DNA of 64,000 nucleotides, taken from positions 62,001 through 126,000 of the forward strand of contig NZ_FRDM01000004.1 in assembly GCF_900143215.1 (NCBI RefSeq), read 5' to 3'. The position numbers and the translations under genes are program-made. Below the pieces are notes generated by a model. It made no database searches and was not told where the DNA came from. It saw only the letters and a program-made list of their open reading frames with translations. Below, in pieces: positions 1 through 64,000 of this stretch (its first letter is position 1; every line of letters begins with the position of its first letter). The stretch is from Geodermatophilus obscurus. Lineage in GTDB: Bacteria > Actinomycetota > Actinomycetes > Mycobacteriales > Geodermatophilaceae.

Positions 1-1162
1 GATGAAGGTGGAGCCGCGCAAGTACCGCTTCCGGGTGCTCAACGGCTCACTGGCCCGCGGGTACACGCTCAAGCTGAGCAACGGCAAGCCGTTCCAGGTC
101 ATCGCCACCGACGGCGGGTTCATGCACGAGCCGCAGACGGTCACCACGCTGACGATCGGCATGGCCGAGCGCTACGAGATCGTTCTCGACTTCGCCGACC
201 TGAAGGGCACGAAGGTCCAGCTGCTCAACGGCGGCGTCAAGAACGCCCGGGACTACGACCACACCGGCAAGGTGATGCAGTTCGAGGTCGGCACGACCGT
301 CACGAGCACCGACGGCAACACCGTGCCGAGCACGCTCGGCGCCCCGCACCCGGTCATGGCGTTGAGCCCGGCCGAGTCGAAGGCCACCCGCCGGATGCGG
401 CTGGAGCGCAGCAACGGCCTGTGGGTCATCAACGGGGAGACCTGGGACGACGTCGTGCGGACGAAGTACGAGCACGTCTTCGCCACGGTCGAGCCGCGCA
501 GCACCGAGATCTGGGAGGTCGAGAACTCCTCCGGCGGCTGGTTCCACCCGTTGCACGTGCACCTGGTCGACTTCCAGGTCCTCAGCCGCAACGGCCGCCC
601 GCCGCGGCCGGAGGAACTGGGCCCCAAGGACGTCGTCTACGTCGGCGAGGGCGAGACCGTCCGCCTCCTCCTGCACTTCGAGCACGAGGAGGGGCGGTAC
701 ATGATCCACTGCCACAACCTCTCGCACGAGGACCACGACATGATGACCCAGTACCAGGTGGGTCACCACGACATCGACTGCGACTCGATCAACACCTGCC
801 CGCCGACCCGCGGCACGCCCGACGACTTCGAGTCGGCCGATCCGGACGAGGTGCTCAAGGCGTACGAGAAGGCGGTGAAGGAGCAGGCGGAGGCGGCCGA
901 GGAAGCGGCAGAGGAGGCGGCCGAGACGCCGCCGCCGGCCCCGGCGACCGGCACCGACCCGGCCGGCGGGACGACGCAGGTCGGCACGCCCACGACGACG
1001 ACACCGGCACCGGCCCCGGCACCGGCCCCGGCGGCACCGACGACGTCCACCCCGCCGGCAGCGCCCACCACGTCGGCTCCCGTCCGCCGCGGCGCCACCC
1101 CGACCCCGACCCCGGCCCCGGCCCCGGCGACGGCCACGCCGACCCGCCGGCGGACGCGATGA
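1..1162 (+). CDS. multicopper oxidase, C-terminal part (5' truncated by window edge)
   Basis: Copper-dependent oxidase of the laccase/CotA/bilirubin-oxidase superfamily. Only the last ~386 residues are inside the window; the reading frame is open at the left edge, so the first cupredoxin domain is missing. Two C-terminal copper-ligand motifs are intact: HPLHVH (about residue 182 of the visible part) and HCHNLSHEDHDMM (about 236), which supply T1 and trinuclear-cluster ligands. After the catalytic domain comes a Glu/Ala stretch and a ~75-residue Pro/Ala/Thr tail ending in RRRTR, unusual for the family and probably a wall-spanning or extended tail. The stop overlaps the next start (ATGA), so this gene is co-translated with the membrane protein and signal peptidase that follow. 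Family is certain; substrate is unknown. Confidence 0.9.
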   Translation, partial: MKVEPRKYRFRVLNGSLARGYTLKLSNGKPFQVIATDGGFMHEPQTVTTLTIGMAERYEIVLDFADLKGTKVQLLNGGVKNARDYDHTGKVMQFEVGTTVTSTDGNTVPSTLGAPHPVMALSPAESKATRRMRLERSNGLWVINGETWDDVVRTKYEHVFATVEPRSTEIWEVENSSGGWFHPLHVHLVDFQVLSRNGRPPRPEELGPKDVVYVGEGETVRLLLHFEHEEGRYMIHCHNLSHEDHDMMTQYQVGHHDIDCDSINTCPPTRGTPDDFESADPDEVLKAYEKAVKEQAEAAEEAAEEAAETPPPAPATGTDPAGGTTQVGTPTTTTPAPAPAPAPAAPTTSTPPAAPTTSAPVRRGATPTPTPAPAPATATPTRRRTR

Positions 1163-1818
1163 CCGCCGTCGCCGCGGCCCCCGCAGCTCCCCGGGTGGCG
1201 GTGCGGTCCCGCCGCCACACCGCCTCGTGGCAGCTGGCCGCGGCACTGGGCCTGGCCACGGCCGGCGGGCTGCACGTGGCGGCCGCCGTCGACCACCTGT
1301 CCGCGGGCTCGCTCGCGGTCGGCTTCTTCCTGCTCACCGCGCTGGCCCAGGCGGGCCTGGCCGCCTCGCTGGTGCTCGGCGCCTGGGCCGGCACCCGCGC
1401 CGGCCGGCTGCTGGTGGCCACGGCGATGCTCGGCACCGTCGGCCTGCTGACCCTCTACGTCGTCGCGCACGGCACCGGGCTGCTCGACTCCTTCGCGGTC
1501 CACGACGCCGCGGCCGCGGGGCACCTGCACGACGTCCCCGGCCGGGAGACCGTGGCGGTCGACCCGGTGACCGGCGTGGAGTTCGCCCAGGGCATGCCGC
1601 TGGGCGCCTCCGGGCCGGTGGCGATGGACGGGCTCCCCGGATCCACCGGTGGGCACGGGCCCGAGGCGGTCGGCACCGCCGTGGTCGCCGCCGAGCTGCT
1701 CACCGTGGCCGCGCTGGCCGCCCTGCTGCCGGCGTCCTGGCGGGGACGGGCGCTCAACGCGCTGCTGGTCCTGGGCGGGTCCGCGTGGGCGCTGTGGCTC
1801 ACCGGCGTCCTCGGGTGA
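1159..1818 (+). CDS. five-TM membrane protein coupled to the multicopper oxidase
   Basis: 219-residue integral membrane protein with about five hydrophobic segments (roughly residues 24-45, 52-75, 83-108, 168-192, 200-219). A ~55-residue exported-looking loop between TM3 and TM4 is rich in His, Asp and Met. I do not recognise the family. The ATG overlaps the oxidase stop by 4 nt, and the stop overlaps the signal-peptidase GTG by 4 nt, so all three products are made from one coupled message. A role in copper handling or anchoring the oxidase is only inferred from this context. Confidence 0.75.
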   Translation: MTAVAAAPAAPRVAVRSRRHTASWQLAAALGLATAGGLHVAAAVDHLSAGSLAVGFFLLTALAQAGLAASLVLGAWAGTRAGRLLVATAMLGTVGLLTLYVVAHGTGLLDSFAVHDAAAAGHLHDVPGRETVAVDPVTGVEFAQGMPLGASGPVAMDGLPGSTGGHGPEAVGTAVVAAELLTVAALAALLPASWRGRALNALLVLGGSAWALWLTGVLG

Positions 1819-2438
1819 GGACCGCCTCCCGAACCGCCGCCGCGGTCCCCGGTGACCCCCGCACCAGGGACCGCGGCGGCTCCCCCCGGCACCGCGCCCC
1901 GCGCGCCGGCGGGCGGCCCTGGCAGCGGCTGCGCGGCGCCGCCCTGTGGGCTGCCGCCGGGGCGGCGCTGCTGCTGGTCGCGGCCATGGTCGGCCTGCTG
2001 CCGGTGCAGCCCATGCGGGTCGACTCCGACAGCATGACGCCGACCACCGCCTCCGGTGACCTGCTGCTCGTGCGGCACGGGCAGGGGCCGGTGCAGCGCG
2101 GCGACGTCGTCGCCGTGACCTCCCCGCTCGACGACGGCCTGCTGGTCAAGCGGGCCGTCGGGGTGGGCGGGGACGTGGTGGCGATCGAGGACGGCGTCCT
2201 GGTGGTCGACGGGACGCCGGTGTGCGAGCCGGCGATCGACCCGGCCCGGCTGGACGGCGTCTGGTTCGGGCCAGTGACCGTCCCCGAGGGCGAGCTGTTC
2301 CTGCTGAGCGACTCCCGCGACGGGTCGGTCGACTCCCGCTCCTTCGGCCCGGTGCCGACCTCCTCGCTCGTCGGCACCGCGACCGCCCGGCTGTGGCCCC
2401 ACCCCGGGGCGCTGCCATCGCCGTCCGCCGGCTGCTGA
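1815..2438 (+). CDS. signal peptidase I (S26 family)
   Basis: Type I signal peptidase that would cleave signal peptides outside the membrane. The GTG start at 1815 overlaps the upstream stop (GTGA); the longer open frame upstream is antisense/out-of-frame noise. After a charged N-terminus there is one TM segment, then the catalytic Ser motif DSDSMTPT (about residue 72), the catalytic Lys motif LLVKRAVGVGGD (about 111) and the box E-like SDSRDGSVDSRSFGPV. The Ser/Lys dyad is that of bacterial LepB, not the ER-like SipW type. At 207 residues it is short. Being the last gene of a multicopper-oxidase operon, it may be a dedicated maturase for that oxidase (inference). Confidence 0.88.
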   Translation: MRTASRTAAAVPGDPRTRDRGGSPRHRAPRAGGRPWQRLRGAALWAAAGAALLLVAAMVGLLPVQPMRVDSDSMTPTTASGDLLLVRHGQGPVQRGDVVAVTSPLDDGLLVKRAVGVGGDVVAIEDGVLVVDGTPVCEPAIDPARLDGVWFGPVTVPEGELFLLSDSRDGSVDSRSFGPVPTSSLVGTATARLWPHPGALPSPSAGC

Positions 2439-2475
2439 GACCCGCCGCGACGCGCCGACCAGCGGGAACAGCCCG

Positions 2476-3681
2476 GTGAGGCGGGGCGCTGCACCCGTCG
2501 TGGGAAGTCCTGCCGCTCCGTCGTCCCCCGCCCACCCCACCGCGTCGTCCCCCGCCCACCCCACCGCGTCGTCCCCCGTGTCCCGCCCCGCCGCATCGTC
2601 CCCCGCCCACCCCGCCGACGACCTCTCCCGCCTGCTGCAGGTGCGCCAGGTCTACGCCGAGCCCGCCGCCCTGGCCGCACCCCGCGGCCAGCAGGTGCTG
2701 GCCCGCTTCCCCGGCGCCGAGGTGGTCGAGGTCCCCTCGCACTGGGGGATCCCCGAGCTGCACGGCAACGAGGGCAACATCGAGCGCTGGGTGCGCGTCA
2801 AGTCCGAGACGCTGGTGCTCGGCGTCAAGAAGTCGCTGACCGCCCGGCCCAACGGCCGCTCGGCGAACTGGATCGCGCCCTCGACGGCCAACGGCTGCGC
2901 CATGGCCTGCGCCTACTGCTACGTGCCGCGGCAGAAGGGCTACGCCAACCCGATCACCGTCTTCACCAACATCGAGCAGATCACCGGCTACCTGCGCCGG
3001 CACGCGGCGCGGCAGGGTCCCAAGACCGAGCCCGACCAGTGCGACCCGGAGGCCTGGGTCTACGACCTCGGCGAGAACAGCGACTGCTCGGTCGACGCGC
3101 TGGTCAGCGACAACGTCGCCGACCTGGTCGCGACCTTCGCCGAGCTGCCGACGGCGAAGGCCTCCTTCGCCACCAAGTACGTCAACCGGCAGCTGCTCGA
3201 GCTCGATCCGCGCGGCCGCACCCGCATCCGCTTCTCGGTGATGCCCGAGGACGACGCCAAGCTGCTCGACCTCCGCACCAGCCGGGTCGCCGAGCGGATC
3301 GCCGCGGTCGACGACTTCGTCGAGGCCGGTTACGAGGTGCACCTCAACCTCTCCCCCGTCGTGCTGCGCGAGGGCTGGGAGGCCGACTGGGCGCAGCTGC
3401 TGCGCCGGCTGGACGACGAGCTCTCCCCCGCGGCCAAGGCGCAGGCCGCCGCCGAGGTGATCCTGCTCACCCACAACCGGGACCTGCACCAGGTCAACCT
3501 CGGCTGGCACCCCAAGGCGGAGGAGCTGCTCTGGCGGCCGGACCTGCAGCAGCCCAAGCGCAGCCAGAACGGCAGCTGGAACGTGCGCTACCGCAACGAT
3601 GTGAAGCGCGCCGGTGTGACCCGGGTGCAGGAGCTCGTCGCGGCGCACGCGCCGTGGCTGCGCATCCGCTACGCCTTCTAG
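2476..3681 (+). CDS. spore photoproduct lyase-like radical SAM protein
   Basis: Radical SAM enzyme of the spore-photoproduct-lyase (SplB) type common in non-sporulating actinobacteria. The cluster-binding CxxxCxxC appears as CAMACAYCYV (about residues 140-147 from the GTG at 2476). Additional Cys residues follow in DQCDP and NSDCSVD; the latter could match the hydrogen-donating Cys of authentic lyases, but this cannot be settled without alignment. The start is unsure: GTG 2476 adds an N-terminus of repeated SSPAHPTA units, while in-frame GTGs at 2578 and 2641 would remove most or all of it. It starts 37 nt after the signal peptidase gene and may share its message. DNA-repair function is inferred from the family. 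Confidence 0.85.
   Translation: MRRGAAPVVGSPAAPSSPAHPTASSPAHPTASSPVSRPAASSPAHPADDLSRLLQVRQVYAEPAALAAPRGQQVLARFPGAEVVEVPSHWGIPELHGNEGNIERWVRVKSETLVLGVKKSLTARPNGRSANWIAPSTANGCAMACAYCYVPRQKGYANPITVFTNIEQITGYLRRHAARQGPKTEPDQCDPEAWVYDLGENSDCSVDALVSDNVADLVATFAELPTAKASFATKYVNRQLLELDPRGRTRIRFSVMPEDDAKLLDLRTSRVAERIAAVDDFVEAGYEVHLNLSPVVLREGWEADWAQLLRRLDDELSPAAKAQAAAEVILLTHNRDLHQVNLGWHPKAEELLWRPDLQQPKRSQNGSWNVRYRNDVKRAGVTRVQELVAAHAPWLRIRYAF
2521..2619 (+). repeat. 24-bp tandem repeat at the 5' end of the radical SAM gene
   Basis: Four head-to-tail units starting TCGTCCCCCG at 2521, 2545, 2569 and 2596. Units 1 and 2 are identical over 24 bp, the third is 27 bp and diverged, the fourth is 24 bp with two changes. 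In frame they read SSPAHPTA, SSPAHPTA, SSPVSRPAA, SSPAHPAD. They lie between the possible starts GTG 2476 and GTG 2641, so they are either an expandable N-terminal tail or a leader region. Confidence 0.8.
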
Positions 3682-3782
3682 CACAACCACCCCGGTCCGT
3701 GTCGACGTGTCGACGCTGCGTGCTGGGTCACTGACCCTGCGTGTGCGACCCTGGGAGGCAACCCCGGGTTGGAGGTGAGGGG

Positions 3783-5459
3783 ATGGCGCTCGACCACGAG
3801 GCCGCGGTGACGGCGCCGTCCCTGCTGACCGCGCTGCCGGACACCGTGGTCGTCGCCGACGCCGCGGGCCGGATCACCTACGTCAACCCGCACGTGCGGG
3901 TGCTGCTGGGCTACGAGCCCAGCGCCGTCCTGGGCCGGCCGCTCGAGGTGCTCATGCCCGAGCGCTTCCGCCGCGGCCACGGCACCGACTACACCCGCTT
4001 CCTGGCCACCGGACAGGGCGAGCTGGCCGGGCGCACCACCCAGCTGCCGGCGCTGCACGCCGACGGCCACGAGGTCACCGTCGACGTCACGCTGGCGATG
4101 GTGCCGCCGCCCGAGGGCGCTGGGCCGGAGCAGGCGGGGGTGGTCGCGGTCCTGCGCGACGCCAGCACCACGATCCTGCTCGAGCGTCAGCTGATGGTGA
4201 GCCGCTACCTGGCGGCGACGCTGCGGGTCACCGCCGCGCTCACCGAGGCACCCGACGCCGACGTCGCCTTCCGCGACCTGCTGCCGACGCTGTGCACCGA
4301 GCTGGACTGGGACGCCGCCACCCTCTGGGAGCCCGACGGCGCCAGCCGGTCGCTGCGCCACGTCGGGACCTGGACCGCTCCCGGCTCGGCGGCACCGGCG
4401 CTGCACGCGGCCTCCCACGCCCATCGCATCGGCCGCGGCGAGGTGCTGCCGGGGCTGGTCTGGTCCCGGCGCGAGGCCGTCGTCGTCGAGGACCTGTGGG
4501 CCCAGCCCCGCCTCACGCGGCTCGACGCGGCGCGGGCCGACGGGCTGCACACCGGCGTCGCCTTCCCGGTGGTGCGCGGTGACGAGCTGCTCGGGGTGTG
4601 CGAGCTGTTCGCCCGCGAGCTGCGGCCGGTGCCCGCCGAGCTGCTCGACGTGCTGGCCCACGCCGGCCGCCAGATCGGCCAGTTCCTCGGCCGGCTGCGC
4701 GCCGAGTCCGAGGTCCGGCAGCTGGCCGACACACTGCAGCGCAGCCTGCTGCCGTCGCACCTGCCGGCCATCCGCGGCGTCGAGCTGGCCGCGCGCTACC
4801 GGCCGGGCGGTGGCGCCGGGCTGGTCGGCGGGGACACCTACGACGTCATGCCGCTGCCCGACGGCCGCTGGATGGTGCTCATCGCCGACGTCTGCGGCAC
4901 CGGCGCCGAGGCCGCGGCGGTCACCGCGCTGACCCGGCACACCGCCCGGGCCGCGGCCAGCCCGGCGGCCGAGACGAGCGCCGGCCCGGCCGAGGTGCTG
5001 CGCGCGGTGAACGCGGCGTTGCTGCGCGCCCGGACCGACGGCCCGCTGCGTTTCGTCACCGCGTGCTGCCTGGTGCTCTCCCCCGGCCTGGATGGCGTGC
5101 GCGCGACGGTCGGCGTGGCCGGGCACCCGCTGCCGGTGCTCGCGTGTCCGGACGGCCCGCGGGAGGTCGGGGTCCCCGGCCGCCCGCTGGGCATCACCCC
5201 CGACCTCGACGTCCCGGTGGTGGAGGTCGAGCTGCCGCCGGGGACGACGCTGGTGCTCTACACCGACGGGGTCACCGAAGCCCGCGACGACACCGGGGGG
5301 CAGTTCGGCGACGAGGGACTGCTCCGGGTGCTCCGCACAACTCCTCCGGGTGCGGAGGCGACCGTCGAGGCGGTCACCGCGGCGGTGGAGGAGCGGCTGC
5401 GCCACTCCCGCTACGAGGCCGACGACCTCGCCGTCCTCGCCCTCGCCGTCCCGCACTGA
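3783..5459 (+). CDS. PAS-GAF-PP2C (RsbU/SpoIIE-type) serine phosphatase
   Basis: 558-residue signalling phosphatase. Order: PAS domain (about 15-130), GAF domain (about 160-310), then a SpoIIE/RsbU PP2C catalytic domain (about 340-558) with acidic metal-binding motifs such as LIADVCGTG and LYTDGVTEARD. Such enzymes dephosphorylate anti-sigma-factor antagonists in partner-switching stress pathways; no anti-sigma partner gene is nearby. ATG 3783 is chosen because GGAGGTGAGG at 3771-3780 is a strong ribosome-binding site with 7 nt spacing from GGAGG. No TM segment, so probably cytosolic. The sensory ligand is unknown. Confidence 0.9.
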   Translation: MALDHEAAVTAPSLLTALPDTVVVADAAGRITYVNPHVRVLLGYEPSAVLGRPLEVLMPERFRRGHGTDYTRFLATGQGELAGRTTQLPALHADGHEVTVDVTLAMVPPPEGAGPEQAGVVAVLRDASTTILLERQLMVSRYLAATLRVTAALTEAPDADVAFRDLLPTLCTELDWDAATLWEPDGASRSLRHVGTWTAPGSAAPALHAASHAHRIGRGEVLPGLVWSRREAVVVEDLWAQPRLTRLDAARADGLHTGVAFPVVRGDELLGVCELFARELRPVPAELLDVLAHAGRQIGQFLGRLRAESEVRQLADTLQRSLLPSHLPAIRGVELAARYRPGGGAGLVGGDTYDVMPLPDGRWMVLIADVCGTGAEAAAVTALTRHTARAAASPAAETSAGPAEVLRAVNAALLRARTDGPLRFVTACCLVLSPGLDGVRATVGVAGHPLPVLACPDGPREVGVPGRPLGITPDLDVPVVEVELPPGTTLVLYTDGVTEARDDTGGQFGDEGLLRVLRTTPPGAEATVEAVTAAVEERLRHSRYEADDLAVLALAVPH

Positions 5460-5462
5460 GTG

Positions 5463-5522
5463 GCGAGATCTGCACAATCGCTGCCGTCAGGCCGCTGATG
5501 ACCACCAGTGTGCAGATCTCGC
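5463..5522. terminator. 14-bp perfect inverted repeat between convergent genes
   Basis: Arms GCGAGATCTGCACA (5463-5476) and its exact complement (5509-5522) enclose a 32-nt loop. It starts 4 nt after the phosphatase stop and ends 19 nt before the stop of the convergent DUF6766 gene, so it can serve as a bidirectional rho-independent-like terminator without a U tract. It resembles the long hairpins at 19442 and 32751 in size and in a GATC near the arm. Confidence 0.7.
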
Positions 5523-5540
5523 GGGGGCAGCACGGGTCCT

Positions 5541-6227
5541 TCACCCCGTCTGGCCGGTGTCGGCGTGCGCGGCGCCCACCGGCTTGGACTCCGGTGAGCC
5601 CCGCTGACGCAGGTAGACGGCGAAGATCGCCATGGAACCGACGGCCAGCATCTCCGACTGCCAGTTCTGGAAGGACCGGTTCCAGAAGTCGGCCTCGCCG
5701 AGGTAACCGACCCAGCTGACCGGGTCCTGCCGCTGGCCCAGCTGCTCGGAGTTGTAGGCGGCCCAGCCGGCGACCGAGGAGGCGGCCCAGGTCAGCAGGA
5801 ACAGCACGCCCATGAGCAGGCCGAGCGAGCGGGAGAACAGCGCCGTCCGCCACCCACCGGTGCGCGCCCACGTCGGCGACTCCCCGTCGGCGTGCGGCCC
5901 GACCTGCTGCTCGCGGTCGGACTCCGTGCCCTCCTTCCCGGGCTCCTTGGACTCCGACGAGCCGCGCTGGACCAGCCACACCGTGGCGAAGACGTAGAGG
6001 AAGAACTGCAGGTACTCCGACTGCCAGTTCTCCATGACGTCGACGCCGAAGGACGACGAGGTGACGTAGTCGAGGAGGGACACGGTGGGCAGGCCGTTGG
6101 CCACCTGCCGTGCGTTGTGGTCGGCCGTCCCGGCGATCGCCTGGCCGACGAGGGTGACGAGGAAGAGCCCACCGAACGCCAGGCTCAGCGCGTTGGCGCG
6201 GATGGAGCCGTAGCGGGGTGCGGTCAT
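5541..6227 (-). CDS. DUF6766-like membrane protein
   Basis: 228 residues, with four hydrophobic segments arranged as two pairs. The motif ENWQSEYLQFF in the first half is echoed by QNWQSEMLAVG in the second, so the protein looks like an internal duplication of a two-TM unit with a charged central linker (about residues 88-125). I associate this with DUF6766, of unknown function (from memory). ATG 6227 overlaps the stop of the 30-residue peptide gene (ATGA), making it the third gene of a coupled operon. Confidence 0.75.
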   Translation of the reverse strand: MTAPRYGSIRANALSLAFGGLFLVTLVGQAIAGTADHNARQVANGLPTVSLLDYVTSSSFGVDVMENWQSEYLQFFLYVFATVWLVQRGSSESKEPGKEGTESDREQQVGPHADGESPTWARTGGWRTALFSRSLGLLMGVLFLLTWAASSVAGWAAYNSEQLGQRQDPVSWVGYLGEADFWNRSFQNWQSEMLAVGSMAIFAVYLRQRGSPESKPVGAAHADTGQTG

Positions 6228-6316
6228 CGGCCCATCAGCCCCAGCGCGGTCACGTAGACGATCCCGACCAGGATCACCACCAGGAACCCGACGAAGACCC
6301 CGCGGACGCCGTTCAC
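6224..6316 (-). CDS. 30-residue single-TM membrane peptide
   Basis: Reads from GTG 6316: VNGVRGVFVGFLVVILVGIVYVTALGLMGR as two halves, a short polar N-end then one ~20-residue hydrophobic helix ending in Arg. It overlaps the upstream lipoprotein stop by 4 nt (GTGA at 6313-6316) and the DUF6766 ATG by 4 nt (ATGA at 6224-6227). This exact fit at both ends is strong evidence that it is translated. Probably a small membrane partner of the DUF6766 protein; function unknown. Confidence 0.7.
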   Translation of the reverse strand: MNGVRGVFVGFLVVILVGIVYVTALGLMGR

Positions 6317-6708
6317 GGCCCCTCCACCTGACAGTCGTAGGGCAGCTCGCCGCGCGGCTCGCAGGCCGCCGCGGTCACCCGCCAGCCGGTCGGCGTCTCG
6401 GTCAGGAACACCGTGTCGCCGCCGAGCCGGACCTGCGCGTCGCCGCCCCAGACCTCCACGGCCGCGACCGCGCCGCCGGGCAACGGGACCTGCCCGATGA
6501 CGTCGACGCACGGTGCCGACTCGTCGGACTCGAGGGTCTCCAGCGTCGAGGGCGCCAGCAGCGCGCACCGGTCCGCCGGCGCCGCGGCCGGGTCCTCGAA
6601 GGCGCCGGCCACCCGCCCGACGTCGTCCTCCTGCGAACCGGCGCAACCGCTCAGTGCTGCTGTCGCAAGGACCGCTGCGGCGAGCCTGAGCGTCGTCGGG
6701 GTGCTCAC
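6313..6708 (-). CDS. small lipoprotein
   Basis: 131-residue exported lipoprotein. From GTG 6708 the N-terminus is a short hydrophobic signal ending in a lipobox, LSGC (Cys about residue 22), followed by an acidic mature region with three further Cys pairs of candidates (RCALL, PCVDV, CEPRGELPYDC) that could form disulfides. No family recognised. First gene of the operon with the 30-residue peptide and DUF6766. Confidence 0.75.
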   Translation of the reverse strand: MSTPTTLRLAAAVLATAALSGCAGSQEDDVGRVAGAFEDPAAAPADRCALLAPSTLETLESDESAPCVDVIGQVPLPGGAVAAVEVWGGDAQVRLGGDTVFLTETPTGWRVTAAACEPRGELPYDCQVEGP

Positions 6709-6851
6709 GCGCGTCCTCCGTCCTCCCCCTCCGCGTCCGGTGGTGCTGACCGGGACGGCGACCGCCTACCCCGGCCCGCTCGCGCGGCAAACCGCTGTCA
6801 CGCGGCTGGGGGAACGGCGGGTTGCCCCCGAGGTCGGCGGCTGACCCGCCG

Positions 6852-6857
6852 TACCGT
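6852..6857 (+). promoter_or_regulatory. -10-like hexamer of the CrtI-like gene (leaderless pattern)
   Basis: TACCGT lies 6 nt before the GTG at 6864, so transcription would begin at or next to the start codon. This also decides the start among several in-frame candidates. Confidence 0.5.
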
Positions 6858-6863
6858 GACGAC

Positions 6864-8366
6864 GTGGCTCGGGTGGCGGTGGTGGGAGCCGGCCTCGGTG
6901 CCCTGGCGGCCGCGGCCCGGCTGGCCGCCCTCGGCCACGCGGTGACCGTGCTGGAGCAGGCACCGCAGGTCGGCGGCAAGCTCGGCTGGTACGCCCGCGA
7001 CGGGCACGGCTTCGACACCGGGCCGAGCCTGGTGACCCTGCCCCGGCTCTACCGCGACCTGTTCGCGGCCACCGGCGGGCCGCTGGAGGACGCCGTCGAC
7101 CTGGTGCGCCTGGACCCCGCCGTCGCCTACCGCTTCGCCGACGGGACGCGGCTGTCGGTGCCGGGCGACGCCGCTGCGGTCCCCGCCGCGCTGGACGTCG
7201 CGCTGGGGGCGGGCAGCGGCGCGCAGTGGTCGGCGCTGATGGCCCGGGCCGAAGCGATGTGGCGGATCACCGAGCAGCCGTTCCTGCGGTCCCCGCTGGC
7301 CGGGGCGGCCACGCTGGCCCGGCTGGCGGGCAGCGGCTCCGACGTCGCGACGGTCGCGCCGTGGCGCACGCTGCGCGGCCTGGGGACGGCGTACCTGCGC
7401 GACCCGCGGCTGCGCACGCTGCTCGACCGCTACGCCACCTACTCCGGGTCCGACCCGCGGCGCGCCCCGGCGGTGCTGGCGACCGTGCCCCACGTCGAGC
7501 AGGCCTTCGGCTCCTGGTACGTGCGCGGCGGGCTGCGCCGGCTGGCCGAGGCGGTGGCGCAGCGGGCGGTCGAGCGCGGTGCCGTCGTGCGCACCGGGAC
7601 CGCCGTGGAGCAGGTGCTGGTGGAGGGTGGCCGGGCCGCGGGTGTGCGGCTGGCCGGCGGGGAGGTGCTGCGGGCCGACGTCGTGGTCTCCGGCGCCGAC
7701 GCCGCGGCGCTGTACGCCGACCTGCTCCCCGCCTCCCGCCCGACCCGGCGGGTGCGCCGCGACCTGGCCCGGAGCACGCCGTCCCTCTCGGGGTTCGTGC
7801 TGCTGCTGGCGCTGCGCGGGCGGACGCCGGGGCTGGCGCACCACACCGTCCTCTTCCCCGACGACTACGACGCGGAGTTCGACGCCGTCTTCGGCGTCGG
7901 CCGGCACCGCGGCGCCCCGCGGCCGGTCGCCGACCCCACCGTGTACGTCAGCGCGCCCGACGACCCGGCGACCCGTCCGGACGACGACAGCGAGTCGTGG
8001 TTCGTGCTGGTCAACGCGCCGCGGCACGACCCGGCGGGCGGTGTGGACTGGACCGCGCCGGGCCTGGCGGACCGGTACGCGCAGCAGGTGCTCGACGTCC
8101 TGGCCCGCCGCGGCCTCGACGTCCGCGACCGGGTGCGCTGGTGCGTCGTCCGGACGCCGGCCGACCTCGAGCGCGACACCCGCAGCGTCGGCGGCTCGAT
8201 CTACGGGACGTCGAGCAACGGCGCCCGCGCGGCCTTCCTGCGTCCCGGCAACGCCTCGCCCGTGCCGGGGCTGTTCCTGGTCGGTGGCTCGTCGCACCCC
8301 GGAGGCGGCCTGCCCCTGGTCGCACTCTCGGCGGAGATCGTCGCAGGCCTGGTCGGTCCCGCCTGA
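6864..8366 (+). CDS. CrtI-like FAD-dependent phytoene desaturase/carotenoid oxidase
   Basis: 500-residue flavoprotein of the phytoene-desaturase family. The N-terminus is a classic FAD-binding beta-alpha-beta, VAVVGAGLGALAAAARLA with VTVLEQAPQVGGK, and the C-terminus has the family end motif LFLVGGSSHPGGGLP. Members introduce double bonds into, or oxidise, carotenoids. No other crt biosynthesis gene is adjacent, so the exact carotenoid step is unknown. The start is taken as GTG 6864, directly before the dinucleotide-binding fold and after a TACCGT hexamer; a longer frame to 6822 exists. Confidence 0.85.
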   Translation: MARVAVVGAGLGALAAAARLAALGHAVTVLEQAPQVGGKLGWYARDGHGFDTGPSLVTLPRLYRDLFAATGGPLEDAVDLVRLDPAVAYRFADGTRLSVPGDAAAVPAALDVALGAGSGAQWSALMARAEAMWRITEQPFLRSPLAGAATLARLAGSGSDVATVAPWRTLRGLGTAYLRDPRLRTLLDRYATYSGSDPRRAPAVLATVPHVEQAFGSWYVRGGLRRLAEAVAQRAVERGAVVRTGTAVEQVLVEGGRAAGVRLAGGEVLRADVVVSGADAAALYADLLPASRPTRRVRRDLARSTPSLSGFVLLLALRGRTPGLAHHTVLFPDDYDAEFDAVFGVGRHRGAPRPVADPTVYVSAPDDPATRPDDDSESWFVLVNAPRHDPAGGVDWTAPGLADRYAQQVLDVLARRGLDVRDRVRWCVVRTPADLERDTRSVGGSIYGTSSNGARAAFLRPGNASPVPGLFLVGGSSHPGGGLPLVALSAEIVAGLVGPA

Positions 8367-8616
8367 CCACGGGCCTGCTCCCCCGGGGCCGACGAGGGAC
8401 GGCGGGCACGTCGGCACCGAGGACGAGTCGACTCAGCCACCCGGGCCGCCGTGCCTGCACACGGGTCGGCGTCAACGCCTTCGCCGCGGTGGGCGTGGAC
8501 GTCCTCGCCGTGCTGGCCGGGACGGTCGTCCTGGCCCGGCTGCTCGCCGTCCGGCTGGTTCGCCGGGAGGACCCGCCCGGCTGAGAAGACCCCGCAGGGG
8601 CGGAGCCGCCGGGCGC

Positions 8617-10047
8617 TCAGCTGCGGGCGGCGCCGTAGCCGAGCAGGGCGGCCAGGCCCAGCGCGCTGCGGGGGGCGTAGGGCGCTCGCCACAGCCCGCC
8701 GTGCACCGCCGCGCAGGCCTCGTCCTGCCACGGCTGCTCGTGCGCGGGACCGCCGCCGGTGTGCAGGTCGTGCACCAGCAGAGCGGCCATGAGCACGTTG
8801 GACGTCGCCGGCTCGAACACCTCGACGCCGAACCGGTGCGCGCCTGCGTAGGCCGCCGCGAGGGCGCGGTTCTTGAGCACCGAGCGGGTGCGGGTCGGCG
8901 GCGCGACGTTCATCGACACCGTCGTCCCGGCGGCCCGGGCCACCGTCGCCCGCCACCGCTGCAGCCGCTTGGCCAGCGCGTAGTTCGGCCCCTGCTGGGC
9001 CACCAGGCTGTCGACGACGCCGGGGTCGCTGCCCGGCAGGTAGGCGCGCTGCAGCAGCCGCCCGGCCGACAGCGTCCGCAGCGGCCGGCCCAGCAGCTTC
9101 GCCGCACGTGACCGCCCGGCGTAGGCGCGCACCGACTGCGCCACCGCGTCCGGTGGGACGGCGAAGACGTCGGTCGGCGTGGCGAGGAAGGCCAGCGCGA
9201 CGTCGTCCCGGGCCGCGGCCAGCCGCACGGTGAGGGCGTCGACCGCCGTCGACACCCGCACGTTGGCGGCACCGTCGGCGTAGACGTAGTTGCCGAGCAC
9301 CGCTGGCCCCGGCAGGCCGGTCAGCCAGTCGGCGACGGCGGGCACCTCGGTGACCAGGTCCGCACCGCCGTCGGGGTACAGCAGCGTGCCGGCGCCGCGG
9401 CGGGCGGTGTCGAGCACCCGCTCCCACAGCTGCGGACGCGGCAGGTCGATCCCGGCCACCCGTGCGCCCCAGCGCAGCAGCGCGGTCAGCGGCCCCATCT
9501 CCGCACCTGCGCCGAGCACGACGACGGTGCTGCCGGGCAGCGCCAGCCACTCGGGGTGTGCGGCGACGGTGCGCACCGCCTCGGCGGCCGAGGGCTCGAC
9601 ACTGCCGCACTCGACCCACGTGTCCAGCCGCCGCAGCAGCGCGTCGCCGCGCAGCCGCTCACCGCGGAAGGGCAGCGACAGCTCCCGCTCGGGCTCGGCG
9701 GTGCCGGTGACCTCCGCCGTGGTGAGGACGCGGCCGGCCGGTGCGGCGACCAGGTCCCCCAGCGCGGTCTCCGCGCCGTCCGGGGCGGCCACCCGCATCC
9801 GCCGGTGCAGCGAGGCCAGGCCCGCATCGGCGATCGTCAGCGCCGCCTCCCGCGAGGCGAGCCCGGCCTCCACCAGCCGGCGGAAGTGCGGCAGGTAGCC
9901 GGCCCGCCAGTTCGTCTCCCGCTCGGCGGCGCCGGCACCGGGCGGGTCGACCGGCCGCAGCGCATCGGCGACGACCGCCCGGCCGAGGGCAGCGGTGCTG
10001 CGCCGGCCGTCCGGCCCGGCCGGGAAGACGACGCCGAGGTCCGCCAT
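8617..10047 (-). CDS. uncharacterised Rossmann-fold protein, coupled to leucyl aminopeptidase
   Basis: 476 residues. One clear motif, VVVLGAGAEMGPL (about residue 165), marks a nucleotide-binding Rossmann fold resembling NAD(P)-dependent reductases; the flanking ~160 N-terminal and ~300 C-terminal residues match no family I recognise. The ATG at 10047 shares one base with the stop of the aminopeptidase gene (TGATG), so the two are cotranscribed and probably coupled. Possible oxidoreductase; substrate unknown. Confidence 0.7.
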   Translation of the reverse strand: MADLGVVFPAGPDGRRSTAALGRAVVADALRPVDPPGAGAAERETNWRAGYLPHFRRLVEAGLASREAALTIADAGLASLHRRMRVAAPDGAETALGDLVAAPAGRVLTTAEVTGTAEPERELSLPFRGERLRGDALLRRLDTWVECGSVEPSAAEAVRTVAAHPEWLALPGSTVVVLGAGAEMGPLTALLRWGARVAGIDLPRPQLWERVLDTARRGAGTLLYPDGGADLVTEVPAVADWLTGLPGPAVLGNYVYADGAANVRVSTAVDALTVRLAAARDDVALAFLATPTDVFAVPPDAVAQSVRAYAGRSRAAKLLGRPLRTLSAGRLLQRAYLPGSDPGVVDSLVAQQGPNYALAKRLQRWRATVARAAGTTVSMNVAPPTRTRSVLKNRALAAAYAGAHRFGVEVFEPATSNVLMAALLVHDLHTGGGPAHEQPWQDEACAAVHGGLWRAPYAPRSALGLAALLGYGAARS

Positions 10048-11558
10048 CAGTCGACCAGCGACGACGCGTCGACCGGCGCGCCGGCCTCCAGCCAGCGCAG
10101 CAGGATCCGCGCGCCGAAGCCGGTGCCGCCCTTGACCACCTCGGCCTCGTCGGACCCGGCGCGGGCCGGCCCCGCGACGTCCAGGTGCGCCCACGGCAGG
10201 TCCCCGGCGAAGGGCCGCAGGAACAGCGCGGCGGTCGTGCCACCCGGGTTGCCCGGCGCGTTGTTCGCATCGGCCACGGCGCTGTCGAGCAGGTCGGCGT
10301 GCTCCTCGGCCAGCGGCATCCGCCACACCGGCTCGCCGGCGTGCCCGGCGGCGGTGCGCAGCGCGTCGGCCAGCCCGTCGCTGGTCGCGTACAGCCCCGC
10401 GGTCCGGGTGCCCAGGGCGACCTTCATCGCCCCGGTCAGCGTGGCGACGTCGACCAGCACGGTGGCGCCCAGCTCCAGCCGCCCCCACGCCAGCCCGTCG
10501 GCGAGCACCATGCGGCCCTCGGCGTCGGTGTTGAGCACCTCCGTCGTCCGGCCGCCGACGTGCCGCACCACGTCGGCCGGGCGGTAGGACGAGCCGGAGA
10601 CGGCGTTCTCCGCGGCCGGGACGACGGCGGTGACCGTCACCGGCAGCTCCAGCCGGGCCGCGGCGTCCAGCGCGGCCAGGACGGCGGCGCCGCCGGCCAT
10701 GTCGGTCTTCATCTCGCGCATGCCGGCGTTGGGCTTGATCGAGATGCCGCCGGTGTCGAAGGTGATCCCCTTGCCGACCAGCACGACGTGCCCGGCGCCG
10801 GCGCCCGGGGGGCGGGAGCTCGCCACGACCACCCGGGGCGGGCTGGCCGAACCGCTGCCCACGGCGAGCACGCCACCGAAGCCGCCGGCCCGCAGCTCCT
10901 CGGGGCCGAGCACGGTGACCGTCACGTGCGGCAGCCCGCCCAGCCGCTCGACGGCCCGGTCGGCCAGCCAGGCCGGGTCCTTGGTGTTGCTGGGGGTGTT
11001 GACCAGGTCCCGGGCCCAGGCGACCGCGGAGCCGGTGACCTCGCCGGCCCGCGCGGCGGTCGCGACCGCCGGGTCCGTGCCGTCGGCGACGACCACCGTG
11101 ACGGTCTGCAGCCGCGGCGGGTGGGGCGCCGAGGTCTCCCGGAAGCGGTAGCCGGCCAGCAGCGCGGCCTCGACGGCGACGCGGACCTCCTCCGCACCCG
11201 CGGGGGCGGCCGGCTCGTCCAGCGGCAGCACCAGCCGGCGCGCACCGTGCTCGGCGAGGGTCTGCGCGCGGCGGACGGCGGTGGCCACGTACCCGCGCAG
11301 GTCCGGCAGCGTCGCGTCGCCTATCCCGACGGCGACCACGCTGCGCGGCCGGCGGCCGGGGACCGGCAGGTTCGTGACGTTCCCGGGACGACCGGTGTTG
11401 CCGGTGTCGGCCAGCGCGCCGGCGAGCAGACCGGCGTCGACCGGTGCCCCCGCGGCGGTCAGCCACGCGGGCAGGGTGGCGCCGCTGCCGACCGGCACGG
11501 CCAGGACGTCGTCCTCGCCGAGCGCCGGGAGTTCGGTGCGGACCTCGACCCGCGGCAA
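10047..11558 (-). CDS. pepA: leucyl aminopeptidase (M17, PepA)
   Basis: Cytosolic M17 metallo-aminopeptidase that removes N-terminal residues from peptides; usually a hexamer with two metal ions per site. Seen: N-terminal M17 domain, then VGKGITFDTGGISIKP, DMAGGAAV and the signature NTDAEGRMVLADG. Length (503) is normal. The start is unusual: only TTG at 11558 fits the family N-terminus, since no in-frame ATG or GTG exists between it and the end of the upstream DUF3117 gene. That TTG is only 5 nt from a perfect 18-bp hairpin, leaving no room for a standard ribosome-binding site. Confidence 0.92.
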   Translation of the reverse strand: MPRVEVRTELPALGEDDVLAVPVGSGATLPAWLTAAGAPVDAGLLAGALADTGNTGRPGNVTNLPVPGRRPRSVVAVGIGDATLPDLRGYVATAVRRAQTLAEHGARRLVLPLDEPAAPAGAEEVRVAVEAALLAGYRFRETSAPHPPRLQTVTVVVADGTDPAVATAARAGEVTGSAVAWARDLVNTPSNTKDPAWLADRAVERLGGLPHVTVTVLGPEELRAGGFGGVLAVGSGSASPPRVVVASSRPPGAGAGHVVLVGKGITFDTGGISIKPNAGMREMKTDMAGGAAVLAALDAAARLELPVTVTAVVPAAENAVSGSSYRPADVVRHVGGRTTEVLNTDAEGRMVLADGLAWGRLELGATVLVDVATLTGAMKVALGTRTAGLYATSDGLADALRTAAGHAGEPVWRMPLAEEHADLLDSAVADANNAPGNPGGTTAALFLRPFAGDLPWAHLDVAGPARAGSDEAEVVKGGTGFGARILLRWLEAGAPVDASSLVD

Positions 11559-11562
11559 GGGC

Positions 11563-11603
11563 GCGGCCCCGGTCGCCGGCGTGCTGCCGGCGACCGGGGC
11601 CGC
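11563..11603 (-). terminator. perfect 18-bp hairpin between DUF3117 and pepA
   Basis: Arms 11563-11580 (GCGGCCCCGGTCGCCGGC) and 11586-11603 are exact complements with a 5-nt loop. It sits between the DUF3117 stop (11648) and the pepA start (11558), reading leftward. It could terminate or attenuate the DUF3117 transcript; its closeness to the pepA start suggests it may also limit pepA translation. Confidence 0.7.
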
Positions 11604-11647
11604 GTCGTCCTGCGCGGGGCTGCCCGGGGGCAGGCTCGCGGCGGTGT

Positions 11648-11815
11648 TCAGCTGGTCGCGCCCTTCAGGGCCTCGGAGAGGGCCGCGGCCTCGTCGGGCG
11701 ACAGCTCGACGACGAGACGGCCGCCGCCTTCGAGCGGAACGCGCATGACCAGGCCGCGCCCTTCCTTGGTGACCTCGAGGGGACCTTCACCCGTGCGCGG
11801 CTTCATGGCCGCCAT
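11648..11815 (-). CDS. DUF3117 family protein
   Basis: 55-residue soluble protein beginning MAAMKPRTGEGPLEVTKEG, the conserved opening of DUF3117, a small actinobacterial family of unknown function. ATG 11815 is preceded by GGAGG at good spacing. The body contains alternating hydrophobic strands (LVMRVPLEGGGRLVVEL) and an acidic C-terminal helix. In mycobacteria the homologue lies next to a 3-methyladenine glycosylase gene (from memory); here that gene follows after the repeat array. Confidence 0.88.
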   Translation of the reverse strand: MAAMKPRTGEGPLEVTKEGRGLVMRVPLEGGGRLVVELSPDEAAALSEALKGATS

Positions 11816-11932
11816 GCGTGCCTCCTTCGTCGGCCGTGCGCAGCCCGGAGGCTGCGCACGGCGTCGTCGATGCTGTGCGCTCCGCTCACATGATCCCGTA
11901 TCCCCGGCGCAGGTCCAACCCGAGTAGGAGGA

Positions 11933-12125
11933 CCACCCTTCCCCCCACGCCTCGCACGCTCGGCGCGGGCCCCTGAAGGGTGGCCGTTCCAGCACCTCAC
12001 CGAGCTCGGGCCGGGGCCCTGCAGGAGGGCCGTTCCAGCACCTCACCACGCTCGGCGCGGGCCCCTGAAGGGTGGCCGTTCCAGCACGTCACCGAGCTCG
12101 GCGCGGGCCCTGGAGGGTGGCCGTC
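11933..12125. repeat. tandem array of ~46-bp hairpin repeats
   Basis: Fills the gap between DUF3117 and the tag gene. The tract GGCCGTTCCAGCAC recurs at 11982, 12028 and 12074, with a decayed fourth copy at 12119, giving a 46-bp period. Between them the core GCTCGGCGCGGGCCCCTG is repeated with variation. The first unit has clear pairing arms, CCACCCTTC (11933-11941) and GAAGGGTGG (11975-11983). It ends exactly at the stop codon of the glycosylase gene (12126, minus strand). Same superfamily as the elements at 24.1, 39.1, 56.2, 57.05 and 61.4 kb. No coding potential is credible here. Confidence 0.85.
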
Positions 12126-12695
12126 TCACGGGGTCGCGCGGAAGCAGGTCGCCACGTGGTCGTCGACCATCCCGGTGGCCTGCATGAGGGCGTAGGCGGT
12201 CGTCGGGCCGACGAAGACGAAGCCGCGACGCTTGAGCTCGCGGGCCATCGCGGTCGACTCCGGACTGGTCGCCGGGACGTCGGCGAGGGTGGCCGGGCGG
12301 GGGCGCGGGGTCGTCGGCGCGAAGGACCACAGCAGCGCCGAGAGCCCCTCGGGGACCCGCTGCGCGGCGCGGGCGTTGCCGATGGCGGCGGCGATCTTGG
12401 CGCGGTTGCGGACGATGCCGGCGTCGGCGAGCAGCCGCGCCTCGTCGTCCGGGCCGAACTCGGCCACCGCGTCGATCGAGAAGCCGGCGAAGGCCGCCCG
12501 GAACGCCGGGCGCTTGCGCAGGATGGTGAGCCAGGACAGTCCCGACTGGAACGCCTCGAGCGTGAGCCGCTCGAAGAGGGCGTCGTCGCCGTGCAGCGGC
12601 GTCCCCCACTCCTCGTCGTGGTAGGCCACGTACTCCGGCGCGCTGTCCCCCCACGCACACCTGACCAGCTCCGCACAGCGGGTGCGCTCGTCCAC
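12126..12695 (-). CDS. tag: DNA-3-methyladenine glycosylase I
   Basis: 189-residue base-excision enzyme that removes 3-methyladenine. Seen: N-terminal RCAWG and YHDEEWG motifs of the Tag family with conserved Cys/His zinc-ligand candidates, the helical core with FQSGLSWLTILRKR, and C-terminal VDDHVATCF. Start is GTG 12695; a TAGGTT hexamer (12703-12708) sits 7 nt upstream, suggesting a leaderless transcript. Its 3' end abuts the 46-bp repeat array. Confidence 0.92.
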   Translation of the reverse strand: MDERTRCAELVRCAWGDSAPEYVAYHDEEWGTPLHGDDALFERLTLEAFQSGLSWLTILRKRPAFRAAFAGFSIDAVAEFGPDDEARLLADAGIVRNRAKIAAAIGNARAAQRVPEGLSALLWSFAPTTPRPRPATLADVPATSPESTAMARELKRRGFVFVGPTTAYALMQATGMVDDHVATCFRATP

Positions 12696-12702
12696 GCCCG
12701 GC

Positions 12703-12708
12703 AACCTA
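12703..12708 (-). promoter_or_regulatory. -10-like hexamer of tag (leaderless pattern)
   Basis: TAGGTT on the minus strand, 7 nt before GTG 12695. No ribosome-binding site fits between it and the start codon. Confidence 0.5.
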
Positions 12709-12730
12709 GCCACCGCCGGTGACAGCGGGG

Positions 12731-15700
12731 TCAGCCCAGCCCCACGCCCACGGCCCCGGTCAGCAAGTCCTTGGTGTAGACGTCGCGCAGCCGGTTGACG
12801 TCGGCGGCGGTCAGCGGCTGTGACGTCGTCACCAGCACCCGGTCGCCGGTGATCGCCAGCACCCGCCCGTACTCGGCCGGCGTGATCGCGCCGGGAGGGC
12901 CGGCGGTGGGCCGCCCGGAGGCGTCCGCGGTGACCAGCACCAGCGGCCCGGGGACGCCCCCGTCGAGGTCGCGCCGGTAGTGGTCGGTGTGCCCGTTCGT
13001 GTCGGCCGGCAGCACCGCCGCGGCGGTGGAGAAGAAGGCGTGGCGGCCGGTCGGGTCGAGCTCGACCTGGTGCTCCCACACCGTCGTCTGCCCGGTGCCC
13101 AGGGGCACGACGGCCCCGGTGCCGGTGTCCACCCGGTAGGCCAGCCCGGTCGGCCAGGTCTGCGCCGGGAAGGCCGTGGTGACCCGGTTGCTGGTGACCA
13201 GGGCGACGTAGCGCCCGTCGTCGCTGACCGCCAGGTCGCCGGTGTCGCGGTGGACCGCGAAGGGCAGGGTCCGGCCGGTGGAGGTGGTCACCTGCGAGAC
13301 CACCCGGAGCTCCCCTGTGCCCGCCCCGGACAGCGTCTTGCGGTGGGCGATCACGCCGGAGGCGCTGTCGGCACCGAAGACGGCGAACCGGCCGTCCGGG
13401 GTCAGCGCCAGGGCCGGACCCATGGCCGGGCCGCTGAGCTCGCCGCCGGTGGTGGTCGTGGAGACCCGGGTGACCGTGCCGTCGGAGAGCCGCTTGGCGA
13501 AGACGTCGACCCGGTTGTTGGTGTCGCCGGGGACCAGGTCCGCCCGCGCCGAGTGGAAGAGCACCAGGTCGCCGTCGCCGGACACCGCCACCGACGGGGC
13601 GGTGGTGTAGACCGACGCCGCGGGCTGCAGCAGGGTGCCGGCCACCGACGGGGAGGCGGTGCCACGCTGCGGTGCGCTCACCAGCGCCCAGCTGCGGGCG
13701 CCGACGTCGTAGCGGTAGACGTCGGCCAGCCCGTTGGTGTCGCCCGGGTCCAGGGCCGCGGTCGTGGCCAGGACGACGTAGCGCCCGTCGTCGCTGACCG
13801 CCGGGACGCTGGTGTTGGTCGCGTCGCCCGCGCCGGTGGTGGTGGCCGGCAGCGGGGCGATCCGCGTGCGGGTGCCGGCGGTGCGGTCGACGACGTACAG
13901 CTCGTAGGCGGTGTTGGTGTCCGACGACTCGAGGCGGGCGCGGGTGCCGACGACGACGAACCGGCCGTCGCCGCTCGCGGCCACGCCGCCGCTCTCCCCC
14001 GCCCCCTCGACCGGGACGACGGCGTAGACCGGGGTCACCGACACCGCGGCGGATCGCGCCGAGACGTTGCCGCCGGCGTCGACCGCCACGACGGTGAACG
14101 CGTACGTCGTGTCGTTGGCCAGCCCGGTCACCGTTCCCGAGGTCCCCGGCGCCGGCACGGTGACGACGGTGCTGCCGTCGGCGTCCAGCACCCGGTGCTC
14201 GGCGACGTCGACGCCTCCGGCGTCCCAGCCCAGCACCGCCTGCCGGTCGCCCGAGGTGGCCGTCACGCCGGTCGGGGCGGGCGGCGGGGTGAGGTCGGTC
14301 GGGGTGGCGTCCGCGGTCGCGGGATCGGAGCGGTTGCCGTGGGTGTCCACCACGACCAGCGCGTAGGCGTACCTGCGGTCGTTGACCAGCCCGGGGTCGA
14401 GGTGCGTCGGCCCGGCCGGGGTCGCGATCTGCACGCCGTCGCGCAGCAGCACGTAGCCGCCCAGGTCGGGCTCGGTACTCGCCGTCCAGGAGAGCGTGAC
14501 CTGCCCGTCGCCGCGGACGGCGGTGAACCCGGCCGGCGCCGCCGGCGCGGTGAGGTCGGTCGGGGTGGCGCTCACCGACACGGAGCCGGAGCGGTTGCCG
14601 GAGGTGTCCACCGACACCAGCGCGTAGCCGTACGTGCGGTCGTTGACCAGCCCCGCATCGGTGTACGACGTCACGCCGGTCACGGTGGCGACCTCGACGC
14701 CGTCGCGCAGCACCCGGAAGGAGGCCACGTCGGCCTCGGGGTTCGCCGTCCAGGACAGCTCGACGAGCCCGTCGCCGCGGACGGCGGTGAACCCGGCCGG
14801 CACGGCCGGAGGCGTGAGGTCGGTGGGCTCCGCCGCCGCGGCACCGGACGGCCCCGAGACGTTGCCGGAGGTGTCGACGGCGACCAGCGCGTAGGAGTAC
14901 GTCGTGTCGTTGACGACGCCGGTGTCGGTGTACGTCGTGCCGGGAACGGTCGCGATCCGCGCGCCGTCGCGCAGCACCACGTAGCCGGCCAGGTCGGGGT
15001 CGTCGTTCGCCGTCCAGGTGAGGGTGACCCGCCCGTCGCCGGCGGTGGCGACCAGCCCGGTGGGGGCGGCCGGCGCGAGGCGGTCGGCGGCGGGCACCTC
15101 CGCCGTGGCGGAGGGGGCCGACCGGTTGCCGGAGGTGTCGACGGCGACAACCGCGTAGCTGTGGGCGGCGTCGTCGGCCAGGTGGTCGACGTAGCTCGTC
15201 CCCGGGACGCTCGCGACCTCCGTGCCGTCGCGCAGGAGTACGTAGCCGGCGAGGTCGGGCTCGGTGTTCGTCGTCCAGGAGAGGCTGACCCGGCCACCGC
15301 CGTCGACCGCGGTCACCCCGGTCGGGACGACCGGTGCGGTGAGGTCGGTCGGCCTGGCCGACGCCGTCGCGGCGTCGGAGGCGTTGCCGGAGGTGTCGAC
15401 GGCGACCAGCGCGTAGGTGTACGTCGTGTCGTTGACGACGGTGGTGTCGCTGTAGGCGGTCCCGGTTCCCGTGGTGAGGACGGCGCCGTCGCGCAGCACC
15501 CGGTAGCCGGCGACGTCGGGCTCGCCGTTCGCCGTCCAGGAGAGGTCGACCCGCCCGTCGCCGCGGGTGGCGGTGAAGCCGGGCGGCGGGGCCGGGGCGG
15601 CGCGGTCGGCCGGCGTCGCGCGCACCGTCTCCGACGGCGCCGAGGCGTTGTCGTGGGTGTCGACGGCGACGACCGCGTAGGCGTAGGTGGTGTCGTTGAC

Positions 15701-17110
15701 GACGGCGGTGTCGGTGTAGGCGGTCGCGTCGGTCACGGTGGCGAGGACGGCGCCGTCGCGCAGCACCCGGTAGGAGGCGAGGTCGGTCTCGGGACCCGCC
15801 GCCCAGGAGAGATCGACCCGCCGGTCGCCGGCGGTGGCGGCCAGGCCGGTGGGCGGCGCCGGGGGGTCGAGCTCGTGCGGGGTCGCGGTGACGGCGGCCG
15901 ACGAGATCGACCGGTTGCCGTGGGTGTCCACCGCGGCCAGCGTGTAGCGGTAGGTGGTGTCGTTGACCAGCGCGGTGTCGGTGTGGGTGGTCGCACCGGT
16001 CACCACCGCGACCTCGACGCCGTCGCGCAGCACCCGGTAGGAGGCCAGGTCGGGCTCGGGGCCCGCCGCCCAGGAGAGGGTGACCTGCCCGTCGCCGCGG
16101 ACGGCGGTCAGGCCGGTCGGCGCGGCCGGCGGGGTGAGGTCGGTGGGCGTGACCTGGACCGCGGCCGAGGGCGCCGACCGGTTCCCGTGGCCGTCGACGG
16201 CGACCAGCGTGTACGTGTACGTCCGGTCGTTGACCAGCCCGGGGTCCAGGTACGCCGTGCCGGGGACCGTGGCGACCTCGACGCCGTCGCGCAGCACCCG
16301 GTAGGAGGCCAGGTCGGGCTCGGGGCCCGCCGCCCAGGACAGGCCGGCCCGGCCGTCCCCCCGGCCGCCGACGAGGCCGGTCGGCGGCGCAGGCGGGGTG
16401 AGGTCGGTCGGGGTCGCGCTGACCGACGGCACCGAGGAGGCCGACCAGTTCCCCGAGGTGTCGTTCGTCTGCACCGTGTAGACGTAGGTGCGGTCGTTGA
16501 CCAGGGCGGTGTCGGTGAAGGTGGTGCCGGTGGTCGTCGCGACCTCCACGCCGTCGCGGAACACGCGGTACCCGTCCACGTCGTAGTCACCGCTGTTGGC
16601 CGTCCAGGACAGCGTGACCCGGCCGTCGCCACGAGCGGCGCCCACCCCGGTGGGGGCGGCCGGTGCGACGGTGTCCCGCGGCGTGCCGCCAGCGGGGGCG
16701 CTGGCCTGGCCCACGTACGTGCGCGGGACGAAGAGGACGACCTGCGTCGTCACGGTCCGGACGGTGACCGTGTACTGCCGACCGTTCACCAGCCCGGTCA
16801 GGGTCGCGGTCCTGGTGGTGGCGTTCGTCGTGACCTGCGGCTCGGTCCCTGCGTCCAGGAAGACCTGGTACCCGCTCGTGGCGGTCTCGGTCGACGCGGT
16901 CCAGGAGACGACCAGGGCCCGGTCGGCACCGGTCACCACGACGCTCGCCGGCGGCGCCGGGTCCTGGGTGCTCACGGTGTCCAGCCGCGGCGAGGGCGGC
17001 GTCTGCCCGCACAGGGCCACGGTGAGCACCGCGAGGACGACGGCCGACAGCCGCAGCAGCCCGCCACGGGGACGCCGGACAGCCCGCTGAGCAGCGCCGC
17101 CGTCCCGCAT
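12731..17110 (-). CDS. secreted multi-fibronectin-III protein with C-terminal beta-propeller
   Basis: 1459-residue exported protein. Signal peptide about 1-36 (basic start, hydrophobic core, no clear lipobox). Then about eleven fibronectin type III domains of ~88 residues (about 48-1030), most with the units GDGRVTLSWTA, YRVLRDGVEVATV and YTYALVAVDTSGNRS. The last ~430 residues look like a TolB/PD40-type propeller with SDDGRYVVL blades and five copies of a PGDTNGxxDVY-like acidic motif (for example PGDTNGLADVY, PGDTNNRVDVF, PADTNGHTDHY) that could bind calcium. No LPxTG anchor or catalytic domain is visible. Likely a surface or matrix adhesin; ligand unknown. The near-identical FN3 units explain long spurious frames on the other strand. 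Confidence 0.88.
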   Translation of the reverse strand: MRDGGAAQRAVRRPRGGLLRLSAVVLAVLTVALCGQTPPSPRLDTVSTQDPAPPASVVVTGADRALVVSWTASTETATSGYQVFLDAGTEPQVTTNATTRTATLTGLVNGRQYTVTVRTVTTQVVLFVPRTYVGQASAPAGGTPRDTVAPAAPTGVGAARGDGRVTLSWTANSGDYDVDGYRVFRDGVEVATTTGTTFTDTALVNDRTYVYTVQTNDTSGNWSASSVPSVSATPTDLTPPAPPTGLVGGRGDGRAGLSWAAGPEPDLASYRVLRDGVEVATVPGTAYLDPGLVNDRTYTYTLVAVDGHGNRSAPSAAVQVTPTDLTPPAAPTGLTAVRGDGQVTLSWAAGPEPDLASYRVLRDGVEVAVVTGATTHTDTALVNDTTYRYTLAAVDTHGNRSISSAAVTATPHELDPPAPPTGLAATAGDRRVDLSWAAGPETDLASYRVLRDGAVLATVTDATAYTDTAVVNDTTYAYAVVAVDTHDNASAPSETVRATPADRAAPAPPPGFTATRGDGRVDLSWTANGEPDVAGYRVLRDGAVLTTGTGTAYSDTTVVNDTTYTYALVAVDTSGNASDAATASARPTDLTAPVVPTGVTAVDGGGRVSLSWTTNTEPDLAGYVLLRDGTEVASVPGTSYVDHLADDAAHSYAVVAVDTSGNRSAPSATAEVPAADRLAPAAPTGLVATAGDGRVTLTWTANDDPDLAGYVVLRDGARIATVPGTTYTDTGVVNDTTYSYALVAVDTSGNVSGPSGAAAAEPTDLTPPAVPAGFTAVRGDGLVELSWTANPEADVASFRVLRDGVEVATVTGVTSYTDAGLVNDRTYGYALVSVDTSGNRSGSVSVSATPTDLTAPAAPAGFTAVRGDGQVTLSWTASTEPDLGGYVLLRDGVQIATPAGPTHLDPGLVNDRRYAYALVVVDTHGNRSDPATADATPTDLTPPPAPTGVTATSGDRQAVLGWDAGGVDVAEHRVLDADGSTVVTVPAPGTSGTVTGLANDTTYAFTVVAVDAGGNVSARSAAVSVTPVYAVVPVEGAGESGGVAASGDGRFVVVGTRARLESSDTNTAYELYVVDRTAGTRTRIAPLPATTTGAGDATNTSVPAVSDDGRYVVLATTAALDPGDTNGLADVYRYDVGARSWALVSAPQRGTASPSVAGTLLQPAASVYTTAPSVAVSGDGDLVLFHSARADLVPGDTNNRVDVFAKRLSDGTVTRVSTTTTGGELSGPAMGPALALTPDGRFAVFGADSASGVIAHRKTLSGAGTGELRVVSQVTTSTGRTLPFAVHRDTGDLAVSDDGRYVALVTSNRVTTAFPAQTWPTGLAYRVDTGTGAVVPLGTGQTTVWEHQVELDPTGRHAFFSTAAAVLPADTNGHTDHYRRDLDGGVPGPLVLVTADASGRPTAGPPGAITPAEYGRVLAITGDRVLVTTSQPLTAADVNRLRDVYTKDLLTGAVGVGLG

Positions 17111-17227
17111 CTGTCAGGTTCCTCCCGCCGGAGGCGCCCGCGGACCGGCGGGTGCCGGAGTCGTCCTCGACACGCACCGCGCCGTTGCTTGAGCCGGGCC
17201 CGACGACAGCCCACCCGGACGAGGGAC

Positions 17228-18133
17228 TCAGGGGACGGCGGCGTCCACGTCCCCCAGCTCGGAGCGCCCGCGACGGGCCGGGCTGCGGCGGGTGGCCAGC
17301 ACGCAGCCGAGCACCACGACCGGCAGGCCGACCGCCAGGCCGAGGGTGAACGGCTCGTCGAGCAGCAGCACGCCGAGCAGCACTGCGACCGCCGGGTTGA
17401 GGAAGGTGATGACCAGCGCCCGCTGCGGGCCGACCTCGCGGATCAGCGCGAAGAACAGCGCGAGCGCGACGGCGGTGCACACCACGCCCAGGACGAGCAC
17501 CGCCAGCAGCGCGTCGGCGGGTGCCCGCGCCGCCTCGTCGAGCCGGGGGACGGCGAACGGTGCGTAGACCGCGGCGGTGACGGTGAGCGCGACGGCGCTC
17601 GCCGCCACCCCGGGCACGTCGGGCAGCGACCGCTCGACGATGAGCGGCGCGGTCGCGTACCCGACGACGACCAGCCCGACCGCGAGCAGCGGCAGCGGCG
17701 CGATCGCCTCGACGTCCAGTCCGAGCAGCACCGCGATGCCGGCCACGCCCAGGCCCATGCCGAGCAGGCGCACCCGGCCCAGCCGCTCCTCGCCGCCGGT
17801 CAGCCGGCCGGCCAGCGCGGCGACGAACGGCACCCCGGCGACGAGCAGGCCGGTGAGCGAACTGGACAGCGTCTGCTCCGCGTAGGCCAGCAGCAGCCAC
17901 GGACCGGTCATCTCCAGGACCGTGAAGGCCAGCAGCGGCCGCCAGCGGCGCAGCGCCGGGCGCAGCTGGCCGCGGGCGACCGTCCAGGGCAGCAGCAGCG
18001 CCGCGCCGAGCGCGCACCGGCCGAAGACGACGACCACCGGCGGCAGCTCCTCGACGGCCACCTTGATGAGCAGGTACGGCACGCCCCAGATCAGCGACAT
18101 CGCCAGGAACAGCGTCCAGCCCCGCCGGCTCAC
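17228..18133 (-). CDS. EamA/DMT-family transporter
   Basis: 301-residue inner-membrane carrier of the drug/metabolite transporter superfamily, with about ten hydrophobic segments arranged as two EamA repeats. N-terminus FLAMSLIWGVPYLLIKVAV and second repeat LGVVCTAVALALFFALIREVGP are typical. These proteins export metabolites or amino acids; substrate not predictable. Start is GTG 18133, placing the first TM near the N-terminus; the longer frame up to 18289 adds only low-complexity sequence. Divergent from the DUF2243 gene. Confidence 0.85.
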   Translation of the reverse strand: MSRRGWTLFLAMSLIWGVPYLLIKVAVEELPPVVVVFGRCALGAALLLPWTVARGQLRPALRRWRPLLAFTVLEMTGPWLLLAYAEQTLSSSLTGLLVAGVPFVAALAGRLTGGEERLGRVRLLGMGLGVAGIAVLLGLDVEAIAPLPLLAVGLVVVGYATAPLIVERSLPDVPGVAASAVALTVTAAVYAPFAVPRLDEAARAPADALLAVLVLGVVCTAVALALFFALIREVGPQRALVITFLNPAVAVLLGVLLLDEPFTLGLAVGLPVVVLGCVLATRRSPARRGRSELGDVDAAVP

Positions 18134-18218
18134 CGCTGCCCCCGCGCCCCGCCGCACTCCCGCACCCCGCCATCCTGCCCGGGCGTTTCCCGGCCCCTGC
18201 ACCGGGCACCGCCCGACG

Positions 18219-18674
18219 GTGAGCGCTGCCCCTCCCGTGCCCGGTCGGCGACCGGCGGTCTCGGGGCTGCTGTTCGGCGCCGGTCTCATGGGCTCGGTCG
18301 ACGAGATCGTCTTCCACCAGCTGCTGGACTGGCACTCCTTCTACGACCGCGCCGGGGGCACGGTGGGCCTGGTCTCCGACGGCCTGCTGCACGCCGCGAC
18401 GCTCTCGGCGGTGGTCGCCGGGCTGGCGCTGCTGGCCGACCTCCGCCGCCGCGGCGAGTTCGACGCCGTCCGCTGGTGGGCGTTCGTGCTGCTGGGCGCC
18501 GGCGCCTTCCAGCTGTGGGACGGCGTGGTCGACCACAAGCTGCTGCGGGTGCACCAGGTCCGCTACGGCGTCGACCTGACCGGCTACGACCTGGCCTGGA
18601 ACGCCTCGGCCGTCGTGCTGCTCCTGGCCGGTGCAGCGCTGCTGGTCCGGGCCCGCCGCCGCGCCGTCCGGTGA
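18219..18674 (+). CDS. DUF2243 membrane protein
   Basis: 151-residue protein with four TM segments. FGAGLMGSVDEIVFHQLLDWHSFYD and LWDGVVDHKLLRVHQVRYG (shown as separate conserved segments, both His/Asp-rich) are typical of DUF2243. These proteins are commonly encoded beside CtaG-like genes, as here: its stop overlaps the ctaG-like GTG (GTGA). The conserved His residues suggest metal or heme-related work at the membrane, not demonstrated. Confidence 0.85.
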   Translation: MSAAPPVPGRRPAVSGLLFGAGLMGSVDEIVFHQLLDWHSFYDRAGGTVGLVSDGLLHAATLSAVVAGLALLADLRRRGEFDAVRWWAFVLLGAGAFQLWDGVVDHKLLRVHQVRYGVDLTGYDLAWNASAVVLLLAGAALLVRARRRAVR

Positions 18675-19477
18675 CCGCCCTCTGCGTCGTCGTCCTGCTG
18701 GGCGCCGGCGCGCTCCACGTCGCGGCCGGCTGGCGGACCCCGTGGCCGCTCCTCCGGACGGCGTCCTCCCTGGCCGGCCTGGCCGCGGCCGGTGCCGGGG
18801 TCGTCCTCTCCACCGCCCACGGCGACCTGCGCCTGCACATGGCCGGGCACCTGCTGCTGGGCATGGTCGCCCCGCTGCTGCTGGTGCTGGGCGCGCCGGT
18901 CACGCTGGCGCTGCGGGCACTGCCGGTCGCGGCGGCCCGGCGGCTGACCCGCGTGCTGCGGACCCCGCCGCTGCGGTGGGCGACCGACCCGCTGGTCGCC
19001 GTCCCGGCCAACGCCGCCGGGCTCTGGCTGCTCTACGGCACCGGCCTGCACGCCGCCGTCGTCCACCGCCCGGCGCCGACCGCGCTCGTGGCGCTGCACG
19101 TGCTGGTGAGCGGGTACCTCGCGACCGCGGCGGTGCTGGCCGTGGACCCGGCACCGCACCGCCGCGGGGTCGGCGTGCGCGCCGGCGCCCTGGCCGCCGG
19201 CGCAGCCGCGCACGACGTCCTGGCGAAGTGGCTGTACGCCACTCCCCCGCCGGGGGTGCCGTTCGCCCCGGAGGGCGCGCGGCTGATGTGGGACGGCGGC
19301 ACGGTCGTCACGCTGGTCGTCGCCGGGGTGCTGTGGCGGCGCTGGTACGTCAGCCGCGCCGCCGTCCGCGCCGCCGGAGCGCCCACGGCCGCCGTCGGGA
19401 CCGCCCCGCCCCTCGCTGAGCCGCCGGACGCCCCGCTCCACGTCGATCACGGACCTGCGGTGGCGACATCCCGGTGA
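18671..19477 (+). CDS. CtaG-like cytochrome c oxidase assembly protein (caa3_CtaG)
   Basis: 268-residue polytopic membrane protein (about seven TMs) with the family segment LRLHMAGHLLLGMVAPLLLV and later AHDVLAKWLY. The caa3-type CtaG family helps copper insertion or assembly of cytochrome oxidase. GTG 18671 overlaps the DUF2243 stop, so both form an operon. The last ~12 codons lie inside the long palindrome at 19442-19513, so this C-terminal tail was probably contributed by that element and is unlikely to be functional. Confidence 0.85.
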   Translation: MTALCVVVLLGAGALHVAAGWRTPWPLLRTASSLAGLAAAGAGVVLSTAHGDLRLHMAGHLLLGMVAPLLLVLGAPVTLALRALPVAAARRLTRVLRTPPLRWATDPLVAVPANAAGLWLLYGTGLHAAVVHRPAPTALVALHVLVSGYLATAAVLAVDPAPHRRGVGVRAGALAAGAAAHDVLAKWLYATPPPGVPFAPEGARLMWDGGTVVTLVVAGVLWRRWYVSRAAVRAAGAPTAAVGTAPPLAEPPDAPLHVDHGPAVATSR

Positions 19478-19513
19478 TCGGCGGCGTGTCCCCACCGCAG
19501 CTCCGTGATCGAC
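19442..19513. terminator. long imperfect hairpin overlapping the end of the ctaG-like gene
   Basis: Arms 19442-19468 and 19487-19513 pair in blocks of 12 (GTCGATCACGGA), 9 (CTGCGGTGG) and 4 bp, separated by two C-C mismatches, around an 18-nt loop that contains the ctaG stop codon. Terminator-like but without a U tract; resembles the 21-bp hairpin at 32751 in length and GATC content. Confidence 0.75.
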
Positions 19514-19563
19514 CGGCGGAGCCGAGCGGGCAGGGCTTGTGCCGCCGCCCGCAGCCGCCTGTG

Positions 19564-19914
19564 ATGGCCGCCGTGCACACCGCCGCCGACCGCCTCGCCG
19601 CCCTCGTCGACGCCCTCGCCGGTGAGCCGGACGTGACGCTGCCCGACGCCACCGCTCCGCGCCGCTTCGGGTCCCGGGCACTCACGGTCGACGGCGCGGC
19701 CTTCGCGCTGGTGGTGCGCGGCGCGCTGGTGCTCAAGCTGCCCGAGGAGCGGGTGGCCGCGCTGCTCGCCGACGGGCGCGGCGGGCCCTTCGGCGGCCGG
19801 GGACGGCCCTACCGCGAGTGGGTCGCGCTGGCCGAGGGCGAGCCGGCCACCGACCTGCCGCTGGCCCGCGAGGCGCTGGCCTTCGCCCGCTCCCGGCGGG
19901 ATGCCGCCGGCTGA
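19564..19914 (+). CDS. TfoX/Sxy N-terminal-like protein
   Basis: 116-residue soluble protein. The segments FGSRALTVDGAAFALVVRG, LVLKLPEERVAALLADG and GRPYREWVAL match the pattern of TfoX N-terminal-domain proteins. The competence role known in gammaproteobacteria should not be assumed here; actinobacterial members are uncharacterised. ATG 19564 lies 50 nt after the hairpin. Confidence 0.7.
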   Translation: MAAVHTAADRLAALVDALAGEPDVTLPDATAPRRFGSRALTVDGAAFALVVRGALVLKLPEERVAALLADGRGGPFGGRGRPYREWVALAEGEPATDLPLAREALAFARSRRDAAG

Positions 19915-19937
19915 CCGGCCGGGGGGCCGAGTGGGAA

Positions 19938-19974
19938 CCTGCCGTGGTCACCCGCCCGGGAGGACCACGGCAGG
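19938..19974. terminator. 12-bp hairpin between convergent TfoX-like and SRPBCC genes
   Basis: CCTGCCGTGGTC (19938-19949) pairs perfectly with 19963-19974 around a 13-nt loop. It lies between stops at 19914 (+) and 19996 (-), so it is a likely bidirectional terminator. Confidence 0.65.
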
Positions 19975-19995
19975 CCCCCTCGGCGGCCGCGGACC

Positions 19996-20463
19996 TCAGC
20001 CGGCGGCGCGGCCGGTGTAGCGACGCGCGAAGTCGGCGAAGCGGTGCAACGAGAGGCGGACCCCCGCCACCGCGGCCGGCTTGACCAGCGGCCAGCCCAG
20101 CTGCCCGAGCAGGCCGAAGGGCAGCCACAGCTGCTCGGTCCAGGTCAGGAGGGAGCCCGCGCCCTGAGGGGCGACCTCGAAGGTGCCCGGCCCGCGCACG
20201 ATCCGGCCGGTGTGCTGGACGACGGCCCGCCGGGGTGGGTCCCACTCGGTGATGACCATCGTGTCGAGCACGCCGAAGCGCCGTCCCCGGACGGGCAGGC
20301 CCGTGCGCGCCGCGAGCCGGCCGCCGACCGCCTGCGGGTCCCCGCCGGTGACCTCGACGTCGGTGAGCAGCATCCACTCGCCCTGGCGGGTCCAGTCGGT
20401 CAGCGCCGCCCACACCTGCTGCGGCGGCGCGTCCACGACCACCGTCTCCACCAGTTCACGCAT
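19996..20463 (-). CDS. SRPBCC (polyketide cyclase/START-like) family protein
   Basis: 155-residue lipid/ligand-binding-fold protein. The opening ETVVVDAPPQQVWAALTDW and FEVAPQGAGSLLTWTEQLWLP are typical of SRPBCC proteins that bind hydrophobic ligands in a helix-grip pocket. ATG 20463 overlaps the end of the upstream DivIVA-domain gene by 8 nt, so they are cotranscribed. Ligand unknown. Confidence 0.82.
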   Translation of the reverse strand: MRELVETVVVDAPPQQVWAALTDWTRQGEWMLLTDVEVTGGDPQAVGGRLAARTGLPVRGRRFGVLDTMVITEWDPPRRAVVQHTGRIVRGPGTFEVAPQGAGSLLTWTEQLWLPFGLLGQLGWPLVKPAAVAGVRLSLHRFADFARRYTGRAAG

Positions 20464-20821
20464 CGGTCCGTGCTCCGTTCCCGCCCGCCGGGGCGTCGTC
20501 CGCACCGGGCGCCGTCCGCCCGGCCTCGTGGAGCCCGGCGCGCAGCGCCGCGACCTCCGCGTCGCGCTCCTCGAGCGCCCGGGCCAGCTGCTCGAGCAGC
20601 CAGTCAACCTCGGTCATCCGGTAGCCCCGGACGGTCACCGTCATGCGCACGCCGCGGACGTCGTCCGCGGTGACCGGCCGGTCCTCGGGCAGCTCCAGCG
20701 GCGAGCGGTCGGGATCGGCCGGCGGCTGGGTCTCCCCGCGGCCGAGCAGCACCGAGCCGCCGAGGAACAGCAGCCCGCCGACCACCGCGACGGTGAGGAC
20801 GAAGACGACCGCCTCGAGCAC
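20456..20821 (-). CDS. membrane-anchored DivIVA-domain protein
   Basis: 121 residues: one N-terminal TM (about 3-25), a linker, then a DivIVA-like segment MTVRGYRMTEVDWLLEQLARALEERDAEVAALR that is amphipathic and coiled-coil forming (written as one motif region, residues about 60-95). DivIVA domains sense membrane curvature and organise polar growth. Start is GTG 20821. A similar small protein precedes tagA in mycobacteria (from memory). It may be a small organiser of cell-wall growth; function not established. Confidence 0.75.
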   Translation of the reverse strand: MLEAVVFVLTVAVVGGLLFLGGSVLLGRGETQPPADPDRSPLELPEDRPVTADDVRGVRMTVTVRGYRMTEVDWLLEQLARALEERDAEVAALRAGLHEAGRTAPGADDAPAGGNGARTDA

Positions 20822-20866
20822 CCCGGCCTCAGGCCCTTCCCTCGGCGGAGTTCCGCGCCTCGGTCC

Positions 20867-20982
20867 GCTCCTCGCTCGAGATCGCCGGTGCCCTCCGCGC
20901 CGCTCCTCGCTCGCCGGCGCTCGCTGCGATGCTCACCCGCTGTCGGCTCCGGGCATCTCGCCGCGATGCTCCCCCGGCTGTC
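20867..20982. repeat. short direct repeats between LOG and DivIVA-domain genes
   Basis: GCTCCTCGCTCG occurs at 20867-20878 and 20902-20913; a ~23-bp imperfect repeat with core GCGATGCTC and end CTGTC occurs at 20922-20944 and 20959-20982. The 162-nt gap has no credible gene and carries the promoter region for the minus-strand DivIVA-domain gene only if transcripts of LOG stop here. Confidence 0.5.
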
Positions 20983-20983
20983 A

Positions 20984-21823
20984 TCACGCGTCGCTGGGCT
21001 CGTCGTCGACGGGGAAGGCGCGCATGCCGCCGCCGTTGTCGCCGGCCTGCCGCGCCTTCGCGGCCTCCTGGACGATCCGCACGACCTCATCGACGTCGTC
21101 GGTGACCGTGAACAGGTCCAGGTCGCTGTCCCTGATGGTGGCCGCGGGCACCATCGTCGTCCGCAGCCAGTCGACCAGCCCGGACCAGTACGCCGATCCG
21201 AACAGCACCACCGGGAAGCGGGTCACCTTGCGGGTCTGCACCAGGGTCAGCGCCTCGAACAGCTCGTCGAGGGTGCCGAAACCGCCGGGCAGGATGACGA
21301 AGGCCTGCGCGTACTTCACGAACATCGTCTTGCGGATGAAGAAGTAGCGGAACGCGATGCCGACGTCGACCCACTCGTTGAGCTCCTGCTCGAACGGCAG
21401 CTCGATGCCCAGGCCCACCGACAGCCCGCCGGCCTCCGAGGCCCCGCGGTTGGCCGCCTCCATCGCGCCGGGGCCGCCGCCGGTGATGACGGCGTAGCCC
21501 GCGTCGGCCAGCGCCGCGCCGATCGCCACGCCGGCTGCGTAGTGCGGTGAGTCCTGCGGGGTGCGGGCGCTGCCGAAGACGCTGACGGCCTTGGGCAGCT
21601 CGGCCAGCAGCCCGAAGCCCTCGACGAACTCGCTCTGGATGCGGAGGACCCGCCACGGGTCGGTGTGCACCCAGTCGGTGGGACCGCGGCGGTCGAGCAG
21701 CCGCGCGTCGGTCGTCGTCCCCTGCAGGCGGGGGTCGGGCTCGCCGCCGCGCAGCATCACCGGGCCGCGGTGGCGGGTGGGCCGCGGCTTGCGGGCGCCG
21801 GCGGGCTCGGGGGTGGTCGTCAT
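20984..21823 (-). CDS. LOG-family (lysine decarboxylase-like) Rossmann protein
   Basis: 279-residue protein of the LOG/TIGR00730 family. Both signature motifs are present: [14 protein letters not shown] and PGGFGTLDE (the PGGxGTxxE active-site motif). Known members hydrolyse cytokinin or nucleoside monophosphates (phosphoribohydrolases); the older name lysine decarboxylase is not supported. A ~70-residue basic N-terminal extension precedes the fold. ATG 21823 overlaps the dapE stop (ATGA), as in other actinobacteria where LOG follows dapE. Confidence 0.88.
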
Positions 21824-22932
21824 GCGGAGCTCCCGGAGAGATGGGCGGCGAGCGCGTCCTCGGCCGGCTGCAGCCGGTCGACCAGCACGTGCTCCTCGCG
21901 GGTGTGGGCCAGCTGCGGGTCGCCGGGGCCGTAGTTCACGGCGGGGATGCCGAAGGCGGCGAACCGGGCGACGTCGGTCCAGCCGAGCTTGGCCCGCGCC
22001 GGGCGGCCGACGGCGGCGACGAAGGCCGCGGCCGCGGGCTCGGACAGGCCCGGCAGCGCACCGCCGGCGTTGTCGACGACGGTCAGCGTCGCGCCGGCGG
22101 CCACGGCGTCGGCGAAGACCTCGCGGACGTGCGCCTCGGCGGCGTCCTCGTCCCGGTCGGGCGCGTAGCGGAAGTTGACCGTCACCGTGCAGGCGTCGGG
22201 GACGACGTTGCCGGCGACGCCGCCCTCGATGCGGACGGCGTTGAGGCCCTCGCGGTAGACGCACCCGTCGATGTCGACCTCCCGCGCCGGGTAGGCCGCG
22301 AGGGTGGCCAGGATGCCGGCCGCGCCGTGGATCGCGTTGACGCCGAGCCAGCTGCGGGCGCTGTGGGCCCGCCGGCCGGGGATCTCCAGCACCACCCGCA
22401 GGGTGCCCTGGCAGCCGGCCTCGATCTCGCCGTCGGTGGGCTCGAGCAGGATCGCCAGGTCGCCGTAGAGCCAGCCGCGGCGCTCGCGCGCCACCCGGCC
22501 GAGGCCGTTCTTGACCGCCTCGACCTCCTCGTTGTCGTAGAAGACGAACGTCAGGTCGTGCGCGGGCGCGGCACCCGGGACGCCGAAGCGCCCGGCCAGG
22601 CGCAGCATCACCGCGTCGCCGGCCTTCATGTCGCTGGTGCCGCAGCCGTAGAGCCGGCCGGTGGACCCGTCGAGCCGGCTGGGGACGTTGTCGGCGATCG
22701 GCACGGTGTCCAGGTGGCCGGCGAGGACGACCCGGGTGGGCAGGCCGAGGTTCGTCCGCGCGAGGACGGCGTCGCCGACCCGCTCGACCTCCAGACCCCC
22801 CAGCGCCCGCAGCGCCGCCTCGACGGCGTCGGCCAGGGCGCCCTCGCTGCCCGACACCGACGGGGCGTCGACCAGCGCACGGGTGAGCGTCAGGACGTCG
22901 GCGGCGGGGTCCAGCGGGGGCAGATCGGTCAC
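21820..22932 (-). CDS. dapE: succinyl-diaminopimelate desuccinylase
   Basis: 370-residue M20 metallohydrolase that converts N-succinyl-L,L-diaminopimelate to L,L-DAP and succinate for lysine and peptidoglycan synthesis. Seen: GHLDTVP (first metal ligand), [14 protein letters not shown], the EEVEAVKNG region with the catalytic Glu, and the dimerisation lid segment ending near SWLGVNAIH. Start GTG 22932. It is divergent from dapD across 206 nt, and coupled to the LOG gene downstream. Pathway partners dapD and dapC are within 6 kb. Confidence 0.93.
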
Positions 22933-23125
22933 GACGCCCGAGCCTACGGGCGCGCCGGTGCGCGGGCCGCCGCAGCGCGCGAGCGCCCCCGGCCCGTCGC
23001 CCGCCGTCCACCGCAGCCGGCCCAGGCGGGCACTCCCGTCTCCGGGCAGCGCTGGGCGGCGCGAGGGATACGCCGAGTCGGTTCCCCCGGCCCGACCGAG
23101 TCGGCAGCGCGCGACCGGCGCTCGG

Positions 23126-23131
23126 TAGCGT
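23126..23131 (+). promoter_or_regulatory. -10-like hexamer of dapD (leaderless pattern)
   Basis: TAGCGT, 7 nt before GTG 23139, in the 206-nt divergent dapE/dapD region. No Shine-Dalgarno sequence is present before this GTG. Confidence 0.55.
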
Positions 23132-23138
23132 CGTCGTC

Positions 23139-24113
23139 GTGACCGACTCCGCCCCGCACTCCGCCGTCGCCGCCGGTCTGGCCACCGTGACCCCCGCGGG
23201 CACGGTGCTCGACACCTGGTACCCCGAGCCGCGCCTCGGCGCGCCCGAGGGCGCGCGCCCCGGCACCACCCGGCTCGGCGCGCTCGAGATCTCCGGGGAG
23301 CTCGGCCCCGACTACGGCGGCCTGGTGCGCCGCGACGAGGCCCGCGGGGTGGAGGTCATCGCCGTCCGGACGGTCATCCCCGACCTCTCGGCCCCGCCGG
23401 CCGACACCCACGACGTCTGGCTGCGGCTGCACCTGCTCTCCCACCGGCTGGTCACCCCGCGCAGCATCGACATGGACGGCGTCTTCGGCCTGCTGACCAA
23501 CGTCGCGTGGACCAGCGCCGGGCCGGTCGAGGCGGCGACGTTCAACGTCCACCGGCTGCGGGCGGCACTGGGGCACGTGACGGTGTTCGGCGTCGACAAG
23601 TTCCCGCGGATGGTCGACTACGTGATCCCGTCCGGCGTCCGCGTGGCCGACGGCGACCGGGTGCGGCTGGGGGCCCACCTCGCCGAGGGGACGACGGTCA
23701 TGCACGAGGGCTTCGTCAACTACAACGCCGGCACGCTCGGGCCGTCCATGGTCGAGGGCCGGATCAGCGCGGGCGTCGTCGTCGGCCCGGACACCGACAT
23801 CGGCGGCGGCGCGTCGATCATGGGCACCCTCTCCGGCGGCGGGAAGCAGGTCGTCTCGATCGGCTCGGGCTGCCTGCTGGGCGCCAACGCGGGCATCGGC
23901 ATCTCGCTGGGCGACGACTGCGTCGTCGAGGCCGGCTGCTACGTGACCGCCGGCTCGCGGGTGACCCTGCCCGACGGCTCGGTGGTCAAGGCCGCCGAGC
24001 TCTCCGGCCGCGACGGGCTGCTGTTCCGTCGCAACTCGGTCTCCGGTGCGCTGGAGGCCCTGCCCCGGACCGGCACCTGGGGCGAGCTGAACGCCGCTCT
24101 GCACGCCAACTGA
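23139..24113 (+). CDS. dapD: tetrahydrodipicolinate N-succinyltransferase
   Basis: 324-residue succinyl-CoA-dependent enzyme of the DAP pathway. The C-terminal half shows the left-handed beta-helix hexapeptide rhythm (for example [19 protein letters not shown]), and the family segment [19 protein letters not shown] is present. This is the actinobacterial, mycobacterial-type DapD. Start GTG 23139 follows a TAGCGT hexamer by 7 nt, indicating a leaderless message. The stop is followed at once by hairpin-repeat DNA. Confidence 0.94.
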
Positions 24114-24322
24114 GGACCCCTGCAGGGTCCCGCCGCCGGCCTCGTCCCGAGGCTCGCCGGCCCCCTGCAGGTGGAAGGACCCCGTCCTCCTCACCACTCG
24201 CCAGCTCGCGGCGAGCCTCTGGACGGGGCCTGGCGCGAGCCGGCGAGTGGCGGGGGCAGGGGTCCTCTGACGAGGCGTGAGGAGGACGGGGTCCTGCCAC
24301 GGTGGGGGGCAGGGGTCCTTCC
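24114..24322. repeat. compound interspersed hairpin repeats between convergent dapD and hydrolase genes
   Basis: The whole 209-nt gap is repeat. One clean element has arms CCCCGTCC (24180-24187) and GGACGGGG (24221-24228) around the conserved core. A variant with CTGCAGG in both arms occupies 24116-24170. Reverse-oriented material follows to 24322, where the minus-strand hydrolase stop is directly followed by GGAAGGACCCC. Tracts at 24277-24322 are shared with 56270-56318. Confidence 0.85.
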
Positions 24323-25426
24323 TCAGGCATCCGACGGCATGGCTGCCGGGACGTCGAGGTGCTCGACCAGGGCGCCGACGAACTCCTGCGGCCGCTCGAC
24401 GTGCGGGGAGTGCCCGGCACCCGGCAGCACGACCTCCCGGTAGGTCCCGCCGCGGGCGGCGTAGCGGTCCAGGACGGCGCGGGTCTGGGCGACCATCGGC
24501 TGCGGCGGGCAGACGTCGGCGCCCGGCCAGCCCTGCACCGCACCCAGCATCCCCAGGTGCGCCAGGTCGAACAGCGACGCGTCGGAGACGATGGCGTCGG
24601 CGTCCCCGCGGATCCACAGGACCGGCGGCCTGGCCGGCAGGTCGGTGATCCCGGAGAGGTCGAACACCGTCGGCGCCATCGTGTTGAGCACGCCTCGCTC
24701 CCCCGGCGCCACACCCGGCCAGGTGGCGGAGGGAGCGGCGTCCCCCGCGTAGTGGTCCTCGCTGGTGCGGGTGGAGAGCATCGCGGTGACGAACACGTCC
24801 TCAAGCTGCGGGTCGATGGGCAGCGACCCGGGCGCCACGTAGAAGGCGCGCAGGATCGACCTCGGGCTGGTCGGGCGGTCGGCCGTGGTGTCGCCGGCGG
24901 CGAGCGCGGCCACGAACTCCGGGTTGGCTGCGCCTGCCCCGGAGCCCGCGCCGTCCTCCGACAGCCGTCGTCCCTCCTGCCCGGTGGTCCCCCCGAAGCC
25001 GTACGGGGAGATCGGCGCGACCAGCACCACGGATGCGACCTGGTCGGGCCGGTCGAGCAGGTACTGCAGCACCACGCCGGCACCCATGCTCCAGCCGACC
25101 AGGTGCACCCGGTCGAGGCCGAGGGCGTCGACGAGCGCAGCGAGGTCGTCCGCCCAGTCCCGCACCCCGCGCCGTGCGTCGATCGGCAGCGGGTCGGTGT
25201 CGCCGTAGCCCCGCAGGTCGACTGCGAGCGGCCGCACGTGGCCGGTCGCGGCCAGGGCGAGCACCGGCTGCTGCCAGAACAGCGCTGAGCTGACGTTGCC
25301 GTGCACGAAGAGAACGACCTCCCCGGGCCCGGCCGGGTCGACGCCCTCGGGGTGCAGCACGTTCTGGGTCAGCCGCGCAGTGGACACCCGAGTCGCAGTG
25401 GTGCCGGGCAGCAGGGTGTCGCTCAT
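24323..25426 (-). CDS. alpha/beta hydrolase
   Basis: 367-residue alpha/beta-fold hydrolase. HGNVSSALFW supplies the oxyanion region, VGWSMGAG is the nucleophile elbow (Ser), the acid is likely in IRGDADAIVSD, and the His is in GAGHSPHVERPQ. A ~100-residue insertion between elbow and acid forms a cap. Substrate unpredictable. ATG 25426 has GAGGAG upstream. No signal peptide. Sits inside the dap region without an obvious pathway link. Confidence 0.85.
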   Translation of the reverse strand: MSDTLLPGTTATRVSTARLTQNVLHPEGVDPAGPGEVVLFVHGNVSSALFWQQPVLALAATGHVRPLAVDLRGYGDTDPLPIDARRGVRDWADDLAALVDALGLDRVHLVGWSMGAGVVLQYLLDRPDQVASVVLVAPISPYGFGGTTGQEGRRLSEDGAGSGAGAANPEFVAALAAGDTTADRPTSPRSILRAFYVAPGSLPIDPQLEDVFVTAMLSTRTSEDHYAGDAAPSATWPGVAPGERGVLNTMAPTVFDLSGITDLPARPPVLWIRGDADAIVSDASLFDLAHLGMLGAVQGWPGADVCPPQPMVAQTRAVLDRYAARGGTYREVVLPGAGHSPHVERPQEFVGALVEHLDVPAAMPSDA

Positions 25427-25509
25427 GCGGTCTCCTCGCAGGTGGCTGGCGGCGCACCGTAACGACGGACACCTCTCCGCGGCAGCACCGCGGTGCCGGG
25501 GTCGGCCCC

Positions 25510-25515
25510 TACAGT
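25510..25515 (+). promoter_or_regulatory. -10-like hexamer of the transglycosylase-like gene
   Basis: TACAGT, 8 nt before ATG 25524; leaderless pattern. Confidence 0.5.
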
Positions 25516-25523
25516 CGCGGACG

Positions 25524-26183
25524 ATGAGCAGCACACGCAGCGCGACGGCACGGCGGGCGACGTCCGCCCGCCGGCCGCCGGCGCGTCGCCCGGCCGCCCG
25601 GCGCCGCTCGTCCGGAGGGCGCGCGCCGGTCCGCCGGGGACGCGCGCAGACCGCGGCGTCCTGGGGGTGGCTCGCCGTGGTGCTCGCCGTGGTCGCGCTC
25701 GTGGCGGTCGCGCTGGACACCGACGGGGCGGACGTGCCGGTGGCGACCGCGCAGTGCACGCTGCCCGCGACCGGGATCCGGCTCACCGGCGAGCAGATCG
25801 GCAACGCCCGGACCATCGCGCAGGTCGGCTACGAGCGCGACCTCCCGGAACGGGCCGTCGTCATCGCCCTGGCCACGGCGATGCAGGAGTCACGGCTGCG
25901 CAACCTCGACTACGGCGACCGGGACTCACTCGGCCTGTTCCAGCAGCGCCCCTCGCAGGGTTGGGGGACGCCGGACCAGGTGCAGGACCCCGTCTACGCC
26001 GCCGGCAGGTTCTACGACGGCCTGGTGCGGGTCCCGAACTGGCAGACCGGGGAACTGACCCTCGTGGCCGACGCCGTTCAACGCAGCGCCTTCCCGTTCG
26101 CCTACGGGCAGTGGTCGGCGCTCGCCGAGGAACTCACCAGCTCCCTGGGTCCCGCTGCGACCGCCGAGTTCCCGTGCCTGTGA
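25524..26183 (+). CDS. membrane-anchored lysozyme-fold (transglycosylase-like) protein
   Basis: 219 residues: strongly basic, Arg/Ala-rich N-terminus (1-45), one TM (about 48-65), then an exported domain. The segment ATAMQESRLRNLDYGDRD followed by SLGLFQQRPSQGWG is typical of actinobacterial lysozyme-fold proteins; the Glu in MQESRL is the candidate catalytic acid. Likely acts on peptidoglycan, fitting its place among DAP genes, but activity is inferred. Start ATG 25524 follows TACAGT by 8 nt. Confidence 0.75.
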   Translation: MSSTRSATARRATSARRPPARRPAARRRSSGGRAPVRRGRAQTAASWGWLAVVLAVVALVAVALDTDGADVPVATAQCTLPATGIRLTGEQIGNARTIAQVGYERDLPERAVVIALATAMQESRLRNLDYGDRDSLGLFQQRPSQGWGTPDQVQDPVYAAGRFYDGLVRVPNWQTGELTLVADAVQRSAFPFAYGQWSALAEELTSSLGPAATAEFPCL

Positions 26184-26208
26184 GCGGGGAGAGGCGCCCG
26201 GGCGACGC

Positions 26209-27330
26209 TCAGCCGACGAGGCGCTCCACGGCGGCGTCGACCCGCTCGTCGGTGGCGGTGAGCGCCATGCGCACGTGCCGCCCGCCGGCCGGGCCGTAGA
26301 AGGAGCCCGGGGCGGCGACGATGCCCAGCCCCGCCAGCCAGTCGATCGTCGTCCAGCAGTCCTCGTCGCGGGTGACCCACAGGTACAGCCCGGCCTCGGA
26401 GTGGTCGATGCGGGCGCCGGCGGCCCGGACGGCGGTGGCCAGCCGGTCGCGGCGGCCGCGGTAGCGCTCCCGCTGCTCGTCGACGTGCGCGTCGTCGGCC
26501 AGCGCGGCGGCCATGGCCGACTGCACCGGCGTGGGCACCAGCAGGCCGAGGTGGCGGCGCACCTCCCACACCTGGCGGACCAGCGCCGGGTCGCCGGAGA
26601 GCAGTCCGGCGCGGTAGCCCGCGGCGGTCGACTGCTTGGACAGCGAGTGCACCGCGAGCAGCCCGGTGTGGTCCTCGCCGGCGACCTCCGGGTGCAGGAT
26701 CGAGCGCGGCTCGACGTCCCAGCCGAGGGTGGCGTAGCACTCGTCGGCGACGACCGGGACGCCGTGGGCGCGCCCCCACGCCACCCAGGCGCGCAGCTCG
26801 TCGTCGGTGAGCACCCGGCCGTGCGGGTTGCCCGGGGAGTTCAGCCACACCAGGACGACGCCCGCGACGTCGGCCGGCGGGGTGTCGGTGCGCCGCACGG
26901 TGAGGCCGGCCAGCACCGCGCCCACCTCGTAGGTCGGGTAGGCGACCTCGGGGATCAGCACCGTGCCGGCGCCGCGCAGCCCGAGCATGGTGGGCAGCAG
27001 TGCGACGAGCTCCTTGGAGCCGACCGTGGGGACCACCGACGGAACGGCACCCAGCGGGTCGGCCAGCCGCACGCCGAGCCGGCGCTGCAGCCAACCGGCC
27101 GCCGCCGTGCGCAGCTCCGCGGTGCCCAGTGCGGTCGGGTAGCCCGGCGCGTTGCCGGCACCGGCCAGGGCGGTGGCGAGCAGCTCAGGGGTGTCGTCGA
27201 CCGGCGTTCCGATGGAGAGGTCGACGACGCCGCCGGGGTGCCGGGCCGCCTTGGCCCGGGCACCGGCCAGCGAGTCCCAGGGGAAGTCGGGCAGCCGGCC
27301 GGCCGCCGTCCCCGTGACCGTGCGGGTCAG
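26209..27330 (-). CDS. dapC: succinyldiaminopimelate aminotransferase (probable CTG start)
   Basis: PLP-dependent class I/II aminotransferase converting N-succinyl-2-amino-6-ketopimelate to N-succinyl-DAP. Seen: family start LPDFPWDSL, VDLSIGTPVDDTP, WLNSPGNPHG, the PLP lysine in VHSLSKQSTAAGYRAG and the C-terminal Arg in GRHVRMALT. The conserved N-terminus lies upstream of the first in-frame GTG (27072), which would delete ~86 essential residues. The only fitting start is CTG 27330, which overlaps the ferredoxin stop as CTGA, just like ATGA/GTGA overlaps elsewhere here. That gives 373 residues, normal for the family. Confidence 0.9.
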   Translation of the reverse strand: MTRTVTGTAAGRLPDFPWDSLAGARAKAARHPGGVVDLSIGTPVDDTPELLATALAGAGNAPGYPTALGTAELRTAAAGWLQRRLGVRLADPLGAVPSVVPTVGSKELVALLPTMLGLRGAGTVLIPEVAYPTYEVGAVLAGLTVRRTDTPPADVAGVVLVWLNSPGNPHGRVLTDDELRAWVAWGRAHGVPVVADECYATLGWDVEPRSILHPEVAGEDHTGLLAVHSLSKQSTAAGYRAGLLSGDPALVRQVWEVRRHLGLLVPTPVQSAMAAALADDAHVDEQRERYRGRRDRLATAVRAAGARIDHSEAGLYLWVTRDEDCWTTIDWLAGLGIVAAPGSFYGPAGGRHVRMALTATDERVDAAVERLVG

Positions 27331-27653
27331 TGACCTTCACCCTGCGGCGGGAGAGCGGCCACCAGCGGGTGGTCCTTGCCGATCTTGCCGGTCTTGGCGG
27401 CGCCGCCGGGACTGCCCAGGTCGGAGAAGAACTCCACGTTGGCGTTGTAGTAGTCCTTCCACTTGTCCGGGACGTCGTCCTCGTAGTAGATGGCCTCCAC
27501 CGGGCACACCGGCTCGCAGGCGCCGCAGTCGACGCACTCGTCGGGGTGGATGTACAGCATCCGGTCGCCCTCGTAGATGCAGTCCACCGGGCACTCGTCG
27601 ATGCACGCCTTGTCGAGGACGTCGACGCAGGCCTGGGTGATGACGTAGGTCAC
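27327..27653 (-). CDS. fdxA: 7Fe ferredoxin
   Basis: 108-residue electron carrier binding one [3Fe-4S] and one [4Fe-4S] cluster. Cys pattern: CVDVLDKACIDECPVDC then CVDCGACEPVCPVEAIYYED, typical of FdxA/FdxC of actinobacteria. GTG 27653 has a GAGGGAACC stretch upstream. It overlaps dapC by 4 nt, an adjacency conserved in actinobacteria. Confidence 0.95.
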   Translation of the reverse strand: MTYVITQACVDVLDKACIDECPVDCIYEGDRMLYIHPDECVDCGACEPVCPVEAIYYEDDVPDKWKDYYNANVEFFSDLGSPGGAAKTGKIGKDHPLVAALPPQGEGH

Positions 27654-27807
27654 GGTGGTTCCCTCCCGGGGACGTGCGGGGTCGCTCGCCGGCGCGACGG
27701 CCGATCGTTCTGCCCTGAGTATGGCCCGTGTCGCTCCCGCGAAACGGAACGGGTGGCCCGGCGGACCCCGCCGGATGGCGCCCGCGCCGACGACGCAGGA
27801 TCGGACG

Positions 27808-28560
27808 GTGGGACAGAGCCGGTCACCCCTGGACGTCGCAGGCCTCGAGCTGCTCGCCGCACGGGGCTGGCGGGGCACGGAGCAGGACCCCCTCGGGAAC
27901 TGGCTGCTGCGGGCCGGCGGCGGCTTCACCGGCCGCGCCAACTCCGCTCTCGTCGTCGGCGACCCCGGCCTGCCGCTGCCGGAGGCGGTGCACGCCGTGG
28001 CCCGCTGGTACGCCGACCGCGGTCTGCGGCCGTGCGCCCAGCTGCCCGGCCGGCAGGCCCGTGCCGCCGACGCGGCCTTCGCCGCGGCCGGCTGGGAGCG
28101 CGACGAGGAGGTGCTGGTGCTGACCGGGCCGCTCCTCCCGACCGCGGCCGACGGCGTCCCGGTCGACCTCTCCCCCGAGCCGGACGACGCGTGGCTGGCC
28201 GGCTACCGGCACCGCGGGCGGCCGCTGCCGCCGGCCGCCCGCGCGGTGCTCACCAACGCCGAGGACGTCGTCTTCGCCTCCGTGCGGCTCGACCCGCCGC
28301 CGGCCCCGCTGGCGGCCGTCGCCCGCGGGGTGGTCACCGCCGACTGGCTCGGGGTCGCCGCGGTCACCGTCGAGGAGCGGTACCGCCGGCGGGGGCTGGC
28401 CACCGCGGTGATGGCCGGGCTGCAGCGCTGGGCCGCCCGGCGTGCTGCGCGCTGGGTCTACCTGCAGGTGGCCGCGTCCAACACCCCGGCCCGCACGCTC
28501 TACCGGCGGGCGGGCCTCCTCGAGCACCACCGCTACCACTACCGGTACGCGCCGACCTGA
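27808..28560 (+). CDS. GNAT-family N-acetyltransferase
   Basis: 250 residues with the GNAT acetyl-CoA loop VEERYRRRGLATAVM and the C-terminal LQVAASNTPARTLYRRAGL. The N-terminal half (LELLAARGWRGTE, LRAGGGFTGRANSAL) is the typical extra domain of a large actinobacterial GNAT group. Start taken as GTG 27808 because CAGGAT (27796-27801) is 6 nt upstream; ATG 27775 is in frame and possible. Substrate unknown. Confidence 0.82.
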   Translation: MGQSRSPLDVAGLELLAARGWRGTEQDPLGNWLLRAGGGFTGRANSALVVGDPGLPLPEAVHAVARWYADRGLRPCAQLPGRQARAADAAFAAAGWERDEEVLVLTGPLLPTAADGVPVDLSPEPDDAWLAGYRHRGRPLPPAARAVLTNAEDVVFASVRLDPPPAPLAAVARGVVTADWLGVAAVTVEERYRRRGLATAVMAGLQRWAARRAARWVYLQVAASNTPARTLYRRAGLLEHHRYHYRYAPT

Positions 28561-28625
28561 CCCCGAGGAGGGGGATGCGGGCACGCCCGGCTCAAGACCG
28601 GCCGGTGGCGGCAGACACGGAGACC

Positions 28626-31445
28626 ATGGGCACCATCGGGTTCGCCAGCGCTGGGGAGCTGTCTCCGTACGACGCCGAGGCGGCCGTCGTGCACCTGCTC
28701 GACCGGCTGCGGCAGCGGCTGGGGGCGTCCCGGGTCACCGTGTGGGTCCACGAGGCCACGACGCAGATGGTCGTGCCCTACCGCCAGTCGGTGTCCGCGG
28801 CCGCGGTGCCCGGCTCGGGGGTCCCGGTGCTCGACCACGCGGTGCCGCTGGTCCGGGCCCCGCTGATGTCGGCCGTCGTGCGCGGGCGCCGGCCGGTGCG
28901 GGTCGAGGCCGACCCCGACGCCGTGGCCCCGGGGATCGCCGCACAGCTGGGCGTCGAGTCGGTGCACGGCGAGCCGTTGCTCGTCGGCGACCGGGTGGTC
29001 GGCGTGCTCACCGTCGAGCCGGTCGCCGCGGCCGACGGCCGCGTGCCGCAGGCGGCGGCCGACCTCGCGCAGGCGGTGTCCGCGGCCTGGACGCGCCGGT
29101 CGGAGACCCGGCGGCTGGCTCAGGCCGAGGTGCTGCTCGGGCTGATCGAGGCCGCCGCCGAGGCACAGTCCATGGAGCACCTGCTCGCCACGGCCTGCGA
29201 GCAGCTGGCCGAGCTGGGCGGGGTGGAGCGGGCCTGCGTCTTCCTGCTGGAGGACGGTCGGCTCGTGCCGCGCATGGCCGGCTACGCCGACGGCCGTCGC
29301 GACGCCGGCACCTGGGAGCAGTTCCGCACCGCCCCCGAGCCCCTCCCGCTGGTCGAGGCGGTCCTGCGCACCGGGGAACCACAGGTCGCCGACCGGGACT
29401 CCGCCCTGCTGACCGGGTGGTGGGTCGACACGTTCTCCATCGCCTCCGTCCTCGCCGTGCCCCTCGGCCGACGGCCGCAGGTCTCCGGCGTCCTCACGCT
29501 CGACAGCCCCCGGCCGCGCACCTTCTCCGAGGACGTGCGCCGGCTGGCCGCCGCCGGCGGCACGCACCTGGGCAGCCTCGTCCAGCAGGCCCGGACCAGC
29601 CAGGCGCGCGCGGCCTCGCTGCGCACGGCCCGCGCCGTCCGCCAGATGCTCGTCGACGGAGCCGGCGCCATCGGGGTCGAGGAGGCGGCGGAGGTCCTGG
29701 CCCGCGCCGTGCAGGACCTGGCCGGCACCGAGCGCAGCGCCGCCTACCTCGTCGACGACAGCGGGACCGTCGAGTCGGTCCTGCACATGGAGTGGTCGCC
29801 CGAGCACCGCCAGGTGGTGGCCGACCGCGTGGTGGGCATGCAGGCGGACGACGTCCCGCTGTGGCGGGCGACCGTCCGCGACTGCCGGCCGGTCTTCGTG
29901 GAGGACGCCGGGGCCAGTGACCTGCTCGACCCCCGGCTGATCGCCGCCCTGGAGCTGCGCTCGTACGTCAGCGTGCCCCTGCTGTCCGGCGACCGGCTGC
30001 TCGGCCTGGTCGTGACCGGCTCGGTCTCCTCCTCCGTGCAGTGGTCCCCGGCGGTCCACGAGGCCGTGCGGCAGGTCACCCTGGAGGGCGCGCTGGTGGT
30101 CGAGAACGCCAAGCTGCGCGCGGCCGAGCAGCTGCGCCTGCAGCAGCTGGCCCGGGAGGCCCACCACGACCCGCTCACGGGCCTGGCCAACCGGCGCCGG
30201 TTCACCGAGGAGCTGGAGCGCACCGTCTACGGCCCGGGCGACCGCCGGTGCGCGGTCGTGATGATCGACCTGGACCGGTTCAAGGAGGTCAACGACAGCT
30301 TCGGTCACACCGTCGGCGACGACCTGCTGTCCCTCGTCGGCCCACGCCTGGAGCTGGCCCTGCAGCCGGGCGACCTGCTGGCCCGGATGGGCGGCGACGA
30401 GTTCGCCGTCCTCCTGCCGGACGCCGGCGAGGCCCGCGCCCGGGAGGTGGCCGGCCGGATCGGGGACGTGCTGCACGAGGCGTTCGTGCTCGACGGGATG
30501 TCGCTGACCGTCGACGCGAGCATCGGCATCTCGCTGTGCCCCGACCACGGCCGGGACCGCTCCCTGCTGCTGGCCCGGGCCGACACCGCCATGTACGGAG
30601 CCAAGCGGGGCCGGCACGGGTCCGAGGTCTGGGCGCCCGACGCGGACACCGACTCGCGCACCCGGCTGGAGACGCTGGAACAGCTGCGCGTGGCGCTGGA
30701 CGCCGACCAGCTGGACAACCACTACCAGCCCCAGCTCGACCTGCACACCGGCCGGGTCACCGGCGTGGAGGCGCTCGTCCGCTGGCACCACCCCGAGCGG
30801 GGCCTGCTCGCCCCCGGCGCCTTCCTGCCGCTCGCCGAGCAGGCCGGGCTCATGCGACGCCTGGCGCTGCAGGTGCTGGAGCGGGCGATCAGGGACCTGC
30901 GGGACTGGCGCGCGGCCGGGCACGTGCTGTCCCTGGCGGTCAACCTGTCGGTGTCCAACCTGCAGGACGTCGCGCTGCCCGACCAGGTGCAGCTGCTGCT
31001 GGAGACCCACGGCGTGCCCGCGGACGCGCTCGTCCTGGAAATCACCGAGGACGTGCTCATGGCCGACGCGGCGCGCAGCCAGCAGGTGATGGCCGGGCTG
31101 CGGCAGCTCGGCGTCCGGTTGTCGATCGACGACTACGGCACCGGTTACTCGTCGCTGGCCTACCTGCGCGCGCTGCCCGTCGACGAGCTGAAGCTGGACC
31201 GCAGCTTCGTCTCCTCGCTCACCACGGACGACAAGGCGGCCGCCATCGTCCGGAGCACGCTGCAGCTGTCCCGGGACCTCGGGATGACGATGGTGGTCGA
31301 GGGCGTGGAGGACGCCGCGGCGCTCGATGCGCTGCGCCGGTGGAACTGCGACGTCGCGCAGGGCTACCACATCGCCCGGCCGATGCCGGCCGACCAGTTG
31401 CTGGCCTGGCTGCGCGCCCGGCCGGTCCCCGCGGCGGTGTCCTGA
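28626..31445 (+). CDS. GAF-GAF-GAF-GGDEF-EAL cyclic-di-GMP enzyme
   Basis: 939-residue cytosolic regulator. Three GAF-like sensor domains (about 20-155, 170-335, 345-500), a diguanylate-cyclase domain with intact MGGDEFAVLLP (about 510-680), and a phosphodiesterase domain (about 690-935) with EALVRWHHPERG, EITEDVLM, DDYGTGYSSL, KLDRSF and VEGVE. Both active sites look intact, so it may make and degrade c-di-GMP, with GAF ligands or partner interaction setting the balance. No RxxD product-inhibition site precedes GGDEF (residues there read QPGD). ATG 28626 chosen at domain start. A related GGDEF-EAL gene is at 63058. Confidence 0.9.
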   Translation: MGTIGFASAGELSPYDAEAAVVHLLDRLRQRLGASRVTVWVHEATTQMVVPYRQSVSAAAVPGSGVPVLDHAVPLVRAPLMSAVVRGRRPVRVEADPDAVAPGIAAQLGVESVHGEPLLVGDRVVGVLTVEPVAAADGRVPQAAADLAQAVSAAWTRRSETRRLAQAEVLLGLIEAAAEAQSMEHLLATACEQLAELGGVERACVFLLEDGRLVPRMAGYADGRRDAGTWEQFRTAPEPLPLVEAVLRTGEPQVADRDSALLTGWWVDTFSIASVLAVPLGRRPQVSGVLTLDSPRPRTFSEDVRRLAAAGGTHLGSLVQQARTSQARAASLRTARAVRQMLVDGAGAIGVEEAAEVLARAVQDLAGTERSAAYLVDDSGTVESVLHMEWSPEHRQVVADRVVGMQADDVPLWRATVRDCRPVFVEDAGASDLLDPRLIAALELRSYVSVPLLSGDRLLGLVVTGSVSSSVQWSPAVHEAVRQVTLEGALVVENAKLRAAEQLRLQQLAREAHHDPLTGLANRRRFTEELERTVYGPGDRRCAVVMIDLDRFKEVNDSFGHTVGDDLLSLVGPRLELALQPGDLLARMGGDEFAVLLPDAGEARAREVAGRIGDVLHEAFVLDGMSLTVDASIGISLCPDHGRDRSLLLARADTAMYGAKRGRHGSEVWAPDADTDSRTRLETLEQLRVALDADQLDNHYQPQLDLHTGRVTGVEALVRWHHPERGLLAPGAFLPLAEQAGLMRRLALQVLERAIRDLRDWRAAGHVLSLAVNLSVSNLQDVALPDQVQLLLETHGVPADALVLEITEDVLMADAARSQQVMAGLRQLGVRLSIDDYGTGYSSLAYLRALPVDELKLDRSFVSSLTTDDKAAAIVRSTLQLSRDLGMTMVVEGVEDAAALDALRRWNCDVAQGYHIARPMPADQLLAWLRARPVPAAVS

Positions 31446-31455
31446 CCGATCCGGG

Positions 31456-31842
31456 TCAGGGCTGCCGGTCCACCCCGCCGCGGGGCGCGGCCAGCACCTG
31501 CCCGACGGCGAAGGCGGCGGCCACGACCCCGGCGAGCAGGAAGGCCAGGGACAGGAACCCGAGGACGCCGCTGCCGGCCAGCAGCAGGTCACCCTCCGGC
31601 CGGCGCAGGCTCGCACCCACGGCGACGACCAGCCACACGACGGCCGGCAGCGTGGCGGCGAGCCGCGAGCCGGTCCAGCGCGCCGCCAGCGCGACCAGCA
31701 GCAGGTTGCCGACGACGGCGGCCAGCACCGACACCGGCACCGGGACGCCGAACACCCGCAGCGGCAACCAGAAGACCTCGACCAGCGCGAGCCACGCCGC
31801 CAGCACGGTGACCAGCAGGGCCGCCGCCAGCCGCTGGATCAC
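31456..31842 (-). CDS. four-TM membrane protein following mshB
   Basis: 128 residues, almost wholly hydrophobic with four TM segments and short charged loops. GTG 31842 overlaps the mshB stop (GTGA). A small membrane protein after mshB is also found in mycobacteria (from memory), so the pairing is conserved; function unknown. Confidence 0.75.
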
Positions 31843-32723
31843 GCGTCCAGGCCGGCGAAGAGGTCGTCCTCCCAGCCGTCGGCGGTTCCGCGCTCCCCCC
31901 GCACCAGCCGGTAGTACTCGGTGCCGAGGACCTCCTGGCCCAGGTTGTTCGACAGCGCGAAGAACGGGCCGTCGACGGTGATCTGGGTGGCGTGCGCGCG
32001 CATCGCGGCGTCCTTCCGGCCGGCGTGCGCCCGCCCGTCCACCGCCGCGGCGACCAGCTCGTCCGGCACGGCGAACGGGACGTCGTCCACCTCGCCCAGC
32101 GACTCGAACGGCGAGGCCTCCCCCAGCGCCGCCATCGCCTCGATGCCCTGCCGGAGGACCGAGCGCGGCACGCAGCTCCAGTAGACCTTCGCGACCTGCC
32201 AGGCCCCGCCGAGGTCCGGGCGGTAGGCGGGATCGGCGGCGGCGTCCACGGCGCGCATGGCGACCCGGTGGGCCTGGATGTGGTCGGGGTGGCCGTAGCC
32301 GCCGTCCTCGTCGTAGGTGACCACGACCTGCGGCCGGACCTCCCGGACGACGGCGACGGCGTGCGCCACCGCCTCGTCGAGGTCGGCGTTCCAGAAGGCG
32401 CGCGGCTTCCCGTTGGCCGGCGTCCCCATCATCCCGGAGTCCCGGTAGCGGCCCGGGCCGCCGAGGAAGCGCCAGTCGGTCACGCCCAGGGCCTCCATCG
32501 CCGCCCGCAGCTCGGCGATCCGGTAGCCGCCCAGCTGGTCGGCGTGCTCGGCGGCCAGCAGCTCCAGCTCGGGGACGAGCACCTCGCCCTCCTCCCCCAG
32601 CGTGCAGGTGAGCAGGGTGACCGAGGCGCCCTCGGCGACGTAGCGGGCCATGGTGGCGCCGTTGTTGATCGTCTCGTCGTCGGGGTGGGCGTGCACCAGC
32701 AGCAGCCGTCGGTCAGCGGTCAC
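31839..32723 (-). CDS. mshB: mycothiol biosynthesis deacetylase
   Basis: 294-residue zinc deacetylase that removes acetate from GlcNAc-inositol in mycothiol synthesis. Zinc motif [12 protein letters not shown] at residues 11-22 (HPDDE), then the conserved [17 protein letters not shown] and [16 protein letters not shown] segments. GTG 32723 is 8 nt after GAGAAT, a leaderless pattern. Presence of mshB supports an actinobacterial, mycothiol-using host. Confidence 0.94.
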
Positions 32724-32731
32724 GAGGACGC

Positions 32732-32737
32732 ATTCTC
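32732..32737 (-). promoter_or_regulatory. -10-like hexamer of mshB (leaderless pattern)
   Basis: GAGAAT on the minus strand, 8 nt before GTG 32723 and just downstream of the opp terminator hairpin, so mshB has its own promoter. Confidence 0.5.
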
Positions 32738-32750
32738 CCTGAGCCCGCGT

Positions 32751-32808
32751 CGATCATGGCGCGGTGACCACGTCGGAGGGCCCCGAGGTGGTCACCGCGC
32801 CATGATCG
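32751..32808. terminator. perfect 21-bp hairpin after the opp operon
   Basis: Arms 32751-32771 and 32788-32808 are exact complements (left arm begins CGATCATGGCGCGG) around a 16-nt loop. It starts 12 nt after the oppF stop in the direction of transcription, so it likely ends the operon. No U tract. Compare 5463 and 19442. Confidence 0.8.
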
Positions 32809-32819
32809 CGGTCGGGCGC

Positions 32820-33890
32820 CTACTCCACGTCCACGGGGACGACCGTGCGGGCCTCGGCGAAGTGGCAGGCCGAGGGGTGGCCCTGACCGCGGTCGACCAG
32901 CGCGGGGGCCTCCTGGGCGCAGACGTCCTGGGCCTTCCAGCAGCGGGTGCGGAACCGGCAGCCCGACGGCGGGTCGGCCGGGCTGGGGACGTCGCCCTGG
33001 AGCAGGATCCGGTCCTTCTGCCCGCGCAGGTGCGGCTCGTGCAGCGGCACCGACGACAGCAGCGCCTGCGTGTACGGGTGCGACGGCGAGCCGTAGACCT
33101 GCTCGTCGGTGCCCTCCTCCACGATGCTGCCGAGGTACATGACCGCGACCCGGTCGGAGATGTGCCGGACCACGGACAGGTCGTGCGCGATGAACAGGTA
33201 CGACAGGCCGAACTCGTCCTGCACGTCCTCGAGCAGGTTCACCACCTGCGCCTGCACCGACACGTCGAGGGCCGACACCGGCTCGTCGCAGACGATGACC
33301 TCGGGCCGCAGCGCCAGGGCGCGGGCGATGCCGACCCGCTGCCGCTGACCGCCGGAGAACTGGTGCGGGTAGCGGTTGACGTAGTCGGGGTTGAGCCCGA
33401 CCCGGTCGAGCAGCTCCTGGGTCCGCTGCAGCCGGCCCTTCTTCGGCGCGATGTCGGCGTGGACGGCCCAGCCCTCGGAGACGATGTCGCCGACGGTCAT
33501 CCGCGGGTTCAGCGACGCGTACGGGTCCTGGAAGATGATCTGGACCTCGCGCCGGTAGGCCTTGAGGGCGCGGCCGCTCATCCGGGCGACGTCGCGGCCC
33601 TTGTAGAGGATCTGCCCGTCGGTGGGCCGCTCGAGCACCACCAGCAGCTTCGACACCGTCGACTTGCCACAGCCGGACTCGCCGACCAGGCCCACGGTCT
33701 CGCCGCGGCGCATGGTCAGGTCGACGCCGTCCACGGCACGGACGTGGCCGACGGTCCGCTTGAAGACGATCCCCTGGGTCAGTGGGAAGTACTTCTTCAG
33801 GCCGCGGATCTCCAGCAGCGTCTCGCCGTGCGCGGCCGACGGCGACGCGGCCCGGGAAGCCGCGGTCGCCCCGGAGCTGTCGTCAGACAC
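32820..33890 (-). CDS. oppF: oligopeptide ABC transporter ATP-binding protein (OppF-like)
   Basis: 356-residue ATPase. Walker A GESGCGKST, signature FSGGQRQR, Walker B VIVCDEP, and the OppF/DppF C-terminal Cys-rich extension (SGCRFRTRCWKAQDVC) that may hold an Fe-S cluster. GTG 33890 overlaps oppD by 8 nt. Works as a heterodimer with OppD on the OppBC permease. A ~30-residue Ala/Ser-rich N-terminal extension is non-conserved. Confidence 0.9.
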   Translation of the reverse strand: MSDDSSGATAASRAASPSAAHGETLLEIRGLKKYFPLTQGIVFKRTVGHVRAVDGVDLTMRRGETVGLVGESGCGKSTVSKLLVVLERPTDGQILYKGRDVARMSGRALKAYRREVQIIFQDPYASLNPRMTVGDIVSEGWAVHADIAPKKGRLQRTQELLDRVGLNPDYVNRYPHQFSGGQRQRVGIARALALRPEVIVCDEPVSALDVSVQAQVVNLLEDVQDEFGLSYLFIAHDLSVVRHISDRVAVMYLGSIVEEGTDEQVYGSPSHPYTQALLSSVPLHEPHLRGQKDRILLQGDVPSPADPPSGCRFRTRCWKAQDVCAQEAPALVDRGQGHPSACHFAEARTVVPVDVE

Positions 33891-34935
33891 CGAGGACCTC
33901 CTCGCTGTAGTGGCAGGCCGCCTCGCGGCCCGGGGCGACCAGGCGCAGCGGCGGGAGGTCGGTGGCGCACTCGCGGCCGGGCGCCGCGGCATCCCCGAGC
34001 CGCCGGCGCGAGCACCGCGGGTGGAACGGGCAGCCGCTGGGGATGGCTGCCAGGTTCGGCGGCTGACCGTCGATCGGGAGCAACCGGCCGCCCTTGGCCT
34101 CGACCTGCGGCACCGAGCTCATCAGACCGTCGGTGTAGGGGTGCGCCGGGTTGCTGAAGACGTCGTCGACGGTTCCGCGCTCGACGATGCGGCCGGCGTA
34201 CATGACCGCCACGTTGTCGGCGACCTCGTTGACCACGCCGAGGTCGTGGGTGATGAGGACTAGGCCCATCCCGGTGTCGCGCTGCAGGTCCTCGAGCAGG
34301 TCCATGACCTGCGCCTGCACGGTGACGTCGAGGGCGGTGGTGGGCTCGTCGGCGATGAGGACCCGCGGGTCGAGGGCGATCGCCATCGCGATCATGACCC
34401 GCTGGCGCATGCCGCCGGAGAACTGGTGCGGGTAGTCGTTCACCCGGGACGCCGCCCCGGGGATCCGCACCCGGTCCATCAGCTCGATCGCGCGCTTCTT
34501 GGCGTCCCGGCGCGACGTCCCGCGGTGCGCGCGAAACATCTCGCCGATCTGGTAGCCGACGCTGTAGACGGGGTTCAGCGAGGACAGCGCATCCTGGAAG
34601 ATCATCGAGATCCCCGGCCCGCGGACCTTGCGCTGCTCCTCCGGCGACATGGTGAGCAGGTCGCGGCCCTCGAAGTGGATCCCGCCGCCGCTGATGACCG
34701 CCGGCGGGCTGTCGAGGATGCCCATGATGGCCTGCGCCGAGACCGACTTGCCGGAGCCGGACTCGCCCAGGATGGCGAGGGTCTCACCCTCGGTCAGGCT
34801 GTAGCTGACGCCGTTGACGGCACTCACCACGCCGGAGCGGGTGCGGAACTCCACGTGCAGGTCGTCGACCTCCAGCACGGGCGTGCCGAGGCCGGTGCCG
34901 GGCAGGACGGAGGTGGACGGGTCGGGTCGGGTCAT
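33883..34935 (-). CDS. oppD: oligopeptide ABC transporter ATP-binding protein (OppD-like)
   Basis: 350-residue ATPase with Walker A GESGSGKSV, signature FSGGMRQR, Walker B VLIADEP and the C-terminal motif SGCPFHPRCSRRR of OppD/DppD proteins. The ATG overlaps the oppC stop (ATGA). Partner of OppF. Confidence 0.9.
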   Translation of the reverse strand: MTRPDPSTSVLPGTGLGTPVLEVDDLHVEFRTRSGVVSAVNGVSYSLTEGETLAILGESGSGKSVSAQAIMGILDSPPAVISGGGIHFEGRDLLTMSPEEQRKVRGPGISMIFQDALSSLNPVYSVGYQIGEMFRAHRGTSRRDAKKRAIELMDRVRIPGAASRVNDYPHQFSGGMRQRVMIAMAIALDPRVLIADEPTTALDVTVQAQVMDLLEDLQRDTGMGLVLITHDLGVVNEVADNVAVMYAGRIVERGTVDDVFSNPAHPYTDGLMSSVPQVEAKGGRLLPIDGQPPNLAAIPSGCPFHPRCSRRRLGDAAAPGRECATDLPPLRLVAPGREAACHYSEEVLGV

Positions 34936-35882
34936 GCGCGCTGCCTCGGGTCGAGGGCGTCGCGCAGGGCGTCGCCCATCATGACGAACGCCATCACGGT
35001 CAGGGTCAGGATCAGGCTCGGGAAGAACACGAGGTGCGGAGCCGTGCGCAGCAGGGACTGGCCGGCCTCGATCTGCAGTCCCCAGGAGATGGCCGGGCGC
35101 TGCAGGCCCACGCCGAGGAAGGTCAGAGTGGCCTCGGCAGCAATAAGCACGCCGATCGTGATCGTCGCGTAGACCAGCACCGGGGCGACCGCGTTGGGCA
35201 GGATGTGGCGCACCAGGATCCGCAGGCTCGAGGCCCCCATCGCCCGCGCCGCCGCGACGTAGTCCGAGCCCTTCACCGCGATGACCTGTGACCGCACCAG
35301 TCGCATCGCGGTCATCCAGCCGAACACGGCCAGGGCGACGGCCACCGCGACGACACCGCGCCCGAGGATGCCGCTCCGCAGGATCACGATCGCCCCCAGG
35401 ATAAAGGGGATCGCGTAGAAGATGTCCGTGATCCGGGACAGCAGGCTGTCGACGGCCCCGCTGAAGAAGCCGGAGAGCGCCCCGACGACGACGCCGAGCA
35501 CGAGGACCACCACGACGGCGAGCAGCCCGATGATCAGCGAGTTCCGCGCGCCGTAAACCACATTGGCCAGGTAGTCGCAGCCCTGCTGATCGAAGCCGAA
35601 CCAGGCATCGGCCGACGGTGGCTGGTTGGATTTGCTGAGGCTGCATTCCCGCGGGTCGGCCCCTCGGGCGAACAACTGCGGGAACACCGCCATGAGCAGG
35701 AAGCCGAAGCCCAGCACAACCCCGATCCAGAAGAGCGGGTTGCGCCGGAGGTCGCGCGAGGCGTCGCTCCACAGGCTGTTCTGCCGGGCGCTGGTGACGT
35801 CGACCGAGGGTGCGGCCAGCCCCGTGGTGGTGCCTGCTGTCACCTCGTCGTGCCGGAGGTCGGCCTGCTGCTGCTCAGTCAT
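34932..35882 (-). CDS. oppC: oligopeptide ABC transporter permease (OppC-like)
   Basis: 316-residue inner-membrane permease: soluble N-terminus (1-45), first TM at RRNPLFWIGVVLGFGFLLM, an exported loop with a Cys pair (RECS and QQGCDY), then five TMs and the cytoplasmic EAA-type loop GASSLRILVRHILPNAVAPV that contacts the ATPases. ATG 35882 overlaps oppB by 8 nt. Confidence 0.9.
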   Translation of the reverse strand: MTEQQQADLRHDEVTAGTTTGLAAPSVDVTSARQNSLWSDASRDLRRNPLFWIGVVLGFGFLLMAVFPQLFARGADPRECSLSKSNQPPSADAWFGFDQQGCDYLANVVYGARNSLIIGLLAVVVVLVLGVVVGALSGFFSGAVDSLLSRITDIFYAIPFILGAIVILRSGILGRGVVAVAVALAVFGWMTAMRLVRSQVIAVKGSDYVAAARAMGASSLRILVRHILPNAVAPVLVYATITIGVLIAAEATLTFLGVGLQRPAISWGLQIEAGQSLLRTAPHLVFFPSLILTLTVMAFVMMGDALRDALDPRQRA

Positions 35883-36798
35883 AGCGGATCCTCGGGTCGA
35901 GGACGGCGTAGAGGACGTCAACGGCCAGGTTGAAGAAGACGAAGAAGAACACCATCAAGGTCACGATGCCGACGACGACCGCGCCCTCTTGTCCCTGGAT
36001 GGCGTCGAAGACGGCCCGCCCGAGACCCGGGAGGTTGAACACCGTCTCGGTGACGATGGCGCCGCCCATCAGGGTCCCGATGTCCGCGCCGATGAACGTG
36101 ACGACCGGGATGAGGCTGTTACGTAGCGTGTGCCGGACGACGACGGTGCGGCGGGGCAGCCCCTTGGCCTTCGCCGTCCGGACGAAATCCGCGCGGAGGT
36201 TCTCGGCCACGCTGGTGCGGGTCAGCCGGGCCACGTAGGCGAGGGACCCCGCCGCTAGGACCAGTCCCGGCAGGAGATAGCTGTACCAGCCCTCCTGGAT
36301 GCCGGCGATCGGGAACCAGCCGAACTGCAGTCCGAAGACGAACTGCGCGACGAAGCCGAGCACCAGGATCGGGATGGACACGACGAGAGTGCTGGAAACG
36401 AGCACCACGTTGTCCAAGAAGCCGTTGCGCCGGATACCGGCCAGCACACCGGCGACGATGCCGATGACCGCCTCGAAGGCGATGGCCACGATCGTCAGCC
36501 GGATCGTCACCGGCAGCGTCCGCTCGACGGTATCGAGGACGGGGCGGCCGCGGAAATCTGTGCCGAAGTCGCCTTGGAGCAGGTCCCCCATGTACTTGAC
36601 GTACTGCAACCACAGCGGGTCGTTGAGGTTGAACTCGTCCCGGAGTTGCGCGACGACGGCGGGGGCGAGCGGCCGGTCGCCCCCCAAGGCCCGGATCGGG
36701 TCGCCGGGCAGCGCGTACACCAGCGCGAAGATCAGGAAGGACGCCCCGATGAGGACCGGGATGGTGAGCAGTAGGCGGCGCGCGATGTAGCGGCCCAT
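35875..36798 (-). CDS. oppB: oligopeptide ABC transporter permease (OppB-like)
   Basis: 307-residue permease beginning MGRYIARRLLLTIPVLIG, the standard OppB/DppB opening, with six TMs and EAA loop GLPRRTVVVRHTLRNSLIPV. Starts 137 nt after the oppA stop, a gap that holds a strong hairpin. Confidence 0.92.
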   Translation of the reverse strand: MGRYIARRLLLTIPVLIGASFLIFALVYALPGDPIRALGGDRPLAPAVVAQLRDEFNLNDPLWLQYVKYMGDLLQGDFGTDFRGRPVLDTVERTLPVTIRLTIVAIAFEAVIGIVAGVLAGIRRNGFLDNVVLVSSTLVVSIPILVLGFVAQFVFGLQFGWFPIAGIQEGWYSYLLPGLVLAAGSLAYVARLTRTSVAENLRADFVRTAKAKGLPRRTVVVRHTLRNSLIPVVTFIGADIGTLMGGAIVTETVFNLPGLGRAVFDAIQGQEGAVVVGIVTLMVFFFVFFNLAVDVLYAVLDPRIRYD

Positions 36799-36874
36799 GG
36801 CGCTCCTCGGTTGGACACGCGGACGCGGTCGATGCGTCTCGTCGCGTCGTCCATTTTGGGGCCCCGCTCGGCGA

Positions 36875-36916
36875 ATCGCCGGGGACACCGTCCGGGCGGA
36901 CGATGTCCCCGGCGAT
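36875..36916 (-). promoter_or_regulatory. intercistronic hairpin between oppA and oppB
   Basis: ATCGCCGGGGACA (36875-36887) pairs exactly with 36904-36916; after one mismatch five more pairs close a GGGC tetraloop. It begins 19 nt after the oppA stop on the transcribed strand and 77 nt before oppB. Position fits a partial terminator or 3'-end stabiliser that keeps binding-protein mRNA more abundant than permease mRNA. Confidence 0.7.
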
Positions 36917-36934
36917 GGCCGGTGCGGTGCGGGG

Positions 36935-38596
36935 TCAGTTGACGGTGACCTCCGCGACCCGGATGTCGCCGAAGACGTCGATCACGACGTCGCTGACGGC
37001 CTCCGAGTGGGCCGACTGCTCCACCTGGAAGAAAACCGGGATGATCGGCATGTCCTGCAGCAGGATGTCCTCGGCCTGCTGGTAGCCCGCGATGGCCTCT
37101 TCGTTGCTGGCGGCCGAGTTGGCCTGCTGGACGAGCGCGTCGAACTCGGGGTTCGAGTAGAAGAAGTAGTTCGACCCACCCGGGGGGAGCGCGGTCGTGC
37201 CGAACAGCTTCTCCGTGTAATTCTGCGGGCTCGGGTAGTCCATGCTCCACCCGAGCCGGAACGGACCGGTCACACCGCCCGACTCGAGCAGCGGCAGGTA
37301 CTCAGCAAACTCGAGGTCACCCCGCAGGGTGTACTCGACGCCGAGGTTCTCGCGGAACTGGTTGCCGATCGCCTCTACCCAGGCGTCGTGGCCCCCGCCG
37401 GCGTCGAACCACAGCTCGATCGGTTGGCTGCGGTCGAAACCGGCCTCGTCGAGCAGCTGGTTGGCCCGCTCGACGTCGAGCTCGCAGTACTCGCAGATCC
37501 CGGGACGGTGACCTTCCACCACCGGCGCGATGTAGGAATCGGCGGGCTCGTAAGCGCCGGCGAAGATTGCGTCAGCGACCGCCTGGCGGTCGAAGGCCAT
37601 CGAGAAGGCCTGGCGCACCCGCGGGTCGGCGAAGCGCGCGTCGTAGGTGGGGTAGCCCAGGAACTGGGTTCCGGAGGACGGTGCCTGGAGGAACCGGTCG
37701 CCGAACTCGTCCTCGATGCTGGCGAGCGCGTCCGGGGGCAGGTCGGGGAGGACGTCCAGGTTGCCGGCCTGCAGGTCGGTGTAGCCGGTGCTCACGTCGG
37801 CGTACACGCGGAACTCGACCGACTCCGCCTTGGCCGGCTCTTCGCCGCCGTAGTCGTCGTAGCGGGTCACGGTGAAGCCTTGACCAGGCACGAACTCCTC
37901 GGTGGCCTGGAAAGGCCCGTTGCCGATCGGCAGCGTGCCGGCCGCCTCCGGGTCCTCGAAGAAGGCCTCCGGCAGCGGGTAGAACGCGTTGTAGCCGACC
38001 GTGATCGGGAACTGCGCGAACGGCGCCGCGAGGGTGACGGTGAAGGTCAGGTCGTCGACGACCTGCAGGCCGCTCATCTCGGTCGCAACAGGGTCACCGG
38101 TGACGTTGCCGGCGGCGTCGGTCGGCGCCTGCAGGTCCGCGTAGCCCTGGATGTTGGAGAAGAAGCCTGACGTCTGCTGCGCGTTCGGGCTGTAGGCGCC
38201 GTAGTTCCACGCGTCGACGAAGGACTGGGCGGTGACCGGCGTCCCGTCGTGGAAGTTCCAACCGTCCTTGAGGGTGACCGTCCAGGTCGTGCTGTCAGGC
38301 GACTCGATGGACTCGGCGACGCCGGTGTACTGGACCTCACCCTCGGCCGAGTACTCGATCAGGCCGGTGAACAGGGTGGACAGGACCTGGTGCCCCTCGC
38401 TCTCCGCGGTGTTGGTCGGGATGAGCGGGTTCTCGGGCTCGTTGATCATGATGCTGAAGGTGCCGCCGTCGCCGTCGCTGCCGCCACCCCCAGCGCCGGA
38501 GCCGCTGTCATCGCCTCCGCCACCACAAGCGGACAGCAGCATCGCGCCGGTCACGCCGGTCGCGATGAGCACAGCAGAGCGCTTGCTCAACCTCAC
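36935..38596 (-). CDS. oppA: oligopeptide ABC transporter substrate-binding lipoprotein (OppA/DppA-like)
   Basis: 553-residue extracytoplasmic peptide receptor (family 5). Lipoprotein signal ends LLSAC (Cys about residue 26), followed by a Gly/Asp/Ser-rich tether, then the binding protein fold with TWTVTLKDGWNFHDGTPVTA and later FSMAFDRQAVADAIFAG. Two Cys (GICEYCEL) lie where many actinobacterial members have a disulfide. GTG 38596 follows GGGAGG. First gene of the oppABCDF operon; peptide specificity unknown. Confidence 0.92.
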   Translation of the reverse strand: MRLSKRSAVLIATGVTGAMLLSACGGGGDDSGSGAGGGGSDGDGGTFSIMINEPENPLIPTNTAESEGHQVLSTLFTGLIEYSAEGEVQYTGVAESIESPDSTTWTVTLKDGWNFHDGTPVTAQSFVDAWNYGAYSPNAQQTSGFFSNIQGYADLQAPTDAAGNVTGDPVATEMSGLQVVDDLTFTVTLAAPFAQFPITVGYNAFYPLPEAFFEDPEAAGTLPIGNGPFQATEEFVPGQGFTVTRYDDYGGEEPAKAESVEFRVYADVSTGYTDLQAGNLDVLPDLPPDALASIEDEFGDRFLQAPSSGTQFLGYPTYDARFADPRVRQAFSMAFDRQAVADAIFAGAYEPADSYIAPVVEGHRPGICEYCELDVERANQLLDEAGFDRSQPIELWFDAGGGHDAWVEAIGNQFRENLGVEYTLRGDLEFAEYLPLLESGGVTGPFRLGWSMDYPSPQNYTEKLFGTTALPPGGSNYFFYSNPEFDALVQQANSAASNEEAIAGYQQAEDILLQDMPIIPVFFQVEQSAHSEAVSDVVIDVFGDIRVAEVTVN

Positions 38597-38717
38597 GTGC
38601 AATGCCTCCCTCGTCCCGCTCTGCGGGGGGACCGGACTGGTTCGCCGGCAGCCAGCGTCCACGGACGGGCGGCCGGGGTCGTGCGGACAGGTACCAGTCA
38701 ACCCGGTACGAGCGGGG

Positions 38718-38747
38718 ACCCTAGGCGCGCTCCGCGAAGGCAGTCCA
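38718..38747 (-). promoter_or_regulatory. candidate promoter of the opp operon
   Basis: On the minus strand TGGACT (38742-38747) and TAGGGT (38718-38723) are 18 nt apart, giving a start near 38711 and a ~115-nt leader before oppA. The 340-nt gap 38597-38936 otherwise holds only this and the csbD promoter on the other strand; no gene seen. Confidence 0.4.
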
Positions 38748-38883
38748 CGACCGTCACCGACTTGTGACCTCGGGTCAGATCTCACCATGTGGAATGGCGC
38801 TCGGGTGCGCCGGAGGGATCGTCGTCCCTGAGGATCTCTGGCCCGCCGAGGCCTGGGCCGGACGTCTTGCGCCTCGGCTCCGC

Positions 38884-38908
38884 GTGTGAGGTCGTTGTTC
38901 GTGGGTAT
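38884..38908 (+). promoter_or_regulatory. sigma-B-like promoter of csbD
   Basis: GTGT (38884-38887), 15 nt spacer, then GGGTAT (38903-38908), close to the GTTT-N14-16-GGGTAT general-stress consensus known for sigma-B-type factors. It lies 28 nt before the csbD GTG. Confidence 0.6.
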
Positions 38909-38936
38909 CTCGGATGGACCGACGAGAGGAGTCGAC

Positions 38937-39107
38937 GTGAGCGGCATCGACAAGATGAAGAACAAGGCTGAGGAGCTTTCCGGCAAGGGCAAGGAGAGCG
39001 TCGGCGAGGCGACCGGCGACCGCGACCTGCAGGCCGAGGGCAAGGCTGACCAGGCGTCGGGCAACCTCAAGCAGGCGGGCGAGAAGGTCAAGGACGTCTT
39101 CAAGTAG
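38937..39107 (+). CDS. CsbD family stress protein
   Basis: 56-residue hydrophilic protein: VSGIDKMKNKAEELSGKGK then LQAEGKADQASGNLKQAGEKVKDVF, the CsbD pattern of amphipathic helices. CsbD proteins are strongly induced in general stress; molecular role unknown. GTG 38937 has AGAGGAG upstream. A GGGTAT -10 element before it predicts sigma-B-type control. The stop is directly followed by a hairpin-repeat element. Confidence 0.9.
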   Translation: MSGIDKMKNKAEELSGKGKESVGEATGDRDLQAEGKADQASGNLKQAGEKVKDVFK

Positions 39108-39180
39108 AAGGACTCCGCTGCCCCCCACCCCTCGCCGGCTCGGGTTGGGTTCCTGCAGCAGGGCCGTTCCAGCACGTCAA
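39108..39180. repeat. interspersed hairpin repeat after csbD
   Basis: Begins at the csbD stop with GAAGGACTCCGCTGC, continues with CACCCCTCGCCGGCTCGGG and ends CTGCAGCAGGGCCGTTCCAGCAC. The beginning matches the 61.4-kb elements, the end matches the 12-kb array, so it links both sets into one superfamily. Arms pair only partly. Confidence 0.75.
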
Positions 39181-39219
39181 CGTGGGCGCCGTACCTCCTG
39201 GGGACGGCGCCCACGCGTG

Positions 39220-39981
39220 TCAGAGCCGGCCGAGCAGCGCGCGGACAGCGGGCAGCAGCGGCCGGTCCGCCGGGATCCAGTCCAGCGCCTCCAGCTCGTC
39301 GGCGGTCAGCCAGCGCAGCTCGCTGTGCTCGCGGGCGGTGACCTCGCTCCCGGCCTCGATGCGAGCCCACCACACCCGCAGCGTGGAGGCGCCGGGCAGC
39401 CCGCCGGCGACGACGCCGTCCAGCACCACCTCGCCGAGGAACGCCTGCGGGACGACGGCCACGCCGAGCTCCTCACCGATCTCGCGCCCCAGCGCGGCGA
39501 GCTCCTCCTCCCCCGGCTCGACCTTGCCGCCGGGGAACTCCCAGCAGCCGTCGTAGGGCCCGCCCGACCGCTGCGCGACGAGCACCCGGTCGCCGTCCAC
39601 GAGCGCGGCGCCGACCACCTGGACGACGTCGAGGGCCCGCCGGGCGGCAGCGGCGGCGTAGCCGTCGAGGTGGACCGTCATCGCCCGGAGCACGCGCCGG
39701 CGCAGCAGCGGGTCCACCACCCGCCCGAGCGGGCCCGGCAGCGCGGTCGCCCAGTCCACCTGCTCCTCGACGAGGGTGCCGGCGCCGGTGGCGGTGAAGC
39801 GGCGCGCGTGGATCAGCCAGCGCCGGCCGCGGCCGGGTCCCACGGCGTAGACGTCCCGGAACGGCCGGACCGACACGACCTCCTCCAGCGGCGTCGGCCA
39901 GGGCCGGCCGAGGGCGCGGGCGACGTCGAAGGCCACGGTCAGCGGCGCCTCCACCAAGGTGGTGAAACGCAGCTGGACCAC
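39220..39981 (-). CDS. SRPBCC-Nudix fusion protein
   Basis: 253 residues in two parts. Residues ~1-115 resemble an SRPBCC helix-grip domain (LRFTTLVEAPLTVAFDVARAL). Residues ~118-253 are a Nudix hydrolase of the MutT/8-oxo-dGTP type with a complete Nudix box, GKVEPGEEELAALGREIGEELGV broken here only for notation: G-x5-E-x7-REIGEELGV. It would sanitise oxidised nucleotides. The fusion partner is unusual. GTG 39981; divergent from the Rrf2 regulator by 35 nt, so promoters overlap. Confidence 0.82.
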   Translation of the reverse strand: MVQLRFTTLVEAPLTVAFDVARALGRPWPTPLEEVVSVRPFRDVYAVGPGRGRRWLIHARRFTATGAGTLVEEQVDWATALPGPLGRVVDPLLRRRVLRAMTVHLDGYAAAAARRALDVVQVVGAALVDGDRVLVAQRSGGPYDGCWEFPGGKVEPGEEELAALGREIGEELGVAVVPQAFLGEVVLDGVVAGGLPGASTLRVWWARIEAGSEVTAREHSELRWLTADELEALDWIPADRPLLPAVRALLGRL

Positions 39982-40003
39982 GGTGTCACCCTCCCAGACA
40001 GGG

Positions 40004-40009
40004 CAGACT
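40004..40009 (+). promoter_or_regulatory. -10-like hexamer of the Rrf2 gene (leaderless pattern)
   Basis: CAGACT, 7 nt before GTG 40017. The related GAGACT (40523-40528) lies 6 nt before cysC ATG 40535. Confidence 0.45.
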
Positions 40010-40016
40010 GGCCGCC

Positions 40017-40499
40017 GTGCGCATCACCGCCCGGGTCGACTACGCCGTCCGGGCCGCCGTGGAGCTGGCCGCGGCGGCACCCGGAGCCCTGACCTGCGAC
40101 CGCATCGCGGCGGCGCAGGGCATCCCGTCCCGCTTCCTCCAGTCGATCCTCGGCGACCTGCAGCACGCCCGCCTGGTCACCAGCCAGCGCGGCCGAGAGG
40201 GCGGCTACCGGCTGGCCCTGCCGCCCTCGGAGGTCTCCATCGCCCGGGTCATGCGGGTGGAGCAGGGCTTCCTCGCCGAGGTGCACGGCCAGCGCCCCGA
40301 AGACGTCGAGTACCCGGGCACCGCCGTCCCGCTGGCCTCGGTGTGGGTGGCCGCCCGCGAGGCCTACCGTCGGGTGCTCGAGCAGGTCACCCTCGCCGAC
40401 GTCGTCGCCGGCGAGCTGCCGGCCCCGGTCGCCGAGCTGGCCGCGCTCGAGGAGGCCTGGCGCTCCTTCAGCGACCAGGCCGCCGGTCGGGGGCGGTGA
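40017..40499 (+). CDS. Rrf2-family transcriptional regulator
   Basis: 160-residue winged-helix regulator: MRITARVDYAVRAAVELAA opening, recognition region GIPSRFLQSILGDLQHARLV and wing SQRGREGGYRL. Fe-S members (IscR, NsrR, RsrR) carry three Cys in the ~90-110 region; here only one Cys (LTCDRIA, about residue 28) exists, so it should not bind a cluster and is closer to CymR-type regulators of cysteine metabolism. It stands directly before cysC, sulfite reductase and cysH, suggesting it controls sulfate assimilation (inference). Confidence 0.88.
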   Translation: MRITARVDYAVRAAVELAAAAPGALTCDRIAAAQGIPSRFLQSILGDLQHARLVTSQRGREGGYRLALPPSEVSIARVMRVEQGFLAEVHGQRPEDVEYPGTAVPLASVWVAAREAYRRVLEQVTLADVVAGELPAPVAELAALEEAWRSFSDQAAGRGR

Positions 40500-40534
40500 C
40501 CTCCCGCGGCGACGGGCTGGGCGAGACTGGCGGC

Positions 40535-41086
40535 ATGTCGGCTGCACCGCGCCCGGGCGTCACCGTGTTCCTCACCGGTCTCTCCGGGGCGGGCAAGTCC
40601 ACGATCGCCGACGCGCTGGTCGCCGACCTGGAGGCCGCGGGCCGGCCGGTGACGGTCCTGGACGGCGACGTCGTGCGGACCCACCTGTCCAGCGAGCTCT
40701 CCTTCTCCCGGGAGGACCGCGACCTGAACATCCGCCGGATCGGCTTCGTCGCCGGGGAGGTCGTGAAGCACGGCGGCACGGTCGTCGTCGCCGCGATCGC
40801 GCCGTACGAGGCCGCCCGCGAGGAGGCCCGCGCGCTGGTCGAGCGGCACGGCCGGTTCGTGCTGGTCCACCTGTCCACCCCGCTGGAGGTGTGCGAGGGC
40901 CGCGACGTCAAGGGCCTGTACGCGCGGGCCCGCGCCGGGCAGATCACCGGGTTCACCGGCATCGACGACCCGTACGAGCCGCCGGCACGCGCGGAGGTCG
41001 TCATCGACACCTCGGTCACCCCGCTGACCGAGTCGGTCGCCCGCATCCGGGAGGCGATGAACGGGGCCGTCGCGCCTGTCTCCTGA
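40535..41086 (+). CDS. cysC: adenylylsulfate (APS) kinase
   Basis: 183-residue kinase that phosphorylates APS to PAPS. P-loop GLSGAGKST, then LDGDVVRTHLS, FSREDRDLNIRRIGFVA and the substrate lid KGLYARARAGQITGFTGID, all typical. ATG 40535 is preferred because GAGACT lies 6 nt upstream; an in-frame GTG 40496 overlapping the Rrf2 stop (GTGA) would add 13 residues. No cysDN genes are in the window. Confidence 0.92.
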   Translation: MSAAPRPGVTVFLTGLSGAGKSTIADALVADLEAAGRPVTVLDGDVVRTHLSSELSFSREDRDLNIRRIGFVAGEVVKHGGTVVVAAIAPYEAAREEARALVERHGRFVLVHLSTPLEVCEGRDVKGLYARARAGQITGFTGIDDPYEPPARAEVVIDTSVTPLTESVARIREAMNGAVAPVS

Positions 41087-41116
41087 GTCACACTCCTCCG
41101 GCCCTGCCGCGTGTGG

Positions 41117-41122
41117 GACCAT
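41117..41122 (+). promoter_or_regulatory. -10-like hexamer of the sulfur leader peptide
   Basis: GACCAT, 6 nt before GTG 41129, consistent with a leaderless transcript for leader peptide plus sulfite reductase operon. Confidence 0.4.
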
Positions 41123-41128
41123 GGGGGC

Positions 41129-41215
41129 GTGACCGGTCGCGCCCTGCTCCTCGTCGCGCGCCGTCACATCGACCTCGCGCTGGTCAGCAGCGCGGTCTGT
41201 CGCCCCGCGCGCTGA
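41129..41215 (+). CDS. Cys-containing leader peptide upstream of sulfite reductase
   Basis: 28-codon ORF from GTG 41129. Its middle and end, VARRHIDLALVSSAVCR, match the (R)RRHVDLxRVxSAxCR pattern of putative attenuator leader peptides found upstream of sulfur-metabolism operons in actinobacteria (from memory of the family). One Cys codon is the fifth from the end. Stalling at this codon when charged Cys-tRNA is scarce could expose the sulfite reductase start, 98 nt downstream; a 6-bp GC stem (41279-41284 with 41292-41297) lies just before that gene's ribosome-binding site. Confidence 0.75.
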   Translation: MTGRALLLVARRHIDLALVSSAVCRPAR

Positions 41216-41313
41216 CCCCGGTCCCCCGCAGCACCCGCTGCGCCTCCCGATCCGGCAGCGCCCACCCCGTCCGGTCCGGCGCCGCGACGGCCGGCGCAGA
41301 AGGAAGTGCCACC

Positions 41314-42984
41314 GTGACCACTCCCCGCACGAGCAGCAGGCCCCAGCGTGGCCAGGGCCAGTGGGCGCTGGGCTACCGGGAGCCGCTCAACCCCAACGAG
41401 CGGATGAAGAAGGACGCCGACGGCCTCACGGTGCGTCAGCGCGTCCTCGACATCTACGCGCACACCGGCTTCGGGGGCATCGACCCCGGCGACCTGCGCG
41501 GCCGCATGCGGTGGATGGGGCTCTACACCCAGCGGGCCCAGGGCATCCCCGGCGGCAAGACCGCCGTGCTGGAGCCCGAGGAGCTCGAGGACTCCTACTT
41601 CATGATGCGGGTGCGGACCGACGGCGGGGCGCTGACCAGCGCGCAGCTGCGGACCATCGGCGGCATCAGCACCGAGTTCGGCCGCGACGTCGCCGACGTC
41701 ACCGACCGGCAGAACATCCAGTACCACTGGATCCGCATCGAGGACGTCCCGGAGATCTGGCGCCGGCTCGAGGCGGTCGGCCTCACCACGACCGAGGCCT
41801 GCGGCGACACCCCCCGCGGCATGCTCAACTGCCCGCTGGCCGGCGTCCTGGAGGACGAGGTCCTCGACGCATCCGACGTCATGGCGCAGACGGTGGCCAA
41901 GTACGTCGGCAGCCCCGAGTTCAGCAACCTGCCGCGCAAGTGGAAGACGTCGATGTCCGGCTGCGTCGACCACTGCACCGAGCCGGAGATCGACGACATC
42001 TCCTTCGTCGGTGTGCGCAACGCCGAGGGCGAGGCCGGCTACGACCTGTGGGTCGGCGGCGGCCTGTCGACCAACCCGATGTTCGCCAAGCGGCTCGGCG
42101 TCTTCGTGCGGCCCGACCAGGTGACCGACGTCTGGGCGGCCTGCACCTCGATCTTCCGCGACTACGGCTACCGCCGGCAGCGCAACCGCGCCCGCATCAA
42201 GTTCCTCGTGGCCGACTGGGGCCCGGAGAAGTTCCGCCAGGTGCTGGAGGAGGAGTACCTCCACCAGCAGCTCCCCGACGGCCCCGCGGCGGCTCCGCCG
42301 GAGCACGAGTCGCGCGACCACGTCGGCGTCGCCCGGCAGAAGGACGGCACCAACGCCGTCGGCTTCGCGCTGCGCACCGGCCGGATCACCGGCAGCCTGC
42401 TCACCCGGATCGCCGACCTCGCCGACGAGTACGGGCAGGGGCGCACCCGGACGACGACCCAGCAGAAGATGGTCGTCCTCGACGTCCCCGACGAGCGGGT
42501 CGAGGACCTCGTGACGGCGCTCGCCGAGCACGACCTGCTGGTGCGCCCGAGCGCCTTCCGCCGCGGCACGATGGCCTGCACGGGCCTGGAGTTCTGCAAG
42601 CTCGCGATCGTCGAGACCAAGCAGCACGCCCAGGACCTCTACGCCGAGCTGGAGAAGCGGCTGCCGGACTTCGACGAGCCGATCGGCATCAACGTCAACG
42701 GCTGCCCGAACAGCTGCGCCCGGTTCCAGACCGCCGACATCGGCCTCAAGGGCTCGATGGTGCGCGACGACAGCGGCGAGATGGTCGAGGGCTTCCAGGT
42801 GCACCTGGGTGGCCACCTCGGCACCGAGGCCGCCTTCGGCCGCAAGTTCCGCGGCCACAAGGTGACCAAGGCCGAGAGCGCCGACTACTGCGAGCGGGTG
42901 CTGCGCGGCTACCTGGAGCGCCGGGAGCCCGGCGAGCGGTTCGCCGCCTACGTGGCGCGCGCCGAGGAAGCCTGGCTGGTCTGA
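41314..42984 (+). CDS. sirA: ferredoxin-dependent sulfite reductase (NirA/SirA type)
   Basis: 556-residue siroheme/[4Fe-4S] enzyme reducing sulfite to sulfide. Two NIR/SIR repeats are visible. The cluster ligands are in CTGLEFCKLA and NGCPNSCARF. Neighbours cysC and cysH argue for sulfite rather than nitrite as substrate. GTG 41314 follows AAGGAAG. Electron donor probably a ferredoxin. Confidence 0.92.
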   Translation: MTTPRTSSRPQRGQGQWALGYREPLNPNERMKKDADGLTVRQRVLDIYAHTGFGGIDPGDLRGRMRWMGLYTQRAQGIPGGKTAVLEPEELEDSYFMMRVRTDGGALTSAQLRTIGGISTEFGRDVADVTDRQNIQYHWIRIEDVPEIWRRLEAVGLTTTEACGDTPRGMLNCPLAGVLEDEVLDASDVMAQTVAKYVGSPEFSNLPRKWKTSMSGCVDHCTEPEIDDISFVGVRNAEGEAGYDLWVGGGLSTNPMFAKRLGVFVRPDQVTDVWAACTSIFRDYGYRRQRNRARIKFLVADWGPEKFRQVLEEEYLHQQLPDGPAAAPPEHESRDHVGVARQKDGTNAVGFALRTGRITGSLLTRIADLADEYGQGRTRTTTQQKMVVLDVPDERVEDLVTALAEHDLLVRPSAFRRGTMACTGLEFCKLAIVETKQHAQDLYAELEKRLPDFDEPIGINVNGCPNSCARFQTADIGLKGSMVRDDSGEMVEGFQVHLGGHLGTEAAFGRKFRGHKVTKAESADYCERVLRGYLERREPGERFAAYVARAEEAWLV

Positions 42985-42985
42985 G

Positions 42986-43162
42986 GTGGCGGAGGAGTCC
43001 GCGGACCCGGGCGGAAGATCCCACCAGTTGCCCGTGTTCTTCTGCCCGTACTGCGGGGACGAGGAGCTGACCCCGCACGGGGACGGGAGCGAGTGGCACT
43101 GCGCTGCTTGCCTGCGGACCTTCACCGTCCGGCTCACCGGGACAGGAGTGCAGCAGCCATGA
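42986..43162 (+). CDS. small zinc-ribbon protein between sirA and cysH
   Basis: 58-residue ORF from GTG 42986, 1 nt after the sirA stop; its TGA overlaps the cysH ATG (ATGA at 43159-43162). It contains FFCPYCGDEEL and WHCAACLRTF, a CxxC...CxxC pair 16 residues apart that would bind one zinc or Fe-S. Tight coupling to both neighbours supports translation. A small gene at this place also occurs in Streptomyces (from memory). Possibly a scaffold or redox adaptor for sulfite/APS reduction; function unknown. Confidence 0.8.
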   Translation: MAEESADPGGRSHQLPVFFCPYCGDEELTPHGDGSEWHCAACLRTFTVRLTGTGVQQP

Positions 43163-43869
43163 CGACCGCGATCGCGCCGACGCCCGAGCTCGCCGCCGAG
43201 GCCGACGCCCGCTTCGAGGGGATCGCCGACCCCGTCGAGCAGGCGCTCGCCGTGCTGCGCTGGGCCGGGGAGACCTTCGGGGCCGACTTCGCGGTCACCT
43301 CCTCCATGGCCGACGGGCTGCTCCCGCACCTGGCGTCGCGGGCGGTCCCCGGTGTCAACGTGGTCTTCCTCGACACGGGCTACCACTTCGCCGAGACCAT
43401 CGGCACCCGCGACTGGGTCAGCGGGGTCATGCCGATCACGCTGGTCAACGTGCTCCCCGAGCAGACGGTGGCCGAGCAGGACGCCGAGCACGGCGCGAGG
43501 CTGCACGACCGCGACCCCGACCTGTGCTGCTCGCTGCGCAAGGTGCAGCCGCTGGCGAAGGCCCTCGCCGGGTACCTGGCGTGGGGCTCGGGCGTGCGCC
43601 GCGACGAGTCGCCGACCCGCGCGGGCACCAAGGTCGTCGACTGGGACGCCAGACGCGGCATGGTGAAGGTCAACCCGCTGGCCGCCTGGACCCAGGAGCA
43701 CGTCGACGCCTACACCGCCGAGCACCAGGTGCCGGTCAACCCGCTGCAGGAGATCGGCTACGCCTCGATCGGCTGCGCGCCGTGCACCCGTCCGGTGGCC
43801 CCGGGCGAGGACTCGCGCGCCGGCCGCTGGGCCGGGCGCGGCAAGACGGAGTGCGGCCTGCACCTCTGA
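43159..43869 (+). CDS. cysH: APS (adenylylsulfate) reductase
   Basis: 236-residue thioredoxin-dependent reductase. The paired Cys motifs DLCCSLRK and GCAPCTRP bind the [4Fe-4S] cluster of the APS-specific branch, and the C-terminal catalytic Cys is in KTECGLHL. So sulfite is made from APS directly, which makes the neighbouring APS kinase interesting. ATG 43159 overlaps the zinc-ribbon gene. Confidence 0.93.
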   Translation: MTTAIAPTPELAAEADARFEGIADPVEQALAVLRWAGETFGADFAVTSSMADGLLPHLASRAVPGVNVVFLDTGYHFAETIGTRDWVSGVMPITLVNVLPEQTVAEQDAEHGARLHDRDPDLCCSLRKVQPLAKALAGYLAWGSGVRRDESPTRAGTKVVDWDARRGMVKVNPLAAWTQEHVDAYTAEHQVPVNPLQEIGYASIGCAPCTRPVAPGEDSRAGRWAGRGKTECGLHL

Positions 43870-43886
43870 CCGTCGGGCGCGGCAGG

Positions 43887-44189
43887 ATGACCGCCGTGCC
43901 CCGCCCACCGCGCTTGTCCCCCGACGGGCTCGCCGCCGCCCTGTCCGGGCTGCCGCTGTGGTCGGGGGACGGCGAGGGCATCCGCCGCAGCGTCCAGCTG
44001 CCCGGCTTCCCGGACGCCGTGGCCGCGCTGGTGCGGATCGCGTTCGTCGCCGAGGAGCTGGACCACCACCCCGACGTGGACCTGCGCTGGCGCACCCTGC
44101 ACCTGACGCTGGTCACCCACTCCGCGGGCGGGGTCACCGAGCTGGACGTGGAGCTCGCGCGCCGGGTCGACCGGCTGCTCCCGGGCTGA
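43887..44189 (+). CDS. 4a-hydroxytetrahydrobiopterin dehydratase (PCD/DCoH)
   Basis: 100-residue pterin-4a-carbinolamine dehydratase. Active-site segment EELDHHPDVDLRW and HLTLVTHSAGGVTELD are typical. ATG 43887; an in-frame GTG 43896 is 7 nt after CAGGAT and may be the true, leaderless start (three residues shorter). In bacteria without aromatic hydroxylases the family may serve molybdopterin metabolism; a Moco enzyme is encoded at 57105. Confidence 0.88.
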   Translation: MTAVPRPPRLSPDGLAAALSGLPLWSGDGEGIRRSVQLPGFPDAVAALVRIAFVAEELDHHPDVDLRWRTLHLTLVTHSAGGVTELDVELARRVDRLLPG

Positions 44190-44290
44190 CCGCGCGACGG
44201 GTCACTCGATCGGAGGAGGCGTCCCCCCGACAGGGTCGGTGGATCGCAGGTGGACGACCGGTCGACTCCGCGTGACCGCACGTCGACACT

Positions 44291-44345
44291 TAGTATGCGA
44301 CGGGTGTCCCGAACCAGACCACGCTCCGCGGCGCGTCCGCGGTGA
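44291..44345 (+). promoter_or_regulatory. TAGTAT promoter plus 13-codon leaderless upstream ORF
   Basis: TAGTAT (44291-44296), rare in this GC-rich DNA, lies 7 nt before GTG 44304. That GTG opens VSRTRPRSAARPR and stops at 44345, overlapping the next gene's GTG 44342 as GTGA. Translation of the mini-ORF would hand ribosomes to the membrane protein gene, which has no other ribosome-binding site. Confidence 0.5.
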
Positions 44346-45007
44346 GTTCAGCACCGCACTCCCTCCAGCGCTCCGCGGCCTCCCCGCCGTCCTCCCCGCC
44401 GTCTCTCGGACCGGCCCGGGAGACCCGGCGGGCGGCGGCGTGGCGGCCGATCGCCGCGACCCAGGTGGCCGGCGTGCTGCTGGTCGCCGCCACGGCGGTG
44501 GCGTCCCGGGTGCTGCACGCCCCGGTGGCCGCGTTCACCCGGGACGTCCAAGACCTGGCGGGCATCCCTTGGTTCAGCGGCGCGGTCAGCACCCTCACGG
44601 TGATGACCTGGACCGCGGTCGCGACGCTGGCGCTGCTCGCAGCCGGGGTCGTGCGCACCGGCCGGCGGCGCGCCGCGCTGTTCGCCGCCCTGGCGGTGGC
44701 GCTGACGGTGGACGACGCCTTCCTCGTGCACGAGGCGGTCGGTCCGGAGAACGGTGTGCCGCAGGAGCTGTTCCTGAGCGGGTACGCCGTGCTGGCCGCG
44801 GTCCTCGTCGTGTCGTTCCTCCGCACTCCCCGTGCCGGCAGCACGGTGGCCTTCCTGCTCGGCCTGGCGTGGCTCGGCCTCTCCGCAGTGGCCGACACCG
44901 TCCTCCACCACCGGTTCCTGCTGGAGGACGGGAGCAAGCTCCTGGGCGCCCTGACGTGGCTCGCCGTCCCGCTGCTCACCCTGAAGGACCGAGCGCCACG
45001 CGCGTGA
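44342..45007 (+). CDS. six-TM membrane protein of unknown function
   Basis: 221 residues; Ser/Pro-rich N-terminus (1-30), then about six TM segments with the conserved-looking acidic motif TVDDAFLVHEAVGPENG between TM3 and TM4 and DTVLHHRFLLEDGSK near the end. The Asp/His/Glu set could bind metal. Family not recognised. GTG 44342 is coupled to a mini-ORF upstream. Convergent with phoX. Confidence 0.65.
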   Translation: MSSAPHSLQRSAASPPSSPPSLGPARETRRAAAWRPIAATQVAGVLLVAATAVASRVLHAPVAAFTRDVQDLAGIPWFSGAVSTLTVMTWTAVATLALLAAGVVRTGRRRAALFAALAVALTVDDAFLVHEAVGPENGVPQELFLSGYAVLAAVLVVSFLRTPRAGSTVAFLLGLAWLGLSAVADTVLHHRFLLEDGSKLLGALTWLAVPLLTLKDRAPRA

Positions 45008-45073
45008 GCCACCGGGGTCTGGTCCCCTCACCGCGCGCCACAGCGCCGTGGTCGTCGTGCGCGGGGACGGCGC

Positions 45074-47308
45074 TCAGCTGCCGACGCGGCCGCCGTCCTC
45101 GCGGGCGACCACCACCACGCTGGGCCGCGGGAACGGCCGCTCGGGCAGCCGGTCGGGCCAGGTGCTCGAGGGGTCGTCCCGTGTGGAGCCGGTGGTCTCG
45201 CCCGGGTGCTGGACGGACACGAACACCGACCGCCCGTCCCGGGGGATCATCGGGCCGCTGCACTCGGCGCCGATCGGCACGGTGAGGAACGCCTTGAGGT
45301 GCCCGCGCTCGGCTCCCTGGGTCGGGACGGCGAAGAGCCCGTCGTTCGTGCCCCCGATGGTGCCCGCCTCCTGGTTGCGGGTCGACAACACGGTGCCGTC
45401 GGTGGAGATCCACAGGTTGCCGACCGGGTCGAACTCCAGGTTGTCCGGGCAGGACATGGCACTGACCTGGGACTTGTCGTAGCCGGCGAAGTACGTCCCG
45501 GGGTCCTCCGGGTTGCCGGCCAGGATGAAGACCCGCCAGGTGAAGGTGTCCCCTGCGATCGAGCCGGTCTCCTCCCACTCGATGACGTGGCCGTTGCGGT
45601 TGCCGGGGCGCTCCTCGTAGCGGCCGTCCTCGGCGTCGAAGGCGAACGACCGGCTCACCGGGTTGGCCTCGTCCGACCCGGGCCGGCCGTCCTGCCCGGT
45701 CCGGTTCGAGTTGTTGGTCAGGGCCGCGTACACCCGCCCGTTGACCGGGTTGACCTGGATGTCCTCCGGCCGGTCCATCTTGGTGGCCACCTGCCCCGGG
45801 TCGATGACCACCGGGTTGGCCGGGTCGGGGAAGTCCCCGTCGGCGTCGAGCTGCTTGCCGACGCGGTCGGCGGCCAGCCGGGTGAAGGTCAGCACCCACG
45901 CGACGTCCTTGCCCGGGATCATCGAGCGGCCGTCCTGCACCAGCGGGACCCACCGGCCGGCGCCGTCGAACTCGCCGTCCCCGGGCAGGGCGCCGCTGCC
46001 GTCGATCTCCGCGGCCGGCGAGTCGCCGCTGAAGTGGGCGACGTAGAGGTCGCCCTCCTCCAGGAGGGTCATGTTGTGCGCCCGTGCCGCTGGGTCGTCG
46101 CCCTCCCGGTACTTCTTCCTCGACACGAACTTGTAGATGTAGTCGAACCGCTCGTCGTCCCCGGAGTAGGCGACGACCCGGCCGTCCTCGGCGATGCGGA
46201 CGTTGGCCGTCTCGTGCTTGAAGCGCCCCAGCGACGTGTGCTTGCGCGGGGTCGAGGTGGGGTCGTACGGGTCGACCTCGACGACCCAGCCGAAGCGGTT
46301 GACCTCGTTGGGCTCCTGCGCCAGGTCGAACCGCGGGTCGACGGCGCCCCACTGACGACCGGGCGAGTCCTCCGCGCCGACGCTGTACCGGCCCAGGCGG
46401 GGCTCCCGCGGGTCCTCGACGATCGGCGCGGACGTCCCGAAGTACTGGTTGAAGTTCTCCTCGCCGTGCAGCGTCGTGCCCCAGGGGGTGATGCCGCCGG
46501 CGCAGTTGTTGAGCGTGCCCAGGACGGTGCGGCCCTCGGGGTCGGCCGTCGTGCGCAGGTACTGCGACCCCGCGGCGGGCCCGGTGACCCGGAAGGGCGT
46601 CGAGGCGGTGATCCGGCGGTTGCGGTCGCGCTCGGGGGTCGGCAGCCACACGCCCGAGTCGCCCTGTCGCCAGATCTGCACCACGGAGATGCCGTGGGCC
46701 ATCATCGCCACGCGCTTCTGCTCGTCGGTCGTCGGCGCGTCCTCCTCGGCGACGCCGGAGAACATGAGCTGCTCGTTGGTGTACTCGTGGTTCACGACGA
46801 GCAGCGCGCGCCGGCGCCCGAGCGGCAGGAACCCGATGAAGTCGCAGTTGTAGCCGAACTGCCTGGCCTGCGCCTCGGCGGTCTGGGCGTCGACGTCGAA
46901 CTCCGGCGCTCCTTCCTCGACCGGGTCGCCCCAGCGGATCACGACGGCGGAGCCGTAACCGGCCGGGACGACGACGTCGTCGAGGAAGTTCTGCTCGACC
47001 GGCTCGAAGGTGAGCGCACCGTCCCCGGCCGCCCCACGGCGTCCCGGCGCGGCCGCCGCCGGCTCGGGGAACAGCGGGGCCGTGGCCACCACCAGGGCCC
47101 CGGCGCCGGCTGCCTGGAGCAGGGCGCGCCGGCTGAGGGCCGTCTGGACGACGGACTCGAAGGTGGGGTTGTCGGTGCGGTTGGGCACGGCCGCGTCGCA
47201 GGCGTTGCCGCACTTGTAGTAGCAGGTCGCGTGACTGCGAGTGCCGTGACGGACCGAGTCGAGCAGCGGCAGGAAGAGGCGGCGGCGGGAGGGGGAGGTG
47301 TCCGTCAT
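45074..47308 (-). CDS. phoX: PhoX-type alkaline phosphatase, Tat-exported
   Basis: 744-residue phosphatase of the PhoX (DUF839) family, a calcium/iron enzyme releasing phosphate from organic esters outside the cell. The Tat signal is internal: SRRALLQAAGAGALVVATA at about residues 59-77, after a ~58-residue leader with CYYKCGNAC, typical of actinobacterial PhoX. Later GYNCDFIGFLP, NNCAGGITPWGTTLHGEENFN and SCPDNLEFDPVGNLW are family blocks. ATG 47308. Predicts phosphate-starvation control, but no PHO box was identified. Confidence 0.9.
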   Translation of the reverse strand: MTDTSPSRRRLFLPLLDSVRHGTRSHATCYYKCGNACDAAVPNRTDNPTFESVVQTALSRRALLQAAGAGALVVATAPLFPEPAAAAPGRRGAAGDGALTFEPVEQNFLDDVVVPAGYGSAVVIRWGDPVEEGAPEFDVDAQTAEAQARQFGYNCDFIGFLPLGRRRALLVVNHEYTNEQLMFSGVAEEDAPTTDEQKRVAMMAHGISVVQIWRQGDSGVWLPTPERDRNRRITASTPFRVTGPAAGSQYLRTTADPEGRTVLGTLNNCAGGITPWGTTLHGEENFNQYFGTSAPIVEDPREPRLGRYSVGAEDSPGRQWGAVDPRFDLAQEPNEVNRFGWVVEVDPYDPTSTPRKHTSLGRFKHETANVRIAEDGRVVAYSGDDERFDYIYKFVSRKKYREGDDPAARAHNMTLLEEGDLYVAHFSGDSPAAEIDGSGALPGDGEFDGAGRWVPLVQDGRSMIPGKDVAWVLTFTRLAADRVGKQLDADGDFPDPANPVVIDPGQVATKMDRPEDIQVNPVNGRVYAALTNNSNRTGQDGRPGSDEANPVSRSFAFDAEDGRYEERPGNRNGHVIEWEETGSIAGDTFTWRVFILAGNPEDPGTYFAGYDKSQVSAMSCPDNLEFDPVGNLWISTDGTVLSTRNQEAGTIGGTNDGLFAVPTQGAERGHLKAFLTVPIGAECSGPMIPRDGRSVFVSVQHPGETTGSTRDDPSSTWPDRLPERPFPRPSVVVVAREDGGRVGS

Positions 47309-47415
47309 CGGGTCCTCGGCTCTGGGAGACGTCGGTGCCCGGACGCTAGTGCGGCCGACCGACGCCCGCACGACGCGCGGGCACCGGTCTCGTGACGTGG
47401 CCGATCACCTGCCGT

Positions 47416-47907
47416 TCACCCGGTCGGGCTGCCGCGGGACAGCCGTCGTCGGAAGCGCGCAGCCACGACGAGCAGCAGACCCCAGAGCAGGAACCACGGG
47501 TCCCAGAGGAGGACGTGCCAGCGCAGCGCGGTGGGATCGGCCGGCTCGCCGAGGACACCGGTCAGCGCCAGCGCCCCCACGGCGACGAGCACCCCGCCGT
47601 AGAGGATGAGCACGCCGCCGGCCAGCAGCGCCGTCGTCCCGACCAACCGCTGCAGCCGGCGACCGGCCGGCGGGTGCGCCAGCGCCAGGGCCAGCCCCGC
47701 GAGCGCGAGCTTCAGCACGACGACCAAGGCGAGCCCGGCCCTCACCACGGCGCCGCCCTGCCGGCCCTGCGCCTCGACGGCACCGCCCACGGTCGACAGC
47801 AACCAGGTGCCTCCGGCGAGCCAGTGGGCGCTCACCGCGGCCGACAGCCCCGCCAGCACGGCCGCCCCGTACGCCGAGCCGGTCAGCAGCCTGCTGCGGT
47901 CGGTCAC
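47416..47907 (-). CDS. DUF3995-like membrane protein
   Basis: 163 residues with four TMs; SAHWLAGGTWLL near the start and LLWDPWFLLWGLLLV near the end are the recognisable blocks. Function unknown. GTG 47907 overlaps the DUF3037 stop (GTGA): last gene of a three-gene operon with the HipA-like kinase. Confidence 0.75.
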   Translation of the reverse strand: MTDRSRLLTGSAYGAAVLAGLSAAVSAHWLAGGTWLLSTVGGAVEAQGRQGGAVVRAGLALVVVLKLALAGLALALAHPPAGRRLQRLVGTTALLAGGVLILYGGVLVAVGALALTGVLGEPADPTALRWHVLLWDPWFLLWGLLLVVAARFRRRLSRGSPTG

Positions 47908-48296
47908 TCGGACAGCGGCAGGACCAGCAGCTGCAGCAGCCGGTCGGCCTCGGCGTCCGGATCATCGGTCAGCCCGGTGTGCACCGGCCCGGCCTGGACG
48001 ACGGTGCTGCGCGGCGCGGTGAGCCAGCGGAACCGCGACCCCAGCGCCTCGCGCCCGGCGGCACCCGACGCCGGGTCGGCGGCGCAGACGTCCGCGGCGG
48101 CCTGCAGCGCGCGGCGGATCGCGTCGGGGTCGGCGGTGGGGTCCAGGGCGCGCAGCCGGTCGGCGTCCAGGTGCACCCGGGAACCGAGGTAGTCCCGCTG
48201 CCGGCAGTAGACGAGGACGCCGGCGTTGAGCGACTCCCCCCGCTCCACCCGCGGCACCACGCGGAGGACGGCGTACTCGAAGGTCTCCCGGCTCAT
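47904..48296 (-). CDS. DUF3037 family protein
   Basis: 130-residue soluble protein. FEYAVLRVVPRVERGESLNAGVLVYC is the family's conserved opening. DUF3037 genes are regularly paired with HipA-like kinase genes, as here (ATGA overlap with the kinase stop). Function unknown; possibly a regulator or substrate of the kinase. Confidence 0.85.
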   Translation of the reverse strand: MSRETFEYAVLRVVPRVERGESLNAGVLVYCRQRDYLGSRVHLDADRLRALDPTADPDAIRRALQAAADVCAADPASGAAGREALGSRFRWLTAPRSTVVQAGPVHTGLTDDPDAEADRLLQLLVLPLSE

Positions 48297-49195
48297 CGCT
48301 GGGACATCCCCTCGGGCGGTGGCGGGCCCAGCCACGACGGCCGGTTCTCCCCCCGCGGGGCCCGGCGGCGCGACCCGCCCGCGGCCGCGGTCGCCACCAG
48401 TGGCGGCAGCCAGGCGTCGCGGGCGGCCAGCCGGGCCAGCAGTTGGTCGACGTAGCGGGCGCGCACCTCCGAGAGGGCCCCGGCCTCCCCACCCCCCGCG
48501 AGCTCGGGGCGCTGCCCCGGCCGGGGCCACCCCTGTGCCGCCTCCGCCAGCCAGTCGTCGGGCACCTGGCGCAGCACCTGCTCCAGCAGCGGGCGGGTGA
48601 CCCGCGGGCCGAGCGCGGCGTCGGCGGCGCGGACGTCGGGCGAGCACTCGACGAGGGCGTGCTGCGCGGCGTCGTAGGGCCGGGACACCGCGGCGGCGGC
48701 CCCGGGCCAGTGGTGGTGGAAGGTCAGCGCGGCCCCGTGGTCGATCAGCTGCAGCCGGCCGTGCCAGAACAGCATGTTGGGGTTGCGCCAGGAACGGTCG
48801 ACGTTGCCCACGAGCGCGTCGAACCACAGCACCCGCCCGGCCAGCTCGGACTCGACCGACCCGACGCCGGCCTCGAAGTCCAGCGCCCCGGGCAGGTAGT
48901 CCAGCCCCAGGTTGACCCCGGCCGAGCGCTGCAGCAGCTCCTGCACCTCGACGTCGGGCTCCCCCACCGCCAGCTCCGGCGCCACGTCGACGGTCACCAG
49001 CGCCGGCACCGGCAACGACAGCGCCCGGGCCAGCTCGCCGCAGACCACCTCGGCGACGAGCACCTTCACGCCCTGCCCGGCGGCCCGCCACTTGACCACG
49101 TAGGTGCCCAGGTCGTCGGCCTCCATGAGCCCCGGCAGGGAGCCACCCTCGCGCAGCGGGGTGACGTAGCGGGTGGCGGTGACGGCGGGCAGCAC
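48293..49195 (-). CDS. HipA-like Ser/Thr kinase domain protein
   Basis: 300 residues. Shows an ATP-binding region (DDLGTYVVKWRAAGQG with the Lys) and a catalytic loop GNVDRSWRNPNML followed by LQLIDHGAAL (DxG-like), the HipA/PI4K-type kinase arrangement. No HipB-like antitoxin is encoded nearby; the partner is DUF3037. Start GTG 49195 gives a compact protein; longer frames lack support. Target unknown. Confidence 0.8.
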   Translation of the reverse strand: MLPAVTATRYVTPLREGGSLPGLMEADDLGTYVVKWRAAGQGVKVLVAEVVCGELARALSLPVPALVTVDVAPELAVGEPDVEVQELLQRSAGVNLGLDYLPGALDFEAGVGSVESELAGRVLWFDALVGNVDRSWRNPNMLFWHGRLQLIDHGAALTFHHHWPGAAAAVSRPYDAAQHALVECSPDVRAADAALGPRVTRPLLEQVLRQVPDDWLAEAAQGWPRPGQRPELAGGGEAGALSEVRARYVDQLLARLAARDAWLPPLVATAAAGGSRRRAPRGENRPSWLGPPPPEGMSQR

Positions 49196-49240
49196 AGTGG
49201 CCGCGACCCTACCGGCGGGGTGCCCGGCAGACTGCTGAGC

Positions 49241-49786
49241 ATGGGCATCCTGCGCGTCCTCCACCCCGCCGACCTGGGCGGCGTCCCGTTCACGTACGCC
49301 GAGGTCGGCGCGACGCGGGACGCCGAGCTGCCCGCCGGCTACCAGCACGTCGAGCGCTCGGTCGTCGTCGGCTCCGGCCCGGAGGCGTTCGAGCGGGCCG
49401 TGGCGGCGGTGTTCGACTGGCGGATGCAGCGGGCCGTCGGGCTGCGGGTGCGGGCCACCGGGCCGGCGAGCGAGCCGGGCACCGTCGTCGTCCTGACCGC
49501 GGGGTTGCCGCGACCGGGCTACGACATCCCGTGCCGCGTGGTGTGGGCGCAGACGAGCGGCGACGAGCGCGGGTTCGCCTACGGCACCCTGCCCGGCCAC
49601 CCGGAGAGCGGCGAGGAGGCGTTCCTCGTCCGGCTCGAGCCCGCCGGCGACGTCGTCTTCTCGCTGCGGGTGTTCGCCCGGCTGGCCTCCCCGCTGGCCC
49701 GTCTCGGCGGGCCGGTCAGCACGGCGGTGCAGCGGCTGGCCACCGCCCGCTACCTGACCGCGGTGGGGCAGGCCGCCCGCGGCTGA
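49241..49786 (+). CDS. DUF1990 family protein
   Basis: 181-residue soluble protein with FTYAEVGATRD and GYDIPCRVVWAQ and ERGFAYGTLPGHPESGEEAF, the blocks of DUF1990 (SRPBCC-like fold, unknown role). ATG 49241 is 7 nt after CAGACT, a leaderless pattern; it is divergent from the kinase operon over only 45 nt. Confidence 0.85.
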   Translation: MGILRVLHPADLGGVPFTYAEVGATRDAELPAGYQHVERSVVVGSGPEAFERAVAAVFDWRMQRAVGLRVRATGPASEPGTVVVLTAGLPRPGYDIPCRVVWAQTSGDERGFAYGTLPGHPESGEEAFLVRLEPAGDVVFSLRVFARLASPLARLGGPVSTAVQRLATARYLTAVGQAARG

Positions 49787-49822
49787 GGACCGCTCCGCGC
49801 GGGCGCGGGACCCCGGGCGCCC

Positions 49823-50308
49823 TCAGGGCCGGCGTCCCAGGGCCGCCGCTGCGGCCACCGCGGCGACGATCCCGAGGCCCACCCGGAGGTGGTGCCAGCG
49901 CGCCCAGGTGCCCAGCAGGTCCCTGGTCTCGGCGTCGGTCAGGGATCCCCCCGTGAACCGGGCGTTGGCCGGCTCGTTCACCGTGACGGTGACCGCCACC
50001 ACGCCGACGGTGGCTGCCGCGGCCGTCAGGGAGGCCGGGCCGGGCCGGCGGGAGACGGACGCCTCCACGGCCGCCGTCGCGACGCTGGCCGCCCCGGCGG
50101 CGGCACCCAGCGGCACCATGAGCGCGCGGATCCGCGGGGCGTTCGCGGTGAACCAGCGGCGGAAATCCTCGGGCGGGACGCTGCGCCAGAACGGCAGCAG
50201 CACCACCTCGATGAGGACCATCCCCCCGGCGAGGAGGCCGACGAGCACTGCCGAGAGGAGGCCGACCGGCCGTGCCCCGCCGGCTCGAGTGCGCTGCAGC
50301 GGACCCAT
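49823..50308 (-). CDS. DUF1772 (anthrone oxygenase-like) membrane protein
   Basis: 161 residues with four TMs. FRRWFTANAPRIRALMVPLG and TWARWHHLRVGLGIVAAV (conserved N...W..HxxR pattern) match DUF1772. ATG 50308 has GAGGGG upstream. Function in bacteria unknown. Convergent with DUF1990. Confidence 0.8.
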   Translation of the reverse strand: MGPLQRTRAGGARPVGLLSAVLVGLLAGGMVLIEVVLLPFWRSVPPEDFRRWFTANAPRIRALMVPLGAAAGAASVATAAVEASVSRRPGPASLTAAAATVGVVAVTVTVNEPANARFTGGSLTDAETRDLLGTWARWHHLRVGLGIVAAVAAAAALGRRP

Positions 50309-50576
50309 GGGAGTCCCCTCCTCGCGGCTGCCGTCCGGAAGGCGGCGCAGGTGCGGGTCGGCCCGGGCCGGATCGCACGATCTCGCGCCTCCGGCAGCGT
50401 AGCCAGCGACGTCGTCCACGGGGCCGGTTCCGCACGCGCCGGTCCCGCGGGCGGGCCGGGCGGGTCGTCCGCACCGCCGGGCGCCGCCGCACTGCGGTCC
50501 AGGAGGCCGCCCCCGGCCGATGAGTCCGGCGGCGCCGGTCGGTCGGAGCAGGGGACGACACAGCGAGGAGGCGGCC

Positions 50577-51731
50577 GTGGGGCTGGCGGAGGACGTCGAG
50601 GCGGTGGTGGCCGGGCACGTGGCCGCGGACGCGGTGCCCGGGGCGGCGTGGTGGGTCCGCCGGGACGGCGAGGTGGCCCGCGGGGCGGCCGGGACGCACA
50701 CGCCGGCCGGGGACGAGCCGGTGCGCCCGGACACCCTCTTCCGCATCTCCTCGTCGACCAAGCCGGTCGTGGCCGCGGCCGCGTTGAGCCTGGTCGACGA
50801 GGGGCGGCTGGGCCTCGACGACCCGGTGGACGACGTGCTGCCCGAGCTCGCCGGCCGGGAGGTGCTGGCCGACCCGGCCGACGCCGCCGCCGGCACCGTG
50901 CCGGCCCGCCGCCCGGTCACCGTGCGCGACGTCCTCACCTTCCGGCTCGGTCTCGGCATGGACTTCACCGCCCCGTGGCCGACCCCCACCCTCGCCGCGC
51001 TGGCCGAGGCCGGGCTGCCCGCCGGCCCGCCCGCCCCGCAGGCCGCCCCCGCGCCGGACGAGTGGCTGCGCCGGCTGGCCTTCGTACCGCTGGCCTACCA
51101 GCCCGGCGAGCGCTGGCTGTACCACACCGGGGCCAGCGTGCTGGGCGTCCTCGTGGCCCGGGCCGCCGGCCGGCCGCTGCCCGAGGTGCTCGCCGAGCGG
51201 GTCCTCGCGCCGATCGGCATGCGCGACACCGGCTTCGCCGTGCCGGAGCACGCGCGCGACCGGTTCGGCCCGCACTGGACGCCGCCGGGCGAGGACGGCA
51301 GCCGCGAGGTCTACGACCCCGCCGACGGTCAGTGGGCACGCCTCCCGGCGTTCCCAGACGGCGGCGACGGCCTGGTGTCCACCGTCGACGACCTGGCCGC
51401 CTTCGCCGCGGTGCTGGCCGCCGGGGGCCGCACGCCGGAGGGCACCCGGGTGCTCGCGGAGGACACGGTGCGGGCGATGACCAGCGAGCAGGCCGGCCCG
51501 GTGGACGACGAGGGCGGCGGCTGGGGCCTCGGGATCGGCGTCCGCCGCACCGACGAGCCCGGCGGCCGGCACGCCGGCTCCCACGGCTGGGACGGCGGTC
51601 TGGGCAGCTCCTGCTGGACCGACCCGGTCACCGGGACGACGGCGGTGCTGCTCACCAACCAGATGTGGTCCTCGCCTCAGCCGCCGGCGCTCTTCGCCGA
51701 CTTCCGGGCCGTCGCCTTCGGGCCGCGCTGA
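50577..51731 (+). CDS. serine hydrolase (class C beta-lactamase-like)
   Basis: 384-residue penicillin-binding-fold hydrolase. Active-site SxxK is SSTK in FRISSSTKPVV; the second motif is YHTGAS; the third is HGWDGG in place of KTG. These fit esterase/peptidase members of family S12 more than true beta-lactamases. GTG 50577 follows GAGGAG. No signal peptide, so cytosolic. Confidence 0.88.
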   Translation: MGLAEDVEAVVAGHVAADAVPGAAWWVRRDGEVARGAAGTHTPAGDEPVRPDTLFRISSSTKPVVAAAALSLVDEGRLGLDDPVDDVLPELAGREVLADPADAAAGTVPARRPVTVRDVLTFRLGLGMDFTAPWPTPTLAALAEAGLPAGPPAPQAAPAPDEWLRRLAFVPLAYQPGERWLYHTGASVLGVLVARAAGRPLPEVLAERVLAPIGMRDTGFAVPEHARDRFGPHWTPPGEDGSREVYDPADGQWARLPAFPDGGDGLVSTVDDLAAFAAVLAAGGRTPEGTRVLAEDTVRAMTSEQAGPVDDEGGGWGLGIGVRRTDEPGGRHAGSHGWDGGLGSSCWTDPVTGTTAVLLTNQMWSSPQPPALFADFRAVAFGPR

Positions 51732-51775
51732 GCCGGGTGCAGACGTCGCGGCGCTCGAGCCGCACCCCCGCGTGC

Positions 51776-52588
51776 TCAGGCCCCGGCGGCGGACCGCTCG
51801 CGCTCGATGAGCTCCTTGCTGCGCACCAGCCGCAGGAACGTGACGACGACCAGCCCGCCGACGACGTTGAGCAGCGTCGTGTACCAGAACCAGGCCAGCC
51901 ACTCCCCGTAGCCGTACGGCGCGCCGTGGTGGATCGCGCCGAAGATGATCAGCGAGTCCAGGATCGAGTGGAACAGCACCAGGCCGGCGAGCAGGAACGC
52001 CCCGGCCACCGCGGCGGCGAGCTTGCCCGCCTCGGAGTCCGCGCCGTGCTGCATCCGGGTCATCAGCGTGATGAAGGCGCCGGCCAGCAGCGCCAGGCAG
52101 ACCGCCTGCAGGTCCAGCGGCGCCTCGACGAAGGTCCGGCCCGACTCGACCGCCGTGGCGCCGAGCTCCGGGAGGCCGTGCACGACCAGCCACATCACCA
52201 GCCAGCCACCGACGAGGTTGGCCACCAGCGTCCCGGCCCACAGCTTGGCCAGCTGCCCGGTGCTCGCCCGGCCGGCGACCACCGCGGTCACCGGCACGAG
52301 GAAGCCCTCGGTGAACAGCTCGCTCTTGGCCAGCATCAGGGCGATGAAGCCGATGCTGAACGCCAGGCCGGCCAGCAGGTGGCTGCCGGTCGCGGCATAG
52401 GTGGCCAGCAGCGCGACCACGCCGGTGGCCACCTCGAGCCCGCCGGCCAGGCCGGTGGTCAGCACCTCCCGCCACGAGCGGTGCAGCCGCTGCGCCCCCT
52501 CGTCGACGATCGTGTCGAAGGCCTGCACCACCTGGTCCTCGACCGGGGCGTCGGTGTCGCCCAGCTCCTCGCGTGCGGACTGCGTCAC
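51776..52588 (-). CDS. formate/nitrite transporter family channel
   Basis: 270 residues with six TMs and the FNT signatures AKSELFTEGFLVPV and FHSILDSLIIFGAI. FNT proteins conduct small anions (formate, nitrite, hydrosulfide). A soluble ~40-residue N-terminus precedes TM1. GTG 52588. No formate or nitrate gene nearby to fix the substrate. Confidence 0.88.
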   Translation of the reverse strand: MTQSAREELGDTDAPVEDQVVQAFDTIVDEGAQRLHRSWREVLTTGLAGGLEVATGVVALLATYAATGSHLLAGLAFSIGFIALMLAKSELFTEGFLVPVTAVVAGRASTGQLAKLWAGTLVANLVGGWLVMWLVVHGLPELGATAVESGRTFVEAPLDLQAVCLALLAGAFITLMTRMQHGADSEAGKLAAAVAGAFLLAGLVLFHSILDSLIIFGAIHHGAPYGYGEWLAWFWYTTLLNVVGGLVVVTFLRLVRSKELIERERSAAGA

Positions 52589-52695
52589 GGCAGGCCTCCT
52601 CCCGGCGGCCGACCGACTCGCCCGGGGGTTCGGGGCGCCGGCGCGACCGGAGGGGGGCTACCCGGGCTGCCCGCAGCTGCACACGTCGCGGTCGC

Positions 52696-53175
52696 TCAGC
52701 CCCGCGCGGCCGCGGCGGGCGCGTCCTCCACGAACGGGATCTTCGTGACGTACTGCTGGTAGAGCTTCACGCCGTCCTCGACGGAGATCGTGCCGAACTC
52801 CAGCAGCGTGGCGAGCCCCTCGAGCTCAGCGTCGGCCGCCTCGACCGCGCTGAGTTCCGCGACGGGGTCGCGCGACCTGTTGATGTTGGTCAGGACCGTG
52901 GCGCCGACCGAGACCAGGAGCGCCAGCAAGCAGAGCGTCTTCCACACCGTCGAGGTGCTGTTGAGGCCCAACAGGTTCTTGACGGCCTCGGCGAACGTGA
53001 CCCCGCCGAGCGCGGGTCCGGCGGTGAAGACCGCCGACAGGGACGTGAGCACCAGCGTGACGGTGGCCCACCGGCGGACGCGGGGTCGCCGCCGGCGCAG
53101 GTAGGCCTCGACCCCCGCCCGGCGCGCGTTCACCCGCCTCAGCAGGTCCTGTCGACGGTCGGTCTGGTCGGCCAT
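52696..53175 (-). CDS. two-TM membrane protein, possibly SLATT-like
   Basis: 159 residues: basic N-terminal helix (1-35), TM at about 37-57, a loop with a small amphipathic helix, TM at about 80-100, then an acidic cytosolic tail. The layout resembles SLATT-type proteins, but no diagnostic motif allows assignment. ATG 53175. Function unknown. Confidence 0.6.
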   Translation of the reverse strand: MADQTDRRQDLLRRVNARRAGVEAYLRRRRPRVRRWATVTLVLTSLSAVFTAGPALGGVTFAEAVKNLLGLNSTSTVWKTLCLLALLVSVGATVLTNINRSRDPVAELSAVEAADAELEGLATLLEFGTISVEDGVKLYQQYVTKIPFVEDAPAAAARG

Positions 53176-53298
53176 GCCGGTCCCCCCCGTCCCTGTGTCC
53201 CGGGTAGTACGCAGCGTAGTGGCGGTTCCGGTCCCGAGGGGCCCGCGACGACGGCCTCGCCGCAGCGCGGCCCGCCCATGACGGGGAGGATCGGACCC

Positions 53299-53997
53299 GT
53301 GACCACACGACGGCTGGCGACCCTGCACGTGTGGGGCGTGCCCGGCCGGTCGGTACCCGCCGCGCTGCTGCGGATGGCGACCGACCGGCGTCCGCTGCGC
53401 CGCGCCCCCGGGTTGCGGTTCGCCAAGCTGCTGGGCACCGGCAGCGGGCGGACCTTCACCGCGCGCGACGCCGACCCCCGCCGGTGGGCGCTGCTGGCGG
53501 TGTGGGACGACGAGCGGTCGGCCGCCGCCTTCGAGTCCGGGGACGTCGTCCGCCGGTGGCAGCGGATCGCCGACGAGCAGTGGAGCGCCCGGATGCGCCC
53601 CCTCGCCGCCCGCGGCCGGTGGTCGCGGGCGGAGCCCTTCGGGAAGCCCTGGCCGCAGCGCTGGGACGGCCCGGTCGCCGCGGTCACCCGCGCCCGGCTG
53701 ACCCCGCGCAAGGCGGTGACGTTCTGGCGCGCCGTCCCGCCGGTCTCCGCCGACCTGCACGACAGCCCGGGGCTGCGCCTCGCGCTCGGCATCGGTGAGG
53801 CCCCGCTCGGGCTGCAGGGCACCTTCAGCATCTGGGACTCCGCGGCGACGCTGAACTCCTTCGCCTACGACCGCGCCCCGCACGCCGCCGTCGTCACCCG
53901 GACCGCGCAGGAGGGCTGGTACGCCGAGGAGCTGTTCGCCCGCCTGGCCCTGCTCTCGGCCGAGGGCACCGTGGCCGGCCGCGATCCGCTGGCGTAG
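53299..53997 (+). CDS. spheroidene monooxygenase (CrtA)-like protein
   Basis: 232 residues with LATLHVWGVP at the start, FAKLLGTGSGRTFTARD, FSIWDSAATLNSFAYDRAPHAAVV split across two lines of the fold, and the terminal WYAEELFARL, all typical of the CrtA-like monooxygenase family. True CrtA oxidises carotenoids; actinobacterial members are uncharacterised. GTG 53299 is 7 nt after GAGGAT. Confidence 0.82.
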   Translation: MTTRRLATLHVWGVPGRSVPAALLRMATDRRPLRRAPGLRFAKLLGTGSGRTFTARDADPRRWALLAVWDDERSAAAFESGDVVRRWQRIADEQWSARMRPLAARGRWSRAEPFGKPWPQRWDGPVAAVTRARLTPRKAVTFWRAVPPVSADLHDSPGLRLALGIGEAPLGLQGTFSIWDSAATLNSFAYDRAPHAAVVTRTAQEGWYAEELFARLALLSAEGTVAGRDPLA

Positions 53998-54001
53998 CCC
54001 C

Positions 54002-54517
54002 CTACAGCCGGCAGGTCAGGTGCAGCTCGTCGCGGTCGTCGCCCGGCGCCACCCGGACCGCGCCCGGCATCCGGCCGAACTCCCGGTAGCCGAAGCTCGC
54101 GTAGAACGCCTCGAGGCCGGTGCCGCCGCGCACGGTGAGGTGCAGGAACTCCAGCCCGCGCTCCCGGGCGATGGCGTGCACCCCGCTCACCAGCTCCCGG
54201 CCCAGGCCCCGTCCCTGCCGCTCCGGGCGCACCTGCACGCGCAGCACCGTGGCCCAGTGCCGCCGCAGCGGGCTGACCGACAGCGACAGGACGGCGAACC
54301 CCGCGAACTCGCCGTCCACCCGCAGCACGGCGAACAGCTCGTGGCCGCGGTGCACCCGCTCGACCACCAGGTCGAGGTAGGGCGCGACCTCCTCCTCGGT
54401 CACCGGGGGCACGAAGCCGACCGACCCGCCGGCGTTGCTCACGTCGGTCCAGCAGGCGAGCAGCTGCGCCCGGAGGTCGTCGTCGACGGCCTCGACCGGG
54501 CAGACCTCGGTGTGCAC
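54002..54517 (-). CDS. GNAT-family N-acetyltransferase
   Basis: 171-residue acetyltransferase with the acetyl-CoA loop VRPERQGRGLGRELV and LTVRGGTGLEAFYASFGYREFGR split by a loop. GTG 54517 is 7 nt after GAGAAT (54525-54530), again a leaderless layout. Convergent with the CrtA-like gene with only 4 nt between stops. Substrate unknown. Confidence 0.85.
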   Translation of the reverse strand: MHTEVCPVEAVDDDLRAQLLACWTDVSNAGGSVGFVPPVTEEEVAPYLDLVVERVHRGHELFAVLRVDGEFAGFAVLSLSVSPLRRHWATVLRVQVRPERQGRGLGRELVSGVHAIARERGLEFLHLTVRGGTGLEAFYASFGYREFGRMPGAVRVAPGDDRDELHLTCRL

Positions 54518-54737
54518 GGCCTGGATTCTCCCGGTGCGGTGGACGGCTCCTCGACGCGGGCGGTCCCGCCACCGATCGGCAGCGTGGTGCACCGCACAGC
54601 GATCGCCCCGTGCCCGCTCCGTCAGGAAACGCGCCACCAGCGGAGCAGCCCGCGGTCATCCCGGGTCGCACGGTGCGCGCGGCACTACCCTCCGGCCGTC
54701 CCGGCGCGGGACGCGGCGCACCCACCCAGGAGGGGCC

Positions 54738-56210
54738 ATGGCCCGCAGACCCGTCGTGCTGGTGGCCACCGCCAGCCTCCTCGTCGGCCTGGTGCCGGCG
54801 ACCGCGATCGCCGACGACCACGACCGCGGCGGCGCCCCACCCTCCCCGGGCGCGCCCGGGATCGGCGACCCGTACTTCCCGCTCGACGGCAACGGCGGCT
54901 ACGACGTCGAGCACTACGACCTGGACCTGGGCTACGACCCGGCCACCGACGTCCTGTCCGGCTCGGCGACCGTCGAGGCCCAGGCGACGCAGGCGCTGTC
55001 GGCCTTCGACCTCGACTTCGTCGGCCCGACCGTCGAGGCGGTCACGGTCGACGGCCGGCCGGCCACCTGGGTCCGTGCCGACGGCGAGCTCACCGTCACG
55101 CCCGAGCGCCCCCTGCGCGACGACCGCGAGTTCGAGGTCACCGTGACCTACTCCGGCGTGCCGGCCACGATCCAGGCTCCCCTGATCGGGTCGTCGGGGT
55201 TCATCCACACCGACGACGGCGCGCTGGCCCTGGGCCAGCCGGACGTCGCGGCCCACTGGTTCCCGGCCAACGACCACCCGCTGGACGACGCGACCTTCGC
55301 CGTCTCCCTGACCGTCCCCGAGGGCCTGGAAGGCGTCTCGAACGGGGCGCTGGAGGACGTGCGCACCCAGGACGGCCGCACGACGTGGTCCTGGCAGACG
55401 CGCGAGCCCATGGCCCCCTACCTGGCGACGATGGCCGTCGGGGACTTCGAGATCGAGGAGTACGAGGCCGGCGGGCTCCGGTTCTGGGACGCGGTCGACC
55501 CCGACGCCGCGGCCACTCCGCCGCCCACGGAGCCCGGCGCGCCGCCCGGGGAGCCGGTGTCGGTCGTCGACCAGGTGCGGGCCTCGTTCGCACGGCAGCC
55601 GGAGGTCCTCGACTTCCTGTCCGGGCACTTCGGGCCGTACCCGTTCCAGACCGCGGGCGGGGTCGTGGACGCCGTTCCGGAGTTGCGCTTCGCGCTGGAG
55701 ACCCAGACCCGGCCGGTCTACTCCCCCGCGTTCTTCACCGACCCCGTCCTGGCCGACAGCACCCTGGTCCACGAGTACGCGCACCAGTGGTACGGCAACT
55801 CGGTCCGCCTCGCCGCATGGCAGCACGTGTGGCTGAACGAGGGCTTCGCGACCTACGCCGAGTGGCTGTGGCAGGAGCAGGAGGGCGTGTCCACCGCACA
55901 GCAGACGTTCGACGCGGTGTACGGCAACGCACCGCCGGAGTTCTGGCAGGTCGTCATCGGCGACCCGGGGCCGGAGGCGCTGTTCGACATCGCCGTGTAC
56001 TACCGCGGCGCGATGACGCTGCACGCGCTGCGGCAGGTCATCGGGAACACCGCCTTCTCCCAGGTCCTGGAGGAGTGGGCCGCGTCCCGGGCCGGTGAGG
56101 CGGTCACCACCGACGAGTTCACCGCGCTGGCCGAGGAGCTGTCCGGGCGCGACCTCGACGACTTCTTCGAGGCCTGGCTGTTCACGCCCGCGCGGCCGCC
56201 GCTCGGCTAG
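54738..56210 (+). CDS. secreted M1-family metallopeptidase
   Basis: 490-residue zinc aminopeptidase-like enzyme. Signal peptide about 1-25. N-terminal beta domain, then the catalytic domain with substrate-binding Glu in FALETQTRP, zinc site HEYAHQWYGN and distal Glu NEGFATYAEW. Lacks the long C-terminal domain of PepN, so it is the short secreted type. ATG 54738 follows GGAGGGG. Hairpin repeats follow its stop. Confidence 0.9.
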   Translation: MARRPVVLVATASLLVGLVPATAIADDHDRGGAPPSPGAPGIGDPYFPLDGNGGYDVEHYDLDLGYDPATDVLSGSATVEAQATQALSAFDLDFVGPTVEAVTVDGRPATWVRADGELTVTPERPLRDDREFEVTVTYSGVPATIQAPLIGSSGFIHTDDGALALGQPDVAAHWFPANDHPLDDATFAVSLTVPEGLEGVSNGALEDVRTQDGRTTWSWQTREPMAPYLATMAVGDFEIEEYEAGGLRFWDAVDPDAAATPPPTEPGAPPGEPVSVVDQVRASFARQPEVLDFLSGHFGPYPFQTAGGVVDAVPELRFALETQTRPVYSPAFFTDPVLADSTLVHEYAHQWYGNSVRLAAWQHVWLNEGFATYAEWLWQEQEGVSTAQQTFDAVYGNAPPEFWQVVIGDPGPEALFDIAVYYRGAMTLHALRQVIGNTAFSQVLEEWAASRAGEAVTTDEFTALAEELSGRDLDDFFEAWLFTPARPPLG

Positions 56211-56317
56211 GGAGTCCCCCGGCCTCCTCGCAGGGTCCCGCCGCAGGCACCGTCCCGAGCTTGCCAGGGGTGAGGAGGACGGGTCCTCCGACGGTGGGGA
56301 CGAGGGGTTCCTTTCTC
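56211..56317. repeat. interspersed hairpin repeats between convergent peptidase and reductase genes
   Basis: The full gap is repeat-derived. 56270-56317 (GGTGAGGAGGACGGG, then ACGGTGGGG and AGGGGTTCC) is homologous to 24276-24322; on the minus strand the reductase stop is directly followed by GAGAAAGGAACCCC. Confidence 0.75.
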
Positions 56318-57112
56318 TCAGCCGCTGGCGCCGAAGCGCTCGACGCGGACGTCGGTCGCCGGGATCCCCAGCTCGACGAGCAGCTGGCTGGCCGCCTCCG
56401 CGAAACCGGCCGAGCCGCAGACGTACGCCGTCTGGCCCGGCTCCCACAGCGGCACGAGGTCGGCGGCGGTGAGCCGGCCGGCCGGTCGCACCCCGTGCGG
56501 CTCGCGGGTGGTCCCCACCAGGGCGCCGGCCTCGAGCAGCTCGTCGGCGTAGGGCAGCTCGGCGAGGGTGCGGGTCGACACGGCGGCGCGCAGCAGGTCG
56601 CCGCGGCCGAGCTCGCGCGCGGTGCGCAGCATGGCCACCAGGGGCACGACGCCGGTGCCGCCGCCGACCAGCAGCGCCGGCCGCTCGCCGTCCCACACGA
56701 ACCAGCCGCCGATCGGGCCGCGCACCTCCAGCCGGTCGCCGGGCTCCACGACGTCGGCGAGGAAGGTGGACACCTCGCCGTCGTCCAGGCGCTCGACGAA
56801 CAGCTCGACCAGCGGGTTCCCCGGCGCGGAGGCGACCGAGTACGACCGCTGCGCGGTGTAGCCGTCCTCGGCGGTCAGCCGGACGACGTAGTGCTGGCCG
56901 GCCAGGTGCTGCACCCGGTCGGCGACGTCGAGCCGCAGCTCCACCGCCCGCGGCACCGGCCGCCGGATGCCGACGACCGTGGCGGTGCGCCACCCACCGC
57001 TGGGCGCGCGGCCGGCCCCGTTCCCAGGCCCGCCCGGGGCAAGGACGGCCCCGCTCAGAGGCTCATCCCGAGCCTGCGAGGGATGAGGAGAGCGGGGTCC
57101 TTCTTCAGTCAC
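56318..57112 (-). CDS. ferredoxin-reductase-like FAD/NAD oxidoreductase with repeat-derived N-terminus
   Basis: 264-residue flavoprotein of the FNR superfamily. FAD site QRSYSVASAP, NAD(P) site GGGTGVVPLVAMLR, and C-terminal CGSAGFAEAA. The conserved protein begins at about residue 40 (WRTATVVGIRRPVPRAVEL), but no ATG, GTG or TTG lies just before it; the only start is GTG 57112, overlapping the molybdoenzyme stop by 8 nt. Residues 2-28 are therefore translated from an interspersed hairpin element. Probably passes electrons to or from the molybdoenzyme. Confidence 0.85.
   Translation of the reverse strand: MTEEGPRSPHPSQARDEPLSGAVLAPGGPGNGAGRAPSGGWRTATVVGIRRPVPRAVELRLDVADRVQHLAGQHYVVRLTAEDGYTAQRSYSVASAPGNPLVELFVERLDDGEVSTFLADVVEPGDRLEVRGPIGGWFVWDGERPALLVGGGTGVVPLVAMLRTARELGRGDLLRAAVSTRTLAELPYADELLEAGALVGTTREPHGVRPAGRLTAADLVPLWEPGQTAYVCGSAGFAEAASQLLVELGIPATDVRVERFGASG
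57040..57107 (-). repeat. hairpin repeat inside the reductase reading frame
   Basis: Reads leftward from the molybdoenzyme stop: GAAGGACCCCGCTC, conserved core, GAGCGGGGCC. Arms at 57090-57097 and 57049-57056. Almost identical to the 61.4-kb copy. Confidence 0.85.
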
Positions 57113-57713
57113 CCTGGTAGCGCTGCTCGCGCCACGGGTCGCCGCGGTCGTGGTAGCCGTTCTGCTCCCAGAAGCCGGGCTGGTCGCGCTGCAGGAGGGT
57201 CAGCCGGGTGACCCACTTGGCGCTCTTCCAGAAGTAGAGGTGCGGCACGAGCAGCCGCACCGGGCCGCCGTGCTCGACCGGCAGCGGGCCGCCGTCGTAC
57301 TCCCAGACCACCCATGCCTTGCCGCCGGTGACGTCCGCCAGCGGCAGGTTGGTGGTGTAGCCGGTCTTGGACGTCGCGACGACGAAGTGCGCCTCGGGGG
57401 TCGGGCGGGCCGCCTCGAGCAGCGTGTCGACGCTGACGCCGGCGAACCAGGTGTCGAACTTCGACCACGTGGTGACGCAGTGGATGTCGCCGCGGTACTC
57501 CGAGCGAGGCAACCGGTGGGCCTCGTCCCAGGTCCACGTCGTCGGGCTCTCCACCCGGCCGTCGACGGTGATGCTCCAGGTCCCGGGCGAGATGCGCGGC
57601 GTCGGCTCGGCGGTCAGCACCGGCCAGTCGCGGCCGGCGTCGTACTGCCCCGGCGGCAGCCGCGGGTCGCGCTCCCGGCGCCGGCCGAGGAACCCTCGCG
57701 TGGGTCCAGCCAT
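57105..57713 (-). CDS. sulfite-oxidase-like molybdopterin oxidoreductase
   Basis: 202-residue YedY/sulfite-oxidase-fold enzyme. The molybdenum-binding Cys is in DIHCVTTWSKFDTWFAG, and GPVRLLVPHLYFWKSAKWV is the conserved C-terminal block. No Tat signal is visible, so it appears cytosolic. Works presumably with the overlapping flavin reductase. ATG 57713; divergent from sdhC. Substrate unknown. Confidence 0.88.
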   Translation of the reverse strand: MAGPTRGFLGRRRERDPRLPPGQYDAGRDWPVLTAEPTPRISPGTWSITVDGRVESPTTWTWDEAHRLPRSEYRGDIHCVTTWSKFDTWFAGVSVDTLLEAARPTPEAHFVVATSKTGYTTNLPLADVTGGKAWVVWEYDGGPLPVEHGGPVRLLVPHLYFWKSAKWVTRLTLLQRDQPGFWEQNGYHDRGDPWREQRYQGD

Positions 57714-57867
57714 GTCGTTCCCCTCCCCTGCGCGGACGCCCGCCAACCCCTCGGGCGGTGTCGCGCTGCCCACGCGGGCGCGCACCTTAACCGCCGAAGT
57801 CGGTAAGGGCCGCCTTACGAGAGCTGAGTCACCTCGCGTTGACGTGGTCGCAAACCCCGGAGGGGCC

Positions 57868-57873
57868 TACCTT
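57868..57873 (+). promoter_or_regulatory. -10-like hexamer of the sdhCAB operon (leaderless pattern)
   Basis: TACCTT, 7 nt before GTG 57881; no ribosome-binding site lies between. Confidence 0.55.
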
Positions 57874-57880
57874 CGGCTCT

Positions 57881-58585
57881 GTGGTGACGGTGACACAACC
57901 CGGACAGCGCAGAGCGCCCAAGGCCGCGAAGACGAGCTCGGTCTTCAAGAAGGTCGTGATGGCGGTCAGCGGCATCATCCTGGTGCTGTACCTGATCGCG
58001 CACATGATCGGGAACCTCAAGGTCTTCGCGGGCCGCGAGTCGTTCAACGGCTACTCCGAGTGGATCCGCACGATCGGTGAGCCGGCCGTTCCCGCGCAGA
58101 CGACCCTCACGATCATCCGCATCGTGCTGCTGGTCGCCGTGATCGCCCACATCTGGGCGGCGATCGCGCTGTGGCGGCAGGCCAAGCGGGCGCGGCCCAA
58201 CGGCTACGTCACCAAGAAGGCGGTCGCCCAGAGCTACGCCTCGCGGACCATGCGCTGGGGCGGCGTGATCGTCGGCCTGTTCGTCATCTACCACATCCTC
58301 GACCTCACGATGGGCGTGGCGAACCCCGAGGGACCCAGCGGCACGCCGTACGACCGTCTGGTCGCCGGGTTCTCCAACCCGCTCATCACCGCGGTCTACG
58401 TGATCGCCCTGATCCTGCTCGGCATGCACCTGCGGCACGGCATCTGGAGTGCGACGCAGACGCTCGGGCAGAGCAACAAGCGCCGGGAGAAGACGGTCAA
58501 CCTCTTCGCCCTGGTCTTCTCCGTGGTCCTGATCGGCGGCTTCCTGATCGTCCCGTTCAGCGTCCTCTTCGGGCTCGTCGGCTAA
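57881..58585 (+). CDS. sdhC: succinate dehydrogenase cytochrome b subunit
   Basis: 234-residue membrane anchor of the five-TM, B-type family (TIGR02046-like) with diheme-ligand His residues in [31 protein letters not shown] and [10 protein letters not shown]. It carries electrons between SdhAB and menaquinone. Start GTG 57881 (or 57884) follows TACCTT. First gene of sdhCAB. Confidence 0.92.
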
Positions 58586-58598
58586 GGAGCTCAACACG

Positions 58599-60541
<1,943 letters not shown>

Positions 60542-60545
<4 letters not shown>

Positions 60546-61381
60546 CAGCGACACGTGAGGGCGCGAGCTTCGCGTCCGGCACGGCGACCGATCCGGCCAT
60601 GGCCCCCCACGGCATGACGCTGACGCTGCGCATCTGGCGTCAGAAGGGCCCGGCCGACAAGGGCCGGATGGTGACCTACCAGGTCGAGGACATCTCCCCC
60701 GACATGTCGTTCCTGGAGATGCTCGACGTCCTGAACGAGAAGCTGATCCTCGCCGATGACGACCCGGTGGTCTTCGACCACGACTGCCGCGAGGGCATCT
60801 GCGGCAGCTGCGGTCTGATGATCAACGGCACGGCGCACGGCCGCGGCACCTCGGGCGGTCCCACGACCACCTGCCAGCTGCACATGCGCAAGTTCAAGGA
60901 CGGCGACACGATCGACATCGAGCCGTGGCGCGCGACCGCGTTCCCGGTGATCAAGGACCTGTCGGTCGACCGCGGCGCCCTCGACCGGATCATCCAGTCC
61001 GGCGGTTACATCAGCGCGCCGACGGGGACCGCGCCCGAGGCCCACTCCATCCTGGTGCCGAAGAAGGACTCCGACGCGGCCTTCGACGCGGCGACCTGCA
61101 TCGGCTGCGGCGCCTGCGTGGCGGCCTGCCCGAACGCCTCCTCGATGCTGTTCACCGCGGCCAAGGTCAGCCACCTGGGGCTGTTCCCGCAGGGCCAGCC
61201 CGAGCGCAACGAGCGGGTGGTCAACATGATCGCCCAGCAGGACCTCGAGGGCTTCGGCGGCTGCACCAACATCGGCGAGTGCTCGGCGGCCTGCCCCAAG
61301 GGCATCTCGATGGAGAACATCTCCCGGCTCAACCACGACCTGCTCGGGGCGCTGCGCGCCGGCGCCCGGCCGAAGAGCTGA
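60542..61381 (+). CDS. sdhB: succinate dehydrogenase iron-sulfur subunit
   Basis: 279-residue subunit with [2Fe-2S] ligands [10 protein letters not shown] plus TTCQLH, [4Fe-4S] [12 protein letters not shown] and [3Fe-4S] [15 protein letters not shown] 60542 overlaps the sdhA stop (GTGA). The stop is directly followed by a hairpin-repeat element and then a strong terminator. Confidence 0.95.
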
Positions 61382-61440
61382 AGAAGGACCCCGCTCCCCT
61401 CACCCCTCGCGAGCTCGGGGCGAGCCTCTGAGCGGGGCCA
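61379..61440 (+). repeat. interspersed hairpin repeat after sdhB
   Basis: Starts with the sdhB stop itself (TGAAGAAGGACC). Arms CCCCGCTC (61389-61396) and GAGCGGGG (61430-61437) enclose the core CCTCACCCCTCGC / GAGCTCGGGGCGAGCCTCT, which itself can fold (CTCGC with GCGAG). Confidence 0.85.
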
Positions 61441-61443
61441 GCC

Positions 61444-61486
61444 GCCGGAGGGTGGGGACCCGAGCACCGGGTCCCCACCCTCCGGC
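61444..61486. terminator. perfect 18-bp terminator hairpin after sdhCAB
   Basis: GCCGGAGGGTGGGGACCC (61444-61461) pairs exactly with 61469-61486 around a 7-nt loop, between convergent sdhB and the M1-type lipoprotein gene (stop 61506). Confidence 0.8.
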
Positions 61487-61505
61487 GCGTCGGGGGCCGG
61501 GCGGT

Positions 61506-62912
61506 TCAGTTCCCGGCGGCCTCGACGTCCCGCTGGTCCAGGGCACCGGCCTCGACCAGGACGTCGAGTGCGGGCTCCAGGTCCGACAGGGCACGGGCCA
61601 GGTCCTCGGGCCGGGCGATCGTCCAGGCCTGGGACTCCACGTAGCAGCGCACCGCCTCGTCGAACGCCTGCGCGCCGGCCGCCTCGCGCGCGACCGCCAG
61701 GGCCGCGGCACCCTTGCCGTAGACCAGCTCCTCGTACTCGTCCTGGTCGTCGAACGAGGCCATCGAGCCGCCGACGGCACCCCGCCGGTCCAGGCGGTCC
61801 CCGTCGGCGCCCCCCTCGGCGTAGGTGGCGAAGGCCTCGTCGAGCCATGGGTCCCGGAACTGCGAGTTGCCGACCATGCCGTAGAACCACATGTGCGCGG
61901 CCTCGTGGACGACCAGGCCGGAGTCGTCGTCGCCGAGCACGAACGCCGACGAGTACTCCTCCCCACCGCCGCCGTCCCCGACCAGGGGAACGGCCAGCGT
62001 CGGGTACGGGAAGGGTCCGAAGCGGCGCTCCAGGTCCTCGATCGCCTCGGCGGTGGTCTCGGCCAGTTCCTCGGCGGAGGTCTCGGCGTCGGCCAGCACC
62101 CCGGCGGTGACCCGGGTGCCCCCGGCGTCGACCGTCGCGGTCCGGAACTCCCCCACCGCGACCAGCACGTCCCGGGCGACGGGGTCGGCGGATTCCCAGA
62201 CCCGGCGTCCGTCGGCGGTCGCCCGGGGCTCGGCCTGCTCGCCCGACATGAGCACGACGAGGTCGTCGGGCACCGAGACGCGGATCCTCGTGTCGGCCGC
62301 CGGCCCGGCGGTGGTCTCCCCGCTGACCTCGACCATCGGGTCCTGCGCCCATCCGTGGCCCGGCTCCCAGGTGAGCAGGGGGAAGCCGCTGCCCCACCAG
62401 GTCACGCCGTCGTCGACGCCCAGGCGGTCGAAGCCGGCCGGCGTCCGCTCCGGGGTGAGCCGCAACCGGAAGTCCAGCTCCACCGAGACGGTCGCCCCCG
62501 CGGGCACCGTCTCGCGGAGGTCCACGCGGTAGAGCCCACCCGGCGTCCCGGGGGCGGCGCCCTCGTCGACGTACCCGCCACCGGTCACCAGGTCCCCCCG
62601 CACCGACTCGACGGTGAGCCGGTGCCCGGCCGACTGGGGTGCGTTGGGGATCAGCCGGAACCACATCTCGTCCACCGGCAGGTCCGGGGTGAGGGCCACG
62701 GTCTCGGTGCCGGTCACGGTCCGCAGGTCGTCCTCCAGCCGCATGTCCAGGCCGACGACCGGCCGGTCCGGGTCGGGCGCGGCCCGCTCGGTGACCGGGC
62801 AGCCGGCTGCGGGCGGGAGGGCCGCCGCGGGCTCACCGGACGCCGTGCAGCCGGCCAGGACGACGACCGCGCAGCAGGTCGGGGCCCATCGACGGACGGT
62901 CGAGGAACGCAT
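61506..62912 (-). CDS. M1-type metallopeptidase lipoprotein
   Basis: 468-residue exported protein: lipobox LAGC (Cys about residue 22), a beta-rich N-terminal domain, then a gluzincin domain with zinc site HEAAHMWFYGMVGN and distal Glu DEAFATYAEGG. Only distantly similar to the other M1 enzyme at 54738; the GAMEN-like exopeptidase motif is replaced by GGGGEEYSSAFVL. ATG 62912. Confidence 0.87.
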   Translation of the reverse strand: MRSSTVRRWAPTCCAVVVLAGCTASGEPAAALPPAAGCPVTERAAPDPDRPVVGLDMRLEDDLRTVTGTETVALTPDLPVDEMWFRLIPNAPQSAGHRLTVESVRGDLVTGGGYVDEGAAPGTPGGLYRVDLRETVPAGATVSVELDFRLRLTPERTPAGFDRLGVDDGVTWWGSGFPLLTWEPGHGWAQDPMVEVSGETTAGPAADTRIRVSVPDDLVVLMSGEQAEPRATADGRRVWESADPVARDVLVAVGEFRTATVDAGGTRVTAGVLADAETSAEELAETTAEAIEDLERRFGPFPYPTLAVPLVGDGGGGEEYSSAFVLGDDDSGLVVHEAAHMWFYGMVGNSQFRDPWLDEAFATYAEGGADGDRLDRRGAVGGSMASFDDQDEYEELVYGKGAAALAVAREAAGAQAFDEAVRCYVESQAWTIARPEDLARALSDLEPALDVLVEAGALDQRDVEAAGN

Positions 62913-63057
62913 CGGCTCAGCCCACCCGGCAGGTCGGCCCGGCCCGCGCCCGACGGGTCCGATCCCGGCCGACCCACTCGGGCGCGACCCTAGGGACACC
63001 GGGTCGAGCCGCAACAGGCCCCGGCGCGCGGGAACTGCAAGCGTCAAGGAACAGCGC

Positions 63058-64000
63058 TCAGGCGACCGGGGTGGCCGTCCTGGCCTGCAGCCACCGCTCC
63101 AACTGCTCGGCCGGCAGCGGGCGGCTGAGGTGGTACCCCTGGACGACGTCGCAGCCGAGCGCCGCCAGCGCGTCGACGGTGGCCCGGTCCTCGGCCCCCT
63201 CGGCGACGAACACCAGGCCGAGCGCGTGCGCGAGCTGCAGCGTCGAGGTCACGATCGACGCCGACCGGTCGCTGTCGTTCATCGCGCTGACGAAGGTGCG
63301 GTCGAGCTTGAGCTCGGTCACCGGCAGGCTGGCCAGGTAGGCCAGGCTCGAGTAGCCGGTGCCGTAGTCGTCGATGGAGATGCCGACGCCGGTCTCCCGC
63401 AGCGCGGAGAGCACGCGGACGGCGCGTTCACGGTCCGCCATGAGCAGGCTCTCGGTCACCTCGAGGACCAGCGCGGTCGCCGGGACGCCGTGCCGGGCCA
63501 GCAGCCCGGCCACCTCGTCGGGAAAGCCCTCGTCGACCAGGTTCGACGGGCTGACGTTGACCGCGACGGTCAGCTCCCGCCCGCGGTCGGCCCACGCCCG
63601 CCGCTGGGCCAGGGCGGCATCCAGCACCCGGCGGGTCAGCGGCCCCATGAGGCCGGCGGACTCGGCCAGCTCGATGAACGCGTCGGGGAACAGCAGCCCG
63701 CGCTCGGGGTGCTGCCAGCGCACCAGCGCCTCCACCCCGTCGACCCGGCCGGTCTGCAGGCTCAGCTTGGGCTGGTGGTGCAGCACCAGCTCGCCCTCGG
63801 TGATGGCCCGGCGCAGCTGAGCGACGGCCTCGAGACGGTACCGACCGGAGCCGTGGCGCTCCTCGTCGTAGACCACCGCGCAGCTGCGGCCGGCCTTGGC
63901 CGCGTACATGGCCAGGTCGGCCATCTGCAGCAGCTCCTCGGCGTGCCGCGAGTGCCGCGGGCCGATCGCGATGCCCACGCTGGCTTCCACGCTGAGCGCC
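63058..64000 (-). CDS. GGDEF-EAL protein (5' end beyond window)
   Basis: C-terminal ~314 residues of a cyclic-di-GMP enzyme. The end of a GGDEF domain (VEASVGIAIGPRH, ADLAMYAAKAGR) is followed by a complete EAL domain with EALVRWQHPERG, EVTESLLM, DDYGTGYSSL and KLDRTF, so phosphodiesterase activity is likely. The GGDEF active site lies beyond the edge. Similar to the enzyme at 28626 in its EAL part. Confidence 0.9.
   Translation of the reverse strand, partial: ALSVEASVGIAIGPRHSRHAEELLQMADLAMYAAKAGRSCAVVYDEERHGSGRYRLEAVAQLRRAITEGELVLHHQPKLSLQTGRVDGVEALVRWQHPERGLLFPDAFIELAESAGLMGPLTRRVLDAALAQRRAWADRGRELTVAVNVSPSNLVDEGFPDEVAGLLARHGVPATALVLEVTESLLMADRERAVRVLSALRETGVGISIDDYGTGYSSLAYLASLPVTELKLDRTFVSAMNDSDRSASIVTSTLQLAHALGLVFVAEGAEDRATVDALAALGCDVVQGYHLSRPLPAEQLERWLQARTATPVA

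Follow-up and report, generated by a model that had tools for sequence, protein, structure and literature searches.

The 64,000-nt stretch of Geodermatophilus obscurus DNA analysed here (the window) raises the question of what the hairpins are that directly follow the stop codons of several of its genes, and how they came to lie there. The spread of REP-type palindromes and their attachment to gene ends have no settled explanation; the usual answer is a RAYT transposase. A first-pass annotation of the window had placed hairpin copies at 61379, 57107, 24174 and 11933, and all four are present. We built a covariance model, R1, from 40 distinct copies of this ∼62-nt repeat (alignment A2). At E ≤ 1 it matches the window 11 times, and five of these matches are strong (58–85 bits). 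At a probability of about 0.55, our reading is that the repeat is a REP-like, non-coding interspersed palindrome of the Geodermatophilaceae that has spread within genomes and is mainly joined to stop codons.

Three of the strong copies belong to a sequence group that we call subfamily I. One (61381–61442, plus strand, R1 84.7 bits) is joined to the TGA (61379–61381) of an sdhB-like iron-sulfur subunit gene (60599–61381, plus strand; gene call, Pfam Fer2_3 and Fer4), and another (57044–57105, minus strand, 82.4 bits) to the TGA of a molybdopterin-binding oxidoreductase gene (57105–57713, minus strand; gene call, PF00174). The third (24172–24233, plus strand, 81.2 bits) belongs to a nested cluster that has a convergent gene on either side, and a copy with 9-bp arms (11926–11987, plus strand, 72.6 bits) has no called stop ahead of it. 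The proposal that copies start at stop codons thus holds for the first two of these four and not for the others. The fifth strong match, absent from the annotation, is a subfamily II copy (39106–39167, plus strand, 58.3 bits) joined to the TAG of a CsbD-like gene (38937–39107, plus strand; gene call, PF05532). Weaker matches include two partial copies in the nested cluster (24211–24270, minus strand, 32.2 bits; 24135–24192, minus strand, 23.6 bits, E 0.007), an outer-copy fragment with lead and left half next to the stop codon of an alpha/beta hydrolase gene (24286–24323, minus strand, 17.7 bits, E 0.14; not significant alone), and a diverged copy behind a FAD-binding oxidoreductase gene (56218–56291, minus strand, 29.9 bits). 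The entire gap between the two convergent genes (24114–24323) consists of element pieces in both orientations. Behind the 11926 copy, ∼50-nt repeats of the 3′ half run head-to-tail (GTTCCAGCAC...GGCC, 11988–12110), one of which is matched by R1 (12023–12079, plus strand, 17.4 bits, E 0.17; not significant alone). A weak match within a called gene (48470–48531, 37 bits) is either chance or a decayed copy. Rfam gave no match at the gathering score in the window.

Read along the upstream gene, the element comprises a short A/G-rich lead, GG, a bulged A, an outer stem of 8–9 bp, a 2 × 5 internal loop, an 8-bp inner stem, the loop TCGCNNGCTC, and return arms that end in CC. We examined this anatomy in 145 distinct elements from loci of the family, selected to have the loop and mostly Watson-Crick stems. 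In this set the bulge after GG is an A in 127 elements, outer arms of 8 bp (89 elements) and 9 bp (56) occur, and there are 26 distinct arm sequences with perfect complementarity. Subfamily I has the form CTCACC...GGCGAG with arms such as CCCCGTCC; subfamily II has the form CCCACC...GGCGGG, 9-bp arms and often the tail GTTCCAGCAC.

Within the window, the shared core described by the annotation is exact at 61379, and the other three copies deviate from it. Its observation that the arms differ and change together is borne out: the pairs are CCCCGCTC/GAGCGGGG at 61379 and 57107, CCCCGTCC/GGACGGGG at 24174 and CCACCCTTC/GAAGGGTGG at 11933. Across A2, both stems covary. Eleven of the 18 pairs have changed on both sides, with 51 double-change cells compared with 14.1 in column shuffles; none of 500 shuffles reaches the observed value on any of five covariation measures, and all measures drop when the partner is slid by 1 to 3 columns. 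Because A2 was picked by similarity of the inner core and by the fixed loop, the outer stem, with double changes in six of its 10 pairs, is the cleaner evidence. The predicted folding energy of six window copies is unremarkable (z from −2.7 to +1.0): one copy falls below −2, and two are no more stable than their shuffles.

The element is abundant in its own genome and largely confined to its family. With up to 3 mismatches the inner core occurs at 126 places in the genome, and its reversed control at none. R1 at E ≤ 0.001 gives 94 matches in 864 kb of the 5.24-Mb assembly (37 in 464 kb that include the window and 57 in the following 400 kb), a sample of 800 kb plus the window that was taken by contig position regardless of content. 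Assuming that this sample is representative, the whole genome would contain several hundred copies. The core is present in 95 of 112 Geodermatophilaceae genomes and nine of 12 genera, with up to 173 matches (in genome G014) and none in the genera g5, g8 and g10. Outside the family, nine of 392 genomes from a class-wide draw of 394 contain one 3-mismatch match each, compared with three for the reversed control. Likewise, R1 matched at least 34 of 37 family genomes and none of 24 from other families of the order, with at most ∼88 candidates scored per genome. We recognised no earlier report of the element in the accessible parts of the open-access literature on Geodermatophilaceae and Geodermatophilus, a scope that takes in few subscription papers.

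The junction with stop codons is sharp. With genes called by a codon-usage script written for this analysis, GGACC starts 2–6 nt after a same-strand stop in 42 of the 94 matches, and exactly 4 nt after it in 31; random intergenic placement would put 1.4% of copies at 2–6 nt. The enrichment behind stops that the annotation implied is therefore real. Fifty-one matches have no called stop 0–6 nt away. Some of them are inner copies of nests, at least 10 matches at gaps of ∼25–37 nt resembling the inner parts of nested copies in their surrounding sequence; others are unexplained. Only seven of the 94 overlap called genes. When matches are grouped into clusters, 62 of 84 have a lead 1–7 nt past a facing stop, a count made with a lead motif that has no chance rate of its own. 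Divergent gaps make up 29% of inter-gene bases and contain only four of the 84 clusters, none of them stop-joined.

The sequence of the stop also matters. Element-bearing stops (gap 0–8) comprise 37 TGA, six TAG and one TAA, compared with 727, 99 and seven among all stops, and a C precedes 38 of 42 element-bearing stops compared with 467 of all 833. In a stricter test, elements occur at 36 of the 727 TGA stops, and all 36 are among the 442 CTGA stops. Yet none of 599 intergenic CTGAs that are not stops carries an element, including 159 sense-strand sites that lie no more than 150 nt past a stop. Neither TGA nor the CTGA motif is therefore sufficient as a target. These empty CTGAs, the transcribed ones among them, are not explained by a simple DNA target and form the strongest open point of the analysis. 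Other genera show comparable junctions: at gaps of 0–5 nt, nine of 13 matches in G035 and the single match in G030; at gaps of 0–6 nt, six of 12 in G454 and six of seven in G027, the misses in these genera including matches thousands of nucleotides from a called stop. The lead itself is a suffix of GTRGAA in 19 of 43 stop-joined matches, and GTRG stands 6–3 nt before GGACC in 20 of 51 matches away from stops. At a few junctions, such as GAT-TAA-GGACC in L193, the stop looks as if it were supplied by the element's lead. One idea is that a 4-nt gap might put the stem at the helicase site of the ribosome.

The annotation had left open whether selection acts on folded RNA or on single-stranded DNA. 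Of the two, single-stranded DNA fits the pairing and folding of the strands better than folded mRNA. In the sense of the gene, the fourth inner pair is A·C in 91 of the 145 elements, A-T in 29, G-C in 22 and C·C in three, and it is never G·T. On the complementary strand the A·C, A-T and G-C combinations become G·T, A-T and G-C, all of which are able to pair. The outer arms lean the same way, with 26 A·C compared with 12 G·T among 70 distinct arm pairs (p = 0.03); the inner stem without pairs 4 and 7 shows no clear strand difference. From the sense strand (40 copies) to the antisense strand (39 copies; alignment A4, which is A2 without the perfect palindrome L013), standard pairs rise from 88.3% to 92.9% overall and from 87.2% to 96.5% in the inner helix. 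With RNA parameters, 140 of 145 elements have the more favourable predicted energy on the antisense strand; with DNA parameters the balance is 117 to 23 for that strand. Mismatch polarity and predicted folding energy together suggest that it is the upstream gene's template strand that folds, and single-stranded DNA is the simplest form in which it would do so. This is short of proof, since A+·C pairs in RNA or shared ancestry could also give a strand preference.

Comparison of orthologous gene ends indicates that the stop stays in place and the element is gained or lost around it. We read this turnover from the printed sequences and not from automatic totals, as the automatic element test gave false calls (e.g., genes 28, 49, 65, 104, 106 and 128) and misses (gene 21, G013). 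Of 24 genomes of the genus, read by eye, 11 have a sense copy directly at the sdhB stop, the C-terminus being alike; there is also one reversed copy at the stop (L176) and one reversed copy further on (L170). The oxidoreductase stop has a copy in 13 of 24 genomes. The same stop is occupied by different subfamilies in different species, and among six genomes with the CsbD-like gene four have four different copies and two have none. Copies also lie inside copies: at the oxidoreductase site (L194, L196–L198), the nested arrangements include an outer arm that is short of several bases. Turnover between species and nesting point to a mobile element. By eye, we recognised no target-site duplication at two sites in 24 orthologs each, where the flanks have diverged, and no clean target-site footprint among these diverged orthologous flanks. 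Relatives that have the element and relatives that lack it both conserve a long, GC-rich perfect hairpin downstream of sdhB (61445–61487). This gene therefore has a terminator-like structure besides the element, and the downstream hairpin is probably its terminator.

Among known systems, the element most resembles REPs, which consist of a 5′ GT(A/G)G followed by a palindrome and are linked to RAYT transposases, lost in some strains, according to the portion of the literature consulted (PMC3686654). REPs are described, in the sections available, as lying mainly between tandem or convergent genes and adjoining 3′ ends, with GTAG termini that often supply TAG stops (PMC3733652). The element is likewise a palindrome of variable sequence dispersed outside genes, near gene 3′ ends and scarce in divergent gaps, with a putative GTRG tag on part of its copies and termini that may supply a stop. 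Unlike REPs, it is a longer, two-stem hairpin with a bulge and a conserved loop, and its junction at CTGA stops is sharper. It is the enzyme that keeps the element from qualifying as a REP: PF01797, the Y1 domain of REP transposases, has no match in any of the 37 family genomes searched, and control genomes do match. A RAYT/IS200-type transposase is thus rejected as the driver, which leaves an abundant REP-like palindrome in a family in which that domain was not found. Loss of RAYT across a whole family with copies still turning over would be unusual.

Searches for other enzymes and carriers gave the following. Reverse transcriptase (PF00078) was rejected as a driver; it occurs in 18 of 37 family genomes (one below cut-off) and in none of the high-copy genomes G014, G015, G016 and G025. 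An autonomous copy, with an open reading frame between the arms, found no support in the ∼2.0 Mb scanned: in 10 arm pairings at 250 nt or more the arm pairs, by eye, with unrelated sequence or with another element, and the scan gave no convincing autonomous copy or parent transposon with the same ends. Phage or plasmid carriage found no support, in that the 61381 copy was unmatched in plasmid and phage collections (E ≤ 1e-5) and the exact core was absent from the viral contigs searched. MITEs and other small mobile repeats are small, non-coding, dispersed and nested. The element shares all four properties and differs in lacking a recognised target duplication and parent transposon within the two sites and ∼2.0 Mb noted above.

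The annotation had offered two roles, a transcript-end function or a mobile repeat that prefers certain sites. The mobile repeat is the better fit because presence varies from species to species, copies nest and the sdhB copy precedes a separate conserved hairpin; the elements may still affect transcript ends. The foremost alternative, which we judge unlikely on balance, is a cis-acting mRNA element that lands more loosely, with the copies behind stops kept because they tune translation termination or shield the end of the message, a role suggested for E. coli REPs within 15 nt of a stop. Sense orientation, sharp stop spacing, the unpaired A/G-rich lead and the near absence from divergent gaps would all fit such an element. 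So would the reported lowering of translation by REPs near stops, ribosome stalling being cited for REPs within 15 nt of a stop, in the part of the source available (PMC12306157). However, the better pairing and folding belong to the template strand and not the mRNA strand, the same gene in closely related species differs in the presence of an element, and a message would have no obvious use for the strict C before TGA. Ordinary transcription terminators, also hairpins at gene ends, are a very improbable identity for the repeats: beyond the sdhB hairpin that persists without the element, copies separate the oxidoreductase gene from a gene that starts shortly after it, no T-run follows the four window copies inspected, and neither the conserved loop nor the lead sequence is needed for termination.

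Nor need covariation reflect selection on a fold. Template-switch correction between the arms could produce it by mutation alone, and some copies (L013) are indeed perfect palindromes; yet the bulged A, the unequal internal loop and the A·C position persist, which arm correction would tend to erase, and we consider this origin improbable. Least probable of all are dispersed sites of the integron attC type, recombined by a tyrosine recombinase. Integron attC sites usually sit behind the stop of a cassette. The likeness is one of topology, the element being an imperfect hairpin with a favoured bottom strand and an extrahelical base, and attC sites likewise fold as bottom strands with extrahelical bases, as stated in the part of the source available (PMC3053210). 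Against membership, the RYYYAAC/GTTRRRY core sites are absent from the element consensus (39 copies), subfamily II having the tail GTTCCAGC, and the copies are scattered. An integron integrase was also rejected, with TIGR02249 over cut-off in none of 61 genomes; weaker matches in all 61 are to generic tyrosine recombinases.

For the REP-like mobile palindrome that we prefer, a mechanism can be sketched. The hairpin would owe its conservation to recognition in single-stranded, folded form, probably of the template (bottom) DNA strand; copies would be inserted directly 3′ of stops in sense orientation, with a preference for CTGA; and the mover of this putatively non-autonomous element would be an enzyme other than a RAYT/IS200-type Y1 transposase. 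We conjecture, tentatively and with the odds well against it, that such a mobile DNA hairpin inserts behind stops genome-wide, at any gene, through an enzyme for which the folded template strand is the substrate and which in some way responds to translation ends. If so, every gene end would be a harmless landing site for a hairpin. The stop junction is so sharp that targeted insertion can be told apart from selection, and species turnover together with a clear structural signature makes the responsible protein searchable. A separate long near-palindrome (GAGGTATAGGAAGCTCTCC...GGAGAGCTTCCTATACCTC), AT-richer than its surroundings, lies ∼100–165 nt past the sdhB stop in Geodermatophilus amargosae (L061) and in G001 (L176).
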